Positions 1-64,000 of a stretch of DNA of 64,000 nucleotides are shown here, piece after piece. Positions within the stretch are counted from its first letter, which is position 1; each line of letters begins with the position of its first letter. Location of the stretch: contig NZ_LJPW01000144.1 in assembly GCF_001400735.1 (NCBI RefSeq), positions 1 to 64,000 of the forward strand, in the 5' to 3' direction. Position numbers and translations under genes: made by a program. The notes beneath the pieces are model-generated. The model was not told the origin of the DNA. It saw nothing but the letters and a program-made list of their open reading frames with translations, and ran no database searches. The stretch comes from Pseudomonas caricapapayae. GTDB lineage: Bacteria; Pseudomonadota; Gammaproteobacteria; Pseudomonadales; Pseudomonadaceae.

Positions 1-12
1 TATAAGAGACAG
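1..12. other. Residual Nextera/Tn5 mosaic-end adapter
   Basis: The first 12 bases, TATAAGAGACAG, are identical to the inner 12 bases of the 19-bp Tn5 mosaic end AGATGTGTATAAGAGACAG used in Nextera libraries. Lying exactly at position 1, they are most simply untrimmed adapter at a contig end. They should not be read as genomic sequence. Confidence 0.8.
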
Positions 13-120
13 ATATTCATTCCATCTGTAGTCCGGATAGCCGCCACCCCCTTGGGATAACGTCGATCTCAACACCTCGTTCATTTAAACGCTCTGGCGA
101 CGCCCGTAGACTTCGCTCCT

Positions 121-852
121 ATGAATACATCAGGTGATCGACTCCGCATCCTCCTTCGGGAGTGCCATCTCACAGCGACTGACTTTGCCGCCAACCGCAA
201 AATCACGCCGCAACACGTCAATAACTGGTTCAAGCGCGGCGTGCCCATGGCACGAATTGACGAGGTGGCTGAGCTGCTGACCGTCAACGCTCGCTGGTTG
301 CGCACCGGCGACGGCCCCAAACACCCCAACGACCGCGCCAATGAGACCACCAGCGCTGATACCCGCGTCATGATTCATCAGGCAAGAAACGTGTCGCGTG
401 GAGATGTGGAAATCCAGATCTTCATGGAGATCGAATCCACCCATGGCATCGGCAAAACCGTGCTCGCCGAAGCCCCCGGCCAGAAAATCCGCCTGCCCCT
501 GCAAGTCCTGCAGAACATGGGCATCGACCCTAAAAACTGCATGTGCGTTGCCATGGTCGGCAACAGCATGGCCGACAAAATCCAGGACGGCTCGATCCTC
601 GGCGTCGACCGCGAACTGACCCAGGTCATCGACGGCGAAATCTACGCCCTCGAACACGGCGGCATCCTGCGCGTGCGCTACCTCTACCGCCTCCCCAATG
701 GGGGCCTGCGCCTGCGCAGCCACAACGACGCCGAATACCCGGACGAGCTGTTCAGTGCAGAAGACATAGACCGGGAGAAAATACACATCCTGGGCTGGAT
801 ATTCTGGTGGTCGACACTCAATAGCCGACGCAATGCCATGCTGCTGTTGTGA
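121..852 (+). CDS. CI-like XRE/S24 transcriptional repressor
   Basis: A 243-residue regulator of the phage CI / LexA-like type. Residues about 8-62 form a helix-turn-helix DNA-binding domain in which the 'QHVNNWFKRG' stretch resembles a recognition helix. Residues about 125-225 form a peptidase S24 fold, with the nucleophile expected at Ser149 in 'VGNSM'. Family members repress prophage or bacteriocin genes and are inactivated by RecA-stimulated self-cleavage. Where relatives often carry the general-base lysine, this protein reads 'LRVRYLYR', so self-cleavage may be altered. The ATG has no strong Shine-Dalgarno sequence. No phage structural genes follow. Upstream context is cut off by the window edge. 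Confidence 0.8.
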   Translation: MNTSGDRLRILLRECHLTATDFAANRKITPQHVNNWFKRGVPMARIDEVAELLTVNARWLRTGDGPKHPNDRANETTSADTRVMIHQARNVSRGDVEIQIFMEIESTHGIGKTVLAEAPGQKIRLPLQVLQNMGIDPKNCMCVAMVGNSMADKIQDGSILGVDRELTQVIDGEIYALEHGGILRVRYLYRLPNGGLRLRSHNDAEYPDELFSAEDIDREKIHILGWIFWWSTLNSRRNAMLLL

Positions 853-1064
853 GAGGGCTCGGCGCTGGAAGGTATTCGGGCTGGGCATCGCCAGGGAATT
901 TCAGTATTCTGTGCGCCATCCAGAGCACCTGGCGCTTTTAAGCGGTGGGGTGTTTGAACGGGGCATGTGATCCGTTTGCCCTGTTGTCTATTCGCGCTTC
1001 TTCAGGAGCGCATCTGTTGAAGGCGATTGCGGTTTATCAAAAATAGACCGGAACCGCCTACGAG

Positions 1065-1088
1065 AAGCCGGCCACAAGCCGGCTTTTT
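1065..1088 (+). terminator. Rho-independent terminator
   Basis: A perfect 8-bp stem (AAGCCGGC / GCCGGCTT, loop CACAA) is followed by a T run. It lies about 210 bases after the S24 repressor gene. The gap 853-1155 holds nothing else that I recognise. Confidence 0.75.
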
Positions 1089-1155
1089 AATGTCTACTGC
1101 TTTCTTCCTGCGGCCGGACAGTGGATATCATTTGCTTTAGAAGCTTCCAGCCAGA

Positions 1156-1542
1156 TCAGCCGCTGGCAGTACTTTGTTGGTTGTCCGATGGCCCCAACCG
1201 CCTCCGCCGCGCCACCAATGCCCGGCGCAGGGAAACATCCGCGTACTCCATAAACAGCGTTGCCAATCGATTCAGCGCTGCCTCTTCCTCTTCACCGCCC
1301 ACGATTGAATCAAAGCCGAGCGCACGCTTGTTCTGTTCGGGCAGTTCTTCCCAGCTGGTCATGAGATAGGCGTACATGGCGCTGACGACTTGCCGTTGGG
1401 TCAGGGCGCCAGGTAATGACGTAGATGGGCCAACACCCTGCCAAGGCTTTAGCGCACGGCATCGCGGGCACAGATTTCGCGTGAGCGACGGGCCGAAGTA
1501 ACGGTGCTTAAGACTCAGCAACCGCGCTTTTCTGACTTTCAT
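1156..1542 (-). CDS. Hypothetical protein with one CxxC motif
   Basis: A 128-residue protein I do not recognise. The ATG at 1542 is chosen because GGAGG lies about 5 bases upstream; earlier in-frame starts lack this. The basic N-terminus is followed by 'CPRCRAL', which could be half of a metal site, then an acidic 'GGEEEEAAL' segment and an Arg-rich tail. There is no signal peptide or membrane segment. It is transcribed divergently from the small XRE regulator at 1664, and a perfect palindrome sits in the shared promoter region, so it is probably controlled by that regulator. A toxin-antitoxin-like pair is possible but nothing in the sequence shows toxicity. Confidence 0.55.
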   Translation of the reverse strand: MKVRKARLLSLKHRYFGPSLTRNLCPRCRALKPWQGVGPSTSLPGALTQRQVVSAMYAYLMTSWEELPEQNKRALGFDSIVGGEEEEAALNRLATLFMEYADVSLRRALVARRRRLGPSDNQQSTASG

Positions 1543-1602
1543 ACGGCCTCCTTGAACGTGTACGTGCATCCTTGAGACAAGTATCTTAATCGAAAAACCT
1601 AT

Positions 1603-1619
1603 TTTGGGATAATCCCAAA
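1603..1619. promoter_or_regulatory. Palindromic operator between divergent genes
   Basis: TTTGGGATAATCCCAAA is a perfect inverted repeat of two 8-bp arms around a central A. It lies between the divergent starts at 1542 and 1664. A plausible minus-strand -10 (TAAGAT) lies near 1588, so the palindrome would sit over the -35 region. The small XRE protein encoded alongside is the likely binder; that is inference. Confidence 0.6.
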
Positions 1620-1663
1620 TCAGGTTTATTTAGGTAGCCGAACTATTCAGACGGCGCGCCTAC

Positions 1664-1909
1664 GTGAAAACCATCCATAACGTTCGCTACCAGGCGTTGC
1701 TTGATCTTTTGCTGGAAGCCCGCAATGCAGCCGGTATGACGCAAAAAGAATTAGCCGTCAGACTCGGGCGACCGCAGTCATTTGTCTCGAAGACAGAGAA
1801 TGCCGAGCGCAGGCTCGATGTCATTGAGTTCATGGATGTCTGTCGAGGGATCGGGACTGACCCATATGCGCTGCTCAGGAAACTGGATGACCGGTTCTGT
1901 AACGCCTGA
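1664..1909 (+). CDS. Small XRE-family helix-turn-helix regulator
   Basis: An 81-residue protein that is almost entirely one HTH_3 domain (residues about 10-68). 'MTQKELAVRLGRPQSFVSKTENAERRLD' region residues form the classic helix-turn-helix with the 'QSFVSKTE' recognition helix. The start is GTG at 1664, downstream of an in-frame TAG at 1631; no good ribosome binding site is visible. It probably autoregulates and controls the divergent 128-aa gene through the palindrome at 1603-1619. It converges on the last gene of the polysaccharide operon, whose stop lies 31 bases away. Confidence 0.75.
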   Translation: MKTIHNVRYQALLDLLLEARNAAGMTQKELAVRLGRPQSFVSKTENAERRLDVIEFMDVCRGIGTDPYALLRKLDDRFCNA

Positions 1910-1939
1910 CGTGTTTTCTGTAACGGCCCCGATCAATCT

Positions 1940-2983
1940 TCAAACCCGATACGACTCCGCATGCCCTACTTTCCTCAGCGTGCGCCAGTACGAACGAATG
2001 CGCTTGGCAAGCGCCGGCGAGGTGCTGAACAGTACGATGGTCGCAAAGGACACCCACCAGCCGGGACGCAGGCAGGTCAGCAGGTATTGATTGAGCCAGA
2101 TGCGCGCTATTCTCAGTCTGTAGCGCCTTGTATCGAGACGCTGCAACTGCTCTATATCAGAGGCTTTGTAGAGCGTCTTCAAGACGTGGCGGCTTGTCAA
2201 AAAGCGCTCGGGAAAATCGACACCAGCTTCATGATGGTTCAGCACCCTGAAGTTGCACCTCAAGACGTTATCCCACAGTTTCAGATTGCTCAGCCCCACC
2301 TGGCAGGGCCGTGCGAGCCGGGCGTCAATGCCGCTCCTGCGCATGACGCCAAGCATAAGTGCCTGCTCTGCCACCATGCGAGCGGACGTATAGCCGATGA
2401 AGTTTCCAAACGGGTTGCGAGACGGCCTTTTGTTGAAAAGCGCGTCCCTTTCGAACAACGGTTGATCCCACATGGCGAGCATGGCTTCGCGGGTGCCGAA
2501 TTGAACAAGGTCCGATATGTGGAACAACATCGGTAACCGCTCAGGATCACGAATATAAAGTGTAGTGGTAGTGATGGGCGTGTCGAACAGCTGTGTTTCG
2601 CCTGGCTCGGTATCATCAGATCGACCTATGACAGCCAGTGCAGCGCTGGTCAGGTTGTGATCGGCGCGCATTTTCAGGACATAGGGCCTTGAAGCGCTCT
2701 GAATACCGCATAACGTTGATCGCAGCATGCGATTGATGTTGATCTGATTACCGGCGTCGTCGACAAAGGTGCCCGGATCATCCGACAGGATGAGCTGATC
2801 CGCCTCAACCGCAGATATATCTTCATGACGCCAGGTCGAAACGATGATTTCGGCATGTGGCAGGTGCGTTCGGATCGATGTGATGCAGGCGAAGATATTC
2901 CGTTTGGAACTCAGGTTGCGGCACAGAGGGCCCTGAATAACCACGCTGATTTTTCTGGAATCAACGACCACAAGATGAGGCAT
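1940..2983 (-). CDS. WavE-family glycan biosynthesis protein
   Basis: A 347-residue protein with the hallmarks of the WavE lipopolysaccharide synthesis family, named after a Vibrio cholerae core-oligosaccharide gene. Near the N-terminus it has 'SVVIQGPL' and a patterned 'EIIVSTW' strand, then 'VLKMRADH' around residue 105, which resembles the acidic nucleotide-sugar site of GT-A glycosyltransferases. The C-terminus is basic and partly hydrophobic ('LLTCLRPGWWVSFATIVLF'), suggesting membrane association. It is the last gene of the minus-strand operon running from 9999, 54 bases after the preceding gene. A role as a transferase on the exported polysaccharide or LPS is inferred from family and context. 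Confidence 0.7.
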   Translation of the reverse strand: MPHLVVVDSRKISVVIQGPLCRNLSSKRNIFACITSIRTHLPHAEIIVSTWRHEDISAVEADQLILSDDPGTFVDDAGNQININRMLRSTLCGIQSASRPYVLKMRADHNLTSAALAVIGRSDDTEPGETQLFDTPITTTTLYIRDPERLPMLFHISDLVQFGTREAMLAMWDQPLFERDALFNKRPSRNPFGNFIGYTSARMVAEQALMLGVMRRSGIDARLARPCQVGLSNLKLWDNVLRCNFRVLNHHEAGVDFPERFLTSRHVLKTLYKASDIEQLQRLDTRRYRLRIARIWLNQYLLTCLRPGWWVSFATIVLFSTSPALAKRIRSYWRTLRKVGHAESYRV

Positions 2984-3037
2984 GTTGTTAACCTTGTAAT
3001 GAGAAGCGCCTGCTACTGACGGCCAGTGGCAGATCAG

Positions 3038-3643
3038 TCAGTGGGATCTCGCAACACGCCGAAAGACGCGCAGAACAACATGCCTTACTCGACGTAATAC
3101 GCCGGCCAGCAATGGAATACTCGTCAGCACCCTCTCAAGACGAATAACCATGAACAGCCTGCCGATCTGAACAGAACGGGCTGAGGCTGTTGTGCTTGCC
3201 GGCAAATTGTTGAACGACGCATTGAAGGCTCGCGAATAAATACCCAGATACATGGCGGGCACCCTGATCACCAGGTTTCGCTTTCGAAGCCTGACGCTCA
3301 AATAGTTGTAGCGAGCAATTTTCCGGATGAAGTCCATACAGGTGGTCGAGTCATGCTGGCCAAAATCAATCAGTACCCAGTCGCTTTCGACTTTATCCAT
3401 GTGCTGGGCAATTCTGTGCGCCGCAATACCGCTCAGACCATTGTCGTGAAGAAAATCATCCAGGCTGAACAGAGCGTGTTCAGTCGATGACTCGCTGACG
3501 GGTAGTTCGTTCAGGTTGTAGCGGTCATCAATCACGAGTATGGGAACGGTCTTTCTGGGCTCGTGGCGAATGCGCGCCAGCTGACAGATCAACTGATGGC
3601 AGGCGGTGCCGGGGCTCGAATGAGAAACGACGAATACCTTCAC
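3038..3643 (-). CDS. Hypothetical protein of the polysaccharide operon
   Basis: A 201-residue protein I do not recognise. The GTG at 3643 is chosen because it overlaps the TGA of the upstream gene as GTGA and is preceded by AAGGGGG, giving translational coupling; a longer reading would extend into the upstream gene. The N-terminal half alternates strands and helices ('KVFVVSHSS', 'PILVIDDRYN', 'DWVLIDFGQHDS'), which would suit a Rossmann-like enzyme. The C-terminal third is strongly basic ('LRRVRHVVLRVFRRVARSH') and may bind membrane or nucleic acid. Context implies a role in making or modifying the surface polysaccharide. Confidence 0.6.
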   Translation of the reverse strand: MKVFVVSHSSPGTACHQLICQLARIRHEPRKTVPILVIDDRYNLNELPVSESSTEHALFSLDDFLHDNGLSGIAAHRIAQHMDKVESDWVLIDFGQHDSTTCMDFIRKIARYNYLSVRLRKRNLVIRVPAMYLGIYSRAFNASFNNLPASTTASARSVQIGRLFMVIRLERVLTSIPLLAGVLRRVRHVVLRVFRRVARSH

Positions 3644-5415
3644 TTCGCCCCCTTGCTGCAGGACATGAAGGGAGTCGAATTGTAGATGGCCCTTACCGCA
3701 GCCCACAGGCTTTCAAAATAGAAACTTTTCCCGTTATTCCGATAGGCGCGAACAGCTGAAATCAAAATGCCAGGGAGCGACAGAAGGTTGTGGTGAAAGT
3801 AATCATCCTGCTGGCGAAAAAACCAGGTCTGCGTACCGCGTTGACGCAACATATTGCGCACTTCGCAGCTCTCGGTGATCAGTGTGCGTTTGGCCAGCAC
3901 AGGCTCTGTGAGGAAGCGATTGACCAAAAACTCCTTACGCATACACGGTAGCTGGTCAAGCAGCACAAGCCTCTCGAAGTCGCCGATAAACTCTCTGACC
4001 GTCTCACTGTCGTTTTTGAACGCGGACTGCTGCACCACGGTATCGATCAGTTCGACCCAGGCTCGAACAGACAGGTGATGAAGACCGGTTGGAATAACCA
4101 CCGCAGACGGGTTGGCCAGGTATTTGTCAGCGAATTGCCGCAATCTGGCCAGTGCAGTATCGGCAGACAGATTCAAAAGAGGTTTCTTTTCCAGCAGAGA
4201 CACATAACAAGCCCCGGATATCTCAAGACATCCGTTAACTGATTCGACGGGAGCCTTGCCGCCCAGTAGTGCCCGGGAAGTCACTGACTGAGTGATACCG
4301 AATGGGTTGATGCGGTTTGGAATGCCCGCCCTGGAAGCTCGTAGTGCATGCTCTATGTCTTCGTATTCGACCCAGTGGAGAGACTCGTCCAGAGGACAGG
4401 CATTCCACACGTCCCTGCGGCAAATATAGAGGCTGCCTGTCGGGTAACTGGCGTCGTTGTTGTAGCGCATCGGGCTGGCGTAACAGAATCCGGTCAGGTC
4501 TACGTCCGGGAATACTGACGGCGCAATGGACAGAGCCTTACCGTTGGTGCGATGCAGCCCTTGAAGTCCCTGAGCAACCTCTGCCATGGCCATGCCGTAA
4601 TCGGAATAGCGGCGCGGGTGCATACTGATTCGATTATCGAAGAACATGCTTTGCAATGTCATCAACGGATAGCGCGGGCCAAAGCGGCGGACAACTTCCC
4701 CGAAGTGTTTTGGCAAAAAGACACGGTCATGCAGGATCACCAGATTGCTGTGTCTGGCCTCCAGAGCGAGGCGATTTTTCTTTTTGCCTATCTGCACGGG
4801 CGGAGCAGTAATGTCCTCCCCCACGATACGGACCTTGTCGAAATAGGCGAAGTTACTTCCCGGGGTACCGCACAGCAGTATTTCCTTGTGCGGGATGTCA
4901 ATTTCCAGAATGCGCTTCACGGCGGCATTGAGAACGGTAGCGTCGCCTGGACCGACGGGAATGCCGAAGGTCCAGCTATCGAGATCGTCGTTCAACTCCG
5001 CCGTCAGCCTGGATACTTTCGTGTAAGTGACGGAGTTGGCCGAACGCGCAATGACCTTGAGCGATCCCGTAAAATATTCACGATCCAGATAGCAATCGAT
5101 AGGCGTGTCTTCGATAACCGTGATTTTTTCGCCAACATTCAGAAAGTGGGCACCGTCCCATAGCAACAGAGGGGCCAGCGGTGAATCGCTCTGGACGCCA
5201 TAAAAACAGTAGCCACCCGCCCCATACATGCACAATGGACGCTGTGCGGCATGCAGTTTCCTGATCACCCGTTCAGGCTTGCGGAACGGATGCGCTCGGA
5301 ATGAGATGAGGCTGGAACACTCATGGGACAACATTAGCCCCAACGGGAGGCTGCGCAGACTGCTCGTCGATAGGTAACCAAGAGAAGGATGGTGCTGGAG
5401 AAGGGTGGTTTTCAT
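3640..5415 (-). CDS. Large putative glycosyltransferase, unknown specificity
   Basis: A 591-residue protein. The central part has features of GT-A glycosyltransferases: 'LVILHDRVFLP' resembles the D-x-D-containing strand, and 'SLHWVEYEDIEHALRASRAG' resembles the C-terminal acidic motif that places the catalytic base in family 2 enzymes. The N-terminal 170 residues and the C-terminal 200 match nothing I recognise. It starts one base inside the stop of the cupin gene (shared base at 5415) and its own stop overlaps the next start by 4 bp, so it is tightly coupled in the operon. It is longer than a single-domain transferase, so a second activity is possible. Confidence 0.6.
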   Translation of the reverse strand: MKTTLLQHHPSLGYLSTSSLRSLPLGLMLSHECSSLISFRAHPFRKPERVIRKLHAAQRPLCMYGAGGYCFYGVQSDSPLAPLLLWDGAHFLNVGEKITVIEDTPIDCYLDREYFTGSLKVIARSANSVTYTKVSRLTAELNDDLDSWTFGIPVGPGDATVLNAAVKRILEIDIPHKEILLCGTPGSNFAYFDKVRIVGEDITAPPVQIGKKKNRLALEARHSNLVILHDRVFLPKHFGEVVRRFGPRYPLMTLQSMFFDNRISMHPRRYSDYGMAMAEVAQGLQGLHRTNGKALSIAPSVFPDVDLTGFCYASPMRYNNDASYPTGSLYICRRDVWNACPLDESLHWVEYEDIEHALRASRAGIPNRINPFGITQSVTSRALLGGKAPVESVNGCLEISGACYVSLLEKKPLLNLSADTALARLRQFADKYLANPSAVVIPTGLHHLSVRAWVELIDTVVQQSAFKNDSETVREFIGDFERLVLLDQLPCMRKEFLVNRFLTEPVLAKRTLITESCEVRNMLRQRGTQTWFFRQQDDYFHHNLLSLPGILISAVRAYRNNGKSFYFESLWAAVRAIYNSTPFMSCSKGAK

Positions 5416-5735
5416 CAGACGACGTACTTGTCGGCAAGCGCGCCCGGCACCTTCACCACAACAGTGGTCGCATCGGTAAGCGCTTCGAACGCCGTGATAT
5501 CGCCCGGCTCCAGAATGATGATGTCACCTGCATTCCAGATCTGATCCCGCATGTTGACGGATCCGGAGATGAGTACGGTTATCTCGGTGGCAACCTTGTG
5601 GTAATGGGCAACTTCCCTATCGCCCGCCTTGTAAGTCTTGACCCCGACCTCACAGGAACCGGTCTTGAACGCAGCAGGTTCGAAGTCACCCACGAACCAG
5701 CCTTTGACCATATCTTCCAGCCGTGCCGTTTTCAT
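5415..5735 (-). CDS. Small single-domain cupin protein
   Basis: A 106-residue cupin. The metal-site motif is visible as 'AHYHKVATEITVLISG' (His-x-His with the conserved Glu), followed by 'GDIIILEPGDITAFEAL' for the second half. Proteins of this size in polysaccharide clusters can be isomerases, epimerases or ligand-binding subunits; none of these can be assigned from sequence. It begins with a 4-bp ATGA overlap with the nucleotidyltransferase gene upstream and abuts the large transferase gene, so it belongs to the precursor-synthesis part of the operon. Confidence 0.75.
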   Translation of the reverse strand: MKTARLEDMVKGWFVGDFEPAAFKTGSCEVGVKTYKAGDREVAHYHKVATEITVLISGSVNMRDQIWNAGDIIILEPGDITAFEALTDATTVVVKVPGALADKYVV

Positions 5736-6463
5736 CGAACGTCTCCTGCTTCGAAAGCGTGAAGCTGGCTATTGGTTTTCAGCGGTCGGTACTGGCCCGG
5801 TTCGATCCGGTAGGCACCAATTTTTTTCTGTAACAGCACCAGTTCATTGAGGGCCGGCGCTATGTAGAAGTTGTCATTGACCCTGGCATCCTTGCGAATC
5901 ATCTCTTTCGCCGCGGCTACGAACAGCGAGCCGGATCTGAACCAGTACACGCCGGCAATCGCATGGGGGCTGATCGGGTTTTTCTCGGCAGCTTCAATGA
6001 CGCGTCGGTCGCTATCCAGACGCACGAATGAATAACGAGGGTGCAGTGAGCTGAAGATAACGACTCCGGCATCTTCATCGTTTTCCCGAAACGAACGCAC
6101 CACCTCCCGCAACTCTATATCCACAAAATCACTGACACTGAGAATCAACAGCTCATCATCGTTATCGATTTGTCCGCTCGCCAGTAGCGCTGTGCAGGCG
6201 GCGCCCCGGGTGATGTTGTGAACAGGCAGAACGCTTGCCGAAGGGTGCATCTGCTGGAGCATGTTACGGAGATGCAACCGGGTGACATCGTTGCTCGAGA
6301 ATGTGCAGATCATCCTGCGCGGCTCAAGCGCGGCACAGTTGTCTATCAGCGTATGAATCAGAGGCTTGCCGTTGCACTCGCGCAGGTATTCCGGGTACTC
6401 GCCATCGTCGGGCGACGTCTCCCCTTTCTTGCCTGCCAGGAGAATGATGTTCAATGCGCTCAC
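5732..6463 (-). CDS. Divergent sugar-phosphate nucleotidyltransferase
   Basis: A 243-residue protein of the NTP_transferase fold, predicted to activate a sugar- or polyol-phosphate as an NDP derivative. 'NIILLAGKKG' begins the nucleotide loop, 'NGKPLIHTLIDN' follows, 'LLILSVSDFVD' is the metal-binding strand and 'DNFYIAPALNEL' is a family-typical C-terminal motif. The usual G-x-G-x-R loop is replaced by a longer 'GKKGETSPDDGEYPEYL', so the canonical arginine is missing. It shares 'FYIAPAxNEL' with the second nucleotidyltransferase at 7722, suggesting related substrates. It overlaps its neighbours on both sides by 4 bp. Confidence 0.7.
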   Translation of the reverse strand: MSALNIILLAGKKGETSPDDGEYPEYLRECNGKPLIHTLIDNCAALEPRRMICTFSSNDVTRLHLRNMLQQMHPSASVLPVHNITRGAACTALLASGQIDNDDELLILSVSDFVDIELREVVRSFRENDEDAGVVIFSSLHPRYSFVRLDSDRRVIEAAEKNPISPHAIAGVYWFRSGSLFVAAAKEMIRKDARVNDNFYIAPALNELVLLQKKIGAYRIEPGQYRPLKTNSQLHAFEAGDVR

Positions 6464-7098
6464 AGGCCAGCCACCTTGTCGAAGTTGATCGATTGGACCT
6501 TGCCAAGGATGTTATGGAGGTTTACCTCACAGGTTTCAGCCACGACCAGAACATGGGCCCCGGAGTCTCTGGCAGCCTTGATGCCATTCTCGTTATCTTC
6601 GACGATCAGGCATTCTTCGGGCTCAAGACCCAGTTGCATGATGGCCTTGGTGTAAATATCGGGGGCTGGCTTGGCATGCCTGACATCTTCGTTGGAGAGC
6701 TGCAGATCGAGGTATTGCCCCAGGTCTGCCCTATTCATCATGACCTCCACGGTGTTGCGAATGGAGTTGGATGCAACCGCCAGCTTGTAACCCAGTGCTT
6801 TCAGCGATGACAACGCGTACTGATGCACAAACGTCGGTTTGCACTGGGCGTAGACAATCTCCATGGTGTACTGCTGCTTCATCTGATTTATGAACGCGTG
6901 CAACGCCACCGGCAGGTCGCGCTCGATACTCAGCATGTCAAGCTTGCGCGAGGTGGGCAGGCCGTCGTAGGCAGTGAGGTGTTCATGACGACTGATGTTG
7001 TAACCGAACAGGCTGAGGGCTTTGTTCAGTGCATCGTAATGCCATTCCTTGGCTTCGATGAGGACGCCGTCCATATCGAAAATCACTGGCTTGATCAT
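6460..7098 (-). CDS. HAD-family phosphatase / phosphoglucomutase-like
   Basis: A 212-residue HAD hydrolase of the beta-phosphoglucomutase-like subfamily. Motif I is 'VIFDMDGVLIEAKEWH' (nucleophile Asp8, acid/base Asp10), motif II is 'LAVASNS', motif III is the lysine in 'RHAKPAPDIY', and motif IV is 'LIVEDNENGIKAA'. A helical cap lies between motifs I and II. The enzyme probably dephosphorylates or isomerises a phosphorylated precursor of the polysaccharide. It overlaps the divergent nucleotidyltransferase gene by 4 bp and follows the GDPD-like gene by 7 bases. Confidence 0.8.
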   Translation of the reverse strand: MIKPVIFDMDGVLIEAKEWHYDALNKALSLFGYNISRHEHLTAYDGLPTSRKLDMLSIERDLPVALHAFINQMKQQYTMEIVYAQCKPTFVHQYALSSLKALGYKLAVASNSIRNTVEVMMNRADLGQYLDLQLSNEDVRHAKPAPDIYTKAIMQLGLEPEECLIVEDNENGIKAARDSGAHVLVVAETCEVNLHNILGKVQSINFDKVAGL

Positions 7099-7105
7099 GA
7101 TTGCC

Positions 7106-7720
7106 TCACTTGAAGAAAGTGGCTGCGTCTTCGGGAATATCAGTGCACAGCGTCAAACTGTCCTGCAGCCTGAAGTCGAGCAATTGCTGCCAAAGTCTGC
7201 GGTGGTCACGCCCGTGCAACTCGGGTGACACCACACAAACCTGCTTGCCCTGCGACAGAAGATCGCCAATGACCTGATTGGAGAACCACTCCCCCTCGAA
7301 ACCGTCAACCCAGATGCCTGCTGCCTGTTCAATCCAGGCTGGCGACGGTTCAACTTCACTGAGACGGGTGTAAGTGATGACGTTCGCGTGGAGGTAACTG
7401 CGCATGTCCGGTACGGCCATGTCGAAGGCAAACCAGTTGGTATGGCCGTATCGGGCGAAGGTTCTAACAAGCGCCTGGGCCATGCCATCGGCCTTGATGT
7501 TGACGGCCAGCGGCAGGTTGCGACCCGCCATGATGTCGAGCAGACCATCAAGCGTCAGCTCACCGCCAACCGGCATGTCGTGAGAAATAACCAGTTGACC
7601 TGCCACATCACGAACGTCGGTTTCCGTGCCGAAACCGAGGTCGAATGAACGATGAAATGCCTGGGGTAAATTGCGCTCGGGCTTTTGCAGCCAATAGCCG
7701 CGGTGGCTGATGATCTGCAT
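7106..7720 (-). CDS. GDPD/PI-PLC-like phosphodiesterase
   Basis: A 204-residue TIM-barrel phosphodiesterase of the glycerophosphodiester phosphodiesterase type. The ATG at 7720 is chosen because it sits one base after the stop of the preceding gene, with a GAGAGG ribosome site. Catalytic signatures are present: 'SHRGYW' at the N-terminus, 'GTETDVRD', and 'LVISHDMP' with the second histidine. It is shorter than the usual 240-300-residue GDPD and has no signal peptide, so it is probably cytoplasmic. In a polysaccharide operon it might process a glycerophosphoryl or sugar-phosphodiester intermediate; that is inference. Confidence 0.75.
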   Translation of the reverse strand: MQIISHRGYWLQKPERNLPQAFHRSFDLGFGTETDVRDVAGQLVISHDMPVGGELTLDGLLDIMAGRNLPLAVNIKADGMAQALVRTFARYGHTNWFAFDMAVPDMRSYLHANVITYTRLSEVEPSPAWIEQAAGIWVDGFEGEWFSNQVIGDLLSQGKQVCVVSPELHGRDHRRLWQQLLDFRLQDSLTLCTDIPEDAATFFK

Positions 7721-7721
7721 C

Positions 7722-8483
7722 TCAGGCCTCTCTTCCCAAGGCTGCCTGCCTGCTGAGCGGCAACGACAGGAACCGGTCAAGGTCCGCCGGTATACCCAGC
7801 CCGTACATGCCGTGACCCTCTGCACCGATACTGTAATGAATGACCTTCGCACCCTGCCCGATGAGTTCGTTGTAAGCCGGTGCAATATAGAACTCGCCAT
7901 TGACGCGAAGATCTTTCATGACCATCGCCTCGATGGACGAGATCAACCGGCCTGCGCTGCGAAAGTTGTAGATGCCGACAGTCGCTTCATCGGAGATAAC
8001 CTGCTTTTCCACCACTTGATTGATAACGCCTTCTGCACTGAAGCCCACAAATGACCACTTTGGATCGCTGGCTTTCATCGTCATGATCAAGCCTTCTGCG
8101 TCATGCTCGTTCATTGCCTGCAGGTAGGCGTTGATGTCCGCGTCGACATACTGATCACTGTTGGCAATCATCACTTGCTGGTTATCGTCGAGCAGATGCC
8201 GTGCGGCATACACGGAGCACGCAGCACCACCTGTCAGCCCATCAAGCTCGACAATGTCGCAGCCAGGCGCCCAGGTGGAGAGTTTTTCCCTGAGGTCATA
8301 GTGGGCGACCTGTTGCGCCTGGCAGATAAAGATAAACCTGTGCGGGCAATGCGGCGTCAGGTTGTCGATCACGATCTTGATCATCGGCACCCCATGCACG
8401 GGGATCAACGGCTTTGGGTCGGTGTAACCCGCCACTGCAAAACGGCTCCCGGCCCCGGCCATCGGAACGATAATTTGCAGCAT
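7722..8483 (-). CDS. Sugar-phosphate nucleotidyltransferase
   Basis: A 253-residue NTP_transferase enzyme with a canonical signature: 'IIVPMAGAGSRF' (G-x-G-x-R), 'DPKPLIPVHGVPMI', and 'VMIANSDQYVD' for the metal-binding aspartate. It would couple a sugar-1-phosphate or related phosphate to NMP. ATG 8483 is preferred over an upstream TTG at 8513 because the conserved fold begins immediately after it. 'EFYIAPAYNEL' near the C-terminus is shared with the divergent paralogue at 5732. It lies between the ABC transporter genes and the GDPD/HAD pair. Confidence 0.8.
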   Translation of the reverse strand: MLQIIVPMAGAGSRFAVAGYTDPKPLIPVHGVPMIKIVIDNLTPHCPHRFIFICQAQQVAHYDLREKLSTWAPGCDIVELDGLTGGAACSVYAARHLLDDNQQVMIANSDQYVDADINAYLQAMNEHDAEGLIMTMKASDPKWSFVGFSAEGVINQVVEKQVISDEATVGIYNFRSAGRLISSIEAMVMKDLRVNGEFYIAPAYNELIGQGAKVIHYSIGAEGHGMYGLGIPADLDRFLSLPLSRQAALGREA

Positions 8484-8548
8484 GGAAATACCTTTATGAG
8501 TGGGTGATTGCAAAGTGGGCAGGACGCTTGACGTTACAGTGCAATGAA

Positions 8549-9253
8549 TCAGTAATAACCGTGCTCAGTCATCCGGCCGTGCTCAAGCATCAGATAACGC
8601 TGGCAAAACTCCTTGCCCTCTTCTACTGCGTGAGTAACAAGAATCAAGGCCATGCCGTCATCCTGCATCGTGCGGATTCGTTCGTGGCACTTGTGTTTGA
8701 ACGCCTCGTCTCCTACGGCAAGTACCTCGTCCGCCAGCAAGACCTGTGGTTCAACGTGAACCGCTACTGAAAACCCCAACCTCATGTACATACCCGATGA
8801 GTAGTTCTTCACCGGTATGTCGATGAAATCCCCCAGGTCGGAAAAGTCGACGATGTCGTTGAAGCGCGAACGCACTTCCTTGTTACTCAGCCCGAACAGG
8901 CTGGCATTGAGATAGATGTTTTCCTCCCCCGTCAGCTCAGGGTGGAAACCCACCCCGATTTCGATCAGAGGAGCCACACGCCCTACGGTGGTGAGGCGTC
9001 CGCTGGTGGGAACAAGAATGCGCGAAACCAGCTGCAACAGCGTGCTTTTGCCTGAGCCGTTATGCCCCACCAGTGCGAGCGAATCGCCTTTGTGCAAGCT
9101 GAACGATACGTCGCTGACCGCCGTGAATGTTTCTGCACGCTCACGGTATTGAGCGTCAAACAACCCCAGAAACTTCTTCTTCAAGCCGCCCCTGTTGTGG
9201 CGAAGAACAAACTGCTTGGTAAGGTTTTCGGCCTTGATGACAACACGGCTCAT
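8549..9253 (-). CDS. Polysaccharide ABC exporter ATPase (Wzt/KpsT type)
   Basis: A 234-residue ABC ATPase. Walker A is 'GHNGSGKST', the signature is 'YSSGMYMRLGFS' and Walker B is 'VLLADEVLAVGD', the arrangement of Wzt, TagH and KpsT exporters. It lacks the extra C-terminal carbohydrate-binding domain seen in Wzt proteins that recognise capped O-antigens, so it resembles the KpsT/TagH class. The ATG at 9253 overlaps the permease stop as ATGA and has a GGAG ribosome site. With the permease it exports lipid-linked glycan across the inner membrane. A 65-base gap separates it from the nucleotidyltransferase. Confidence 0.88.
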   Translation of the reverse strand: MSRVVIKAENLTKQFVLRHNRGGLKKKFLGLFDAQYRERAETFTAVSDVSFSLHKGDSLALVGHNGSGKSTLLQLVSRILVPTSGRLTTVGRVAPLIEIGVGFHPELTGEENIYLNASLFGLSNKEVRSRFNDIVDFSDLGDFIDIPVKNYSSGMYMRLGFSVAVHVEPQVLLADEVLAVGDEAFKHKCHERIRTMQDDGMALILVTHAVEEGKEFCQRYLMLEHGRMTEHGYY

Positions 9254-9999
9254 AAATACTCCACCACGTTGTCCACTTTCCTGAACAGGGCGAGCCCGGC
9301 AAACAGCGAGGCAGCCCCCATTGACACGCAAAGCAGCAGATCACGGGTGTCTGGAACGACACCGGCATGCAGGATGCTGCTGAAGCTATTGAAATACAGC
9401 GCGATAGGGTTATAGGCCGCTATGCTGGCGACACCTTCGGGCAGCGAAGAGGTGACCCACACTATTGGCGTCAACCAGAACAGTAAAGGCAGAAACACGT
9501 CGATGAAATGTTTGGCATCCCTTACCGTCACCTGGATGACACTGAGTGCCAGACCGACACCCATGATCAATGCCATGAACGCGATCAGGACAATTGGATA
9601 AAACAACAACGCGCGTGAAAATACGCCGCCGAGCATGGCAAATAACGCGGCATACACAAGCATGCAGCCTGCCCAGAAAACAATAATCGCAAGTGCTCCG
9701 GAAATGGGCAGCAACAGACGGGGAAAGCGCAACTTCCGAATAAGGTTCCCGTTATTGATGAGCCACTCGCCACTTTGTGAAACGATTTGCGCAAGAAGCA
9801 TCCAGTGGACGATGCCTGTCACCAGATGAAGCGCAAAGCGGTCCTGACTGCTGGGAAGAATGTAGGTGAAAACCGTGTAATAGGTAAGCGTTACAACCAG
9901 GGGATTTCCCAATGACCATACGAAGCCCAGCGTCGCCCCCATGTAACGGATTTTTATTTCCTTGGAGACCAGATTGATGATCAGGTCACGCCACTTCAT
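9250..9999 (-). CDS. Polysaccharide ABC exporter permease (Wzm/KpsM type)
   Basis: A 249-residue ABC-2 family membrane protein with about six transmembrane helices. The N-terminus 'LIINLVSKEIKIRYMGATLGFVWSLGNPL' positions match the amphipathic interface helix and first membrane segment of Wzm/TagG/KpsM permeases. ATG 9999 is chosen because family members start just before this region; a TTG at 10074 and an ATG at 10026 are possible, and none has a strong ribosome site. It heads the polysaccharide operon, which runs minus-strand to 1940. Confidence 0.85.
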   Translation of the reverse strand: MKWRDLIINLVSKEIKIRYMGATLGFVWSLGNPLVVTLTYYTVFTYILPSSQDRFALHLVTGIVHWMLLAQIVSQSGEWLINNGNLIRKLRFPRLLLPISGALAIIVFWAGCMLVYAALFAMLGGVFSRALLFYPIVLIAFMALIMGVGLALSVIQVTVRDAKHFIDVFLPLLFWLTPIVWVTSSLPEGVASIAAYNPIALYFNSFSSILHAGVVPDTRDLLLCVSMGAASLFAGLALFRKVDNVVEYL

Positions 10000-10182
10000 A
10001 ACGCCTGGACTGCAAGACGACGGCATACGATATCCAGCTATTAACAGGTAAACCAGAGAGAACGACTTTGACAATCAAGTTTATAAATGGATAACCTTGA
10101 GGCCCGCGCTGTGGGCACATGTTCTCTTCTTTTACCGACCTACAGCTATAGGACGACGCCTTAGTTGATGTGGGAATATTCC

Positions 10183-10204
10183 ACAAGCTACCAGCGGCAA
10201 CCTG
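10183..10204 (-). promoter_or_regulatory. JUMPstart-like element upstream of polysaccharide operon
   Basis: On the minus strand, about 185 bases before the permease start, the sequence contains CTGGTAGCT followed by TGT, and CAG about 8 bases before it. This resembles the first half of the enterobacterial JUMPstart element found ahead of polysaccharide clusters. The RfaH-specific ops core GGCGGTAG is not seen. A 10-bp palindrome GGAATATTCC (10173-10182) lies immediately downstream. The gap 10000-10338 holds no gene. Confidence 0.3.
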
Positions 10205-10338
10205 ATTCCTCTTCGCTGCCCCGCTATGCCTGCTCAGAATCGCAAGGCACTTCCATCTGCTCACGTTGATCTATAACGTCAAGGGTCATTCGCAATGCGA
10301 TCGACCCGGCGATCAATCTTGAACAAGCGAGGCTCCTC

Positions 10339-11182
10339 ATGACCCAGACCACTTACACTCCACCGAAGGTATGGCAGCAGGACACACAGGCGGGTGGTAC
10401 GTTCGCCAGCATCAACCGGCCCGTCGCCGGTCCCACGCATGACAAGGTGCTGCCCGTCGGCAAGCACCCGCTGCAGCTTTACTCACTGGCCACCCCCAAC
10501 GGGGTGAAAGTCACGATCATGCTGGAAGAGCTGCTGGCGCTGGGGCACAGCGGGGCGGAATACGATGCCTGGCTGATCCGCATTTCCGAGGGCGAGCAGT
10601 TCTCCAGCGGTTTTGTCGATATCAATCCCAATTCCAAGATCCCCGCGCTGCTGGACCGAAGCCACGAGACACCTGTCCGGGTATTCGAGTCTGGTTCGAT
10701 CCTGCTGTACCTGGCGGAGAAGTTTTCCAGTTTCCTGCCCGCCGACCTGGCAGGCCGCACTGAAACGCTGAACTGGTTGTTCTGGCAGATGGGTGCTGCG
10801 CCTTATCTGGGCGGCGGGTTCGGGCACTTCTATGCCTATGCGCCGGAGAAACTCGAATAACCCCATCAACCGGTTCGCGATGGAGGCCAAGCGTCAACTC
10901 GATGTGCTGGACCGTCGCCTTGCAGAACACCGCTATCTGGCCGGCGACACCTACACGATTGCCGATATTGCCGTGTGGTCATGGTATGGCGCACTGGTGC
11001 GCAACAAGGTGTATTCGGCAGCCGAATTTCTCTCGGTACACGAATACCCGAACCTGATTCGCTGGACAGAAGAAATCGCCGCACGCCCTGCCGTTATCAA
11101 AGGCCAGAAGGTTAATCGCACCTGGGGCGAAGAGTCGGATCAGGTTCCGGAACGGCATGATGCGTCCGACCTGGATAAATAA
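10339..11182 (+). pseudogene. yghU: Glutathione S-transferase YghU, frameshifted
   Basis: The first 173 codons match the N-terminus of YghU-type glutathione transferases ('SINRPVAGPTHDK', 'LYSLATPNGVKV', 'NPNSKIPALLD', 'VFESGSILLYLAEKF'). They end at a premature TAA (10858-10860). The rest of the protein continues in another frame: 'PINRFAMEAKRQLDVLDR', 'YTIADIAVW', ending 'ERHDASDLDK'. Between GAA (10855) and ATC (10865) there are 7 bases (TAACCCC) instead of 6. Removing one A gives Tyr-Pro and restores the frame. Family members bind glutathione or its disulfide, with disulfide reductase activity. Real decay or a one-base sequence error are both possible. Confidence 0.85.
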
Positions 11183-11384
11183 GGCGCAAGTCAAGACCTG
11201 CGCAAACAGAAACCTGATGCTACAAAACCATAGAAGATTCTGGATCGGACAGGCCTGATCCGGACGTAAAGTAGCCGTCCTCAGCCACTGCCCAAGGACG
11301 CACTCTTATGAGCCGGACAACTGCCCTTCCAGCCTTTCGCTCGCAACCGACCGCCGGATTGCAACGCCGTGGAGTACTTTCGGC

Positions 11385-12401
11385 ATGAGTACTCCCAGCG
11401 CGCCGCATACGTCTGTAACTGATCGCTTCGACGAAGTGCTCGCAATGATCAAGGGCGCTCGACAGCAAGCCGCCCAGGCGGTCAATACGCAGCTGATCGA
11501 GCTTTACTGGCAAGTAGGCGCTTACATCAGCCGCAAGATTGAAAACGCCGAGTGGGGTGACGCGGTGGTCAACCAGCTTGCTGAACACCTGGCCACAACC
11601 CAGCCAGGGCTACGCGGGTTTACGCGCAGCAACCTGTTTCGCATGCGTCAGTTCTATGAGATTTATCGCGCCGAAGAGAAAGTCGCACCACTGGCGCGAC
11701 AATTATCCTGGTCCCATAACCTGATCATTTTCAGCCAGAGCAAACGGCCCGAAGAGCGCGAGTTCTACTTGAAAATGGCGACTCAGGAAAGGTGGTCAAA
11801 ACGCGAGCTGGAACGCCAATTCAAAAACGCCCTGTTCGAACGCGTTGTCACCCAGCCCGCCAAAGCCTCGGCGATGCTCAAGGAAACCCGACCGGACGCA
11901 CTGGATGTGTTCCGTGATGCTTACATGGTGGAATTTCTGGAGCTGCCGTAGGGGCACGCAGAAGCGGATCTGCATGGCGGCTTGCTGCAACGTCTGAAGG
12001 ATTTTCTGATCGAACTGGGTCGCGACTTCTGCTTTGTCGGCTCAGAGTACGCGCTGCAGGTCGGCGGACAGGATTTTGCGCTGGATCTGCTGTTTTTCCA
12101 TCTTGGCCTCAACTGCCTTGTTGCCATTGAACTCAAGGTCGGCCGCTTTCAGCCGGAATACCTCGGCAAACTGGACTTCTATCTGGAAGCCCTGGACCGG
12201 AATGTACGCAAGCCCCATGAGAACCCCGCCATCGGCGTTTTATTCTGCGCCAGCAAAAACGATGAAGTGGTCGAGTACGCCCTGAACCGCTCGCTTTCAC
12301 CCGCATTGATTGCCGAATACCAGACCCGACTGCCGGACAGGCAGTTATTGCAAGCGAAACTGCATGAGTTCTACGCGAGCGCCGCCCTGAACGAACAGTG
12401 A
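11385..12401 (+). pseudogene. YhcG/DUF1016 PDDEXK nuclease, in-frame amber stop
   Basis: The 188 codons from 11385 encode the DUF1016 N-terminal domain ('LIELYWQVGAYISRKI', 'FTRSNLFRMRQFYE', 'LSWSHNLII'). TAG at 11949-11951 interrupts the gene after 'VEFLELP'. The same frame then continues 'GHAEADLHGGLLQRLK' and the PDDEXK nuclease core: 'DFALDLLFFH', then 'LVAIELKVG' (Asp and Glu-x-Lys), ending 'LHEFYASAALNEQ'. A single change of GAG to TAG would explain it. The family is associated with defence or recombination functions and is widely exchanged. Unless the stop is suppressed, the nuclease domain is lost. Confidence 0.85.
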
Positions 12402-12482
12402 TACCTGTCAGACGCACAGATGCATTACGCTTGCAGGCACCTGAACGGCAGCCTGAATACCCTTCACTTCCCGGAGCCTCCA

Positions 12483-13649
12483 ATGCCGCAAGACAAAGAC
12501 CCTCGCGCCCACACTGCCCTGTCGCAACGCGGCCGGAGCGCCAGCAGCGGGCCGGGGCTTGCGGTCAATCCGCCGATCGTGCGTCTCAGCACGGTGCTGT
12601 TCGACAGCCTTGAGAGCTTGCGACAAGCGGAAATTCGTACCGCAGGACCAGAGCGCTCGCTGACCTACGGCGCGAATGGCAACCCGACGGCGTTTGCCTT
12701 GCAGGACCTGATATCGGAGCTTGAAGCCGCGCACGGCACCTGCCTCTACCCGACCGGGCTGGCGGCAGTGGCGCAGATGTTCCAATCGTTTCTGCGCCCG
12801 GGCGATCATGTGCTGATAACCGAGTCGGTCTACGGTCCCGTTCGGCGTCTGGCAAGAACGATGCTTTCGGCCTTCGATATCCAGTTTGATTTCTATGCGG
12901 CCGACGGCAGCAATGTGCAATCGCTGATCAAGGCCAATACACGGATGATCTATGCCGAAGTCCCGGGCTCACTGACGTTCGACATGTGTGACCTGCCAGC
13001 TCTGTCACGGATATGCAGGGCCAGAAATCTGCTACTGGCTGTGGATAACTCATGGGGCTCGGGGGTGCTGTACAAGCCGTTGGAACTGGGCGCGGACATT
13101 TCGCTGATGGCCCTGACCAAATACGTGGCCGGGCATTCCGACGTCATGATGGGCAGCGTCAGCACCACTGAGGCGCACTGGAAAACCCTCAGTAGCATGA
13201 ACACCGCGGTGGGTAATACCGTCAGCCCCGACGATGCTTACCTGGTGCTGCGCGGTGCCCGCAGCCTGGCAGCGCGCATGGCCATGCATGAGCGCCACGC
13301 AATGCAGGTCGCGCGATGGTTGCAGGACCAGCCTCAGGTAGCCCGTGTGCTGTATCCCGCATTACCGGACGATCCCGGGCACGCTATCTGGAAGCGCGAT
13401 TTCCACGGCTGCAACGGTTTGCTCAGCTTCGAGTTCAAAACGCTTGACCGGCAGGTGTCGGACCGTTTTACAGGCGCCTTGAAACTGTTCGGGATCGGTT
13501 ACTCCTGGGGCGGTTTCGAAAGCCTGATCACTGAGGTCGAGCAGTATGGTCCTGACAAGGGCGTTGGCCCGATGCTGCGGCTGCAGATTGGCCTGGAAAG
13601 CCCGAAAGATCTGATCGCTGACCTGCAGAACGGGTTTGCGGCAGGCTGA
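12483..13649 (+). CDS. metC: Cystathionine beta-lyase, PLP-dependent
   Basis: A 388-residue Cys/Met-metabolism PLP enzyme. The internal aldimine lysine is Lys213 in 'LMALTKYVAGHSDVMMG', and 'VDNSWGSG' carries the aspartate that binds the pyridine nitrogen. 'SYSWGGFESL' near the C-terminus is typical of MetC. It cleaves cystathionine to homocysteine, pyruvate and ammonia in methionine biosynthesis. ATG 12483 has GGAG just upstream and begins where family alignments begin; an upstream in-frame start at 12420 would overlap the end region of the broken nuclease gene. It is probably transcribed alone. Confidence 0.88.
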   Translation: MPQDKDPRAHTALSQRGRSASSGPGLAVNPPIVRLSTVLFDSLESLRQAEIRTAGPERSLTYGANGNPTAFALQDLISELEAAHGTCLYPTGLAAVAQMFQSFLRPGDHVLITESVYGPVRRLARTMLSAFDIQFDFYAADGSNVQSLIKANTRMIYAEVPGSLTFDMCDLPALSRICRARNLLLAVDNSWGSGVLYKPLELGADISLMALTKYVAGHSDVMMGSVSTTEAHWKTLSSMNTAVGNTVSPDDAYLVLRGARSLAARMAMHERHAMQVARWLQDQPQVARVLYPALPDDPGHAIWKRDFHGCNGLLSFEFKTLDRQVSDRFTGALKLFGIGYSWGGFESLITEVEQYGPDKGVGPMLRLQIGLESPKDLIADLQNGFAAG

Positions 13650-13751
13650 CCGCGACGGTCGCTCACAGAGCGTGGGTCTGTCGCCGTAATTTGCCCAGAC
13701 GCCCTCGCTCTGCTAGTGTCGCGCGGTTTAACCTCTACCGGAAATGCCCCC

Positions 13752-13997
13752 ATGGCCCGCAAGAAAGCTGCACTGGATTTCGAACAGTCACTCGCTGATC
13801 TGCAAGCGCTGGTAGAGCGGCTGGAGAACGGCGAGTTGTCTCTGGAAGACTCCCTGACCGCCTTCGAGCAAGGCGTGCGCCTGACCCGCGACTGCCAGAG
13901 CGCCCTCACCCAGGCCGAACAGAAGGTCCAGGTACTGCTGGAGCGCGATGGCGAACTGAGCGAAGAGCCGTTCGACGATGCGGAACTTCCCGAATGA
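13752..13997 (+). CDS. xseB: Exodeoxyribonuclease VII small subunit
   Basis: An 81-residue protein with the XseB core '[26 protein letters not shown]' region and '[22 protein letters not shown]', a helical hairpin that packs on the XseA large subunit. Exonuclease VII degrades single-stranded DNA. The ATG at 13752 is the family start. Its stop overlaps the start of ispA by 4 bp (ATGA), giving the usual pseudomonad xseB-ispA-dxs order. Confidence 0.95.
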
Positions 13998-14881
13998 TCG
14001 CGAGCTATCAAGCGCAAAGCCAGACCCGCGTCAACGCAGCACTCGAAGAACTGTTTCAGGCACCGGGTCCTGAACTGAACCGCCTTTACGAGGCCATGCG
14101 CTACAGCGTGATGAATGGCGGCAAGCGTGTGCGCCCTTTGCTGGCGTACGCGGCATGCGAAGCGCTCGGCGGCGTGGCCGAGGATGCCAACGGTGCCGCT
14201 TGCGCCGTTGAACTGATCCATGCCTATTCGCTGGTACACGACGATTTGCCGGCAATGGACGATGACGATTTGCGTCGCGGCCAGCCGACCACGCACAAGG
14301 CTTTTGATGAAGCCTGTGCCATCCTCGCAGGCGACGGCCTGCAAAGCCTTGCATTCACCGCGCTGCTCGCGCCACACCTGACGTCACGCGATGCCGAAAC
14401 GCGTCTGCAGATGGTCGGCACCCTTGCGGCCGCTGCCGGACCGGCAGGAATGGTCGGCGGGCAGGCCATCGACCTGGGCTCAGTGGGGCTGAAGCTCGAT
14501 CAGGCCGCGCTGGAGTATATGCACCGGCACAAGACCGGCGCGTTGATCGAAGCCAGCGTCCGGCTTGGCGCGCTGGCCAGCGGTCAGGCCGATCAGGTAC
14601 GCCTCGACGCCCTGCAAGTCTATGCCCGCGCGATCGGTCTGGCCTTTCAGGTTCAGGACGACATTCTCGATGTCGAAAGCGATACTGCAACGCTCGGCAA
14701 GCGCCAGGGTGCCGACATCGCTCGTGACAAGCCGACCTACCCGGCGCTGCTGGGCCTGGAAACCGCCAAGAGCTACGCACTGGAGCTGCGCGATCAGGCG
14801 CTGCATGCACTGAGCCCTTTCGATGCCGCCGCTGAGCCATTGCGCGAGCTGGCACGCTACATCGTCGAACGCCGTCACTGA
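13994..14881 (+). CDS. ispA: Farnesyl diphosphate synthase
   Basis: A 295-residue trans-isoprenyl diphosphate synthase. The first aspartate-rich motif is DDLPAMD at 83-89 and the second is DDILD at 222-226; both bind Mg-diphosphate. 'GGKRVRPLL' (42-50) binds IPP. It condenses DMAPP and IPP to geranyl and farnesyl diphosphate, the precursors of undecaprenyl phosphate, ubiquinone and haem O. It is translationally coupled to xseB and sits upstream of dxs in the same direction. Confidence 0.95.
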
Positions 14882-15042
14882 TCATCGTCAGGCAGAACCC
14901 GAAACCGGCTGAATCAACCACTGTTCATCGGGTCTCAGTCATTAAGCGTGTCAGTCGACGGGTCATCCGCCGACTCACTTCATGGGCAGCGTGCGATGCA
15001 TAAGGTAAACTGCCGCCTCTTTTACTTATAACGATTCGCCTG

Positions 15043-16917
15043 ATGCCCACGACGTTCAAAGAGATTCCCCGCGAGCGCCCGGTCACGCCGCTGCTTGACC
15101 GAGCCGATACCCCGCACGGCCTGCGCCGTCTGGGCGAAGCCGAGCTGGAAACCCTGGCCGATGAACTGCGCCTGGAGCTGCTGTATTCCGTTGGCCAGAC
15201 CGGAGGGCATTTTGGTGCCGGCCTCGGGGTCATCGAGCTGACCATCGCGCTGCATTACGTTTTCGACACCCCGGACGACCGTCTGGTGTGGGACGTGGGT
15301 CATCAAGCCTATCCGCACAAGATCCTCACTGGCCGTCGCGCGCGCATGTCCACCCTGCGCCAGAAGGACGGAGTCGCTGCCTTTCCGCGGCGCAGCGAGA
15401 GCGAGTACGACACCTTTGGCGTAGGCCACTCCAGCACCTCGATCAGCGCCGCGCTGGGCATGGCGATTGCTTCGCGCCTGCAAGGCAGCGAGCGCAAGTC
15501 CATTGCCGTGATCGGCGACGGCGCACTGACTGCCGGCATGGCCTTCGAAGCGCTGAACCATGCGCCGGAAGTGGCGGCCAACATGCTGGTGATTCTCAAC
15601 GACAACGACATGTCGATCTCGCGCAATGTCGGCGGGCTGTCGAATTATCTGGCCAAGATTCTTTCCAGCCGCACCTACAGCAGCATGCGCGAAGGCAGCA
15701 AAAAAGTGCTGTCGCGCTTGCCGGGCGCATGGGAGATCGCACGCCGAACCGAAGAATATGCCAAAGGCATGCTGGTCCCCGGCACGCTCTTCGAAGAGCT
15801 GGGCTGGAACTACATCGGCCCTATCGACGGCCACGATCTGCCGACCCTGATCGCCACATTGCGCAACATGCGTGATCTGAAGGGCCCGCAGTTTCTGCAC
15901 GTCGTGACCAAGAAAGGTAAAGGTTTTGCGCCAGCCGAAGTCGATCCGATCGGTTATCACGCGATTACCAAGCTTGAGCCGCTGAATGCGCCTGTCGCCC
16001 AGAAGAAGATCAGCGCGCCGAAGTATTCCGGGGTGTTCGGTCAGTGGATCTGCGACATGGCCGAGGCTGACTCACGACTGGTGGGCATTACGCCGGCGAT
16101 GAAGGAAGGCTCGGACCTTGTGGCGTTCAGCGAGCGTTTCCCGCAGCGTTACTTTGATGTTGCCATTGCCGAACAACACGCCGTCACACTCGCAGCCGGC
16201 ATGGCGTGCGAAGGCAGCAAGCCCGTCGTGGCGATCTACTCGACCTTCCTGCAGCGCGGTTACGATCAACTGGTGCATGACGTTGCGGTACAGAACCTCG
16301 ATGTACTGTTTGCCATTGACCGCGCCGGGCTTGTGGGTGAAGACGGCCCGACTCACGCGGGCAGCTTCGACCTGTCCTACCTGCGCTGCATCCCCGGCAT
16401 GCTGGTCATGACGCCGAGCGACGAAAACGAACTGCGCAAGCTGCTCAGCACCGGCTACCTGCACACCGGACCTGCGGCAGTGCGCTACCCGCGCGGCACC
16501 GGCCCGAACGCAGTGATCGAGGCCAATCTTGACCCGGTGGAAATCGGCAAGGGCGTTGTGCGTCGGCAAGGTCAGGGCGTTGCGATACTGGTATTTGGCG
16601 TACAGCTGAGCGAGGCGCTGGTGGTGGCCGAGAAGCTGGATGCGACGGTAATCGACATGCGTTTCGTCAAGCCTCTGGACGAGGCTCTGGTAAGCGAGTT
16701 GCTGGTCACGTTGGAAGAAAACGCAGTGATGGGCGGTGCGGGTGCTGCAGTCAGCGAATTCCTGGCACGCGCCAATATCCTCAAGTCGGTATTGCACCTG
16801 GGCCTGCCGGATGTCTACGTCGAGCATGCCAAGCCTGCGCAGATGCTGGCCGAGTGCGGGCTGAATGCCGCAGGGATTGAAGCGGCGATCAATGAGCGGC
16901 TGGCGTTGATTGGCTGA
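15043..16917 (+). CDS. dxs: 1-deoxy-D-xylulose-5-phosphate synthase, internally shortened
   Basis: A 624-residue DXS, the first enzyme of the MEP isoprenoid pathway. The thiamine diphosphate motif is 'GDG' at 158-160 with 'NDND' at 186-189; His and Asp residues of the N-terminal domain and the '[13 protein letters not shown]' transketolase-like region are present. Near residue 548-556 the sequence reads '[15 protein letters not shown]', whereas relatives such as E. coli Dxs have about six more residues here ('EMAASHEAL' type). The loss falls in the helix before a core strand of the C-terminal domain and keeps the frame. The enzyme is normally essential in pseudomonads, so either the variant works or this is a sequence error. 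Confidence 0.93.
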
Positions 16918-16926
16918 ATGATCCAG

Positions 16927-16953
16927 GTTCCTCACGCGCCAGGCGTGAGGAAC
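16927..16953. repeat. Hairpin repeat after dxs (P. syringae type)
   Basis: A perfect 11-bp inverted repeat (GTTCCTCACGC / GCGTGAGGAAC, loop GCCAG) begins 10 bases after the dxs stop. There is no T run, so it is a weak terminator at best. The GCGTGAGGAACGAT arm resembles the GCGTGAGGAGCGAT and GCGTGAGGGACGAT copies near 36.5 kb. Confidence 0.7.
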
Positions 16954-17025
16954 GATCACCCCGACCCCGCGAGCAGCAATCCTGATAACATGCTGCGCAC
17001 TTCGACACTGCCGCGATGCCAGCCG

Positions 17026-18204
17026 ATGCCCCATGTGACCCGCTCCGCCTCCACGCCTGAATTGACCTCGGTGTTCGCTGCCTTGCAGCAGCATTTCATG
17101 CAGGTCGTCGTTCCTCTCTGGCAGGGCCCCGGCTGGAACACACAATTGGCATTGCCTTACGAAGCGCTCGACGCAAACGATCAGCCGCTGCCGCCGCAAC
17201 GCTACCGCGCGATGGCCTGTGCGCGTCAGCTGTTTCTGTTTTCCAGCCTCATCGAGAGTGCCGAAGTACCGAATGCGCGGACTCGGGCCAGCGAGTTGTT
17301 TCGCTCGTTACAACAGCATTTCCACGATGCCGAGCATGGCGGTTGGTTCTACAGCATCGATCCGCAGGGCAGACCTCTGGATCGCCGCAAGGACCTTTAC
17401 ACCCACGCTTTCATTATTTTTGCCTGCGCACATTACTGGGCGAAGGTACAGGACCCGCTGGGAGAATCCGTGCTCAATGCGGCGCTCAACGTTGTGGCAG
17501 AGCGCTTTGCCGATGATGACGGGCTGTATGAAGCGCAACTCGATGAAGACTGGTCGACGCTGGGCACTGGCCCGCTCCAGAACCCCTTGATGCATCTGGC
17601 GGAGGCCTTTCTGGCTACGCTGTCAGTGCGTGCCGACCCTGCAACGCAGTCAGCGCTGGACGCACTGCTTATCCACATGCAGCGCCGTTTTGTCGACACT
17701 GCCACGGGGGTAATGCTCGAGAAACCGTTGGGCACTGTGGATAACTGGTACGAGCCAGGTCATCAGTTCGAGTGGTTCTTCCTGCTGCAATCGCCGCCGG
17801 AGCTGCACGGGCGCGAGCTGCACGACTCAATGACCCGCGCATTTACCCACGCTCAGACGCAGGGTGTCGATCCTCAGAGTGGGGCGGTAACTGCGGCGCT
17901 GACGCTTGATGGCACAGTGCGCGACGCTACCCAGCGCATCTGGGCTCAGGCGGAATATCTGCGGGCCATGGCCTTGCGGCCGGAATGCGAGACGGGTTTG
18001 ACGGAGCAACTGTCAGCCTTTGCGCAGCGCTTCCTGCATGCCACGGGCTGGAACGAATGCGTGGAGCCCGATGGCACTGTCAGCCGCAGCGACATGCCTT
18101 CGACTACGCCTTACCACCTGGCAACCTGTTACACAGGACTGGCCGATTTTGTCGAAAATCGCTTCGTCAGCGCATTCCCGCCGCCTGCACCTGCAGACAG
18201 CTGA
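17026..18204 (+). CDS. AGE-family sugar epimerase/isomerase
   Basis: A 392-residue (alpha/alpha)6-barrel protein of the N-acylglucosamine 2-epimerase family, which includes mannose and cellobiose isomerases. Conserved stretches are 'GGWFYSIDPQGRPLDRRKDLYTHAF' positions near residue 110, 'YEPGHQFEWFFLL' near 250 with the catalytic-site histidine, and 'TTPYHLATCYTGL' near the C-terminus. The substrate cannot be named from sequence; mannose-fructose interconversion is common in this branch. The start is uncertain: 17026 is preferred because the hairpin at 16927-16953 lies in any longer reading (16918 or 16990), and no start has a clear ribosome site. Confidence 0.78.
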   Translation: MPHVTRSASTPELTSVFAALQQHFMQVVVPLWQGPGWNTQLALPYEALDANDQPLPPQRYRAMACARQLFLFSSLIESAEVPNARTRASELFRSLQQHFHDAEHGGWFYSIDPQGRPLDRRKDLYTHAFIIFACAHYWAKVQDPLGESVLNAALNVVAERFADDDGLYEAQLDEDWSTLGTGPLQNPLMHLAEAFLATLSVRADPATQSALDALLIHMQRRFVDTATGVMLEKPLGTVDNWYEPGHQFEWFFLLQSPPELHGRELHDSMTRAFTHAQTQGVDPQSGAVTAALTLDGTVRDATQRIWAQAEYLRAMALRPECETGLTEQLSAFAQRFLHATGWNECVEPDGTVSRSDMPSTTPYHLATCYTGLADFVENRFVSAFPPPAPADS

Positions 18205-18239
18205 TCGGGCCGCACTCGCGCGGCCGATCAACCACTCAA

Positions 18240-19655
<1,416 letters not shown>

Positions 19656-19692
19656 AAAAAGCGACGCCCCGGATGCAAGAGCATTCGGGGCG
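19656..19692 (-). terminator. Terminator of the liv operon
   Basis: On the minus strand a 12-bp stem (CGCCCCGAATGC / GCATCCGGGGCG, loop TCTT, one G-T pair) is followed after 4 bases by five T residues. It lies 31 bases after the livF stop. Confidence 0.85.
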
Positions 19693-19722
19693 CACGTTAA
19701 CAACGGCAGGGTTTTGACGAAA

Positions 19723-20439
19723 TCAGTGCCCGCCCAGGTAAGCGTTCCTGACCTCTTCATTTACAAGCAATTCCTTGCCTGTGCCAGACAGTCGGATCTC
19801 GCCATTGACCATCACATAGGCGCGATCAGACAGCTTCAGCGCATGGTTGGCGTTCTGCTCGACCAGAAAGATTGTCATGCCAGTCGCTGCCAGTTCCCGC
19901 AGGGTCGAGAAGATCTGTTTGACGATGATCGGTGCCAGCCCCAGGCTTGGCTCATCAAGCAACAACAGCTTTGGACGGCTCATCAGCGCTCGGGCGATAG
20001 CGAGCATTTGCTGCTCGCCACCCGACATGGTCATGGCGCGCTGATTGCGGCGTTCCTTGAGCCTGGGGAACAGTTCGAACATGCGCTGCATGTCTTCGGC
20101 CGAATGTTTGTCGCCGATAGGGATGGTGCCCATCATCAGGTTTTCTTCGACCGACATGTCGGGAAACACCCGCCGCCCTTCCGGCGACTGCGCAATGCCG
20201 TTGGAGGCGATGTAATGCGAGGACTTGTGGGTGATGTCAGTGCCCTGATAGATGATCTGCCCGCTGGCGGCGCGCGGCTGGCCGAAGATCGACATCAACA
20301 GCGTGGACTTGCCCGCGCCGTTGGAGCCGATCAGGCTGACTGTTTCGCCCTCGTTTATGTGCAGCGAGACCTTCTTCAAAGCCTGAATCGGCCCGTAAAA
20401 CACATCGATCTCTTTCAGTTCGAGGATCGGCTTGCTCAT
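19723..20439 (-). CDS. livF: Branched-chain amino acid ABC transporter ATPase
   Basis: A 238-residue ABC ATPase of the LivF/BraG type. Walker A is 'GSNGAGKST', the signature is 'TMSGGEQQMLAIARAL' and Walker B is 'LLLDEPSLGLAP'. 'VFPDMSVEENLMMG' and 'LVEQNANHALKLSDRAYVM' are characteristic of LivF. It pairs with LivG to power import of leucine, isoleucine, valine or related amino acids. The ATG overlaps the livG stop by 4 bp. It is the last gene of the operon. Confidence 0.95.
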   Translation of the reverse strand: MSKPILELKEIDVFYGPIQALKKVSLHINEGETVSLIGSNGAGKSTLLMSIFGQPRAASGQIIYQGTDITHKSSHYIASNGIAQSPEGRRVFPDMSVEENLMMGTIPIGDKHSAEDMQRMFELFPRLKERRNQRAMTMSGGEQQMLAIARALMSRPKLLLLDEPSLGLAPIIVKQIFSTLRELAATGMTIFLVEQNANHALKLSDRAYVMVNGEIRLSGTGKELLVNEEVRNAYLGGH

Positions 20440-21311
20440 ACCAGCTCCTCTTCATCAGCGCCCAAATACGCAGCGATCACTTTCGGATCGTTGCGGATCT
20501 GTTCCGGCCCGCCTGCGGCAATTACATTGCCGTGGTCGAGCACCACAATATCGTCGGAAATCCCCATGACCATGCCCATATCGTGCTCGATCAGCACAAT
20601 GGTCATGTCGTGCTCATCGCGCAGCAAGCGAATCATGCCGCTGAGCGCCTCGGTTTCCTGCGGGTTGAGACCGGCAGCCGGTTCATCCAGGCAGATCACC
20701 TGCGGACGCGTGCACATGGCCCGGGCGATTTCCAGACGACGTTGCTGCCCGTAGGACAGCTCGCCCGCCAGACGATTGGCGCAGTCCACCAGGTCCACGA
20801 CTTCGAGCCAGTAGAAGGCCGTGTTCAGCGCGTCTTCCTCTGCCTTGCGATAGCCTTTGGTGTTGAGAATCCCGCTGATCAGACTGCGGTTGACCCACAT
20901 GTGCTGAGCAACCAGCAGGTTTTCGACCACGGACATTTCCTTGAACAGACGAATGTTCTGAAACGTGCGCGCCAGCCCTGCCCTGTTGACCAGATGGGTA
21001 CCGCCGAACATCTTGTAGTAAACCCGGCTGAAGAAGCTTTTCGGCGAAACGAAGTCGGTCGCCTTGAACGGCTCGCCCAGCAGCCTGATCACATTGGTGG
21101 TCTTGTCGCGGGTGTGCAGTTCGATGCGTCCGCCTGTGGCCTTGTAGAAGCCGGTCAGGCAGTTGAACACGGTGGTCTTGCCCGCGCCATTGGGGCCGAT
21201 CAGGGCGAAAATCGAGTTACGGCGGACCTTGAGACTGACGTCGCTGAGAGCCTTGATGCCGCCGAAGTGCATCATCAGGTGCTCGACGGAAAGAATCACT
21301 TCATTGCTCAT
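20436..21311 (-). CDS. livG: Branched-chain amino acid ABC transporter ATPase
   Basis: A 291-residue LivG/BraF-type ATPase, longer than livF as usual. Walker A is 'GPNGAGKTT', the signature is 'LSYGQQRRLEIARAM' and Walker B is 'VICLDEPAAGLNP'. The 'GLARTFQNIRLFKEMSVVENLLVAQH' segment is diagnostic of LivG. It overlaps both livM and livF by 4 bp and forms a heterodimer with LivF on the cytoplasmic face. Confidence 0.95.
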   Translation of the reverse strand: MSNEVILSVEHLMMHFGGIKALSDVSLKVRRNSIFALIGPNGAGKTTVFNCLTGFYKATGGRIELHTRDKTTNVIRLLGEPFKATDFVSPKSFFSRVYYKMFGGTHLVNRAGLARTFQNIRLFKEMSVVENLLVAQHMWVNRSLISGILNTKGYRKAEEDALNTAFYWLEVVDLVDCANRLAGELSYGQQRRLEIARAMCTRPQVICLDEPAAGLNPQETEALSGMIRLLRDEHDMTIVLIEHDMGMVMGISDDIVVLDHGNVIAAGGPEQIRNDPKVIAAYLGADEEELV

Positions 21312-22621
21312 CGCGCACCTCCTTCTGCCACCAGTGCACCCTTGCGCGGCGTCACGCCGGTGCGGCTGATGCGGATCAGACCGCGTGGGCGCCAGATCAT
21401 CATCAACACCATCAGGATGCCGAACAACAACACTCGGTACTCGGAAAAACTGCGCAACAGCTCAGGCGCAACGGTCAGCACAAATGCGGCGATTACCACA
21501 CCAACGGTCGACCCCATGCCGCCCAGCACCACAATCGCCAGAATCAGCGCCGACTCGAAAAAGGTAAACGAAGTCGGGTTGACGAAGCCTTGATAGCTGG
21601 CAAAAAACACACCGGCCAGCCCCGCTGTCGAAGCGCCGATGGTAAACGCCGACAGCTTGACCAGCACATGATTGAGCCCCATTGAGCGGCAGGCAATCTC
21701 GTCCTCGCGCAGGGCTTCCCAGGCACGTCCTATGGGCATACGGGTCAGGCGATGCTTGATGAACAACACGGCCAGCACGACGAGAAACAGAACGGTGTAG
21801 ATGAACAGGAATTTCAGGTCCGGGTTGTAATCGAAACCGAAATATTCATGGATCGGAACGCCACCGTCCTTGGCGCGACGCCCGAACTCCAGGCCGAAGA
21901 ACGTCGGCGACGGCACAGGCACGCCATTCGGACCGCCTGTAAACGACAGCCAGTTATTGAGCACCAGACGAATGATCTCACCAAAACCCAGCGTCACGAT
22001 GGCCAGATAGTCGCCGTGCATGCGCAACACCGGAAAACCCAGAATACATCCGGCAAGTGCTGCGGCAATTGCCGCCAGCGGCAGCGCCGACCAGAAGCCC
22101 AGCCCGAGATACTGATAGCCGAGTGCCAGACCGTAGGCCCCGATGGCGTAAAACGCCACATAGCCAAGATCGAGCAGGCCAGCCAGGCCAACCACGATGT
22201 TCAGGCCCAGGCCCAACAATACGTAGATGAGCCCGAGGATGACCACGGTCAGGATGTACTTGTTGGCGAAGATCGGGAACACAATGGCAATCACGATCAG
22301 TATCGGAATGATCCAGTACAGGCTGGATTTATGATCGGGCTTGAGTACATGCACGCCCGAGTCGGAGCTTTCAAAGCTCTGGGAAACACGTATGCCTCTG
22401 GGCGTTTGCAGGAACAGGCTGAGCAGAAAACGCCCGACCATGACCACGGCCACTAGCCAGGCGACGCGAGTCGGCTGCAGGTTGAAGCTGTAGCCGTCGA
22501 GCACGATACCGACGATGGGACCGAACACGATCAGGGCAAGCAGCCCTGCGACCACGGCATCGATCAGGCTTTTCTTGATTTCGACAGGTTTGGGGACAGG
22601 AGCAGCAACAGGAACGGACAT
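21308..22621 (-). CDS. livM: Branched-chain amino acid ABC transporter permease
   Basis: A 437-residue inner-membrane permease. The extended N-terminus with two or three extra helices is typical of pseudomonad LivM/BraE. The core has 'GLAGLLDLGYVAFYAIGAYG' and the ATPase-contacting loop 'GRAWEALREDEIACRSMGLN'. Eight to ten transmembrane helices are apparent. It starts 2 bases after the livH stop and overlaps livG by 4 bp. Confidence 0.94.
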   Translation of the reverse strand: MSVPVAAPVPKPVEIKKSLIDAVVAGLLALIVFGPIVGIVLDGYSFNLQPTRVAWLVAVVMVGRFLLSLFLQTPRGIRVSQSFESSDSGVHVLKPDHKSSLYWIIPILIVIAIVFPIFANKYILTVVILGLIYVLLGLGLNIVVGLAGLLDLGYVAFYAIGAYGLALGYQYLGLGFWSALPLAAIAAALAGCILGFPVLRMHGDYLAIVTLGFGEIIRLVLNNWLSFTGGPNGVPVPSPTFFGLEFGRRAKDGGVPIHEYFGFDYNPDLKFLFIYTVLFLVVLAVLFIKHRLTRMPIGRAWEALREDEIACRSMGLNHVLVKLSAFTIGASTAGLAGVFFASYQGFVNPTSFTFFESALILAIVVLGGMGSTVGVVIAAFVLTVAPELLRSFSEYRVLLFGILMVLMMIWRPRGLIRISRTGVTPRKGALVAEGGAR

Positions 22622-22623
22622 AC

Positions 22624-23538
<915 letters not shown>

Positions 23539-23620
23539 CACGCACGCTCACACTGAAAGGCAGCTCGGCACCCTGCCGATCACACCCTCGTGAGGCGCGA
23601 CCGTCAGGTCCGAAAACAAT

Positions 23621-23653
23621 AAAAGAGATGCGGGCTCGCTCATGGGCGAGCCC
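23621..23653 (-). terminator. Intra-operon attenuating hairpin between livK and livH
   Basis: On the minus strand GGGCTCGC and GCGAGCCC form an 8-bp stem with a 6-base loop, followed by CATCTCTTTT. Its position just after the binding-protein gene suggests partial termination or 3' end protection, which would give more livK than permease mRNA. Confidence 0.6.
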
Positions 23654-23697
23654 ATCACCGGGTCAACACCTGGAAGGCAGGGCTGACAGGGCCTGTC

Positions 23698-24834
23698 TCA
23701 CTTCTGTTTTTCGAGCTGCTTGTATTTGCCGGCGGCGTCCCACTGGTAGACCACGTAATCGGAGACTTTCAGGTCGCCTTTGCTATCCCAGGCCTTTTCA
23801 CCCATGACGGTCTTGACCGGGTTGGCCTTGAGCCACTCGGCAGCCTTGTCGCCCTTGTTGGATTTGGCACCGTTGAAACCGGCAGCCAGGGCCTGTATGG
23901 AAGCGTAGGCGTAGAGGGTATAGCCTTCAGGCTCATAACCGGACTTGCGGAACTCGTCCACAACCGCCTTGCTGTCCGGCAGAACGCGCGGATCGGCCCC
24001 GAAGGTCATGTAGACGCCGTCAACGTACTGCGCACCACCGGCAGTGGTGACCAGTTCGTCAGTCACGATGCCGTCATCGGACATGAACCGGACATCCTTG
24101 AGGCCCTGCTCACGCATCTGACGTACAAGTGGGCCGGCTTCCGGGTGCAGGCCGCCGAAGTAAACGACGTCAGCACCGGTCGAACGGATCTTCGTCACCA
24201 GGGCGCTGAAGTCTTTTTCGCCACGGGTCAGCCCCTCTTCAAGCACTGGCTTCACGCCACGCGCGGTCAACTGCTTGGTGGTAGCGTCAGCCAGGCCCTT
24301 GCCGTAAGTGTCCTTGTCGTTGATGACCGCGACTTTCTTGCCCTTGAGCACATCGACGATGTAATCACCGGCAACCACGCCTTGCTGATCGTCACGGCCG
24401 CACATGCGGAACATTTCCTTCAGGCCACGCTCGGTCACTGTCGGGTTGGTCGAACCTGGCGTGATGGCAATCACGCCGGCATCGCTGTAAACCTCTGAAG
24501 CCGGGATGGTCGAAGACGAACAGAAGTGGCCGACCACACCGATCACCTTGTCGTTATCGACCAGACGGTTGGCCACCGCGACGGCCTGCTTTGGCTCACA
24601 GGCATCATCGCCGGCAACCAGTACGATTTTTTCCCCGTTGACACCACCCGCCTTGTTGATCGCGTCAGCCGCAGCCTGGGCACCTTTCATGTATTGCTGG
24701 CCAAACGATGCGTTTGCGCCGGTCATGGGGCCTGCGACACCGATTTTCACGTCCGCCTGTGCAAACGAAGACACGCCCAATGCAGTTGCCACTGCGATTG
24801 CCAGAAAGCCTTTCCTGTAAAACGTATGCGACAT
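23698..24834 (-). CDS. livK: Branched-chain amino acid periplasmic binding protein
   Basis: A 378-residue solute-binding protein of the LivJ/LivK/BraC family. A Sec signal peptide covers about residues 1-27, with cleavage expected after 'SFAQA'. The mature protein begins 'DVKIGVAGPMTGANASFGQQ', the standard family start, and 'SSTIPASEVYSDAGVIAITPGSTNP' positions line the ligand cleft. AGGAG lies 7 bases before the ATG. It delivers branched-chain amino acids to LivHM. The 499-base gap 24835-25333 upstream separates it from a divergent, broken LysR gene. Confidence 0.95.
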   Translation of the reverse strand: MSHTFYRKGFLAIAVATALGVSSFAQADVKIGVAGPMTGANASFGQQYMKGAQAAADAINKAGGVNGEKIVLVAGDDACEPKQAVAVANRLVDNDKVIGVVGHFCSSSTIPASEVYSDAGVIAITPGSTNPTVTERGLKEMFRMCGRDDQQGVVAGDYIVDVLKGKKVAVINDKDTYGKGLADATTKQLTARGVKPVLEEGLTRGEKDFSALVTKIRSTGADVVYFGGLHPEAGPLVRQMREQGLKDVRFMSDDGIVTDELVTTAGGAQYVDGVYMTFGADPRVLPDSKAVVDEFRKSGYEPEGYTLYAYASIQALAAGFNGAKSNKGDKAAEWLKANPVKTVMGEKAWDSKGDLKVSDYVVYQWDAAGKYKQLEKQK

Positions 24835-25333
24835 GAGTGGTGCTCCTGAGGATATTTTTTTAATTGGCAGTGCGATTACATGTTTGGACCGATACGCGTT
24901 TGCTTAGAGCAAGGCGCGTGCCATCACTTTTTCTTTCCTGAGAATGCCGTGTTTTTCTTGCCATTCAAGGACCTGACCCCCTACGCACAGGCCGTACTAC
25001 CGCTTGACACACAGAAGGTGCAACCCACCTTCGAAAAAGCGCAACCCGGATGGCCGGATGTCGCAACCGCGCCATGAGCCATTGGGCAACCCGCCTGTAA
25101 CAACTCACGTCACCGAATTGCACACGCCCGGTGCGCGAACGCTACGAGACGCACCATTTAAGGCTCGCGGATTCAACGGCAGTTGCCGAAGTCGACGCAA
25201 GATTCTGCAACGCGCACCCCGCGAGGGTAGTAATAACCTCCCTGCCTACACCCGACAAATGACGTTTAAGCGAGATATCATTCCGATTATTCATAACGCC
25301 CAGTACCCTAGCGCCGCAAACAGAGAAGCCATC
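24835..25333. promoter_or_regulatory. Divergent noncoding region between livK and the lysR pseudogene
   Basis: No gene is supported here. It must carry the livK promoter on the minus strand and the LysR-gene promoter on the plus strand. The only clear structure is an inverted repeat GAAGGTG-CAACC-CACCTTC at 25014-25032. I see no unambiguous LysR-type T-N11-A site. Confidence 0.5.
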
Positions 25334-26238
25334 ATGCTGAACAAACGTCATCTGCCTTCGATCGCAGCCTTGCAATGCTTTGAGGCGGTACCCGGCATTT
25401 GAGCTTCACCCGCGCAGCAGAAGAACTCAACCTGACTCAGAGCGCCGTCAGCAAACAGGTGGCGCAGCTCGAAGAACTGGTGCAGCACTTGTTGTTTCAG
25501 CGGGTCCGCCGTCGCCTGCAACTGACACCAGCCGGTGCACTGTACCTGGCCGAAGTGCGCAAGATTCTGACCCAGATAGAGATGTCCACCCACTTCCTGC
25601 GCTCCTATGGCGGAGAAACCGAAGTGCTGCGGGTATCCACGCCTTCGACGTTCGGTGCCCGCTGGCTGGTACCGCGTCTGAAGGGGTGGCGTTTGCGTCA
25701 CCCGCATATTCACCTCGACCTGATCAACGAACAGGAGTCCGACGATCTGATCAAAGGCCGGTGTGACGTGTCGTTCTATTTCGGCCAGGCTGCCATCCCC
25801 GGTGCCGAAAGCGTGAAGCTGTTTGGCGAGGAACTGGTGGCGGTGTGCTCACCTGAAAGCCTCCCGGATACGCCGCTCACTGACCCGACTCAACTGAGCG
25901 AACTGGTCCTGCTGCAGAACGCATTCCGCCCCGAGGCATGGCACGAATGGTTCGAAAGTCAGGGCTATCACACCGACCACAGCTATCACGGGCCGCGCTT
26001 TGAAACGTTCTATATGTGCATCCGCGCTGCCCAGGTCGGTTGCGGCGTCGCACTGTTGCCACGCTTTCTGGTGGAGGAGGAACTGGCCGAGGGCAAGCTG
26101 GCGATTGCATGGGATTACGCATTGCCCAGCACTAACAGTGCCTATTACCTGTCCTATCCGGAACACACTGCCGACGTGCCTAAAATCCGGGTTTTTCTGC
26201 AGTGGATGCTGGAACAGTTGGATCAACCGGCACGTTAA
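25334..26238 (+). pseudogene. LysR-type (GcvA-like) regulator, frameshifted
   Basis: Translation from ATG 25334 gives 'MLNKRHLPSIAALQCFEAV' and then runs into TGA at 25400. The remainder is intact in another frame: 'RHLSFTRAAEELNLTQSAVSKQVAQ' (winged HTH) and a full substrate-binding domain to 26238. The sequence GTA-CCC-GGC at 25388 would read Val-Ala-Arg-His-Leu if one G were restored before CCC, so a single-base loss at about 25390 explains the break. The protein resembles GcvA-type regulators with short 'PSIAALQCFEAVARH' N-termini. It is divergent from the liv operon and may once have regulated it; this is inference. Confidence 0.85.
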
Positions 26239-26334
26239 GGGCGACAATGTACACCCATCCGGCCGTGAGCCTTCCGCGATGAAAGACAGGAAATCACGCG
26301 CCCACCGTTATCCGGCTGCTCTGGAGACCCCCAT

Positions 26335-27561
26335 TTGATAAACGAGAGCGCCTTCTCCGATCGCATCGTGCAAAGTCTGCTCGATACCGACTTCTACAAG
26401 CTGACCATGATGCAGGCGGTACTGCACAACTACCCCAACGTGGATGTTGAATGGGAGTTTCGCTGCCGCAACGGGGAGGATCTTCGCCCCTACCTGGACG
26501 AGATCAGGCACCAGATCGAGCTGTTGTGCGAACTCTCCCTGAGCCCCGAGCATCTGGCTTTTCTGGAGCGCATCACATTCCTCAAACCAGATTTTCTAAG
26601 GTTTCTGGGGCTGTTCCGCTTCAACACCCGCTATGTGAAAACCAGCATCGAAAACGATGAGCTGTGCATTCGCCTGCACGGTCCCTGGCTGCATGTCATT
26701 CTGTTCGAAGTACCGTTGCTGGCGATCGTCAGCGAGGTGCGCAACCGGCATCGTTATCCGGACACCCTGCTCATCCAGGCGCGCGACCGCCTGTACGACA
26801 AGTTCGAATGGCTGACCACCCACGCCACGGCCGATGAACTGGCCGAACTGAAAGTGGCGGACTTCGGGACCCGCAGACGGTTTTCCTATCGGGTGCAGGA
26901 AGAAGTGCTTGGCGTGCTCAAGCAAGACTTTCCAGGCCAGTTCGTTGGCACCAGCAATGTGCATCTGGCGCGCCAGCTTGACCTGAAACCATTGGGCACA
27001 ATGGCTCACGAGTGGATCATGGCCCATCAGCAACTGGGGCCGCGGTTGATCGACAGCCAGATTGCCGCGCTCGATTGCTGGGTCCGCGAGTACCGTGGTC
27101 TGCTGGGCATCGCCCTGACAGACTGCATTACCACTGACGCATTTCTGAATGACTTCGATCTGTACTTCGCGAAACTGTTCGACGGTCTGCGTCATGATTC
27201 GGGCGACCCGGTGAAGTGGGCCGAAAAATGCATCTCGCATTACCAGAAGCTCGGTATTGATCCGATGAGCAAGACGCTGGTGTTTTCCGACGGGCTGAAC
27301 CTGCCGAAGGCACTCGATATCTTTCGGGCGCTGCGCGGACGCATCAATGTGAGCTTCGGCATCGGCACCAATCTGACCGCCGACATACCCGGCATCGCGC
27401 CCATGAACATGGTGCTGAAAATGACAGCATGTGCCGGCCAGGCCGTGGCGAAGATTTCCGACGAACCCGGCAAGACGCAGTGCAAGGACCCCAATTTTGT
27501 CGCCTACATGCGGCATGTGTTCAAGGTGCCGGATTTGCCGAGCCCAGAAAAACCAGCTTGA
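26335..27561 (+). CDS. pncB: Nicotinate phosphoribosyltransferase
   Basis: A 408-residue NAPRTase. '[20 protein letters not shown]' at the N-terminus, 'EFGTRR'-like '[15 protein letters not shown]', 'GTSNVHLAR' and '[13 protein letters not shown]' are family signatures that contact nicotinate and PRPP. It makes nicotinate mononucleotide in the Preiss-Handler NAD salvage route. The start appears to be TTG at 26335 with GGAG about 9 bases upstream; no ATG lies before the conserved region. nadE follows 26 bases later, so the two NAD genes form an operon. Confidence 0.93.
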
Positions 27562-27587
27562 ATTGTCCTATTTACGAGGAGTGAATC

Positions 27588-28415
27588 ATGCACGCCGTAC
27601 AGCGCCAGATTGCTGAACAGCTCAAGGTCCAGCCACCTTTCGCGGACCAGAACGCGCTGCAGGCCGAGGTTGCCCGCCGCGTCAACTTCATCAAGGAGTG
27701 CCTGCTGAACGCACGGCTCAAAACACTGGTGCTCGGCATCAGTGGCGGTGTCGATTCGCTGACTGCCGGCCTGCTTGCGCAGCGCGCGGTCAAGGAACTG
27801 CGTGCAAGCACGGGTGACGATAGCTATCGCTTCATCGCGGTGCGACTGCCTTATGTGGTCCAGGCTGATGAGCACGAAGCGCAGGCCTCTGTCGACTTCA
27901 TCGAGCCGGACGAGCGTCATACCATCAACATTGGCTCCAGTGTCAAGGCGCTGGCCGCGGAAGTGAAGGCGTTCGACGGGCTACCGGCCAGCTCGGTGGA
28001 TTTCGTGCTCGGCAACACCAAGGCGCGCATGCGCATGGTCGCCCAGTACACGGTGGCCGGGGCCTACCACGGGCTGGTCATCGGCACCGACCACGCTGCC
28101 GAAGCGGTCATGGGTTTCTTCACCAAGTTTGGTGACGGCGCATGCGATCTGGCACCGTTGAGCGGCCTGGTGAAAAATCAGGTACGCGCCATCGCCCGCC
28201 ATTTCGGCGCACCGGAATCACTGGTCGAGAAAGTGCCGACGGCGGACCTGGAAGACCTCTCCCCCGGCAAACCGGACGAAGCCTCGCACGGCGTGACCTA
28301 CGCCGAGATCGATGCCTTCCTGCATGGCGAACCGGTACGCGAAGAGGCGTTCCGGATCATTTGCGAAACCTACGCCAAGACCCAGCACAAACGCGAATTG
28401 CCTTATGCGCCTTGA
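27588..28415 (+). CDS. nadE: NH3-dependent NAD synthetase
   Basis: A 275-residue enzyme that amidates deamido-NAD to NAD. The PP-loop is '[16 protein letters not shown]' near residue 55, and '[29 protein letters not shown]' forms the NaAD site. There is no N-terminal glutaminase domain, so ammonia is the nitrogen donor. GAGGAG lies just ahead of the ATG. Together with pncB it completes the last steps of nicotinate salvage. A tandem repeat region begins 3 bases after its stop. Confidence 0.95.
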
Positions 28416-28418
28416 GTA

Positions 28419-28824
28419 GCACGAGACCCCGTTCGACCTCAGGTGGAGCGGGGTTTCTGTGGGAGCGGGCCGGGCGACGCTTCGCTTGTCCGCGAAAAGG
28501 ACATTCGCGGACGATTGCCACCCCCGCCAAAGCCTTCGCGGACAAGTCCGCTCCCACCCAATCATTCGGTTTCTTCAGCATCACAGCGTCTTCGTCATGC
28601 CGATCATACGCACCAGTGGCACGAGACTCCGCCCGACCTCAGCTAGAGACGAATTTCTGTAGAAAACGAGGCTTCTGTGGGAGCGGACTTGTCCGCGAAG
28701 GGGGCGTACATTCGCGGAAGGTCTGTCGCCCCTGCCAAAGCCTTCGCGGACAAGTCCGCTCCCACCGTATCATTCGGTTCCTTCAGCATCTCAGTGTCTT
28801 CGTCATGCCGATCATTCGCACCAG
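28419..28824. repeat. Tandem ~200-bp duplication carrying REP-like hairpins
   Basis: Two diverged direct copies of about 200 bp lie end to end (28419-28618 and 28619-28824). Each starts GCACGAGAC and ends with GTCTTCGTCATGCCGATCAT plus CGCACCAG. Each contains a palindromic core of Pseudomonas REP type, TGTGGGAGCGGAC facing GTCCGCTCCCA, with TTCGCGGACAAG arms inside. The second copy has the more complete palindrome. The elements fill the gap between nadE and azurin, whose genes converge, and may help terminate both. No gene is present. Confidence 0.8.
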
Positions 28825-28842
28825 TCTTCGTAGGAGCTGCCG

Positions 28843-29289
28843 TTACTTGAGGGTCACAGCGCCTTTCATCATGCTGATATGGCCGGGGAAGGTGCAGAAG
28901 AACTGGTATTCCTGTGCAGGGTCCAGTTTCGACACATCAAACGTCACCGCGTCCTTCTCGCCAGCGCCGATGATTTTAGTGTGGGCAATGACGCGAGTGT
29001 CGTCCGGCTTCAAATAGTCCTTGTCGATACCCGCTGCCATGCCGTCAGTGACGATTGACTGGGTATCAGACTTCTTGCTCAGTACCCAGTTATGACCCAT
29101 GACATTCTTGGGCAGGCTGCCGGAGTGAGTCAGGTTGACAGTGAATTCCTTGCAGCTTTTGTCGATCTCAATGGCTTTGGTGTCGTACATCATTTGATCG
29201 GTCGAATCGACGGTAGCCGAGCACTCGGCGGCCAGCAACTGACCACTGGCCAACGACAACAGCGAAATCGCTACAAGCTTGCGAATCAT
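28843..29289 (-). CDS. azu: Azurin, blue copper protein
   Basis: A 148-residue precursor with a Sec signal peptide of 20 residues and mature N-terminus '[13 protein letters not shown]'. The type 1 copper ligands are all present: His66, Cys132 ('FFCTFPGH'), His137 and Met141, which are His46, Cys112, His117 and Met121 in mature numbering. Azurin shuttles electrons in the periplasm, classically linked to denitrification and redox stress. GGAG precedes the ATG. One half of an Anr/Fnr box (TTGAT at 29311) lies upstream but the other half is poor. Confidence 0.96.
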
Positions 29290-29442
29290 TTGAATCTCCA
29301 GGGCAGGAACTTGATTAACGTAAAAACTGACGTAGAAGAGAGTGCCCGATCGGGGCCGGGGTTCCAAGGACGTGCGTCAAATGGCCTCTCGGACGCTTGC
29401 GATAAAGCGCCCTCTTGAAGAACGATTCACCCCGACAGGTAA

Positions 29443-30336
29443 TTAGCCGCTGACCGGCATCACCGTCACCCTAACGTCCGGATCATGCGCACCACCGCCC
29501 AGAATCACACCACGCAAAGGCGACACGTCGGAGAAGTCACGCCCCCAGGCCAGGCTGACGTGCTCCAGCGCAGGCTGCACATTGTTGGTCGGGTCGAAAT
29601 CGACCCAGCCAGAGGCCGGACAGAACACCGATACCCAGGCATGCGAGGCATCGGCACCGATCAGCCGGGGTTGGCCGGGAGGTGGCTGGGTCAGCAGATA
29701 GCCACTTACGTAGCGCGCCGCGAGGCCGCGAGAGCGCAGGCACGCCAGCATCAAATGAGCAAAGTCCTGACAGACACCCCGGCGCCGTTCCAGCACTTCC
29801 ACCAGCGGCGTGGCAACCTGAGTCGCTTCGTCATCAAAGGTGAATTCGTCAAAAATCTTTTCCATCAGCGCCTGCACACACAGCAACAAAGGGCGTCCCG
29901 GTGGGAAACATTGCTGTGAGAACTCAACGAACGAGCGCTTCAAATGCACGTAGGGGGATTCGAAGCGATAGCGGCAGGCTTCCAGAATATCTTCGGTCAT
30001 CGGTTTGGCGCTGTAGGTCAGCGCACTGCGAGTCACCTCCCACTCCGGCGACAGATTGAAATCCAGAAACGGCCGCTCCAGTACTTCGACACGCAACCGT
30101 GCATTGACCTGCAACTCGTCGTGCGGGCGCTCGAACGCCAGTCGGGTCAGCGGGTTGCCGAACACATCCAGCTCATCACGGCGCGTAGTGGGTTCCGGAA
30201 AAATCTCCAGTGCCTGCTCGGTACAACGCTGCCACGGGCTGCTGCGCGGCCACAGGTGCGCCAGTTGCTGGGCCAGCGAGACCGGGCTGTCGTACTTGTA
30301 ATGCGTGTCATGAAAAATCTGGTAGAAGGCGCTCAT
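29443..30336 (-). CDS. Transglutaminase-like cysteine protease-fold enzyme
   Basis: A 297-residue protein with an N-terminal beta-sandwich domain of transglutaminases (residues about 5-105) and a catalytic domain. The triad is Cys189 ('RRGVCQDFAH'), His232 ('ASHAWV') and Asp248 ('GWVDFDPTNN'). There is no signal peptide. The start shares one base with the stop of the ATP-grasp gene (TGATG), so the two are translationally coupled. Clusters like this were predicted by Iyer, Aravind and co-workers to make or cut peptide tags; no substrate is known. It could hydrolyse the amide bonds formed by its neighbours. Confidence 0.85.
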   Translation of the reverse strand: MSAFYQIFHDTHYKYDSPVSLAQQLAHLWPRSSPWQRCTEQALEIFPEPTTRRDELDVFGNPLTRLAFERPHDELQVNARLRVEVLERPFLDFNLSPEWEVTRSALTYSAKPMTEDILEACRYRFESPYVHLKRSFVEFSQQCFPPGRPLLLCVQALMEKIFDEFTFDDEATQVATPLVEVLERRRGVCQDFAHLMLACLRSRGLAARYVSGYLLTQPPPGQPRLIGADASHAWVSVFCPASGWVDFDPTNNVQPALEHVSLAWGRDFSDVSPLRGVILGGGAHDPDVRVTVMPVSG

Positions 30337-32831
30337 CAGACAGATACCGTACGTTGGCTGACGTCATCGACGTGGGCAAAATGGCGCAGCGCCAAGCGGT
30401 CGGATGCCTGGCCACTGCTGTCGCCAATGCGCTGCAGCAGATCGGCCAGCCCGTCGAGTACCGCGTCGATACTGCTCTGGCCGAACAGCGGGTTCTCCAG
30501 ACTGCCCAGATCGAATGCGGCAAGGCGCTGAGCCAGCACCGCCAGGCTGCTGTCGCGCGGCGCATCGAACTCGTCGTTCAGGCGGCGCAGCGAGCGTTGC
30601 ACCAGCTTGAGCTGAAACAACACCGCATGCGGGTTTTGCTCGTCGAGCAGCAACAGGTCCAGCACTGGAATCAAGTGCGGCACCGCCATGTACCGCGAAC
30701 GATAGGTGATGCTGCTGTTGCCCAGCTCCAGCAACCACTCCAGCCCGGCTTTTTCCGAGACTGCCGAGCCGCGCAGAAACGCCGCCAGGCTGGTGCTGAG
30801 AAACTTCAGTCGTTCGATACGCCGACCGACCATCAGGAAGCTCCAGCCTTCGTCGCGGGTCATGTCGTCCAGTGCAAAACCGGAAAGCGCTGCCAAGGAC
30901 ATCACCAGACGGTTAAGGAAATCCAGCAGTTCGCCAAAATCCGGTTCTTCGGTTTCCAGACTCAAAGCCTCGCGCTGCAATTCGACCAGCGCCTGCCAGT
31001 TCTCTCTCGACAACTTGCCGCGTACCTGTGAGGCAGCCCACTGCAAACGCTGCAGGTTGGCGCGCAGGCTGAACGGCCACTCGTCTCCCAGCAGCGCGAC
31101 AAGCAGGCGATCCTTCAACTCTTCGCCCTCCTGCGCCTCAGGCAGCATGCCCAGGCTCTCGGCCAGGGCGACGGCTGCCTGCAACGCGAGGGGATCGTCA
31201 TCATCGACGTAGCGCGTCAACATAATGCGCAGCAACCGCGCACTGTCATCGCAACGTTCGCAGTAACGCCCGAACCAGAACAGGTTCTCCACCACCCGCG
31301 ACGGCAGATAAGGATCACGACGAATCAGATCGTAAACGCCCAGCGTGCGCTGCCCCTTCCAGGGCTCGCCGAGGTGCGAGCGCTCGCCCAGCACCCAGGT
31401 GTCCTTGCTCGCCCCGCCGCGCTGCATCGAGACTACGTCGGCATCGGCCTCGGCGGCCACACGGGTCAGACCGCCCGGCAGCACGCGATAACCGTCGAGG
31501 CTGGCCACTGCATATACGCGCATGCCGATGGCCCGCGGCTGCAAACCTGCGCCATCGGCCTGCAACACCGGGGCATGGGACAATTGCGCCAGCTCCTGAG
31601 CGACGTAGGCATAGGGCCGCGACTGCATGCGCTGGGCAAGCGCGTCGCGTTGCGCCTCAGTCAAATCACGACCGAACACGGGAGCGAAGTGCTGCGAGGG
31701 GAACGCAGGTTTGATCAACAGATCAGGCAGTTTCTCCAGCGCCTGAGCGAGCACCGGCGGCTCTCCGCACCACCAGGTCGCAACCGATGGCAGAATCAGA
31801 TCCTCACCGAACAGGTACTGACTGATTTTCGGCAGGAAGCCAAGCAGCCCCGGAGACTCCAGAACACCACTGCCCAGCGCGTTGGCGACCAGCACATTGC
31901 CCCGGCGTACCGCCTCCAGCAGCCCCGGCACACCGAGCGCAGAATCGGTGCGCAATTCCAGAGGATCACAAAAGTCATCGTCCAGACGGCGCATGATGGC
32001 GTGGACCCGACGCAGACCGCTGAGGGTTTTCAGGTAGACAGTGGCATCGCGCACGGTCAGATCGCCACCCTCCACCAGCGGGTAACCCAGTTGCCGCGCC
32101 AGGTACAAGTGCTCGAAGTAACTTTCGTTGAAACGCCCCGGCGTCAGCAGGACCACCAGAGGTGCCTCATTGCTGGTTGGCGCCTGACGGACGAGCGTCT
32201 GCTGCAAGGCGTCGAAGAAACCCGACAGATGCCGGACTTGCAGGTCGCGATAGGTTTCAGGCAGCGCTCGCGCAACGCTTTGGCGGTTTTCCAGCGCATA
32301 ACCGGCTCCCGAAGGTGCCTGGGTACGGTCAGCCGTGACCCACCAGCGTCCGTCCGGGGTACGCGCCAGATCGACGGCGTACATGTGCAGGAACGTCCCT
32401 TCAGGGGGCTTTACACCCTGACACGGCCAGAGAAAGTTGTTATGGCCAAATACCAGCTCGGCAGGCAACAAACCGTTGGCGATCAGCGTCTGCGGGCCGT
32501 AAAGGTCCGCAAGCACCGCATTGAGCAGTCGTGCACGCTGGGCAATCCCTGCCGCCACGTGTTGCCACTCATCCGCAGCGATGATGTGCGGCAACAGGTC
32601 CAGCTCCCATGGGCGATCAGCGCCCTTGGGGTCGGCATAAACGTTATAGGTGACACCGTTTTCCTGAATCTGCCGGGTCAGCAAGGCCTGGCGCTGGATC
32701 AGTTGCGCGGCAGTGCTGCGCTGCATGTGCTCGTACAGGCGGCGCCAGTGCGGGCGAACAGCGCCATCGGCGTCGAGCATTTCGTGGTAAGTACCCTCGG
32801 ACAGCGGGTAATGGTCAAGCAGGTCGGGCAT
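30336..32831 (-). CDS. Circularly permuted ATP-grasp / alpha-E fusion protein
   Basis: An 831-residue fusion. The N-terminal ~480 residues are a circularly permuted type 2 ATP-grasp (DUF404/DUF407 type), with 'NFLWPCQGVKPPEGTFLHMYAVDLARTPDGRWWVTADRT' positions and 'FNESYFEHLYLARQLGYPLVEGGDLTVRD'. The C-terminal ~320 residues are the all-helical alpha-E domain ('NLFWFGRYCERCDDSARLLR'). In many bacteria these are two genes. ATP-grasp enzymes form carboxylate-amine bonds, so this is the expected ligase of the cluster. ATG 32831 is used; a TTG at 32849 is possible and neither has a clear ribosome site. It lies 89 bases after the large transglutaminase gene. Confidence 0.85.
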   Translation of the reverse strand: MPDLLDHYPLSEGTYHEMLDADGAVRPHWRRLYEHMQRSTAAQLIQRQALLTRQIQENGVTYNVYADPKGADRPWELDLLPHIIAADEWQHVAAGIAQRARLLNAVLADLYGPQTLIANGLLPAELVFGHNNFLWPCQGVKPPEGTFLHMYAVDLARTPDGRWWVTADRTQAPSGAGYALENRQSVARALPETYRDLQVRHLSGFFDALQQTLVRQAPTSNEAPLVVLLTPGRFNESYFEHLYLARQLGYPLVEGGDLTVRDATVYLKTLSGLRRVHAIMRRLDDDFCDPLELRTDSALGVPGLLEAVRRGNVLVANALGSGVLESPGLLGFLPKISQYLFGEDLILPSVATWWCGEPPVLAQALEKLPDLLIKPAFPSQHFAPVFGRDLTEAQRDALAQRMQSRPYAYVAQELAQLSHAPVLQADGAGLQPRAIGMRVYAVASLDGYRVLPGGLTRVAAEADADVVSMQRGGASKDTWVLGERSHLGEPWKGQRTLGVYDLIRRDPYLPSRVVENLFWFGRYCERCDDSARLLRIMLTRYVDDDDPLALQAAVALAESLGMLPEAQEGEELKDRLLVALLGDEWPFSLRANLQRLQWAASQVRGKLSRENWQALVELQREALSLETEEPDFGELLDFLNRLVMSLAALSGFALDDMTRDEGWSFLMVGRRIERLKFLSTSLAAFLRGSAVSEKAGLEWLLELGNSSITYRSRYMAVPHLIPVLDLLLLDEQNPHAVLFQLKLVQRSLRRLNDEFDAPRDSSLAVLAQRLAAFDLGSLENPLFGQSSIDAVLDGLADLLQRIGDSSGQASDRLALRHFAHVDDVSQRTVSV

Positions 32832-32920
32832 GGAAGGCTCGGCAGGCAACGTAAGGACTTCAGATTAGTGCAGTCAGATGTCACGTCCGTGTGCATCTGA
32901 CGCACAGAGCCACTGTTTTT

Positions 32921-35900
32921 CTAATGCAGACGCATATCCAGCGTCATCGGCAGCTCGTCGTTAATGTTGAGCGCCGGAACATCGAGTTTGCCGGGGGTGT
33001 GACCGATCCGGAAGAAACGTGACAGGCGACGGCTTTCCGCTTCGTTGGCGTTGACCGGCAAGGTTTCATAATTGCGGCCGCCCGGGTGGGCGACATGATA
33101 CTCGCAGCCGCCCAGCGAGCGGTGCATCCAGGTGTCGAGCAAATCGAAAACCAGCGGCGCATGCACGCCGATGGTCGGTTGCAGGCAATTGGCCGGTTGC
33201 CATGCGCGATAACGCACGCCCGCGACGAACTCGCCGACCCGCCCGGTTGGCTGCAAAGGCACCGCGACACCGTTGCAGGTCAATACGTAACGCTGCGGTG
33301 GCAGCCCGGTGAGGTGTACCTGCAAACGCTCCAGCGACGAATCGACGTAACGCACGGCACCGCCAGCCGAGCCCTCTTCGCCCAACACATGCCAAGGCTC
33401 CAGGGCCTGACGCAGTTCCAGTTCGATACCGTTGACGGCGTAATCCCCCACTTTCGGGAAGCGGAACTCCAGGTGCGCGGAAAACCAGTCGGCCTGCACC
33501 GGATAGCCTGCCGCATTGAGGTCGGCAACCACGTCGGCAAAGTCCTGCTCGATGAAGTGCGGCAGCATGAATCGGTCGTGTAATTGTGTGCCCCAGCGCG
33601 CCAGTCTGGCCGGCGCATAAGGCTCACGCCAGAAGCGCGCCACCAGCGCTCGCAGCAACAACTGCTGCGCCAGGCTCATGCGGGCATGCGGCGGCATCTC
33701 GAAGGCACGCAGCTCCAGCAGCCCCAAACGCCCGGTCGCGCCATCAGGCGAGTACAGCTTGTCGATACAGAACTCGGCACGGTGAGTATTGCCGGTCACG
33801 TCGATCAGCAGGTTACGCAACAGACGGTCCACCACCCACGGCGCAACCTCCTCGCCTGGCTCCGGCATCTGCGCAAAAGCGATTTCCATTTCGTAAAGCG
33901 AGTCGTTGCGCGCTTCATCAATGCGGGGTGCCTGCGAGGTCGGACCGATGAACAGACCGGAAAACAGGTACGACAGCGACGGATGGTTGTGCCAATAGCT
34001 GATCAGGCTGCGCAGCAGGTCCGGGCGACGCAAAAACGGCGAATCCGCCGGTGTCGCACCGCCCAGCACAAAATGGTTACCGCCACCGGTGCCGGTGTGA
34101 CGCCCGTCGATCATGAACTTCTCGGTAGTCAGGCGCGTGAGACGCGCCTGCTCATAAAGAAACTCGGTGCGCTCAACCAGCTCGTCCCAACTGGCGGAGG
34201 GCTGCACATTGACCTCGATCACGCCCGGATCAGGCGTGATGCGGAAGTTGCACAGACGCGGATCGCTCGGCGGCTCGTAGCCTTCCAGCAGAACCGGGCA
34301 TTGCAGCTCTTCGGCAGTCGCTTCGATCACAGCCACCAACTCAAGGTATTCCTCAAGCTTCTGCAAAGGCGGCATGAACAGGTACAGCCGACCTTCGCGT
34401 GCTTCCGCACACAACGCTGTGCGGGTCAGCCAGTCGGCCGACTCATCGATCTTCGGTGAGCGCTCTGCATCCTTTTCTGTGGACTTGAGCGCCGAGGTCA
34501 GCGAGTCGCTGTCGGCCAGTTCGGGAAAGTCCTGGTTATGGTCGGTCGGATGAATGAACGGGTACTCCGCCGCCTTGACCCAAGGCTGCGACGCCAGCGG
34601 CAATCGATAGCCCAGCGCAGAATCCCCCGGCACCAGACGGCAATGCTCGTCACGCAGGTACCAGCGGCCACTCTGCCAGCTGTCACCGTCCGCGTTGCGA
34701 GCCAGCGGCAGGACTTGACCGATCATCTTGTCCAGCCCTTGGGCAAAGACCTTGCGCAGACGCGCACGCTCGAGCTCGTCGCCCAGTCGAGAGTCTTCGG
34801 CCGTGACGTTGACCGGCAATGCGCCTTCACGCCACAGGTAATAGAAGTTGTCTTCGTAGGCCGGAAAAACGAAACGGGCCGGCAGTTTCAGGCGCTCGGC
34901 AACGCTGGCCAGAAAACGCCCGGCCAGCTCGCCGGTAGCGCCATAGTCCCGTGTTTCATCGGCGATAAGCCCATTGTTGCGCCAGACCGGCTGGCCGTCC
35001 TTGCGCCAGAAGCAGTTCAGCGACCAGCGCGGCAACTGCTCGCCCGGATACCACTTGCCCTGGCCGAAATGCACAATCCCCAGCGGCGCGTAATGGGCAC
35101 GCATGCGCTGAAACAGCTCGGCAGAGAGCTCGCGCTTGCGAGGCCCCAGCGCGGCCGTATTCCACTCGGGACCGTCACGATCATCAATGGACACAAATGT
35201 CGGCTCGCCGCCCATGGTCAGGCGCACATCGTCACGCAACAGATCGGCGTCGATCTGCCGTCCAAGAGACTGAATGCTCTGCCATTGCTCTTCGGTGTAG
35301 GGCTTGGTGACACGCGGAGCCTCCCAGATGCGCTCGACCGACATTTCATGGCTGAAATCGGTTTCGCACGGCTCGACCAGGCCGCTGATCGGCGCTGCGG
35401 ATGACGGCTCCGGGCTGCACGCCAGCGGGATATGCCCTTCACCTGCGAACAGGCCGGAAGTCGCATCCAGCCCGACCCAGCCTGCGCCCGGCAGATAGAC
35501 CTCACACCAGGCGTGCAGGTCGGTAAAGTCGACGTCAGTGCCCGATGGCCCGTCCAGCGCCTCGACGTCAGCCTTGAGCTGGATGAGATAGCCGGATACA
35601 AATCGTGCCGCCATGCCCAGATGGCGCAACAGCTGCACCAGCAGCCACGCCGAGTCTCGGCACGAGCCCGAGGCGTTCTCCAGGGTGAACTCGGGGGTCT
35701 GCACGCCCGGCTCCATGCGGATCAGGTAAGCGACGTCCTGACTCAGGCGCTGATTGAGGCCCACCAGAAAGTCGATAGCGGGGATCGGCTCGCGACTGAT
35801 GCTGTTCAAATACGCCTGAAATCTGGGCGTCAGCGGCAGTTTTTCCAAATACGGTGCCAACTCGCGCTGCTCTTCGCTGGCATAGGTAAACGGGATGTTC

Positions 35901-36199
35901 TCGGCGTACGGCTCCAGGAAAAAGTCGAATGGGTTGAACACCGCCATCTCGGCGACCAGGTCGACCTCGACGCGAAACTCGCTGGTCTTTTCCGGAAAGA
36001 CCAGACGCGCCAGATAATTGCCTTGAGGATCCTGCTGCCAGTTGATGAAGTGGTTTTCGGGCAGGACTTTCAGCGCGTACGACAGCACGCGTGTGCGGCT
36101 GTGAGCGGCCGGGCGCAGGCGTACGATCTGAGGACCCAGTTCGACCGCGCGTTCGTAGCGATAATGCGTGACATGGTGCAAGGCAATATGAATCGACAC
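32921..36199 (-). CDS. Transglutaminase / DUF2126 putative amidoligase fusion
   Basis: A 1092-residue protein. Residues about 1-290 form a transglutaminase module with Cys180 ('ASGSCRDSAW'), His229 ('DLHAWCEVY') and Asp245 ('VGLDATSG'). The rest is DUF2126, described as a putative amidoligase; visible signatures are 'LTMGGEPTFVSIDDRDGPEWNT', 'GVIEVNVQPSASWDELV' positions and 'DGRHTGTGGGNHFVLGG'. GTG 36199 is chosen because AGGAGG lies 8 bases upstream; a longer reading to 36241 lacks this. It is the first gene of the three-gene operon and combines a likely peptide-bond former and a likely cleaver or transferase in one chain. Confidence 0.85.
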   Translation of the reverse strand: MSIHIALHHVTHYRYERAVELGPQIVRLRPAAHSRTRVLSYALKVLPENHFINWQQDPQGNYLARLVFPEKTSEFRVEVDLVAEMAVFNPFDFFLEPYAENIPFTYASEEQRELAPYLEKLPLTPRFQAYLNSISREPIPAIDFLVGLNQRLSQDVAYLIRMEPGVQTPEFTLENASGSCRDSAWLLVQLLRHLGMAARFVSGYLIQLKADVEALDGPSGTDVDFTDLHAWCEVYLPGAGWVGLDATSGLFAGEGHIPLACSPEPSSAAPISGLVEPCETDFSHEMSVERIWEAPRVTKPYTEEQWQSIQSLGRQIDADLLRDDVRLTMGGEPTFVSIDDRDGPEWNTAALGPRKRELSAELFQRMRAHYAPLGIVHFGQGKWYPGEQLPRWSLNCFWRKDGQPVWRNNGLIADETRDYGATGELAGRFLASVAERLKLPARFVFPAYEDNFYYLWREGALPVNVTAEDSRLGDELERARLRKVFAQGLDKMIGQVLPLARNADGDSWQSGRWYLRDEHCRLVPGDSALGYRLPLASQPWVKAAEYPFIHPTDHNQDFPELADSDSLTSALKSTEKDAERSPKIDESADWLTRTALCAEAREGRLYLFMPPLQKLEEYLELVAVIEATAEELQCPVLLEGYEPPSDPRLCNFRITPDPGVIEVNVQPSASWDELVERTEFLYEQARLTRLTTEKFMIDGRHTGTGGGNHFVLGGATPADSPFLRRPDLLRSLISYWHNHPSLSYLFSGLFIGPTSQAPRIDEARNDSLYEMEIAFAQMPEPGEEVAPWVVDRLLRNLLIDVTGNTHRAEFCIDKLYSPDGATGRLGLLELRAFEMPPHARMSLAQQLLLRALVARFWREPYAPARLARWGTQLHDRFMLPHFIEQDFADVVADLNAAGYPVQADWFSAHLEFRFPKVGDYAVNGIELELRQALEPWHVLGEEGSAGGAVRYVDSSLERLQVHLTGLPPQRYVLTCNGVAVPLQPTGRVGEFVAGVRYRAWQPANCLQPTIGVHAPLVFDLLDTWMHRSLGGCEYHVAHPGGRNYETLPVNANEAESRRLSRFFRIGHTPGKLDVPALNINDELPMTLDMRLH

Positions 36200-36498
36200 G
36201 GCGTGCCTCCTGCGAGCCTGAACGGTAATTGAGCCGCGCAAGACTTATGCCATCCGGTCAAAGTCATGCGCCAACGACATTGGCCTTGCACGCCCCGCAA
36301 GGCGCAGCACCAAAATCGTGCCAGCCTGAGCTGACGGTGCAAGGGTTGCACGTTAATAAGGCAGACAGTGTGGCAGAGGGATCGAATGGGGGGTGAAGAA
36401 TTGTGAGCGCCGTGGGTACGTGACATTGATAGACAGAGCTGCATGGCGCAAGTGGTGTGGCGCGGAGCGTCACGAACGGCATCCCCACGCTGGATGGA

Positions 36499-36600
36499 GC
36501 GTGAGGAGCGATAACCTCAACTATCGTGGCCATCCGGGAGCGTGAGGGACGATAACCTCAACTATCGTGACTATCGTGCCCACGCTCCGCGTGGGCACGC
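36499..36600. repeat. Hairpin repeat cluster upstream of the amidoligase operon
   Basis: Two 31-bp direct copies (36499-36529 and 36540-36570) read AGCGTGAGG followed by CGATAACCTCAACTATCGTG. They are followed by a perfect 11-bp hairpin CGTGCCCACGC-TCC-GCGTGGGCACG at 36576-36600. The hairpin resembles a repeat common in P. syringae genomes. It lies between ygiQ and the operon promoter. Nothing else in 36200-36656 looks coding. Confidence 0.75.
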
Positions 36601-36656
36601 CGCTCTGGACGCTCTGCGTCGCCTCTCTACGAGCAGGCGGCGCTAAGCGCCGAGCG

Positions 36657-38966
36657 TCAGCGTGGCACCACTGGCTTGCGCTTGGGCGGTTTGGTGCCCT
36701 TGCCTTTGGCTGCATCCATGCGCTCCTTGGCGGCCTGCTTGTTGCGCGCCATTGCGGCAGCCTTGGCCTCTTCGCGCTTGTCCCACGGCTTGCTGCCATC
36801 ACTGCCACGTGGCGGCAGGCCGGTGTGCTGGGTCTGGATCAACGTGGTCTTGGCGTTTTTCGCAACCTTGTGGCTGCCCGCTGGCGTCGAGTTCTTGCGG
36901 CGCGCGCTTTGATAGCTGTCGGTCGCCGGCTGATGCAACGGGATCAGTTGATCCTTGCCCGACCCGATCAGATCGGCACGGCCCATACGCTCCAGCGCCT
37001 CGCGCAGCATCGGCCAGCCTTTCGGATCGTGATAACGCAGGAATGCCTTGTGCAAACGACGCTGCGCTTCGCTCTTCACAATGGTGACCCCGTCGCTCTT
37101 GTAGGTAACCTTGCGTAACGGGTTCTTGCCCGAATGGTACATGGCCGTGGCAGTGGCCATCGGCGACGGGTAGAAGGCCTGCACCTGATCGGCGCGGAAA
37201 CCGTTGCCCTTGAGCCACAATGCCAGGTTCATCATGTCTTCATCGGTAGTACCCGGATGGGCGGCGATGAAGTAAGGAATCAGGTACTGCTCCTTGCCGG
37301 CTTCCTTGGTGTACTTCTCGAACATGCGCTTGAACTTGTCATAGCTGCCAATGCCCGGCTTCATCATCTGGTTGAGCGGACCTTCCTCGGTGTGTTCCGG
37401 GGCGATCTTCAGGTAACCACCCACATGGTGGGTGACCAGTTCCTTGACGTATTCCGGCGACTCGACAGCAAGGTCGTAGCGCAGGCCGGAGGCGATCAGG
37501 ATTTTCTTCACGCCCGGCAATGCACGGGCGTTGCGATACAGCTGGATCAGCGACGAGTGATCGGTATTCAGGTTCGGACAGATGCCCGGGAATACGCAAG
37601 ACGGCTTGCGGCAGGCAGACTCGATCTCCGGGCTTTTGCAGGCGATGCGATACATGTTCGCGGTCGGCCCGCCCAGGTCGGAAATAACCCCGGTAAAGCC
37701 CGGCACCTTGTCGCGGATCTCTTCGATTTCGCGAATGATCGACTCTTCGGAGCGGTTCTGAATGATCCGCCCCTCATGCTCGGTGATCGAGCAGAAGGTG
37801 CAGCCACCAAAGCAGCCACGCATGATGTTTACCGAGAAACGAATCATGTCGTAGGCAGGGATCTTTTCCTTGCCGTACGCAGGATGCGGAACGCGCGCGT
37901 AAGGCATGCCAAACACGTAGTCCATTTCTTCAGTGGTCATCGGAATGGGCGGCGGGTTGAACCAGACGTCCACGTCGCCATGCTTCTGTACCAATGCGCG
38001 AGCGTTGCCCGGGTTGGTTTCCAGGTGCAACACGCGGTTGGCGTGGGCGTACAGCACGGCGTCGTTACGAACCTTTTCCACCGATGGCAGGCGGATGACC
38101 GTCTTGTCACGGGTCATGCGCGGGCTGGCAAGAATCTGCACCACCTTGGCTTCGTTGGGGTCCTCGACGTTGCCTTTTTCCTGCTCGATGGCGCAGGCCT
38201 GCGTGTCCTGGGTATTGACGTATGGGTTGATGATCTTGTCGACCTTGCCCGGACGGTCAATGCGCGTGGAATCGACTTCGTACCAGCCCTGCGGCGTGTC
38301 ACGACGAATGAACGCGGTGCCACGTACATCGGTGATGTCTTCGATCTTGTGACCATAGGACAGACGCTGGGCGACTTCGACAATCGCACGCTCGGCGTTG
38401 CCGTACAGCAGAATGTCGGCGCAAGCGTCGATCAGGATCGAGTTACGAACCTTGTCCTGCCAGTAGTCATAGTGCGCAATACGGCGCAGCGAAGCCTCGA
38501 TGCCGCCGAGCACGATAGGCACGTGCTTGTAAGCTTCCTTGCAACGCTGGCTATAGACCAGACTGGCGCGATCCGGGCGTTTGCCAGCCATGCCGCCAGG
38601 GGTATAGGCGTCATCGGAGCGAATTTTCTTGTCTGCGGTGTAGCGGTTGATCATCGAATCCATGTTGCCGGCAGCGACACCGAAGAACAGGTTCGGCTCG
38701 CCGAGCTTCATGAAGTCGTCTTTGGACTGCCAGTTGGGCTGCGCAATGATCCCGACGCGAAAGCCCTGGGACTCGAGCAGACGACCGATGATCGCCATGC
38801 CGAAAGACGGGTGATCCACGTACGCATCACCGGTGACAATGATGATGTCGCAGGAATCCCAGCCAAGCAGATCCATCTCTTCCCGGCTCATGGGCAGGAA
38901 AGGTGCCGGCCCGAAACATTCGGCCCAGTACTTGGGATAGTCAAATAACGGCTTGGCTGCTTGCAT
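36657..38966 (-). CDS. YgiQ-family radical SAM protein
   Basis: A 769-residue member of the YgiQ radical SAM family. The cluster-binding motif C-x3-C-x2-C is '[16 protein letters not shown]' near residue 375, preceded by a B12-binding-like N-terminal domain ('[18 protein letters not shown]'). '[12 protein letters not shown]' and '[17 protein letters not shown]' are family signatures. The last ~70 residues are basic and rich in Lys/Ala/Pro, probably disordered. The reaction is unknown. The gene appears to be monocistronic, between dnaB and the repeat cluster; a short hairpin lies upstream at 39031-39055. Confidence 0.9.
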
Positions 38967-39073
38967 GTTCAGGACCTACGTTTGCACGTTGGAAAAATCG
39001 CGGGCGCGGAATATAGCACATTTTTTGATCAAGTCCGACGGCAATGGTCGGATTTGACAGACCTGGACGGGGA

Positions 39074-40468
39074 TCAATCGTCGTCGAAGTTGTAACTGCC
39101 CGGTGCCAGATTCTCGAAACGTGTGTATTTGCCGATGAATGCCAGGCGCGTGGTGCCGATGGGCCCGTTACGCTGCTTGCCGATGATGATCTCGGCGATA
39201 CCCTTGTGCTCGGTTTCCGGGTGGTACACCTCATCCCGGTAAACGAACATGATCACGTCGGCATCCTGCTCGATCGCTCCGGATTCCCGCAGGTCGGAGT
39301 TGATCGGACGCTTGTTCGGCCGCTGCTCCAGCGAGCGGTTGAGCTGCGACAGGGCAATGACCGGGCAATTGAACTCTTTGGCCAGCGCCTTGAGCGAGCG
39401 CGAAATCTCGGAAATCTCGTTGGTCCGGTTGTCACCGCTCGAACCGGGAATCTGCATCAACTGCAGGTAGTCGATCATGATCATGGCAATGTCGCCATGC
39501 TCACGCACGATCCGCCGCGTCCGCGCACGCATTTCGGACGGGCTGATACCGGCCGTGTCGTCGATGAACAGTTTGCGGTCATTGAGCAGATTGACTGCCG
39601 ATGTCAAACGCGGCCAGTCATCGTCATCAAGCTGGCCGGCCCGCACCTTGGTCTGGTCGATGCGACCCAGCGAGGACAACATACGCATGATCAGCGATTC
39701 GCCTGGCATCTCCAGCGAGTAGACCAGTACCACCTTGTCACTGCGCAGCACTGCGTTTTCAACCAGGTTCATGGCGAAGGTGGTCTTGCCCATCGACGGA
39801 CGTCCGGCAACGATGATCAGGTCGGCGGGCTGCATGCCGCTGGTTTTTTCATCGAGATCGGTATACCCGGTCGACAGACCGGTAATGGCGTTATCACTGT
39901 TGAACAGGGTATCGATACGGTCGATTGCCTTGGTCAGCAGATCGTTGACGCTGACCGGGCCGCCCGTTTTGGGGCGCGCTTCGGCGATCTGGAATATCTG
40001 CCGCTCAGCCTCGTCAAGAATTTCTTCGGCGGTCCGGCCTTCCGGGTTGAACGCACTGTCGGCGATTTCGGTACTGATGCCGATCAACTGCCGCAATGTG
40101 GCCCGCGCACGGACGATCTGCGCGTAGGCTTTGATGTTGGCGACAGAGGGCGTGTTTTTCGCCAGCTCGCTGAGATAGCCCAGGCCACCCACTTGCGAGG
40201 TCTGCCCTTCCTTATCCAGTTGTTCAGCCAGCGTCACGACGTCAATCGGGCTGTTCTGATCGGCCAGCCGGGCAATGGCGCGGAATATCAGGCGGTGGTC
40301 ATGTCGATAGAAATCACCATCGGAAACTTGATCAAGCACCCGCTCCCAAGCGTTATTGTCCAGCATCAAACCACCGAGTACGGCCTGCTCGGCCTCGATG
40401 GAATGCGGCGGCACCTTCAGGGCAGCGGTTTGCAGATCGTATTGTTCGGGGGTGGAAATATCGTTCAT
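39074..40468 (-). CDS. dnaB: Replicative DNA helicase
   Basis: A 464-residue DnaB. The N-terminal helical domain (about 20-120) and linker are followed by the RecA-like motor with Walker A 'GRPSMGKT' at 222-229, 'YSLEMPGESLIMRM', Walker B 'IAMIMIDYLQLM' and the arginine-finger region. It unwinds DNA at the replication fork and binds DnaG. ATG 40468 is the family start ('MNDISTPEQ'). It follows rplI on the same strand, separated by a terminator-like hairpin. Confidence 0.96.
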   Translation of the reverse strand: MNDISTPEQYDLQTAALKVPPHSIEAEQAVLGGLMLDNNAWERVLDQVSDGDFYRHDHRLIFRAIARLADQNSPIDVVTLAEQLDKEGQTSQVGGLGYLSELAKNTPSVANIKAYAQIVRARATLRQLIGISTEIADSAFNPEGRTAEEILDEAERQIFQIAEARPKTGGPVSVNDLLTKAIDRIDTLFNSDNAITGLSTGYTDLDEKTSGMQPADLIIVAGRPSMGKTTFAMNLVENAVLRSDKVVLVYSLEMPGESLIMRMLSSLGRIDQTKVRAGQLDDDDWPRLTSAVNLLNDRKLFIDDTAGISPSEMRARTRRIVREHGDIAMIMIDYLQLMQIPGSSGDNRTNEISEISRSLKALAKEFNCPVIALSQLNRSLEQRPNKRPINSDLRESGAIEQDADVIMFVYRDEVYHPETEHKGIAEIIIGKQRNGPIGTTRLAFIGKYTRFENLAPGSYNFDDD

Positions 40469-40516
40469 GGCCACTTCAATTCGAGGTTTGCAGAATGGGG
40501 ATGGCACAAAGACAAA

Positions 40517-40545
40517 GGGCACGACCTGTGAACAGGATCGTGCCC
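40517..40545 (-). terminator. Terminator-like hairpin after rplI
   Basis: GGGCACGA and TCGTGCCC enclose an inner CCTG-TGAA-CAGG hairpin with one bulged base. On the minus strand it is followed by TTTGTCTTTG. It lies between rplI and dnaB and should limit read-through. Confidence 0.65.
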
Positions 40546-40591
40546 GATGTTAATCCTCTGACGGCAATGCCGCCAGACGATTACGTATTGC

Positions 40592-41038
40592 TTAAGCAGC
40601 CACTACGACAACGCGTACGGTCGCTTCTACGTCGCTGTGCAGGTGCACGGCTACGTCGAATTCGCCAACGTTGCGGATAGTGCCGTTCGGCAGACGAACT
40701 TCGCTTTTTGCAACTTCAACGCCGGAGGCGGTCAGTGCATCAGCGATGTCGTGAGTACCGATCGAACCGAACAGCTTGCCTTCGTCACCAGCAGTGGCAG
40801 TGATAGTCACTTCCAGCTCAGCCAGTTGGGCAGCGCGAGTTTCGGCAGATGCTTTCTTGTCTGCAGCCAGTTTTTCCAGCTCGGCACGACGCTCTTCAAA
40901 CGCAGCCACGTTGGCAGCGGTTGCAGCGGTTGCTTTGCCGTAAGGCAGCAGGTAGTTACGACCGTAACCGGCCTTAACGTTTACTTTGTCGCCCAGGTTG
41001 CCCAGGTTGGCGACTTTTTCCAGAAGGATCAGTTGCAT
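40592..41038 (-). CDS. rplI: Ribosomal protein L9
   Basis: A 148-residue bL9. The N-terminal domain '[30 protein letters not shown]' positions is the 23S rRNA-binding module, joined by a long Ala/Glu/Lys-rich helix to the C-terminal domain. It follows the DUF2232 gene in the rpsF-rpsR operon, with GAGG before the ATG. Confidence 0.97.
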
Positions 41039-41057
41039 GTGGAAATCCTCTTAACTT

Positions 41058-41954
41058 TTAACCTTCACCGTTCGCAGAGCCATTGCCGGGATCTTTCGAA
41101 CTCCGGCGACCGCGAAAATCAATCAGGCTGTCGACAATGGCAATTACCACGAGCAACGGATAGATCAGTTGCATGAACACCAGCAGCGTGATGTACATCC
41201 CTACCAGCCAGAATCTGGACAGACGCTTTTCAGCGACCAGTCCGTGAATCAGGGCCAGGCCCGCAAAGACCAGCGGCACGCTGCACAGCGGTGTAAGCAT
41301 TGCTATCTGCGGACCGAAATTCGGTCCCACCAGCATGCACACCACCAGCACCAACGCAGGCACCAGGGGAAGTTTCACGGCGCGAAACTCACGCCCAAAA
41401 CCACCAGGGTTGCACAACATTGCTTGCCAGTACCGCCCCAGAATCAGGCACAGCACACTGACGATCTGCAGCACAGCCGCTATCAGGCCATTCAGGACGG
41501 GTGCAATCAGTGCTCCCAGGCGCGCTCGCTCTTCTACGTTCAACTGCTCGTAGAGCCCGGCCAGCATTGTCGGCAGATGTTTCTGCAATTCCTGCGACAT
41601 TGCTTCCAGAGGTTCGCGAAAAACCGTGCCCAGAATGACTGCGTACACCACACCCAACGCCACGCTGACCAGCAGCACACGGACCCAGGACTCGCTGGCA
41701 CGCAAAACCATTGCCAAACCCAGCGAACCGGCCAGCACCATGGCTGTACGAGGTTCGCCGAAATACCACCAGACCAAAGCCGGCAGCAGAGCCCAGGACA
41801 GGACACCAACGGCATCACTGAACCCGCGTCGCAGGAGCACAAGGCACCCCGCGGCAGCACTTAACCAGAACAACAGCGGCAATGCCGCACATCCAGCCAC
41901 TACAAGAGTGGCCTGCATACGGCCGCGCATGATGAATTCAGCCAGGGCACGCAT
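41058..41954 (-). CDS. DUF2232/YybS-like membrane protein
   Basis: A 298-residue inner-membrane protein with about eight hydrophobic helices, the first within residues 15-40 and the last at about 255-280, then a short charged tail 'SLIDFRGRRSSKDPGNGSANGEG' region. Its place between rpsR and rplI is typical of pseudomonads. The family is of unknown function; YybS-like proteins may be transport-related. AGGAT precedes the ATG. Confidence 0.8.
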   Translation of the reverse strand: MRALAEFIMRGRMQATLVVAGCAALPLLFWLSAAAGCLVLLRRGFSDAVGVLSWALLPALVWWYFGEPRTAMVLAGSLGLAMVLRASESWVRVLLVSVALGVVYAVILGTVFREPLEAMSQELQKHLPTMLAGLYEQLNVEERARLGALIAPVLNGLIAAVLQIVSVLCLILGRYWQAMLCNPGGFGREFRAVKLPLVPALVLVVCMLVGPNFGPQIAMLTPLCSVPLVFAGLALIHGLVAEKRLSRFWLVGMYITLLVFMQLIYPLLVVIAIVDSLIDFRGRRSSKDPGNGSANGEG

Positions 41955-41992
41955 GCTTCTATCCTTTGTTACGTTTTGTCGACTACCTGGTC

Positions 41993-42223
41993 TCAGCGGC
42001 CGTGGCTGTCGGTGTAGGCCAGCAGGGCCAGGAAGCGGGCACGCTTGATAGCGGTGGCCAGCTGACGCTGATAACGTGCTTTTGTACCAGTGATACGGCT
42101 TGGAACGATTTTGCCGGTCTCGGATACGTAGGCTTTCAGAGTGTTGAGATCTTTGTAATCGATCTCTTTGACGTCTTCAGCGGTGAAGCGGCAGAATTTA
42201 CGACGACGGAAGAAACGTGCCAT
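41993..42223 (-). CDS. rpsR: Ribosomal protein S18
   Basis: A 76-residue bS18 with the standard '[25 protein letters not shown]' start and '[31 protein letters not shown]' core positions. It pairs with S6 on the 30S platform. It lies 28 bases after rpsF. Confidence 0.97.
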
Positions 42224-42251
42224 GTAATTGGCTCCTCAAAAGGTCCGTGGA

Positions 42252-42677
42252 TTACTCGTCAGCGTTATCGCTAACGTCGCTGTTGTCGCCGTCATCGCCA
42301 TCGGCGCTGTCGGAGTGCTCAGGACGGTCGCGACGCTCACGGCGCTCACTGCGGTTCTCTTCAGCCTTGAGCATCTCGGACTGGCCGGTTACGGCTTCGT
42401 CGCGACGGATGACCAGGTTACGGATCACAGCATCGTTGTAACGGAAGTTGTCTTCCAGCTCGGCCAGAGCCTTGCCAGTGCACTCAACGTTCAGCATCAC
42501 GTAGTGAGCCTTGTGAACATTGTTGATTGCGTAAGCCAGTTGACGACGGCCCCAATCTTCCAGACGGTGGATTTTGCCGCCGTCTTCTTCGATCAGCTTG
42601 GTGTAACGCTCTACCATGCCGCCGACTTGCTCGCTTTGATCCGGGTGGACCAAAAAGATAATTTCGTAATGACGCAT
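42252..42677 (-). CDS. rpsF: Ribosomal protein S6
   Basis: A 141-residue bS6 starting '[18 protein letters not shown]'. The C-terminal tail from about residue 105 is long and acidic ('[19 protein letters not shown]' type), as in other pseudomonads, and could receive RimK glutamylation. AAGGAG is 6 bases before the ATG. It heads the rpsF-rpsR-DUF2232-rplI operon. Confidence 0.97.
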
Positions 42678-42810
42678 GAATGCTCCTTACGGGTTGTAGC
42701 CTGCCGCTCAGAAGCGGTCAGACAAGGAGTGAATGACACTGTTGGTCTTGCTCAGGGACAGGCACATGCGCGCCTGCCGTGACAGCAAGGGGCGCAAGTG
42801 TAGAGAAGGC

Positions 42811-42882
42811 AGCTGCAAGCTGCAAGCTGCAAGTGAAAAGCTGCAAGCAAAAGCAAGCAGCTTGAGGCTTGTGGCTTGCAGC
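42811..42882. repeat. AGCTGCA heptad repeats and inverted repeat
   Basis: Three tandem AGCTGCA heptamers (42811-42831) are followed by another partial copy and by an inverted pair GCTGCAAGC (42840-42848) / GCTTGCAGC (42874-42882). It lies just after the rlmB stop and may act as a terminator for rlmB. This type of GCTGCAAG repeat is frequent between Pseudomonas genes. Confidence 0.7.
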
Positions 42883-42890
42883 TAAACCGC

Positions 42891-43643
42891 TTAGGGCTTC
42901 CGCTTCGCGGAGCGCTGACGCAGCGCTTCAAACAGACACACGCCGGTCGCGACCGACACGTTCAGACTGCTGACACTGCCCGCCATCGGCAGGCGCACCA
43001 GATAATCACAATGCTCACGGGTCAGGCGACGCATACCCTTGCCTTCCGCCCCCATGATAATGATGGTCGGCCCGGTCAGATCCTGCTGATACAGCTCGAC
43101 CTCGGCCTCGCCCGCAGTACCCACCACCCACAACCCGCGCTGCTGGAGTTTTTCCAGCGTACGCGCCAGGTTAGTCACTGCCACAAGCGGAATGACCTCG
43201 GCGGCACCGCAGGCGACCTTCCGCACGGCTGGCGTCAAGGTTGCGGATTTGTCCTTGGGCACGATGACCGCCAGCGCACCTGCCGCATCAGCGGTACGCA
43301 GGCAAGCGCCGAGGTTGTGTGGATCGGTCACGCCGTCGAGCACCAGCAACAGCGGCGAGCCTTCGCTGCGGTCCAGCAGCTCGTCGAGCATTGCTTCGCC
43401 CCAGACCTGACTCGGGCTGACATCGGCAACCACACCCTGATGCACGCCTTCGACCCAGGCATCCATTTCACGTCGCTCTGCCTGACCGATGGTGACGCGA
43501 TTTTCGGCTGCCAGTGCGACCAGGGTCTGGACACGAGGATCGTTACGACCCTCGGCCAGCCAGATATGCTTGACGCGCTTGGGGTGATGACGAAGTAACG
43601 CTTCTACAGCGTGAACGCCGTAGATCTTTTCCAGCTGACTCAT
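42891..43643 (-). CDS. rlmB: 23S rRNA (Gm2251) methyltransferase
   Basis: A 250-residue SpoU/TrmH-family enzyme. The N-terminal substrate-binding domain (1-75) is followed by the knotted SPOUT fold, with 'LLVLDGVTDPHNLGACLRTADAAG', 'IIIMGAEGKGM' and 'SLNVSVATGVCLFEALRQR' positions as motifs 1-3. It 2'-O-methylates G2251 in the ribosomal P-site loop. The ATG overlaps the rnr stop by 4 bp, a conserved arrangement. Confidence 0.96.
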   Translation of the reverse strand: MSQLEKIYGVHAVEALLRHHPKRVKHIWLAEGRNDPRVQTLVALAAENRVTIGQAERREMDAWVEGVHQGVVADVSPSQVWGEAMLDELLDRSEGSPLLLVLDGVTDPHNLGACLRTADAAGALAVIVPKDKSATLTPAVRKVACGAAEVIPLVAVTNLARTLEKLQQRGLWVVGTAGEAEVELYQQDLTGPTIIIMGAEGKGMRRLTREHCDYLVRLPMAGSVSSLNVSVATGVCLFEALRQRSAKRKP

Positions 43644-46273
43644 GACTTGGCCTTGGGTTTACGAGCGCCACTGCTTTTCGCAGCTGGCGCGGAGCCCGTT
43701 TTTGACGAGCCTTTGCGGTGTTTGCTGGCCGGTTTGCCCGATGAAGGCGCAGAGCCCGACCTGTCAGACTTTCCCGACGACGCCTTGCTACCACCCTTCG
43801 CGTCTGCCAGAAGTGCTTTTTTCAGCTCGCGGCTTTTACGCACTTCTGCGTTTTTCGCCGCCGCATCGCTCGGCCGGTAGGCTTCGGTGCTGCTTTCCTT
43901 GGCAGAAGCGTTGCGACGACCGGACCTGGCCGGTGCCTTCTCTTTTTCAGCCGTGGCTGCCGCGGCAGGAGGCGCAGTGTCATGACCACGACGCTTGCGA
44001 CCAACCGGAGTAGCAGCCGCTGCGGTTTCGGAAATCTCGAAATCGATCTTGCGCTCATCCAGGTCGACACGCATGACGCGCACTTCAACAGTGTCGCCGA
44101 GACGGAAGTTACGTCCGGTACGCTCGCCGGCAAGGCGATGATGCAAGGGGTCGAAGTGGTAGTAATCGCCTGGCAGAGCCGTTACGTGGACGAGACCTTC
44201 GACATAGATATCGGTCAGCTCGACGAACAGGCCAAAGCCGGTTACAGCGGTGATCACACCCGGGAACGACTCACCGACGCGATCCTTCATGTACTCGCAC
44301 TTGAGCCAGTTGACCACGTCACGCGTGGCTTCGTCGGCACGGCGCTCGCTCATCGAGCATTGTTCGCCCAACTGGTCGAGCAGCGCATCGTCGTACGGGT
44401 AAATGCGCGCTTTCGGGATCGTCGCCGCACCGGCACGGCGAACGTGCGGCGTATCCTGCCTGGAGCGAATGACACTGCGAATCGCGCGATGGGTCAGCAG
44501 GTCTGGATAGCGACGGATAGGCGACGTGAAGTGCGTGTACGCTTCGTAATTCAGACCGAAGTGGCCGTTGTTGTCCGAACTGTAGACAGCCTGACTCAAC
44601 GAACGCAGCATCACGGTCTGGATCAGGTGGTAATCCGGGCGGTCACGAACGGTTTCCAGCAGCGCCTGATAATCCTTGGGCGTAGGACCCTCCTTGCCCT
44701 TGTGCAGGGTCAGACCCAGCTCACCGAGGAATGCGCGGAGTTTTTCCAGGCGCTCTGGCGGCGGACCGTCGTGGACGCGATACAGCGCAGGGATTTCGTG
44801 CTTTTTCAGGAATTGTGCGGTGGCCACGTTGGCAGCCAGCATGCATTCTTCGATCAGCTTGTGAGCATCGTTGCGAGTGGTCGGACGGATTTCGGCAATC
44901 TTGCGCTCGGAACCGAAGATGATCCGGGTTTCCTGAGTTTCGAAATCGATAGCACCGCGCACATGACGTGCGCCCAGCAACACCTTGTACATGGCGTAAA
45001 GCTGCTTGAGGTGCGGAACCACGTCGCCATACTCACCGCGAAGGCTTTTGGCTTCGGCGGTTTTCGGCTGCTCAAGGATCGTGCTGACCTTGTTGTAGGT
45101 CAGGCGAGCGTGGGAATGGATGATGCCTTCATAGAACACGTAGTCAGTCATCTCGCCGGTCTTGGAGATGGTCATCTCGCACACCATGGCCAGGCGATCG
45201 ACATGCGGGTTCAGCGAGCAGAGGCCGTTGGACAACTGTTCAGGCAGCATGGGCACGACACGCTCGGGGAAGTACACCGAGTTGCCGCGCACCTGGGATT
45301 CTGCATCCAGCGCGGAACCGATTTTCACATAGCTCGATACGTCGGCAATCGCCACGTAGAGCTTCCAGCCACCGGAGAACAGGCGCAGCTTGCCCGGTTT
45401 GGCTTCGCAGTAAACCGCATCGTCGAAGTCGCGAGCGTCTTCGCCATCGATGGTCACGAAAGGCAGGTGGCGCAGGTCTACGCGGTTTTCCTTGTCCTTC
45501 TCTTCGACTTCCGGCTTGAGCTTCGCGGCCTCTTTGAGTACGGCCTCGGGCCACACGTGCGGAATGTCGTAGGTACGCAGCGCGACATCGATTTCCATGC
45601 CAGGCGCCATGTAGTTGCCGACCACTTCGACCACATCACCTTGAGGCTGGAAGCGCGGGGTTGGCCAGTGGGTGATTTTCACCTCGACGAACTGACCGAT
45701 CTTCGCACTGTTGTTGCGACCCGGCGTCACCAACACTTCCTGCTGGATTTTCGGGTTATCCGGCACAACGAAGCCGATGCCGCTTTCTTCAAAGTAGCGA
45801 CCCACAATGCTTTCGTGAGCCCGCGAGATCACTTCGACAATCACGCCTTCGCGACGGCCGCGGCGGTCAAGGCCGGAAACACGCGCCAGCGCGCGGTCAC
45901 CGTCGAACACCAGACGCATCTGCGCCGGGCTCATGAACAGGTCATCGGAGCCGTCATCGGGAACCAGAAAGCCGAAGCCGTCGCGATGACCGGAAATGCG
46001 ACCCAGGATCAGGTCAAGCTTGTCTACCGGTGCATAAGTGCCACGACGGGTGTAGATCAACTGGGCGTCGCGCTCCATCGCCCGGAGGCGACGGCGCAGG
46101 GCCTCGAATTGATCCTCGGTGGTCAGACCGAATTCTTCGACCAGTTGCTCGCGATTTGCCGGCGAACCGCGCTCGGCAAGGTGCTGCAAGATCAGCTCGC
46201 GGCTTGGAATAGGGTTTTCGTATTTTTCCGCTTCACGAGCGGCCTCGGGATCGAGGGACTGCCAATCGGCCAT
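43640..46273 (-). CDS. rnr: Ribonuclease R
   Basis: An 877-residue 3'-5' exoribonuclease. Two cold-shock-like domains (about 70-230) precede the RNB catalytic domain, with 'DGEDARDFDDAVYCE' carrying the metal-binding aspartates and 'HFTSPIRRYPDLLTHR' closing the domain. An S1 domain follows, then a long Lys/Ala/Ser-rich tail (about the last 130 residues). It degrades structured RNA and acts in tmRNA-linked quality control. It is coupled to rlmB, and the tRNA-Leu pair is divergent from it. Confidence 0.96.
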   Translation of the reverse strand: MADWQSLDPEAAREAEKYENPIPSRELILQHLAERGSPANREQLVEEFGLTTEDQFEALRRRLRAMERDAQLIYTRRGTYAPVDKLDLILGRISGHRDGFGFLVPDDGSDDLFMSPAQMRLVFDGDRALARVSGLDRRGRREGVIVEVISRAHESIVGRYFEESGIGFVVPDNPKIQQEVLVTPGRNNSAKIGQFVEVKITHWPTPRFQPQGDVVEVVGNYMAPGMEIDVALRTYDIPHVWPEAVLKEAAKLKPEVEEKDKENRVDLRHLPFVTIDGEDARDFDDAVYCEAKPGKLRLFSGGWKLYVAIADVSSYVKIGSALDAESQVRGNSVYFPERVVPMLPEQLSNGLCSLNPHVDRLAMVCEMTISKTGEMTDYVFYEGIIHSHARLTYNKVSTILEQPKTAEAKSLRGEYGDVVPHLKQLYAMYKVLLGARHVRGAIDFETQETRIIFGSERKIAEIRPTTRNDAHKLIEECMLAANVATAQFLKKHEIPALYRVHDGPPPERLEKLRAFLGELGLTLHKGKEGPTPKDYQALLETVRDRPDYHLIQTVMLRSLSQAVYSSDNNGHFGLNYEAYTHFTSPIRRYPDLLTHRAIRSVIRSRQDTPHVRRAGAATIPKARIYPYDDALLDQLGEQCSMSERRADEATRDVVNWLKCEYMKDRVGESFPGVITAVTGFGLFVELTDIYVEGLVHVTALPGDYYHFDPLHHRLAGERTGRNFRLGDTVEVRVMRVDLDERKIDFEISETAAAATPVGRKRRGHDTAPPAAAATAEKEKAPARSGRRNASAKESSTEAYRPSDAAAKNAEVRKSRELKKALLADAKGGSKASSGKSDRSGSAPSSGKPASKHRKGSSKTGSAPAAKSSGARKPKAKS

Positions 46274-46435
46274 TAGATAGTTTTCACCTTGTATATATAG
46301 GGGTTAGTTTGGCATAGACCTCATGAAACGGGAAATTTCACGCTCAAACCGCTCGACAAAAAGCCTGCCAAACCGCGCTGAAGCACCCGAACCACGCCGT
46401 CCGCGATTTTTTTCGAGTTTTTTTCACGGCCGGGC

Positions 46436-46464
46436 TTTACAGCCTAAAAAGCGCTCCGTATAGT
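46436..46464 (+). promoter_or_regulatory. Sigma-70 promoter of first tRNA-Leu
   Basis: TTTACA (46436-46441) and TATAGT (46459-46464) are separated by 17 bases and followed by a GC-rich discriminator GCGCGCC, as expected for a stringently controlled stable-RNA promoter. Confidence 0.85.
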
Positions 46465-46498
46465 GCGCGCCATCGACAGGTTGATCCGTGTCGATACT

Positions 46499-46585
46499 GC
46501 CCAGATGGTGAAATTGGTAGACACGCCAGCTTCAGGTGCTGGTGACCGCAAGGTCGTGGAAGTTCGAGTCTTCTTCTGGGCACCA
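46499..46585 (+). tRNA. tRNA-Leu (CAG)
   Basis: An 87-base type II tRNA. Acceptor arms GCCCAGA and TCTGGGC pair, followed by A and an encoded CCA. The anticodon arm CCAGC-TTCAGGT-GCTGG gives anticodon CAG, and the long variable arm is the leucine type. It is identical to the copy at 46746. Confidence 0.97.
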
Positions 46586-46624
46586 ATTCAGGCAACAGAC
46601 TACAACAGTCTCAAGCCTCACAAG

Positions 46625-46645
46625 AACCCGCGAAAGCGGGTTTTT
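46625..46645 (+). terminator. Terminator of first tRNA-Leu
   Basis: AACCCGC-GAAA-GCGGGTT stem-loop followed by T residues, 40 bases after the tRNA. Confidence 0.85.
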
Positions 46646-46682
46646 GCATTTTCGGGTTTTGATTATTAAATCAAAACAGGGG

Positions 46683-46711
46683 TTTACAGCGTAAAACGAT
46701 CGCCGTATAGT
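46683..46711 (+). promoter_or_regulatory. Sigma-70 promoter of second tRNA-Leu
   Basis: TTTACA (46683-46688) and TATAGT (46706-46711) with a 17-base spacer and a GC-rich discriminator. The hexamers and spacing equal those of the first copy, but the spacer sequence differs. Confidence 0.85.
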
Positions 46712-46745
46712 GCGCCCCATCAACGGCGTACACGCTGCTGATGCT

Positions 46746-46832
46746 GCCCAGATGGTGAAATTGGTAGACACGCCAGCTTCAGGTGCTGGTGACCGCAAGG
46801 TCGTGGAAGTTCGAGTCTTCTTCTGGGCACCA
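46746..46832 (+). tRNA. tRNA-Leu (CAG), second copy
   Basis: Identical over all 87 bases to the copy at 46499-46585, with its own promoter and terminator. It is the 3'-most stable RNA gene before the accessory 938-aa gene. Confidence 0.97.
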
Positions 46833-46841
46833 ATTCAAAAA

Positions 46842-46868
46842 AACCGAGCCAGTGGCTCGGTTTTTTTT
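46842..46868. terminator. Bidirectional terminator after second tRNA-Leu
   Basis: AACCGAGCC-AGT-GGCTCGGTT forms a 9-bp stem. Eight T residues follow on the plus strand and a run of A precedes it, so it can also terminate the minus-strand 938-aa gene that ends at 46923. Confidence 0.88.
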
Positions 46869-46922
46869 CGACTTGTATCTACATGTCGACTCAGCAAACA
46901 TGCCTTAGCAGACAGATTCAGC

Positions 46923-49739
46923 TTATGGTTTCATGCCGAAGCCATACAGGATGGCTGAGTCTGGGCTAACCATAATACTATTATCAAGCTCAGGGTTATC
47001 AGGGTTAAACAGCCTTCTATGCTCCTGAACCCCTGGCCTGGACCACTTGTCACGCGCCCAGACCGAGTGACTCCGTTTCTCCCCCGCAGGTGTGTCTGGA
47101 AAATCGACAAACAACTTTCCACCGGCTTCAAGACGGAGCCTGCGCCAGGTAGCCAGATTCACTATTAAAAGCCCTCTGTCGCGGGCAATTTTCTCACATT
47201 GTGAATAGGTACCGTAAGTCAAGTACTCCAGCGTGGTGATACCCTGAACAGTCACCGTCACAACGACAGTCTGCCCAGCGGAATCTCTCACCTGAACAAA
47301 TACCGATCCGTTCTTCCTGGCCATCAAAAGCCCTTTCCCATCGACGTCGACGACAGATGCATCTCCCGACTCAAAAGTATAAGGACCTGTGCCACCACTT
47401 ATAACCAGTAGCTTACTTGAACCAGGCGGCACCGTCGCAGTACTTCCTGGTTTCGGATATGCTGCAGTCAAGGAGACTTCTGATGACTCAACGCTCAATG
47501 CGTTAACTTTCGGTTTTATAACCACGTTCAGCACGGGAAAGTCTTCAGCATAGGTATCATCAAAGTCTCCATCGAGCGTAGCTTTTGCAAACACCCGTAA
47601 CGGGCTGCCCTCCGCCAGTTCATCGAACTCGGCACGATCGACAGTTATCTCCAGATCCTTCTGCGCCTCGACGTCAGTCAACCGATTGGCCGTCCAAACG
47701 TTAATCTCCAGGAAACTGCCATCCTTGGCAACACCCTCCAGACGCAACCACACTCGTTGATCCGCCGCAATGAACGGCCACTTCTTGAGCTTCACCACGA
47801 TATCGGCTTTTACCGCGACCAGATCCAGAATCCCTTCGGGCGCTTGCTCGATTACCGGTGCAGACAAATCGTCCAGACCAAGCTTTTCAATCTCGACAAC
47901 AGTGACTTCAGACTCTATAGGCGCGGCCAATCCTTTGCGCGTGACATTATAATAGACCCAGACCTCCGCACCCGTATTCGCGCCAATTGCCGAGGCCGGA
48001 ACATCGAACTCCAACACTTGGTTCACGCTGCTCACATTCTGCGTTGCAATATCCGGCGTTCCAGCTCCATACGTCCCGCTCCAGAAGAGTCGAACCGTAT
48101 CGCCAACAGCAATAGACGGGTAAGCCCGAATGACGACTTTTGCACCAGTTCGCGCGACCATAGGATCGAGCACCGAAGCCACAGTGGCCGGAACATCTGG
48201 AGCAGGAAGCAAAAGGGCAGCCAACTGAGGTCCTACCGAAAACGACGTTTCTTGAGACCTGAACTTCCGGAGTGTGCCATCCGCCCCCTGACGCTCGATG
48301 ACGTAATAAGCAGTGGCCTTCTTGTTGAGCGCAGTATTGACGGTCGCAGCAGGGATGTTAAATACCAGGTCACGATCGACATTGGCAGCATCAACGGCCT
48401 GAGGGACCGACACGTACGGGTCGCCCCCTTCGGCCAACTGCCAATACGCGGTAACACTGTCGCCCTCCTGAGTCTCTGTAAAAGGTACGGTAAGCGTTGT
48501 TCCGGCGCTGGCTAAAGACGCATCCATATTGCCATTCTTAACCCCTCCCACAATGGCGCCCTCCAACACTCTGGAATCAGCAGCTTCCCGCTCTTGCTGA
48601 TTACCGACAAAAAATTTGTATTCGGGAGAGTTAAAGCCAATGCTCCTGCCGTCCGGCAGGGTACGCTCGAGCCGGTAATAAACCGTGACGAACTTGCCTC
48701 GATAGGAGTTGATGGTGTCCTCGAGATACACGTCAATTAGCAGTTCTTTATCGACGTTCAGCTCAGTGACGGTCAGTGTCTCTTTAAACTTATTCTGTCG
48801 TGAAGAATCACTCCAGACCATGGTGACCTTGTCGTTGACCAGCGTCCCCTGAAAAGGTATACGTACATAGACATAATCAATAAATGTATCCGGGTCAAGG
48901 TACCCATCAACGCCCTTAATATAAGGCGCCAAGCCGGCAAGGCGCGCCCCCACATAGAGGCTGCTCTTGAGTGAGTTGTACCAGATGCCGTCTCTGTAAA
49001 CCTGATAGTAGATATCTACGGAGCCATTCAGCAACGGCCTGATATCCCCGTCGGTCCAGATAAATTTCAGGGGCCTATGAGCAAGATTGCCAGAACTGAC
49101 AGGGCGCTCTTCATCGATAACGTTAATAGCTTTCTGGTTGGCGTCGACACCCGCCTTGACCAGCCTGACTGCATCGCGATCTTTCATATCCGGGTAGTCA
49201 AGACTGACGGTTACATACTTGACGGTTCCTTTGGCACTAATCTTATTTATATCAATCGTATTATCTTTAGCATCAATCACTTCCGGAGCCGGCAGGTAAA
49301 GGCCGCGAACCTCGAAGGATAAAATACCCGATGTACGAACTTTCCCAGACGTCGGCGTGACGACATAATGAAGAGTTGCTGTTTGACCTGCAAGCTTCTT
49401 TAAATACGCTGACGGCACCACAAGAATACGGTTATCACCACCCGCCACATCCTTTACGTGGAAGCCCTGACTCCAACTGACCGACGAACCAGCGGGACCA
49501 TTGAAATGAAGCTCAACGTATTCACCTACCGCAAAATTCAGATAATTGATATTCAGAACCGACCACAATCCAACGCTGAGGCCTTGCCCTGCCAGGTAGG
49601 ACATATCTGATAACGACGGGGGTGATGATGGCTTGGCAGGATAGCCTAACTGAACATAATCAACGTTTTTGGCGGCGTCATACTTCTTGAACCCACCGAC
49701 AATCACGGGCGCATAGAGAAACTCCCATATAGCAGCCAT
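46923..49739 (-). CDS. Large repetitive Ig-like-fold protein, unknown function
   Basis: A 938-residue protein. ATG 49739 is chosen because GGATGG lies upstream and the conserved reading begins there. At least five diverged units of about 110-130 residues recur, each with a pattern like 'GDxVxxxW', 'xFxVPAxxI/V' and 'xVxVYYxVxR', which suggests stacked beta-sandwich domains. A bacterial Ig-like (BIg2-type) segment follows ('SGDASVVDVDGKGLLMARKNG'), then a distinct C-terminal domain with 'QCEKIARDRGLLIVN'. There is no signal peptide, membrane segment or LPXTG motif. It is more AT-rich than its neighbours and lies beside two tRNA genes, suggesting acquisition. Surface display or injection is speculation. 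Confidence 0.7.
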   Translation of the reverse strand: MAAIWEFLYAPVIVGGFKKYDAAKNVDYVQLGYPAKPSSPPSLSDMSYLAGQGLSVGLWSVLNINYLNFAVGEYVELHFNGPAGSSVSWSQGFHVKDVAGGDNRILVVPSAYLKKLAGQTATLHYVVTPTSGKVRTSGILSFEVRGLYLPAPEVIDAKDNTIDINKISAKGTVKYVTVSLDYPDMKDRDAVRLVKAGVDANQKAINVIDEERPVSSGNLAHRPLKFIWTDGDIRPLLNGSVDIYYQVYRDGIWYNSLKSSLYVGARLAGLAPYIKGVDGYLDPDTFIDYVYVRIPFQGTLVNDKVTMVWSDSSRQNKFKETLTVTELNVDKELLIDVYLEDTINSYRGKFVTVYYRLERTLPDGRSIGFNSPEYKFFVGNQQEREAADSRVLEGAIVGGVKNGNMDASLASAGTTLTVPFTETQEGDSVTAYWQLAEGGDPYVSVPQAVDAANVDRDLVFNIPAATVNTALNKKATAYYVIERQGADGTLRKFRSQETSFSVGPQLAALLLPAPDVPATVASVLDPMVARTGAKVVIRAYPSIAVGDTVRLFWSGTYGAGTPDIATQNVSSVNQVLEFDVPASAIGANTGAEVWVYYNVTRKGLAAPIESEVTVVEIEKLGLDDLSAPVIEQAPEGILDLVAVKADIVVKLKKWPFIAADQRVWLRLEGVAKDGSFLEINVWTANRLTDVEAQKDLEITVDRAEFDELAEGSPLRVFAKATLDGDFDDTYAEDFPVLNVVIKPKVNALSVESSEVSLTAAYPKPGSTATVPPGSSKLLVISGGTGPYTFESGDASVVDVDGKGLLMARKNGSVFVQVRDSAGQTVVVTVTVQGITTLEYLTYGTYSQCEKIARDRGLLIVNLATWRRLRLEAGGKLFVDFPDTPAGEKRSHSVWARDKWSRPGVQEHRRLFNPDNPELDNSIMVSPDSAILYGFGMKP

Positions 49740-49759
49740 ATTAATTCCATCCTTAGAAA

Positions 49760-49979
49760 TAAGTTTAAATATCAAACTGTGTTTTTTCAGCACAGCGCAG
49801 AAAGCTTATTCATCCTCATAAGCTTTACTCACGGTAGTCGACCTGTTGGAACTGCATAACTATCAGACGTAACAGGTAGACAGTCGATAAAAAATAGGCC
49901 ACAAGGTCTTAGACACACTGAAACTGACGCCGTTGAATCAATGCACGAAGACGCCTTTCATCAGTAAGTTTAAATATCA
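49760..49979. repeat. 15-bp direct repeat pair in the gap upstream of the 938-aa gene
   Basis: TAAGTTTAAATATCA occurs at 49760-49774 and 49965-49979, 205 bases apart and in the same orientation, with partial similarity continuing beyond. The gap 49740-50040 is AT-rich and carries no gene that I can support. Confidence 0.6.
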
Positions 49980-50040
49980 CCCTGCGTATTTTGTAGGCAC
50001 TGGCATTAGCCAGAACTTTTTCACAAATATGTTCGCCGTC

Positions 50041-51975
50041 TCAAGCCCTGAATTGCCCAAGGCTCGCCTTCAATTGCGCCGCCAGACCGTTCAGCACCTT
50101 GCCACTGGCCGTCGTCTCGACCACCGCCTTCGCGGCACGCTCAGCCTGAGCGTGGATAACCTCTACCCGACCACGTACCGCCTGGGCTCCTTCAGCCTGA
50201 TGAACCGCCGCCTTGGTCGCCAGCCCGATGGCCGCGTGCACCTGCTCGACAGATGCCTGCACCGTCTGCTGGCGCTTGGCACTTTCACGTAACACTTCAA
50301 GCCCTTCTTTGGCCTGGCGACCAGCAATATCAATGGCCGCGACCGCCTCTTTCGCACCACGCTGCAAGGCGACGATATGTTCCTGGATATCGCCGGTCGA
50401 ACTCTGCGTCTTACTGGCCAGAGCGCGGACCTCGTCAGCAACCACTGCAAAGCCACGACCCGTTTCACCAGCCCGCGCGGCCTCGATGGCCGCGTTGAGT
50501 GCCAGTAGATTGGTTTGTTCGGCAATACTTTGAATAACCTCCAGCACAACCTCGATCTGCTGGCTTTGCAACGCAAGACGTTCGATCACCTGCGCACCGG
50601 TATCCACCTGTCCGGCCAGCGCCTCAATCAGCCCGCCGACCTGACTGGACGTGCGGGTATTTTCATCAGTCGCCTGCTTGATATCGTTGACCTGACGCAA
50701 AGCCGCCTGCATCGCCTGGCTTTCCGACTGCGCCTCATCGGCCATATGCTCCAGCGCCTTCAGGCTGGCAGCCACTTCATCACGCTGCAAGGCGGCTGCG
50801 GCGTCGGCACCCGCGTTGCGTTGACTCATCGCGCCGATCTCGACACCGGTCAGTTGCGCGACCTCTCCCGCTTCACGCACGATGGGTTGCAGCTTGTCGA
50901 TGAAGCGATTGACCGCCGCCGACATGTCGCCAATCTCGTCGTTACTGTCCAGTTTGACGCGTTTGGTCAGGTCGCCCTCACCCGCCGCAAGATCATTCAG
51001 TGCCGCGATCAGCAGGTGCAGCTTGCTGACTACCCGACGCCCCAGCACCACCGCCAGCAACAGCAATACGCCCAACCCCACCAGCGCCAGCCCCATACCG
51101 ATTCGCCAGCGCAAGATTTCGGCGGCTTCCTGAACAGCGACACGCGTATTGCCGGTCATCGCCGTACCCGCCGCCTGAGCCGATTGCAGGCGCGTGCGCA
51201 AGGCAGTAGAGCTGTCTTTGGAAGCACTGGCCAGACTGTCGGAAACCAACTGCTCACCACTGATGATCAGGGCGGCGAAACGCTTGTCCAGCGCCGCCAG
51301 ATTCTCCTCGACCGTGGCCGTGGAGACCCCCATGCGCACCTTGCCGATCTCGACACCATTAGGGCTGATGGATGCCTCGACGTAATACACCGAAGGATCG
51401 TTTTTTGCGGCATTGAGGATCTTGTCCATCGCCCGTTCGCCTTCACCCTTCGCCAACAGCGCCTTGACCAGCGGATTGTCGCGATTCATGTACCGCGTAA
51501 GGTGCTCGCCGGCCGCATCGTCGTAGACCACAAACAAAACATTAGGATTGCGCTGGGCACGTCGGGCAAATTCAGAAAGGGTTGGCGTGTCGTTATCCCA
51601 CATGGCTCGCGGAGCAACTGCAGCGAGCAATTCGGCCATGTCGGTCGCAGACTCCCGAAGGTCCTTTTCCAGCGTGGCGCGCAACTGGGCCTGCTCATCC
51701 TTCAAACGCGCAGAGAGTCCGACACTCAAGCGCTGACGGGTACTGGTCGAAAGAGAGTCGAGGCTCGACGTCACTTCGCTACTCGCCAGCTCCAGCTCGG
51801 AAGAAAGATGTTGCGAATCTACCCCAAGACGGCTGGCAAGATCAGCTTCAAGCGCCGTGACCGTGCTCCGGGTAAGGGCAACTGCCACCAGGACCTGCAC
51901 CAAAAGGGCAATGCCCAGCGCAATGAAGACGGGACGCAGCAAACGGCTTTGCAAAAGAGACAAGACAGCAGACAC
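50041..51975 (-). CDS. Methyl-accepting chemotaxis protein
   Basis: A 644-residue chemoreceptor. Transmembrane helix 1 is at about 15-35 and helix 2 at about 289-311, enclosing a periplasmic sensor of about 250 residues containing '[21 protein letters not shown]', a Cache/PAS-like pattern. A HAMP domain ('[23 protein letters not shown]') and a signalling domain follow, with the hairpin tip '[34 protein letters not shown]' region. There is no C-terminal CheR-binding pentapeptide. The start is GTG with GGAGGG 7 bases upstream. The ligand is unknown. Confidence 0.92.
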
Positions 51976-52099
51976 AGGAGAATCCCTCCACCCTCAGCGC
52001 CGTTAAAATGATGGCACTTTTCTGTCATCTTTGTAGCAAGTGCCGTGCCGTGACACAAGTCTCACTTTTCAGGGTGGGCCGCGCCAATCATCGAAAGCA

Positions 52100-52124
52100 A
52101 AAAGGGCCGCAATGCGGCCCTTTT
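52100..52124. terminator. Bidirectional terminator after purA
   Basis: A perfect 11-bp stem AAAAGGGCCGC-AAT-GCGGCCCTTTT lies 19 bases after the purA stop. T runs are built into both arms, so it can end the minus-strand hisZ-purA transcript. Confidence 0.9.
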
Positions 52125-52143
52125 GGTAACACTCGGCGATGGA

Positions 52144-53451
<1,308 letters not shown>

Positions 53452-53490
53452 TCACGCAAACTTGGTGCCGGCGGCGGCCGGCAGGAATAC

Positions 53491-54678
53491 TCAAGAAGCC
53501 AGCGGCATTACCTGCCAGTGCTCGCCATGCTGAATCAATTGCCGGTCACAGTCGGCTTCACGCGCGGCGCTCGCCTGCTGCCCAGGCAACGCCTGAACCA
53601 CACGCTGACCTTCGCTGCGCAACTGGCAAACCTGCTGCCAGAGTGCCGCATCCGTACTGTCCGGCATCCAGATGCCACCAGACGGTAAGACGATTTCTGC
53701 CTGCCCCAGCGTTACCAGGGTTTTCAGGTCAGTGGAAAAGCCGGTTGCCGGACGGGCACGACCGAAGTCGGCACCGATGTCATCGTAACGACCACCCTGA
53801 GCGATTGACTGGCCCACACCCGGTACGAAGACCGCAAACACCACACCGGTGTGATAGTGGTAGCCACGCAGCTCGCCAAGATCGAAATACAACGGCAACT
53901 GCGGGAAACGCGCAGCCAGACGCTCGGCGATTGCCAGCAGGTCATCCAGCGCAGCCAGCACTGGCGCAGGCGCGCCAGCCAGACGATCACGCGCGGCATT
54001 GAGTACCTCGCGCCCACCGCACAGATCGACCAGCGCGCGCAGCATCGAGGCCAGCTCCTGCGGCAGGTCCGCGGTCAGGGCAACCACTTCGTCAATGGCC
54101 TTGCGCTGCAGCGCATCGAACAACTGCTGCTCGACTTCGCCGGACAGGCCGGCTGCACGCGCCAGACCACGATAGATACCGACATGCCCGAGGTCCATGT
54201 GTACATCCGGCACATCGGCCAGTTGCAGCATGGCCAGCATCAGACTGATGACTTCGACATCACTGCTCGGGCTTGCATCACCGTACAGCTCGGCACCCAG
54301 CTGAATCGGGCTGCGCGAAGAAGACAGTGCACGCGGCTGGGCATGCAGAACGCTGCCTGCATAGCACAGACGGCTAGGGCCTTCACGCTTGAGTGTGTGG
54401 GCATCGATGCGAGCAACCTGAGGCGTGATGTCGGCACGAAAGCCCATCTGCCGGCCTGATTGCGGGTCGATCACCTTGAAGGTGCGCAGATCCAGATCCG
54501 AACCTGCGCCCGTCAGCAAGGATTCGAGATATTCGATATGCGGGGTGACGACGAACTCATAGCCCCAGCTCTGAAACAGATCCAACACCTGACGGCGCGC
54601 TACTTCAATGCGCGCCGCTTCCGGTGGCAGTACTTCTTCGATGCCATCTGGTAGCAGCCAGCGGTCGACCGTTGCCAT
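53491..54678 (-). CDS. hisZ: ATP phosphoribosyltransferase regulatory subunit
   Basis: A 395-residue HisRS-like protein lacking tRNA-charging function. It binds short-form HisG and makes the first histidine enzyme histidine-sensitive. '[18 protein letters not shown]' replaces the synthetase N-terminus, with '[17 protein letters not shown]' as the motif-2-like region and '[16 protein letters not shown]'-type residues in the active-site region. ATG 54678 has GGGG upstream and matches the family start. It is located between hflC and purA. Confidence 0.94.
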
Positions 54679-54854
54679 TACGCCATTCCCCTGTGATCCA
54701 GGCGGCCAGCCTACAGGCCAGCCTTGAGTGAAGCAGAAAGTGGTGCGCTGTATGACGGGCACGACAAATGCCCGAGACAGGCCTTGCAGACCACTTTCCT
54801 CGAAAAATCTTGCCGCGTTCTGATTCAGATACGGCCAATCAATCGTGCAGACGC

Positions 54855-54878
54855 AAAAAAGCCGGGAATTTCCCGGCT
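54855..54878 (-). terminator. Terminator between hflC and hisZ
   Basis: AGCCGGG and CCCGGCT pair with a 5-base AT loop. On the minus strand it is followed by six T residues. Confidence 0.85.
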
Positions 54879-54916
54879 GCCGCATGATACACACGTTTCA
54901 CCGTACGTTCACCCCA

Positions 54917-54937
54917 CCGGGCGGTTTTGCCGCCCGG
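54917..54937. terminator. GC-rich hairpin after hflC
   Basis: CCGGGCGG-TTTTG-CCGCCCGG forms an 8-bp stem 12 bases after the hflC stop. It has no T run on the minus strand, and probably protects the mRNA 3' end or works with the terminator at 54855-54878. Confidence 0.6.
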
Positions 54938-54948
54938 CGGGTGATTAA

Positions 54949-55818
54949 TTACGGCTTGGCTTTTTCCAGATAGCGAAAGAACTCGCTGTTCGGATCAAGC
55001 ACCATCACGTCGCTCTTGTTCGCAAAGCTTTCGCGGTAGGCACGCAGGCTGCGATAAAACGCGTAGAACTCCTGGTCCTGACCGTAAGCCTTGGAGTAGA
55101 TCGCGGCAGCCTGGGCATCACCATCACCACGCGCTTCTTCCGACTCGCGATAGGCTTCTGCCAGCAACACACGACGCTGACGATCGGCGTCGGCACGGAT
55201 GCCTTCAGCCAGTTCGTTACCCTTGGCGCGGTGTTCGCGCGCTTCACGCTCACGCTCGGTGCTCATACGCTCGAAAACGCTGCGATTCACTTCCTTCGGC
55301 AGGTCGATGGCCTTGACCCGGACATCGACGACTTCGATGCCCAGCTCTTTCTCGGCCATGCGGTTGAGGGAACCGGTGATATCAGCCATCAGCGCATCTC
55401 GCTCACCCGACACGACTTCGTGCAGGGTGCGCTTGCCGAACTGGTCACGCAGGCCAGACTCCAGACGGCGCGACAGACGCTCGTCGGCAATCTGCTTCAG
55501 GCCGGAAGTCGCGGTGTAGAAACGCTCCGCATCCTTCACACGCCATTTGGCATAGGCATCGACCATGACCGCTTTCTTTTCCAGTGTAAGGAAGCGCTGG
55601 GTCGGTGCATCGAGGGTCAGCAAACGACCGTCGAACTTGCGCACCTGGTTCACGTAGGGAACCTTCACATGCAGACCCGGCTGAACATCGGCCTGAACCA
55701 CACGACCGAATTGCAGCAGCACTGCACGCTCGGTCTGGGACACGATGTAGAAGCTGTTCCAGGCGATGACCGCCAGTACCACGCCGACAATAAGGGTGAT
55801 CAGTGATTTGTTACTCAT
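54949..55818 (-). CDS. hflC: FtsH protease modulator HflC
   Basis: A 289-residue SPFH/prohibitin-family protein anchored by one N-terminal helix (about 5-25) with most of the chain in the periplasm. 'QTERAVLLQFGRVVQADVQPGLHVKVPYVNQVRKFDGRLLTLD' positions mark the SPFH domain, followed by a long coiled-coil ('EREREAREHRAKGNELAEGIRADADRQR'). It forms a large cage with HflK around FtsH. It overlaps the hflK stop by one base. Confidence 0.96.
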   Translation of the reverse strand: MSNKSLITLIVGVVLAVIAWNSFYIVSQTERAVLLQFGRVVQADVQPGLHVKVPYVNQVRKFDGRLLTLDAPTQRFLTLEKKAVMVDAYAKWRVKDAERFYTATSGLKQIADERLSRRLESGLRDQFGKRTLHEVVSGERDALMADITGSLNRMAEKELGIEVVDVRVKAIDLPKEVNRSVFERMSTEREREAREHRAKGNELAEGIRADADRQRRVLLAEAYRESEEARGDGDAQAAAIYSKAYGQDQEFYAFYRSLRAYRESFANKSDVMVLDPNSEFFRYLEKAKP

Positions 55819-57014
55819 CAGCGAGTCTCCCTGGTGCGTACTTCGCCACGCTGCTGAGCTTCAGTTGCCCGGGCGGCAGCGGCAGCATCGGTAGCGGACT
55901 GCGATGGCGTACCTGCATTGGAGCCGTTGGCGTTACTGCTGCGGCTGCTTTCGATCATCTTGTCGAGCGGCAGATAAAGCAGGTTGTTCTGCCCTTTTTC
56001 GCCAGTCACAAGAACCTTGCTGGTGTTGCTGAAGACTTCCTGCATGGTGTCCAGATACAGACGCTGGCGGGTGACTTCAGGAGCCTTGCGGTATTCGGCG
56101 ACCAGTTTGGTAAAGCGATCAGCCTCACCCTTGGCACGCGAAACCACTTCATCGCGGTAGCCGTTGGCATCTTCGAGGATGCGCTGGGCCTGACCGCGGG
56201 CTTCCGGAATCACGCCATTGGCGTAGCTCTCAGCCTGGTTGCGCGCACGCTGCTCGTCCTCACGCGCCCGGATCACGTCATCGAACGCTTCCTGCACCTC
56301 ACGCGGCGCAGCAGCGCTCTGCACGTTGACCTGAGTGACGGTGATGCCGGTGCGGTAGGTGTCGAGGAAACGTTGCAGACGCTCCTTGATTTCGCTGGCC
56401 ATCAGTTCACGACCCTCAGTCAGGACCTGGTCCATGGCCGTGGAACCCACGACATGGCGCAGCGCACTTTCAGTAGCGTGCTGCAGGCTGATTTCAGGCT
56501 GGTCGACGTTCAGGACGAAATCCTGCAGGTTGCTGATCTTGTACTGCACGGTCAGCGGCACTTCGACGATATTCTCGTCTTCGGTGAGCATCTGGCCCTG
56601 CTTGCTGTAGGCACGCTCGCGCGTCACGTTTTCCATGTACTTGCGGTCGAACGGCGGGAAGTAGATGTTGAGACCCGGCCCCACGGTTTCATGGTACTGA
56701 CCGAAACGCAGTACAACCGCCTGCTCCTGCTCGTCAACGACATAGATAGCGCTGTAAAGCCAGAAAGCGATAAGCACGACAAGGCCAATGCCGAGCAGGC
56801 CAAAGCCGCCGCCCTTGCCAGAGCCGCCCCCGCTGCCACTGCCGCTGCCATCGCTGCCGCGTTTGTTACCGCCGCCGAACAACCCCTTCAGGCTTTCCTG
56901 CAGCTTACGGAAGGCCTCGTCGAGATCAGGTGGTCCCTTGCGGTCGCCGCCACGGCGTTTGCCACCCCAGGGATCTTGATTATTCGAGTTGCCACCCGGC
57001 TCATTCCAAGCCAT
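55818..57014 (-). CDS. hflK: FtsH protease modulator HflK
   Basis: A 398-residue SPFH protein. It has a cytoplasmic Gly-rich N-terminus, one membrane helix at about 85-105, the SPFH domain ('VDEQEQAVVLRFGQYHETVGPGLNIYFPPFD'), a coiled-coil, and a Ser/Thr/Ala-rich C-terminus. ATG 57014 has GGAGA upstream and begins 'MAWNEPGGNSNNQDPWG', the family start. It is upstream of and coupled to hflC. Confidence 0.96.
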   Translation of the reverse strand: MAWNEPGGNSNNQDPWGGKRRGGDRKGPPDLDEAFRKLQESLKGLFGGGNKRGSDGSGSGSGGGSGKGGGFGLLGIGLVVLIAFWLYSAIYVVDEQEQAVVLRFGQYHETVGPGLNIYFPPFDRKYMENVTRERAYSKQGQMLTEDENIVEVPLTVQYKISNLQDFVLNVDQPEISLQHATESALRHVVGSTAMDQVLTEGRELMASEIKERLQRFLDTYRTGITVTQVNVQSAAAPREVQEAFDDVIRAREDEQRARNQAESYANGVIPEARGQAQRILEDANGYRDEVVSRAKGEADRFTKLVAEYRKAPEVTRQRLYLDTMQEVFSNTSKVLVTGEKGQNNLLYLPLDKMIESSRSSNANGSNAGTPSQSATDAAAAARATEAQQRGEVRTRETR

Positions 57015-57081
57015 AGCGCTCTCCATCTGATAAAGCAAAGACGCGCCCGCGGCGCGCCGACCAATGCTACAGAATGCTCGC

Positions 57082-57102
57082 GAAAGCCGTACAACGGCTT
57101 TC
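57082..57102. terminator. Hairpin between hflX and hflK
   Basis: A perfect 9-bp stem GAAAGCCGT-ACA-ACGGCTTTC begins about 9 bases after the hflX stop. It has no T run, so partial termination or mRNA processing is more likely than full termination. Confidence 0.55.
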
Positions 57103-57110
57103 TCGTGCTT

Positions 57111-58412
57111 TTATTGCAAAGTGTGTTGCTCGATGAACTCCAGCGGCTGCAATCCTTCGCGACTCACCAGACGATTGAGTTCAACGCGCGGCAGCCGCAC
57201 TGCCAGCACACTGGCACCGTCTTCGTCATGCGTTTCGCTCTGCACCGCACCCAGTTCGAAAAACTGGGCGCGCAGCCGGGCAAGACTCTGAGGCAAAAGC
57301 AGCGTACCTACAAACAGATCGTCGCCGAGCAGTTCGGCAATAGCCTGCTTGAGCAGATCCAGCCCTCGACCATCATGGGCAGACACCCAGACACGCTGCG
57401 GCTTGCCATCGGCATCGCGCTGTATCTGAGGCTCCACGCCTTCAAGCAGATCGAGTTTGTTATAGACCTCGAGGATCGGCAAGCCCTCGGCCCCGATCTC
57501 GCCGAGCACAGCCATGACCTGCTCGATCTGCGACATGCGGTCGGGCTCGTGGGAGTCGATCACATGCAGCAGTAAATCGGAGTTGCTCGATTCTTCAAGC
57601 GTCGCGCGAAAGGCTTCTACCAGTTTATGTGGCAGATGGCGAATGAAGCCCACGGTATCAGCCAGCACGATAGGCCCCAGGTCATCGAGCTGCAGACGAC
57701 GCAAGGTCGGATCGAGCGTGGCAAACAACTGGTCCGCCGCGAACACATCCGAATCGGTTACCGAGTTGAACAGGGTCGACTTGCCGGCGTTGGTGTAGCC
57801 CACCAGTGAAACTGAAGGAATATCGGCGCGACGACGCCCACGACGTGCCTGATCCCGCTGGCTGCGAACCTTCTCCAGCCGCCCCTTGATCTGCCGCAGG
57901 CGAACCCGCAGAAGACGACGGTCGGTTTCGAGCTGGGTTTCACCCGGACCGCGCAGGCCGATACCACCTTTTTGTCGCTCAAGGTGAGTCCAGCCACGGA
58001 CCAGGCGCGTGCTCATGTGCTCAAGCTGGGCCAGTTCGACCTGCAGCTTGCCTTCGTGAGTACGCGCTCGCTGCGCAAATATATCGAGGATAAGCCCCGT
58101 ACGATCAAGCACACGACACTCGAAAACGCGTTCGAGGTTACGTTCCTGACTGGGCGTGAGGGTGTGATTGAAGATGACAAGATCAGCCTGTTCGGCTTTG
58201 ACCTGGTCGCGAAGCTCCTCGACCTTGCCAGAGCCAATCAGGTATTTGGCCGATGGCCGATGACGCGGCACGTTGATAAACGCAACGGTATCGGCACCGG
58301 CCGATATGGCCAGCTCCTGAAACTCCTGCGGATCTTCGCGCGCCTCAGGGTCCTGACCATCCAGATGAACGAGAATTGCACGTTCACCACCACTGTGGCG
58401 CTCAAAGAACAA
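57111..58412 (-). CDS. hflX: GTPase HflX, ribosome-splitting factor
   Basis: A 433-residue GTPase. The N-terminal HflX domain (1-130) and coiled-coil linker with 'QKGGIGLRGPGETQLETDRR' are followed by the G domain: G1 'GYTNAGKS' (205-212), G3 'DTVGF' and G4 'NKLD'. It rescues stalled ribosomes under stress. The start is TTG at 58412, preceded by GGAG at 7 bases, with no ATG nearby that keeps the conserved 'FFERH' N-terminus. It lies 12 bases after hfq. Confidence 0.94.
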   Translation of the reverse strand: MFFERHSGGERAILVHLDGQDPEAREDPQEFQELAISAGADTVAFINVPRHRPSAKYLIGSGKVEELRDQVKAEQADLVIFNHTLTPSQERNLERVFECRVLDRTGLILDIFAQRARTHEGKLQVELAQLEHMSTRLVRGWTHLERQKGGIGLRGPGETQLETDRRLLRVRLRQIKGRLEKVRSQRDQARRGRRRADIPSVSLVGYTNAGKSTLFNSVTDSDVFAADQLFATLDPTLRRLQLDDLGPIVLADTVGFIRHLPHKLVEAFRATLEESSNSDLLLHVIDSHEPDRMSQIEQVMAVLGEIGAEGLPILEVYNKLDLLEGVEPQIQRDADGKPQRVWVSAHDGRGLDLLKQAIAELLGDDLFVGTLLLPQSLARLRAQFFELGAVQSETHDEDGASVLAVRLPRVELNRLVSREGLQPLEFIEQHTLQ

Positions 58413-58424
58413 GGCAGACTCCTA

Positions 58425-58685
58425 TCAGGCGTTACCTGGCTCGGCGTCTGCGCCGTCAGCGTCGGTAGCGCTGGGAAGGCGGATCGGACGAACCGGTACG
58501 ACGGTGGAAATGGCGTGTTTGTAAACCATCTGGCTGACAGTATTTTTCAGCAAAATGACGAACTGGTCGAAAGACTCGATCGTGCCCTGCAGCTTGATAC
58601 CGTTGACCAGGTAGATCGAAACCCCGACCTTCTCTTTTCGCAAGGTATTCAAGTAAGGGTCTTGTAGCGAATGCCCTTTTGACAT
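58425..58685 (-). CDS. hfq: RNA chaperone Hfq
   Basis: An 86-residue Hfq. The Sm1 motif '[21 protein letters not shown]' region and Sm2 '[10 protein letters not shown]' are intact, and the N-terminus '[20 protein letters not shown]' is standard. The homohexamer pairs small RNAs with mRNAs and, in pseudomonads, works with Crc in carbon catabolite repression. AAAGGAG precedes the ATG at 58685. Confidence 0.98.
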
Positions 58686-58776
58686 GTGCCGCACTCCTTT
58701 AAGGATCAATAAATAATAAATCGAATTCGATTGGCTTACCGGCCACCCCCCAAGGATAGACGGCTATTGCAGGGAC

Positions 58777-59748
58777 TCAGCTCAATATGGAGACCGATCC
58801 CAGGTATTTCAAGGCGCGCGGCAGATTGTCGCTGGCCAGACTGTCAAGCCAGTGCAAATCCTCCCAGCTTCGTAGCCAGGTGAACTGCCGTTTGGCCAAC
58901 TGGCGCGTTGCAATAATGCCGCGCTCCTGCATTTCGTCCCGCGTCAGCTTTCCATCCAGGTGATCCCAGACCTGGCGATAACCGACGGCTCTTATCGAGG
59001 GCAACCCGGAATGCAGGTCACCTCTTGAGCGCAATGCCAGTACCTCGTCCAGAAACCCCTGATCCAGCATTTGCTCAAAACGTAGCGCGATGCGTTGGTG
59101 CAGCACCTTGCGATCAGCCGGAGCAATGGCAAGGTTCGCGACAGTATAGGGCAATTGCTGACGCCCTGATGCGGCCGCTTGAGTACTTTGCGCAGTTTGT
59201 TGCTCGCGATGTGCCGTCATGCTCATTCCACTCACGCGATACACCTCAAGCGCCCTGATCAATCGTTGTGGATCGTTGGGGTGAATACGTGCCGCCGAAA
59301 CGGGATCGACCACCGCCAGTTGATCGTGCAATGACTGCCAGCCAAAGGCCTGCGCATCAGCTTCAAGCTGCGCCCTGACCTGCGCATCGGCAGCCGGCAT
59401 ATCCGCCAGCCCGTCCAATAGAGCCTTGAAATACAACATAGTGCCGCCGACCAGCAAAGGAATATTTCCACGGGCTGTGATTTCCGCCATGGCGGTCAGC
59501 GCGTCACTGCGAAAATCGGCTGCGGAGTAGCTTTGCGCGGGGTCGAGAATGTCGATCAGACGGTGCGGAAATTCAGCCAGCTGCGCTTTCGAGGGCTTGG
59601 CGGTGCCGATGTCCATGCCGCGATAAACCAGCGCCGAGTCGACGCTGATCAGTTCGCACGGCAGCACTTTGGTCAGTGCCATGGCAAGGTCGGTCTTGCC
59701 TGCGGCAGTAGGCCCCATGAGGAAAATGGCCGGAGGTAAAGCGTTCAT
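58777..59748 (-). CDS. miaA: tRNA dimethylallyltransferase
   Basis: A 323-residue enzyme that adds a dimethylallyl group to A37 of tRNAs reading UNN codons. The P-loop is 'GPTAAGKT' at 12-19; '[19 protein letters not shown]' and '[14 protein letters not shown]' line the tRNA and substrate tunnel. It starts directly after the mutL stop (59749) with no intervening base. hfq follows 91 bases later. Confidence 0.97.
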
Positions 59749-61692
59749 TCATTGACCGCGCAGGAATAATTTATCCAGGTCATTGAGACCCATCTGGGTC
59801 CAGGTAGGACGTCCGTGGTTGCATTGACCGCTGCGCTCGGTGTTTTCCATGTCACGCAGCAGGCCGTTCATTTCCGGAATGGCCAGACGTCGATTGGCTC
59901 GGATCGCACCATGGCAGGCCATGGTGCCGAGCAATTCGTTCATGTGCGCCTGCACCCGGTCGCTGGTGCCATATTCCATGAGATCCGCCAGCACATCGCT
60001 GACCAGCCGATTGGCCTCGGCCTGCTTGAGCAGCGCAGGGATCTGTCGGATCGCCAGGGTTTCCGGACCGAGCCGCTGAAGCTCGAAGCCCAGGCGCTGG
60101 AACGTAGTGATGTGTTCTTCGGCGCAGTCGGCTTCGCGCTGGCTGACCGCGAGGGATTCGGGCACCAGTAATGGCTGACCACTCAGGCCTTCATTGGCCA
60201 TCGCTATTTTCAGGCGCTCATACATGATTCGCTCGTGGGCAGCGTGCATATCCACCAGCACCAGCCCATGAGCGTTTTCAGCGAGAATGTAGATGCCTTT
60301 GAGCTGCGCCAGCGCATACCCAAGCGGCGGAATATCGCCGGGCGACTCCGGCAGCGATGAAGGCGCAGCGGTGGGCAGCGGCGCGAAAAACTCCCGGTAG
60401 GCACTTTGCGCTTCGGCTACAGGCACGCCGGAGGTAGGCCGTGGCGAATATTGATACTGATAGCCGCTACCGGCACTGCTGCCGGCAGGGCGGGAAAAAG
60501 GCTCGCTCTGCGGCTGCTCCAGCACATTATTGGCCAGACGCATTTCGCCCTGCGGCCCGAACTCGCCCGCCTCAGGCCCGGTTGGTCGAGGCTCGGCAAC
60601 AACCGGCACGCTGCCACCCAGCTGGTTTTCCGGGCGTACATCACCCAATGCACGGTGCAGGGTGCCATAAAGGAAGTCATGCACCATGCGTCCGTCGCGG
60701 AAGCGCACTTCGTGCTTGGTCGGGTGGACATTGACGTCTACAGCGGCCGGATCGACCTCGAAAAACAGCACGAACGTCGGGTGACGGCCGTTGAACAGCA
60801 CATCGCGATAAGCCTGACGCACCGCATGGGCAACCAGTTTGTCGCGCACGGCACGGCCGTTTACAAAGAAATACTGCAGGTCGGCCTGGCTGCGCGAAAA
60901 TGTCGGCAATCCCACCCAGCCCCACAGATGCAGGCCATTACGCTCAATCTCGATGGGCAGTGCCTGCTCCAGAAAGCCCGGCCCGCAGATCGCCGAAACA
61001 CGCCGCGCTCGGGCGGTGTCGTCATGCGCTTCATGCAGGCTCAGCACAGTCTTGCCGTTGTGGCGCAAATGGAAGGCCACGTCGAAACGTGCCAGCGCCA
61101 TGCGCTTGATGACTTCCTGCAGGTGATCGAATTCGGTCTTCTCGGCCTTGAGAAACTTCCGCCGGGCGGGCGTATTGAAGAACAGGTCGCGAACTTCCAC
61201 CGACGTGCCCACCGGATGCGCTGCTGGCTGGACACGCGGTGCCATGTCACGGCCTTCGGTTTCAACCTGCCACGCCTGATCGGCGTCGCGGGTACGCGAA
61301 GTCAGCGTAAGGCGCGCCACGGAGCTGATCGAAGCCAGCGCTTCGCCGCGAAAGCCCAGGCTCATGACGCGCTCTAGGTCTTCCAGGTCGCGAATCTTGC
61401 TGGTGGCATGTCGCGCCAGCGCCAGTGGCAGGTCATCCGAAGATATGCCGCCGCCATCGTCACGGACCTTCAACAACTTGATACCGGCCTGCTCGACATC
61501 GACATCAATACGCCGCGCACCGGAATCAAGACTGTTTTCCAACAGTTCCTTGATAACCGAAGCCGGGCGTTCGACAACCTCGCCCGCCGCGATCTGGTTG
61601 GCCAGTCGCGGGCTGAGCAATTCGATGCGCGCAGCGTTCAGAACAGTCTGAGCGTTATCGGCTTCGCTGCCGTCGAGCAGAAGATCGTTCAT
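59749..61692 (-). CDS. mutL: DNA mismatch repair protein MutL
   Basis: A 647-residue MutL. The GHKL ATPase domain has 'ENSLDSGA' (catalytic Glu and Asn), 'DDGGGI', and '[10 protein letters not shown]', then the transducer domain. A Pro/Ser-rich linker of about 100 residues precedes the C-terminal dimerisation domain. That domain lacks the DQHA-x2-E-x4-E endonuclease motif (the sequence reads '[13 protein letters not shown]'), as expected for gamma-proteobacteria with MutH-less or Dam-type variation. It overlaps amiB by 4 bp. Confidence 0.96.
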
Positions 61693-63119
61693 TGCTGGGT
61701 CGCTACCTCGGAACTCGGAATGCGCAGATCCTGGCCAATCTTCAATTCATCGGTTTTCAGATTGTTGGCGCTGCGCAGCGTAGCGATGTTCATGTCATAG
61801 CGCGCCGCAAGCATGGCCAGGGTTTCACCGGAACGGACCACGTGATTGCGCGGCCCCTGAGCCAGCTTGCCGTTATCACGCAGCCAGGCGATATAAGTAC
61901 CCTGCGGCGGGTTCTGCTGGAAGAACTGCTTGACCCCGGAGTTGATCGAACGCGCCAACGCCTGTTGGTGCGACGCAGAGCTCAGCTTGTTGGCTTCGTT
62001 GGCATTGGAGATAAAGCCGGTCTCCACCAGAATCGACGGAATATCCGGCGACTTGAGCACCATGAAACCTGCCTGCTCGACGCGTGACTTGTGCAGCGAA
62101 GTGACGCGGCCGATGTTGCTCAACACCTTCTGGCCGACGTTCAGGCTCGAAGACAGCGAAGCGGTCATGGACAGGTCCAGCAATACCCCGGCGAGCATGC
62201 GGTCCTTGTCATCAAGGCTTACCGCGCCGGCACCACCGATCAGGTCGGAGCGGTTTTCGCTGTCCGCCAGCCAGCGTGCCGTTTCGGAGGTCGCGCCACG
62301 ATCGGACAAGGCGAACACCGACGCACCAAACGCCGCAGTGGACGGCGCGGCATCGGCGTGAATGGACACAAACAGGTCGGCCCCCTTGGAACGGGCGATC
62401 TCGGTACGTTTGCGCAGCGGAATGAAGTAGTCGCCGGTCCGCGTCAATTCGGCGCGATAGCCTTTCTCAGCGTTGACCTGGCGCTGCAGTTCCTTGGCAA
62501 TCGACAGCACCACGTTTTTCTCTTTCTGGCCGGCACCGCCCGACGCTCCCGGGTCTTCGCCGCCGTGTCCGGCATCGATCACCACGATAATGTCACGTTT
62601 GCCATTGGGCACCGGAGTCAGCTTGATTTCAGGCTTGGCCGGACTGACCGGAACAGCGGGCGCAGTATTGGCGGCGGTATCCGGAATCACCGGTGTCGGG
62701 TTTGCGTCAGCGGCGTTATCGAACAGGTCGACCACCAGACGATTGCCGTACTGCTGATTCGGCGCAAGCGTGAAACTTTTGGGTGTCACCGCCTTTTTCA
62801 GATCGATGACCACGCGCAGATCAGTCGGCGTGCGCTGAGCAGAGCGCATGCTGCTGATCGGTGTATTGGCTGTCGACACATTCAGCGGACCACCGAGTGT
62901 CGCGCCGTTGATATCGATTACCAGACGATCAGGCGAAGTCAGGGTGAACACACTGTGCTGGACAGGCCCGGACAGGTCGAATACCAGACGCGTGTTGTCC
63001 GGTGCTCGCCATAAGCGGACACTTCGTACTTGCGTAGCGGCAACCGCCTCGACAGCCAGGGCCATCAGCAGCAGACCAACTACAGTAACCAGCGCGCGCA
63101 TGCGCATACCTAACCCCAT
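61689..63119 (-). CDS. amiB: N-acetylmuramoyl-L-alanine amidase
   Basis: A 476-residue periplasmic amidase that cleaves peptidoglycan stem peptides at cell division. A signal peptide (about residues 5-28) is followed by an AMIN domain ('[19 protein letters not shown]'), the Amidase_3 zinc domain ('[14 protein letters not shown]', 'SIHADAAPS'), and a C-terminal LysM repeat ('[18 protein letters not shown]'). ATG 63119 follows the tsaE stop by 2 bases; ATGs at 63107 and 63101 are alternatives, and a G-rich run just before 63107 may be the ribosome site. Confidence 0.94.
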
Positions 63120-63121
63120 AT

Positions 63122-63592
63122 CTATTTGAATTCCAAAGCCAAAGTGGCACACCAGCGTTCGCCGCGCGAGCCCAGCGGGCTCAATATCACGGACCGGCCT
63201 TCTCCGTGCGGCCCAATGGTAATGGTCAGGTCAGGCTTTGGCAAAAAGCCTGCACCACGCTGGGGCCATTCAATCAGACAAAGCGCATCGCCGTCGAAGT
63301 AATCGCGCCCCCCCATGTACTCGAGTTCTTCAGGGTCGACCAGCCGATACAGGTCGAAGTGGAACACCCGTATTGCACCGATTTCGTATGGCTCGACCAG
63401 TGTGAAAGTAGGACTCTTGACGGCCCCCGCATGCCCGAAACCGCGAATCATTCCCCGCGAAAGCGTGGTTTTTCCAGCACCCAGATCGCCGTCGAGAAAG
63501 ATGACACCCTGCCCTTCGGTAACCGCAGCCAGGCGTGCACCAAAACTCATCATGGCTTCTTCGCCAACCACGTGCAGCGTTAAATCAGACAC
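63122..63592 (-). CDS. tsaE: tRNA t6A biosynthesis ATPase TsaE
   Basis: A 156-residue P-loop protein needed with TsaB, TsaC and TsaD for N6-threonylcarbamoyladenosine at tRNA position 37. Walker A is 'GDLGAGKT' at 35-42; 'SPTFTLVEPYEIG' and 'FHFDLYRLVDPEELEYMG' are family motifs. The GTG at 63592 is chosen because GGAGGAG lies just upstream; a longer reading covers the nnrD frame. It overlaps the nnrD stop by 13 bp. Confidence 0.95.
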   Translation of the reverse strand: MSDLTLHVVGEEAMMSFGARLAAVTEGQGVIFLDGDLGAGKTTLSRGMIRGFGHAGAVKSPTFTLVEPYEIGAIRVFHFDLYRLVDPEELEYMGGRDYFDGDALCLIEWPQRGAGFLPKPDLTITIGPHGEGRSVILSPLGSRGERWCATLALEFK

Positions 63593-64000
63593 GGTTGCAG
63601 CTCCTCCAGTAACTGACGAATGGCAGGAATAATATCGCTGGCGGCCAGCCCGCGACCGTATTCGCCGATTTTCTGACCTGCACTTGCGTGCAACCACACT
63701 GCCAGACAAGCCGCATCGAAGGGCGTCAGATGCTGTGCCAGAAGCGCACCGATCAACCCGGCCAGCACGTCGCCCAGCCCCGCTGTGGCCATGGCCGGAT
63801 GGCCACGATCGCACAACGCCAGGCGCCCTTGCGCGTCGGCAATCAGGCTGCCGGAGCCCTTGAGCACGCAAACCGTGTCGAACTTGCGCGCCAGCGCCCG
63901 TGCGGCGGCGGGACGGTCTGCCTGAACTTCCTTGATGTCTATGCCCAGCAGGCGCGCTGCCTCGCCCGGGTGCGGGGTAATGACACACCCCTTGGGCAGG
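63580..64000 (-). CDS. nnrD: NAD(P)HX dehydratase, C-terminal part (truncated by window)
   Basis: The visible 139 codons are the C-terminal part of the ADP/ATP-dependent NAD(P)H-hydrate dehydratase: 'VITPHPGEAARLLG', 'VLKGSGSLIAD', and 'MATAGLGDVLAGLIGALLAQ', the ribokinase-like nucleotide and substrate motifs. In pseudomonads this domain is usually fused to an NAD(P)HX epimerase at the N-terminus, which would lie beyond position 64000. It repairs hydrated NAD(P)H. The stop overlaps the tsaE start. Confidence 0.93.
   Translation of the reverse strand, partial: LPKGCVITPHPGEAARLLGIDIKEVQADRPAAARALARKFDTVCVLKGSGSLIADAQGRLALCDRGHPAMATAGLGDVLAGLIGALLAQHLTPFDAACLAVWLHASAGQKIGEYGRGLAASDIIPAIRQLLEELQPCLI

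Follow-up and report, generated by a model that had tools for sequence, protein, structure and literature searches.

An apparently private 18-base in-frame deletion in the domain III region of the only dxs gene found in a Pseudomonas caricapapayae draft genome

Dxs (DXPS) feeds isoprenoids, thiamin and pyridoxal phosphate and is studied as a drug target; PMC13082120 describes its role as essential in Gram-negative pathogens. The P. aeruginosa enzyme (PDB 8a29, 8a45, 8a4d and 8a5k) is of the same family and fold as the protein considered here and 82% identical to it in structural alignment, with the difference that it carries the full segment RELAGSHE where the present protein has only SE. According to PMC10504544, an engineered truncated P. 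aeruginosa enzyme (paDXPS) showed comparable activity. Its likeness to the present case lies in the shortening: in paDXPS, a poorly conserved flexible loop of domain I (residues 206–245) was replaced by six glycines, whereas the present deletion shortens a conserved domain III helix. Natural length variation of domain III is also on record for M. tuberculosis DXPS, where PMC9068908 places insertions (498–502 and 523–528) at variable, solvent-exposed sites, in contrast to the conserved residues lost here. Among the open-licence PMC papers listed by literature searches, none mentions a deletion at this Dxs site in its title or the opening of its abstract.

The stretch of DNA analysed (hereafter the window) comprises 64,000 nucleotides, namely positions 1 to 64,000 of contig NZ_LJPW01000144.1 in P. 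caricapapayae assembly GCF_001400735.1. Its dxs gene (15043–16917, + strand) is open throughout, with neither a stop nor a frameshift, and encodes 624 aa. The product matched TIGR00204 with 861.2 bits (cut-off 465.95), residues 22–620 corresponding to profile positions 5–615 of 616, and the Pfam domains DXP_synthase_N, Transket_pyr and Transketolase_C with 401.8, 151.4 and 83.7 bits, all above the gathering score.

Comparison with relatives revealed that this gene has undergone an 18-base in-frame deletion, corresponding to exactly six residues. The nearest relatives, L005 (from genome G192) and L006 (from G094), encode Dxs proteins with 98% identity to that of the window within a gene neighbourhood that is the same over most of the window, and both keep the six residues as part of a shared 20-residue segment. 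At this site L005 reads AGC GAA GCT GCC GCC AAC CAC GAG TTG, against AGC GAG TTG in the window. The junction lies at 16694–16698 (+ strand; comparison with L005–L007), its exact point being ambiguous over CGA at 16695–16697: removal of 18 bases from the corresponding piece of L006 yields the window's junction in four equivalent placements, reflecting a 3-base CGA repeat at the ends. A six-residue gap in the query was also present between residues 551 and 554 in each of the four PDB alignments listed (8a29, P. aeruginosa; 2o1s, E. coli; 8a8y, K. pneumoniae; 7bzx, chloroplast Dxs). A sequence-only reading had described a Dxs lacking about six residues of its C-terminal domain, at 16684–16713, a range falling within the codons of a 15-residue peptide encoded at 16678–16722, and had called the deletion in frame and the remainder of the gene intact. 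The alignments bear out this description. The motif 'xxAxSHE' that it gave for the missing segment has seven letters, while six residues are lost, and the break point is ambiguous by three bases.

The extent to which such a gap is unusual was assessed in an alignment of the window's Dxs with 109 fetched loci (29 from same-genus genomes and 80 named records). The stretch corresponding to window residues 536–575 had 46 residues in 108 of the 109 relatives and 45 in the remaining one (L051, Marinomonas pontica), compared with 40 in the window. Segments of 46 residues taken along L005 held their commonest length in 99–108 of 109 relatives where they covered the site, and in just 42–62 of 109 where they started at 271–321. 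A naturally variable loop, which the sequence-only reading had named as grounds for dropping its claim, can therefore be ruled out among the relatives examined. Two of the lost columns are conserved in residue as well as in length, one being Ala in 101 of 109 relatives and another His in 102 (Tyr in five more); the other four vary in residue. Within the window's contig, the six residues of dxs were the largest single in-frame gap when 162 sister ORFs, some of which are probably not genes, were compared with 224 kb of sequence; next came three five-residue changes, two of them deletions and one an insertion.

The genus was then surveyed by searching 398 genomes, sampled evenly from a larger group, for the 40-residue stretch as it stands in the window; matches were sorted, and best E-values were tabulated for every genome. 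A match was obtained in 394 genomes, the window's own included. The latter scored 71.1 bits over 120 bases, whereas the next best reached 58.6 bits over 138 bases (46 codons). Since no gap would be penalised in a genome with the same deletion, none of the 393 other matching genomes is likely to carry it, and the short form was found in the window's genome only. As judged from the sequences compared, the deletion is private to this genome. A single genome of the species entered the comparison, which, together with the strong constraint on the protein otherwise, would be compatible with a short form fixed species-wide and kept for some advantage; this reading nevertheless seems very improbable to us, given its confinement to one genome and the lack of any compensating change at conserved positions. 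In a further set of 95 genomes drawn as relatives, 92 of which gave a match, the best non-self match was 85% in DNA, while G192 was 87.5–95% alike in DNA across the window.

Apart from the missing segment, the rest of dxs looks to be under full constraint. The dN/dS values of the window's gene against L005, L006 and L007 were 0.025, 0.026 and 0.040, within the span seen among those three relatives themselves (0.021–0.049), and just four residues were peculiar to the window at positions where the three agree. The protein matched all columns invariant in 40 same-genus rows (29 from genus genomes and 11 named Pseudomonas), as well as all columns at least 93% conserved in the 109 relatives. Columns invariant over 42 Dxs sequences include H56, E377, Y399, R427, D434 and H438, among which we take the catalytic residues to lie, in part from work on M. 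tuberculosis DXPS (PMC9068908). A pseudogene was rejected on the grounds of the open frame, the normal dN/dS and the retention of conserved residues.

Such an unaltered remainder implies either that the deletion is young or that it is absent from the organism itself. In the second case the strain would have a full-length dxs, and the 18 bases would have been lost in making the 193-contig draft. The absence of altered selection on the rest of the gene and of the short form from every other genome searched would fit such a consensus or assembly error. The same can be said of the interruption of two further genes within 6 kb of dxs, which is compatible with real decay or with weak consensus. Two of the 394 matching genomes (G052 and G359) even have dxs spread over several frames, probably through sequencing errors; those cases, however, are frame shifts, unlike the clean 18-base loss seen here. 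No long repeat is present at the deletion site, the frame is undisturbed on either side of the junction, and a clean loss of 18 bases with a 3-base end repeat is, to our knowledge, atypical of the errors made by common sequencing platforms. We therefore regard an error as unlikely, while still deserving serious weight, and put the odds in favour of a real deletion at roughly three to one. Were it an error, the case would serve as a small warning on draft genomes.

The consequences of a real deletion depend on whether another enzyme could take over. The window's genome (193 contigs) is rated 100% complete and 0.87% contaminated, and the proposed search for a second dxs found none in it. Three further places matched in the Dxs search, one on contig C152 and two on C127; considered as a second dxs, they were rejected because they belong to two transketolase-like gene pairs, each of them split (L002, 1474–3341, − strand; L003, 573–2529, + strand). 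The C-terminal halves of these pairs gave TIGR00204 scores of 187.6 and 138.2 bits, far below the cut-off of 465.95. The genome has dxr, and HMG-CoA reductase, the single mevalonate-pathway enzyme sought, was not found in it. With one Dxs, dxr present and no such reductase found, Dxs is the sole route into isoprenoids that was seen, in agreement with what had been supposed from the sequence alone. dxs is in general an essential gene, as it presumably is in this strain. As neither another Dxs nor the mevalonate-pathway reductase was found, the shortened enzyme would have to suffice for growth.

Structural consequences were explored with AlphaFold2 models, both of them monomers built from 42-row alignments. 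In the full-length relative L035 (Pseudomonas moorei), the model has a helix at residues 548–557 followed by a strand at 560–568. In the window's protein, one helix turn remains (residues 547–550, encoded at 16681–16692, + strand), followed by a short loop and the strand, which is still predicted despite the deletion (residues 555–561, encoded at 16705–16725, + strand). The deletion is thus predicted to cut the ten-residue domain III helix to four residues, and mean model confidence over residues 551–560 was 84, compared with 96 in the full-length relative. In the model, the overall fold of the window's Dxs is kept: superposition on P. aeruginosa DXPS (8a29) gave Z = 46.8 and an rmsd of 1.5 over 547 residues. 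The L035 model had a slightly higher Z (47.8) and an rmsd of 18.0 against 8a29, its domains being placed differently, and rmsd values of 17–18 against bacterial DXPS crystal structures; for this reason, the two models were compared for local secondary structure and confidence only. AlphaFold2 is poor at judging stability. Overall, catalysis should remain possible, and folding or the dimer may be weakened.

A more severe outcome would be a real but crippling deletion, with the strain living as a slow-growing or conditional hypomorph, or with the deletion having arisen in the cultured isolate. It would be in keeping with the loss of a conserved helix, Ala and His included, and with the extensive dimer contacts attributed to DXPS domain III in PMC9068908. 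We nevertheless consider it improbable, because the catalytic domains are untouched and because, with no other Dxs found, activity must exceed zero if the gene is essential.

The explanation we prefer, with a probability of roughly 0.55, is a real, recent and private 18-base deletion after which the enzyme still works, perhaps less well. On this view, an ordinary Pseudomonas dxs, present in one copy, would have undergone one recent in-frame loss, probably by strand slippage at replication involving two CGA triplets that lie 18 bases apart. Domains I and II of the product would retain their catalytic and cofactor residues, and domain III would lose about six of the ten predicted helix residues ahead of the sheet strand, so that a one-turn helix and a loop would now connect to that strand. 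We infer that the deletion is present in the living strain and that the shortened Dxs still works well enough for growth. Conservation of the lost Ala and His columns suggests that the loss should cost something, likely in the form of lower stability or a weaker dimer. A fully active natural Dxs lacking most of the domain III helix, in which a near-constant segment and its His would be dispensable for catalysis and dimer formation, appears doubtful to us. If real and active, the enzyme would amount to a natural deletion experiment on domain III, a matter left unanswered by full-length crystal structures; confirmation of both would make it of modest structural interest.

Several other features of the window and of the survey were recorded. 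A gene for a YghU-like glutathione-dependent disulfide-bond oxidoreductase (10339–11182, + strand) has a frameshift near 10.86 kb, while in G192 and G094 it forms one 299-residue frame. Likewise, a DUF1016/YhcG-type gene with a PDDEXK nuclease domain (11385–12401, + strand) is interrupted by an in-frame stop at about 11.95 kb and is one 338-residue frame in G192 and G094. Other stops and frame splits were present in the comparison of the sister ORFs with the contig. The dxs loci spread over several reading frames (L150 from G052 and L151 from G359) both come from two-contig genomes, and G284 (86% complete) had a weak dxs score in the genus survey. For an ORF of 956 residues (46923–49793, − strand), the best match in the G192 stretch was only 60% identical and the G094 stretch had no match, although the flanks of the ORF are more than 90% alike in DNA; short repeats at 46456–46837 aligned out of order.
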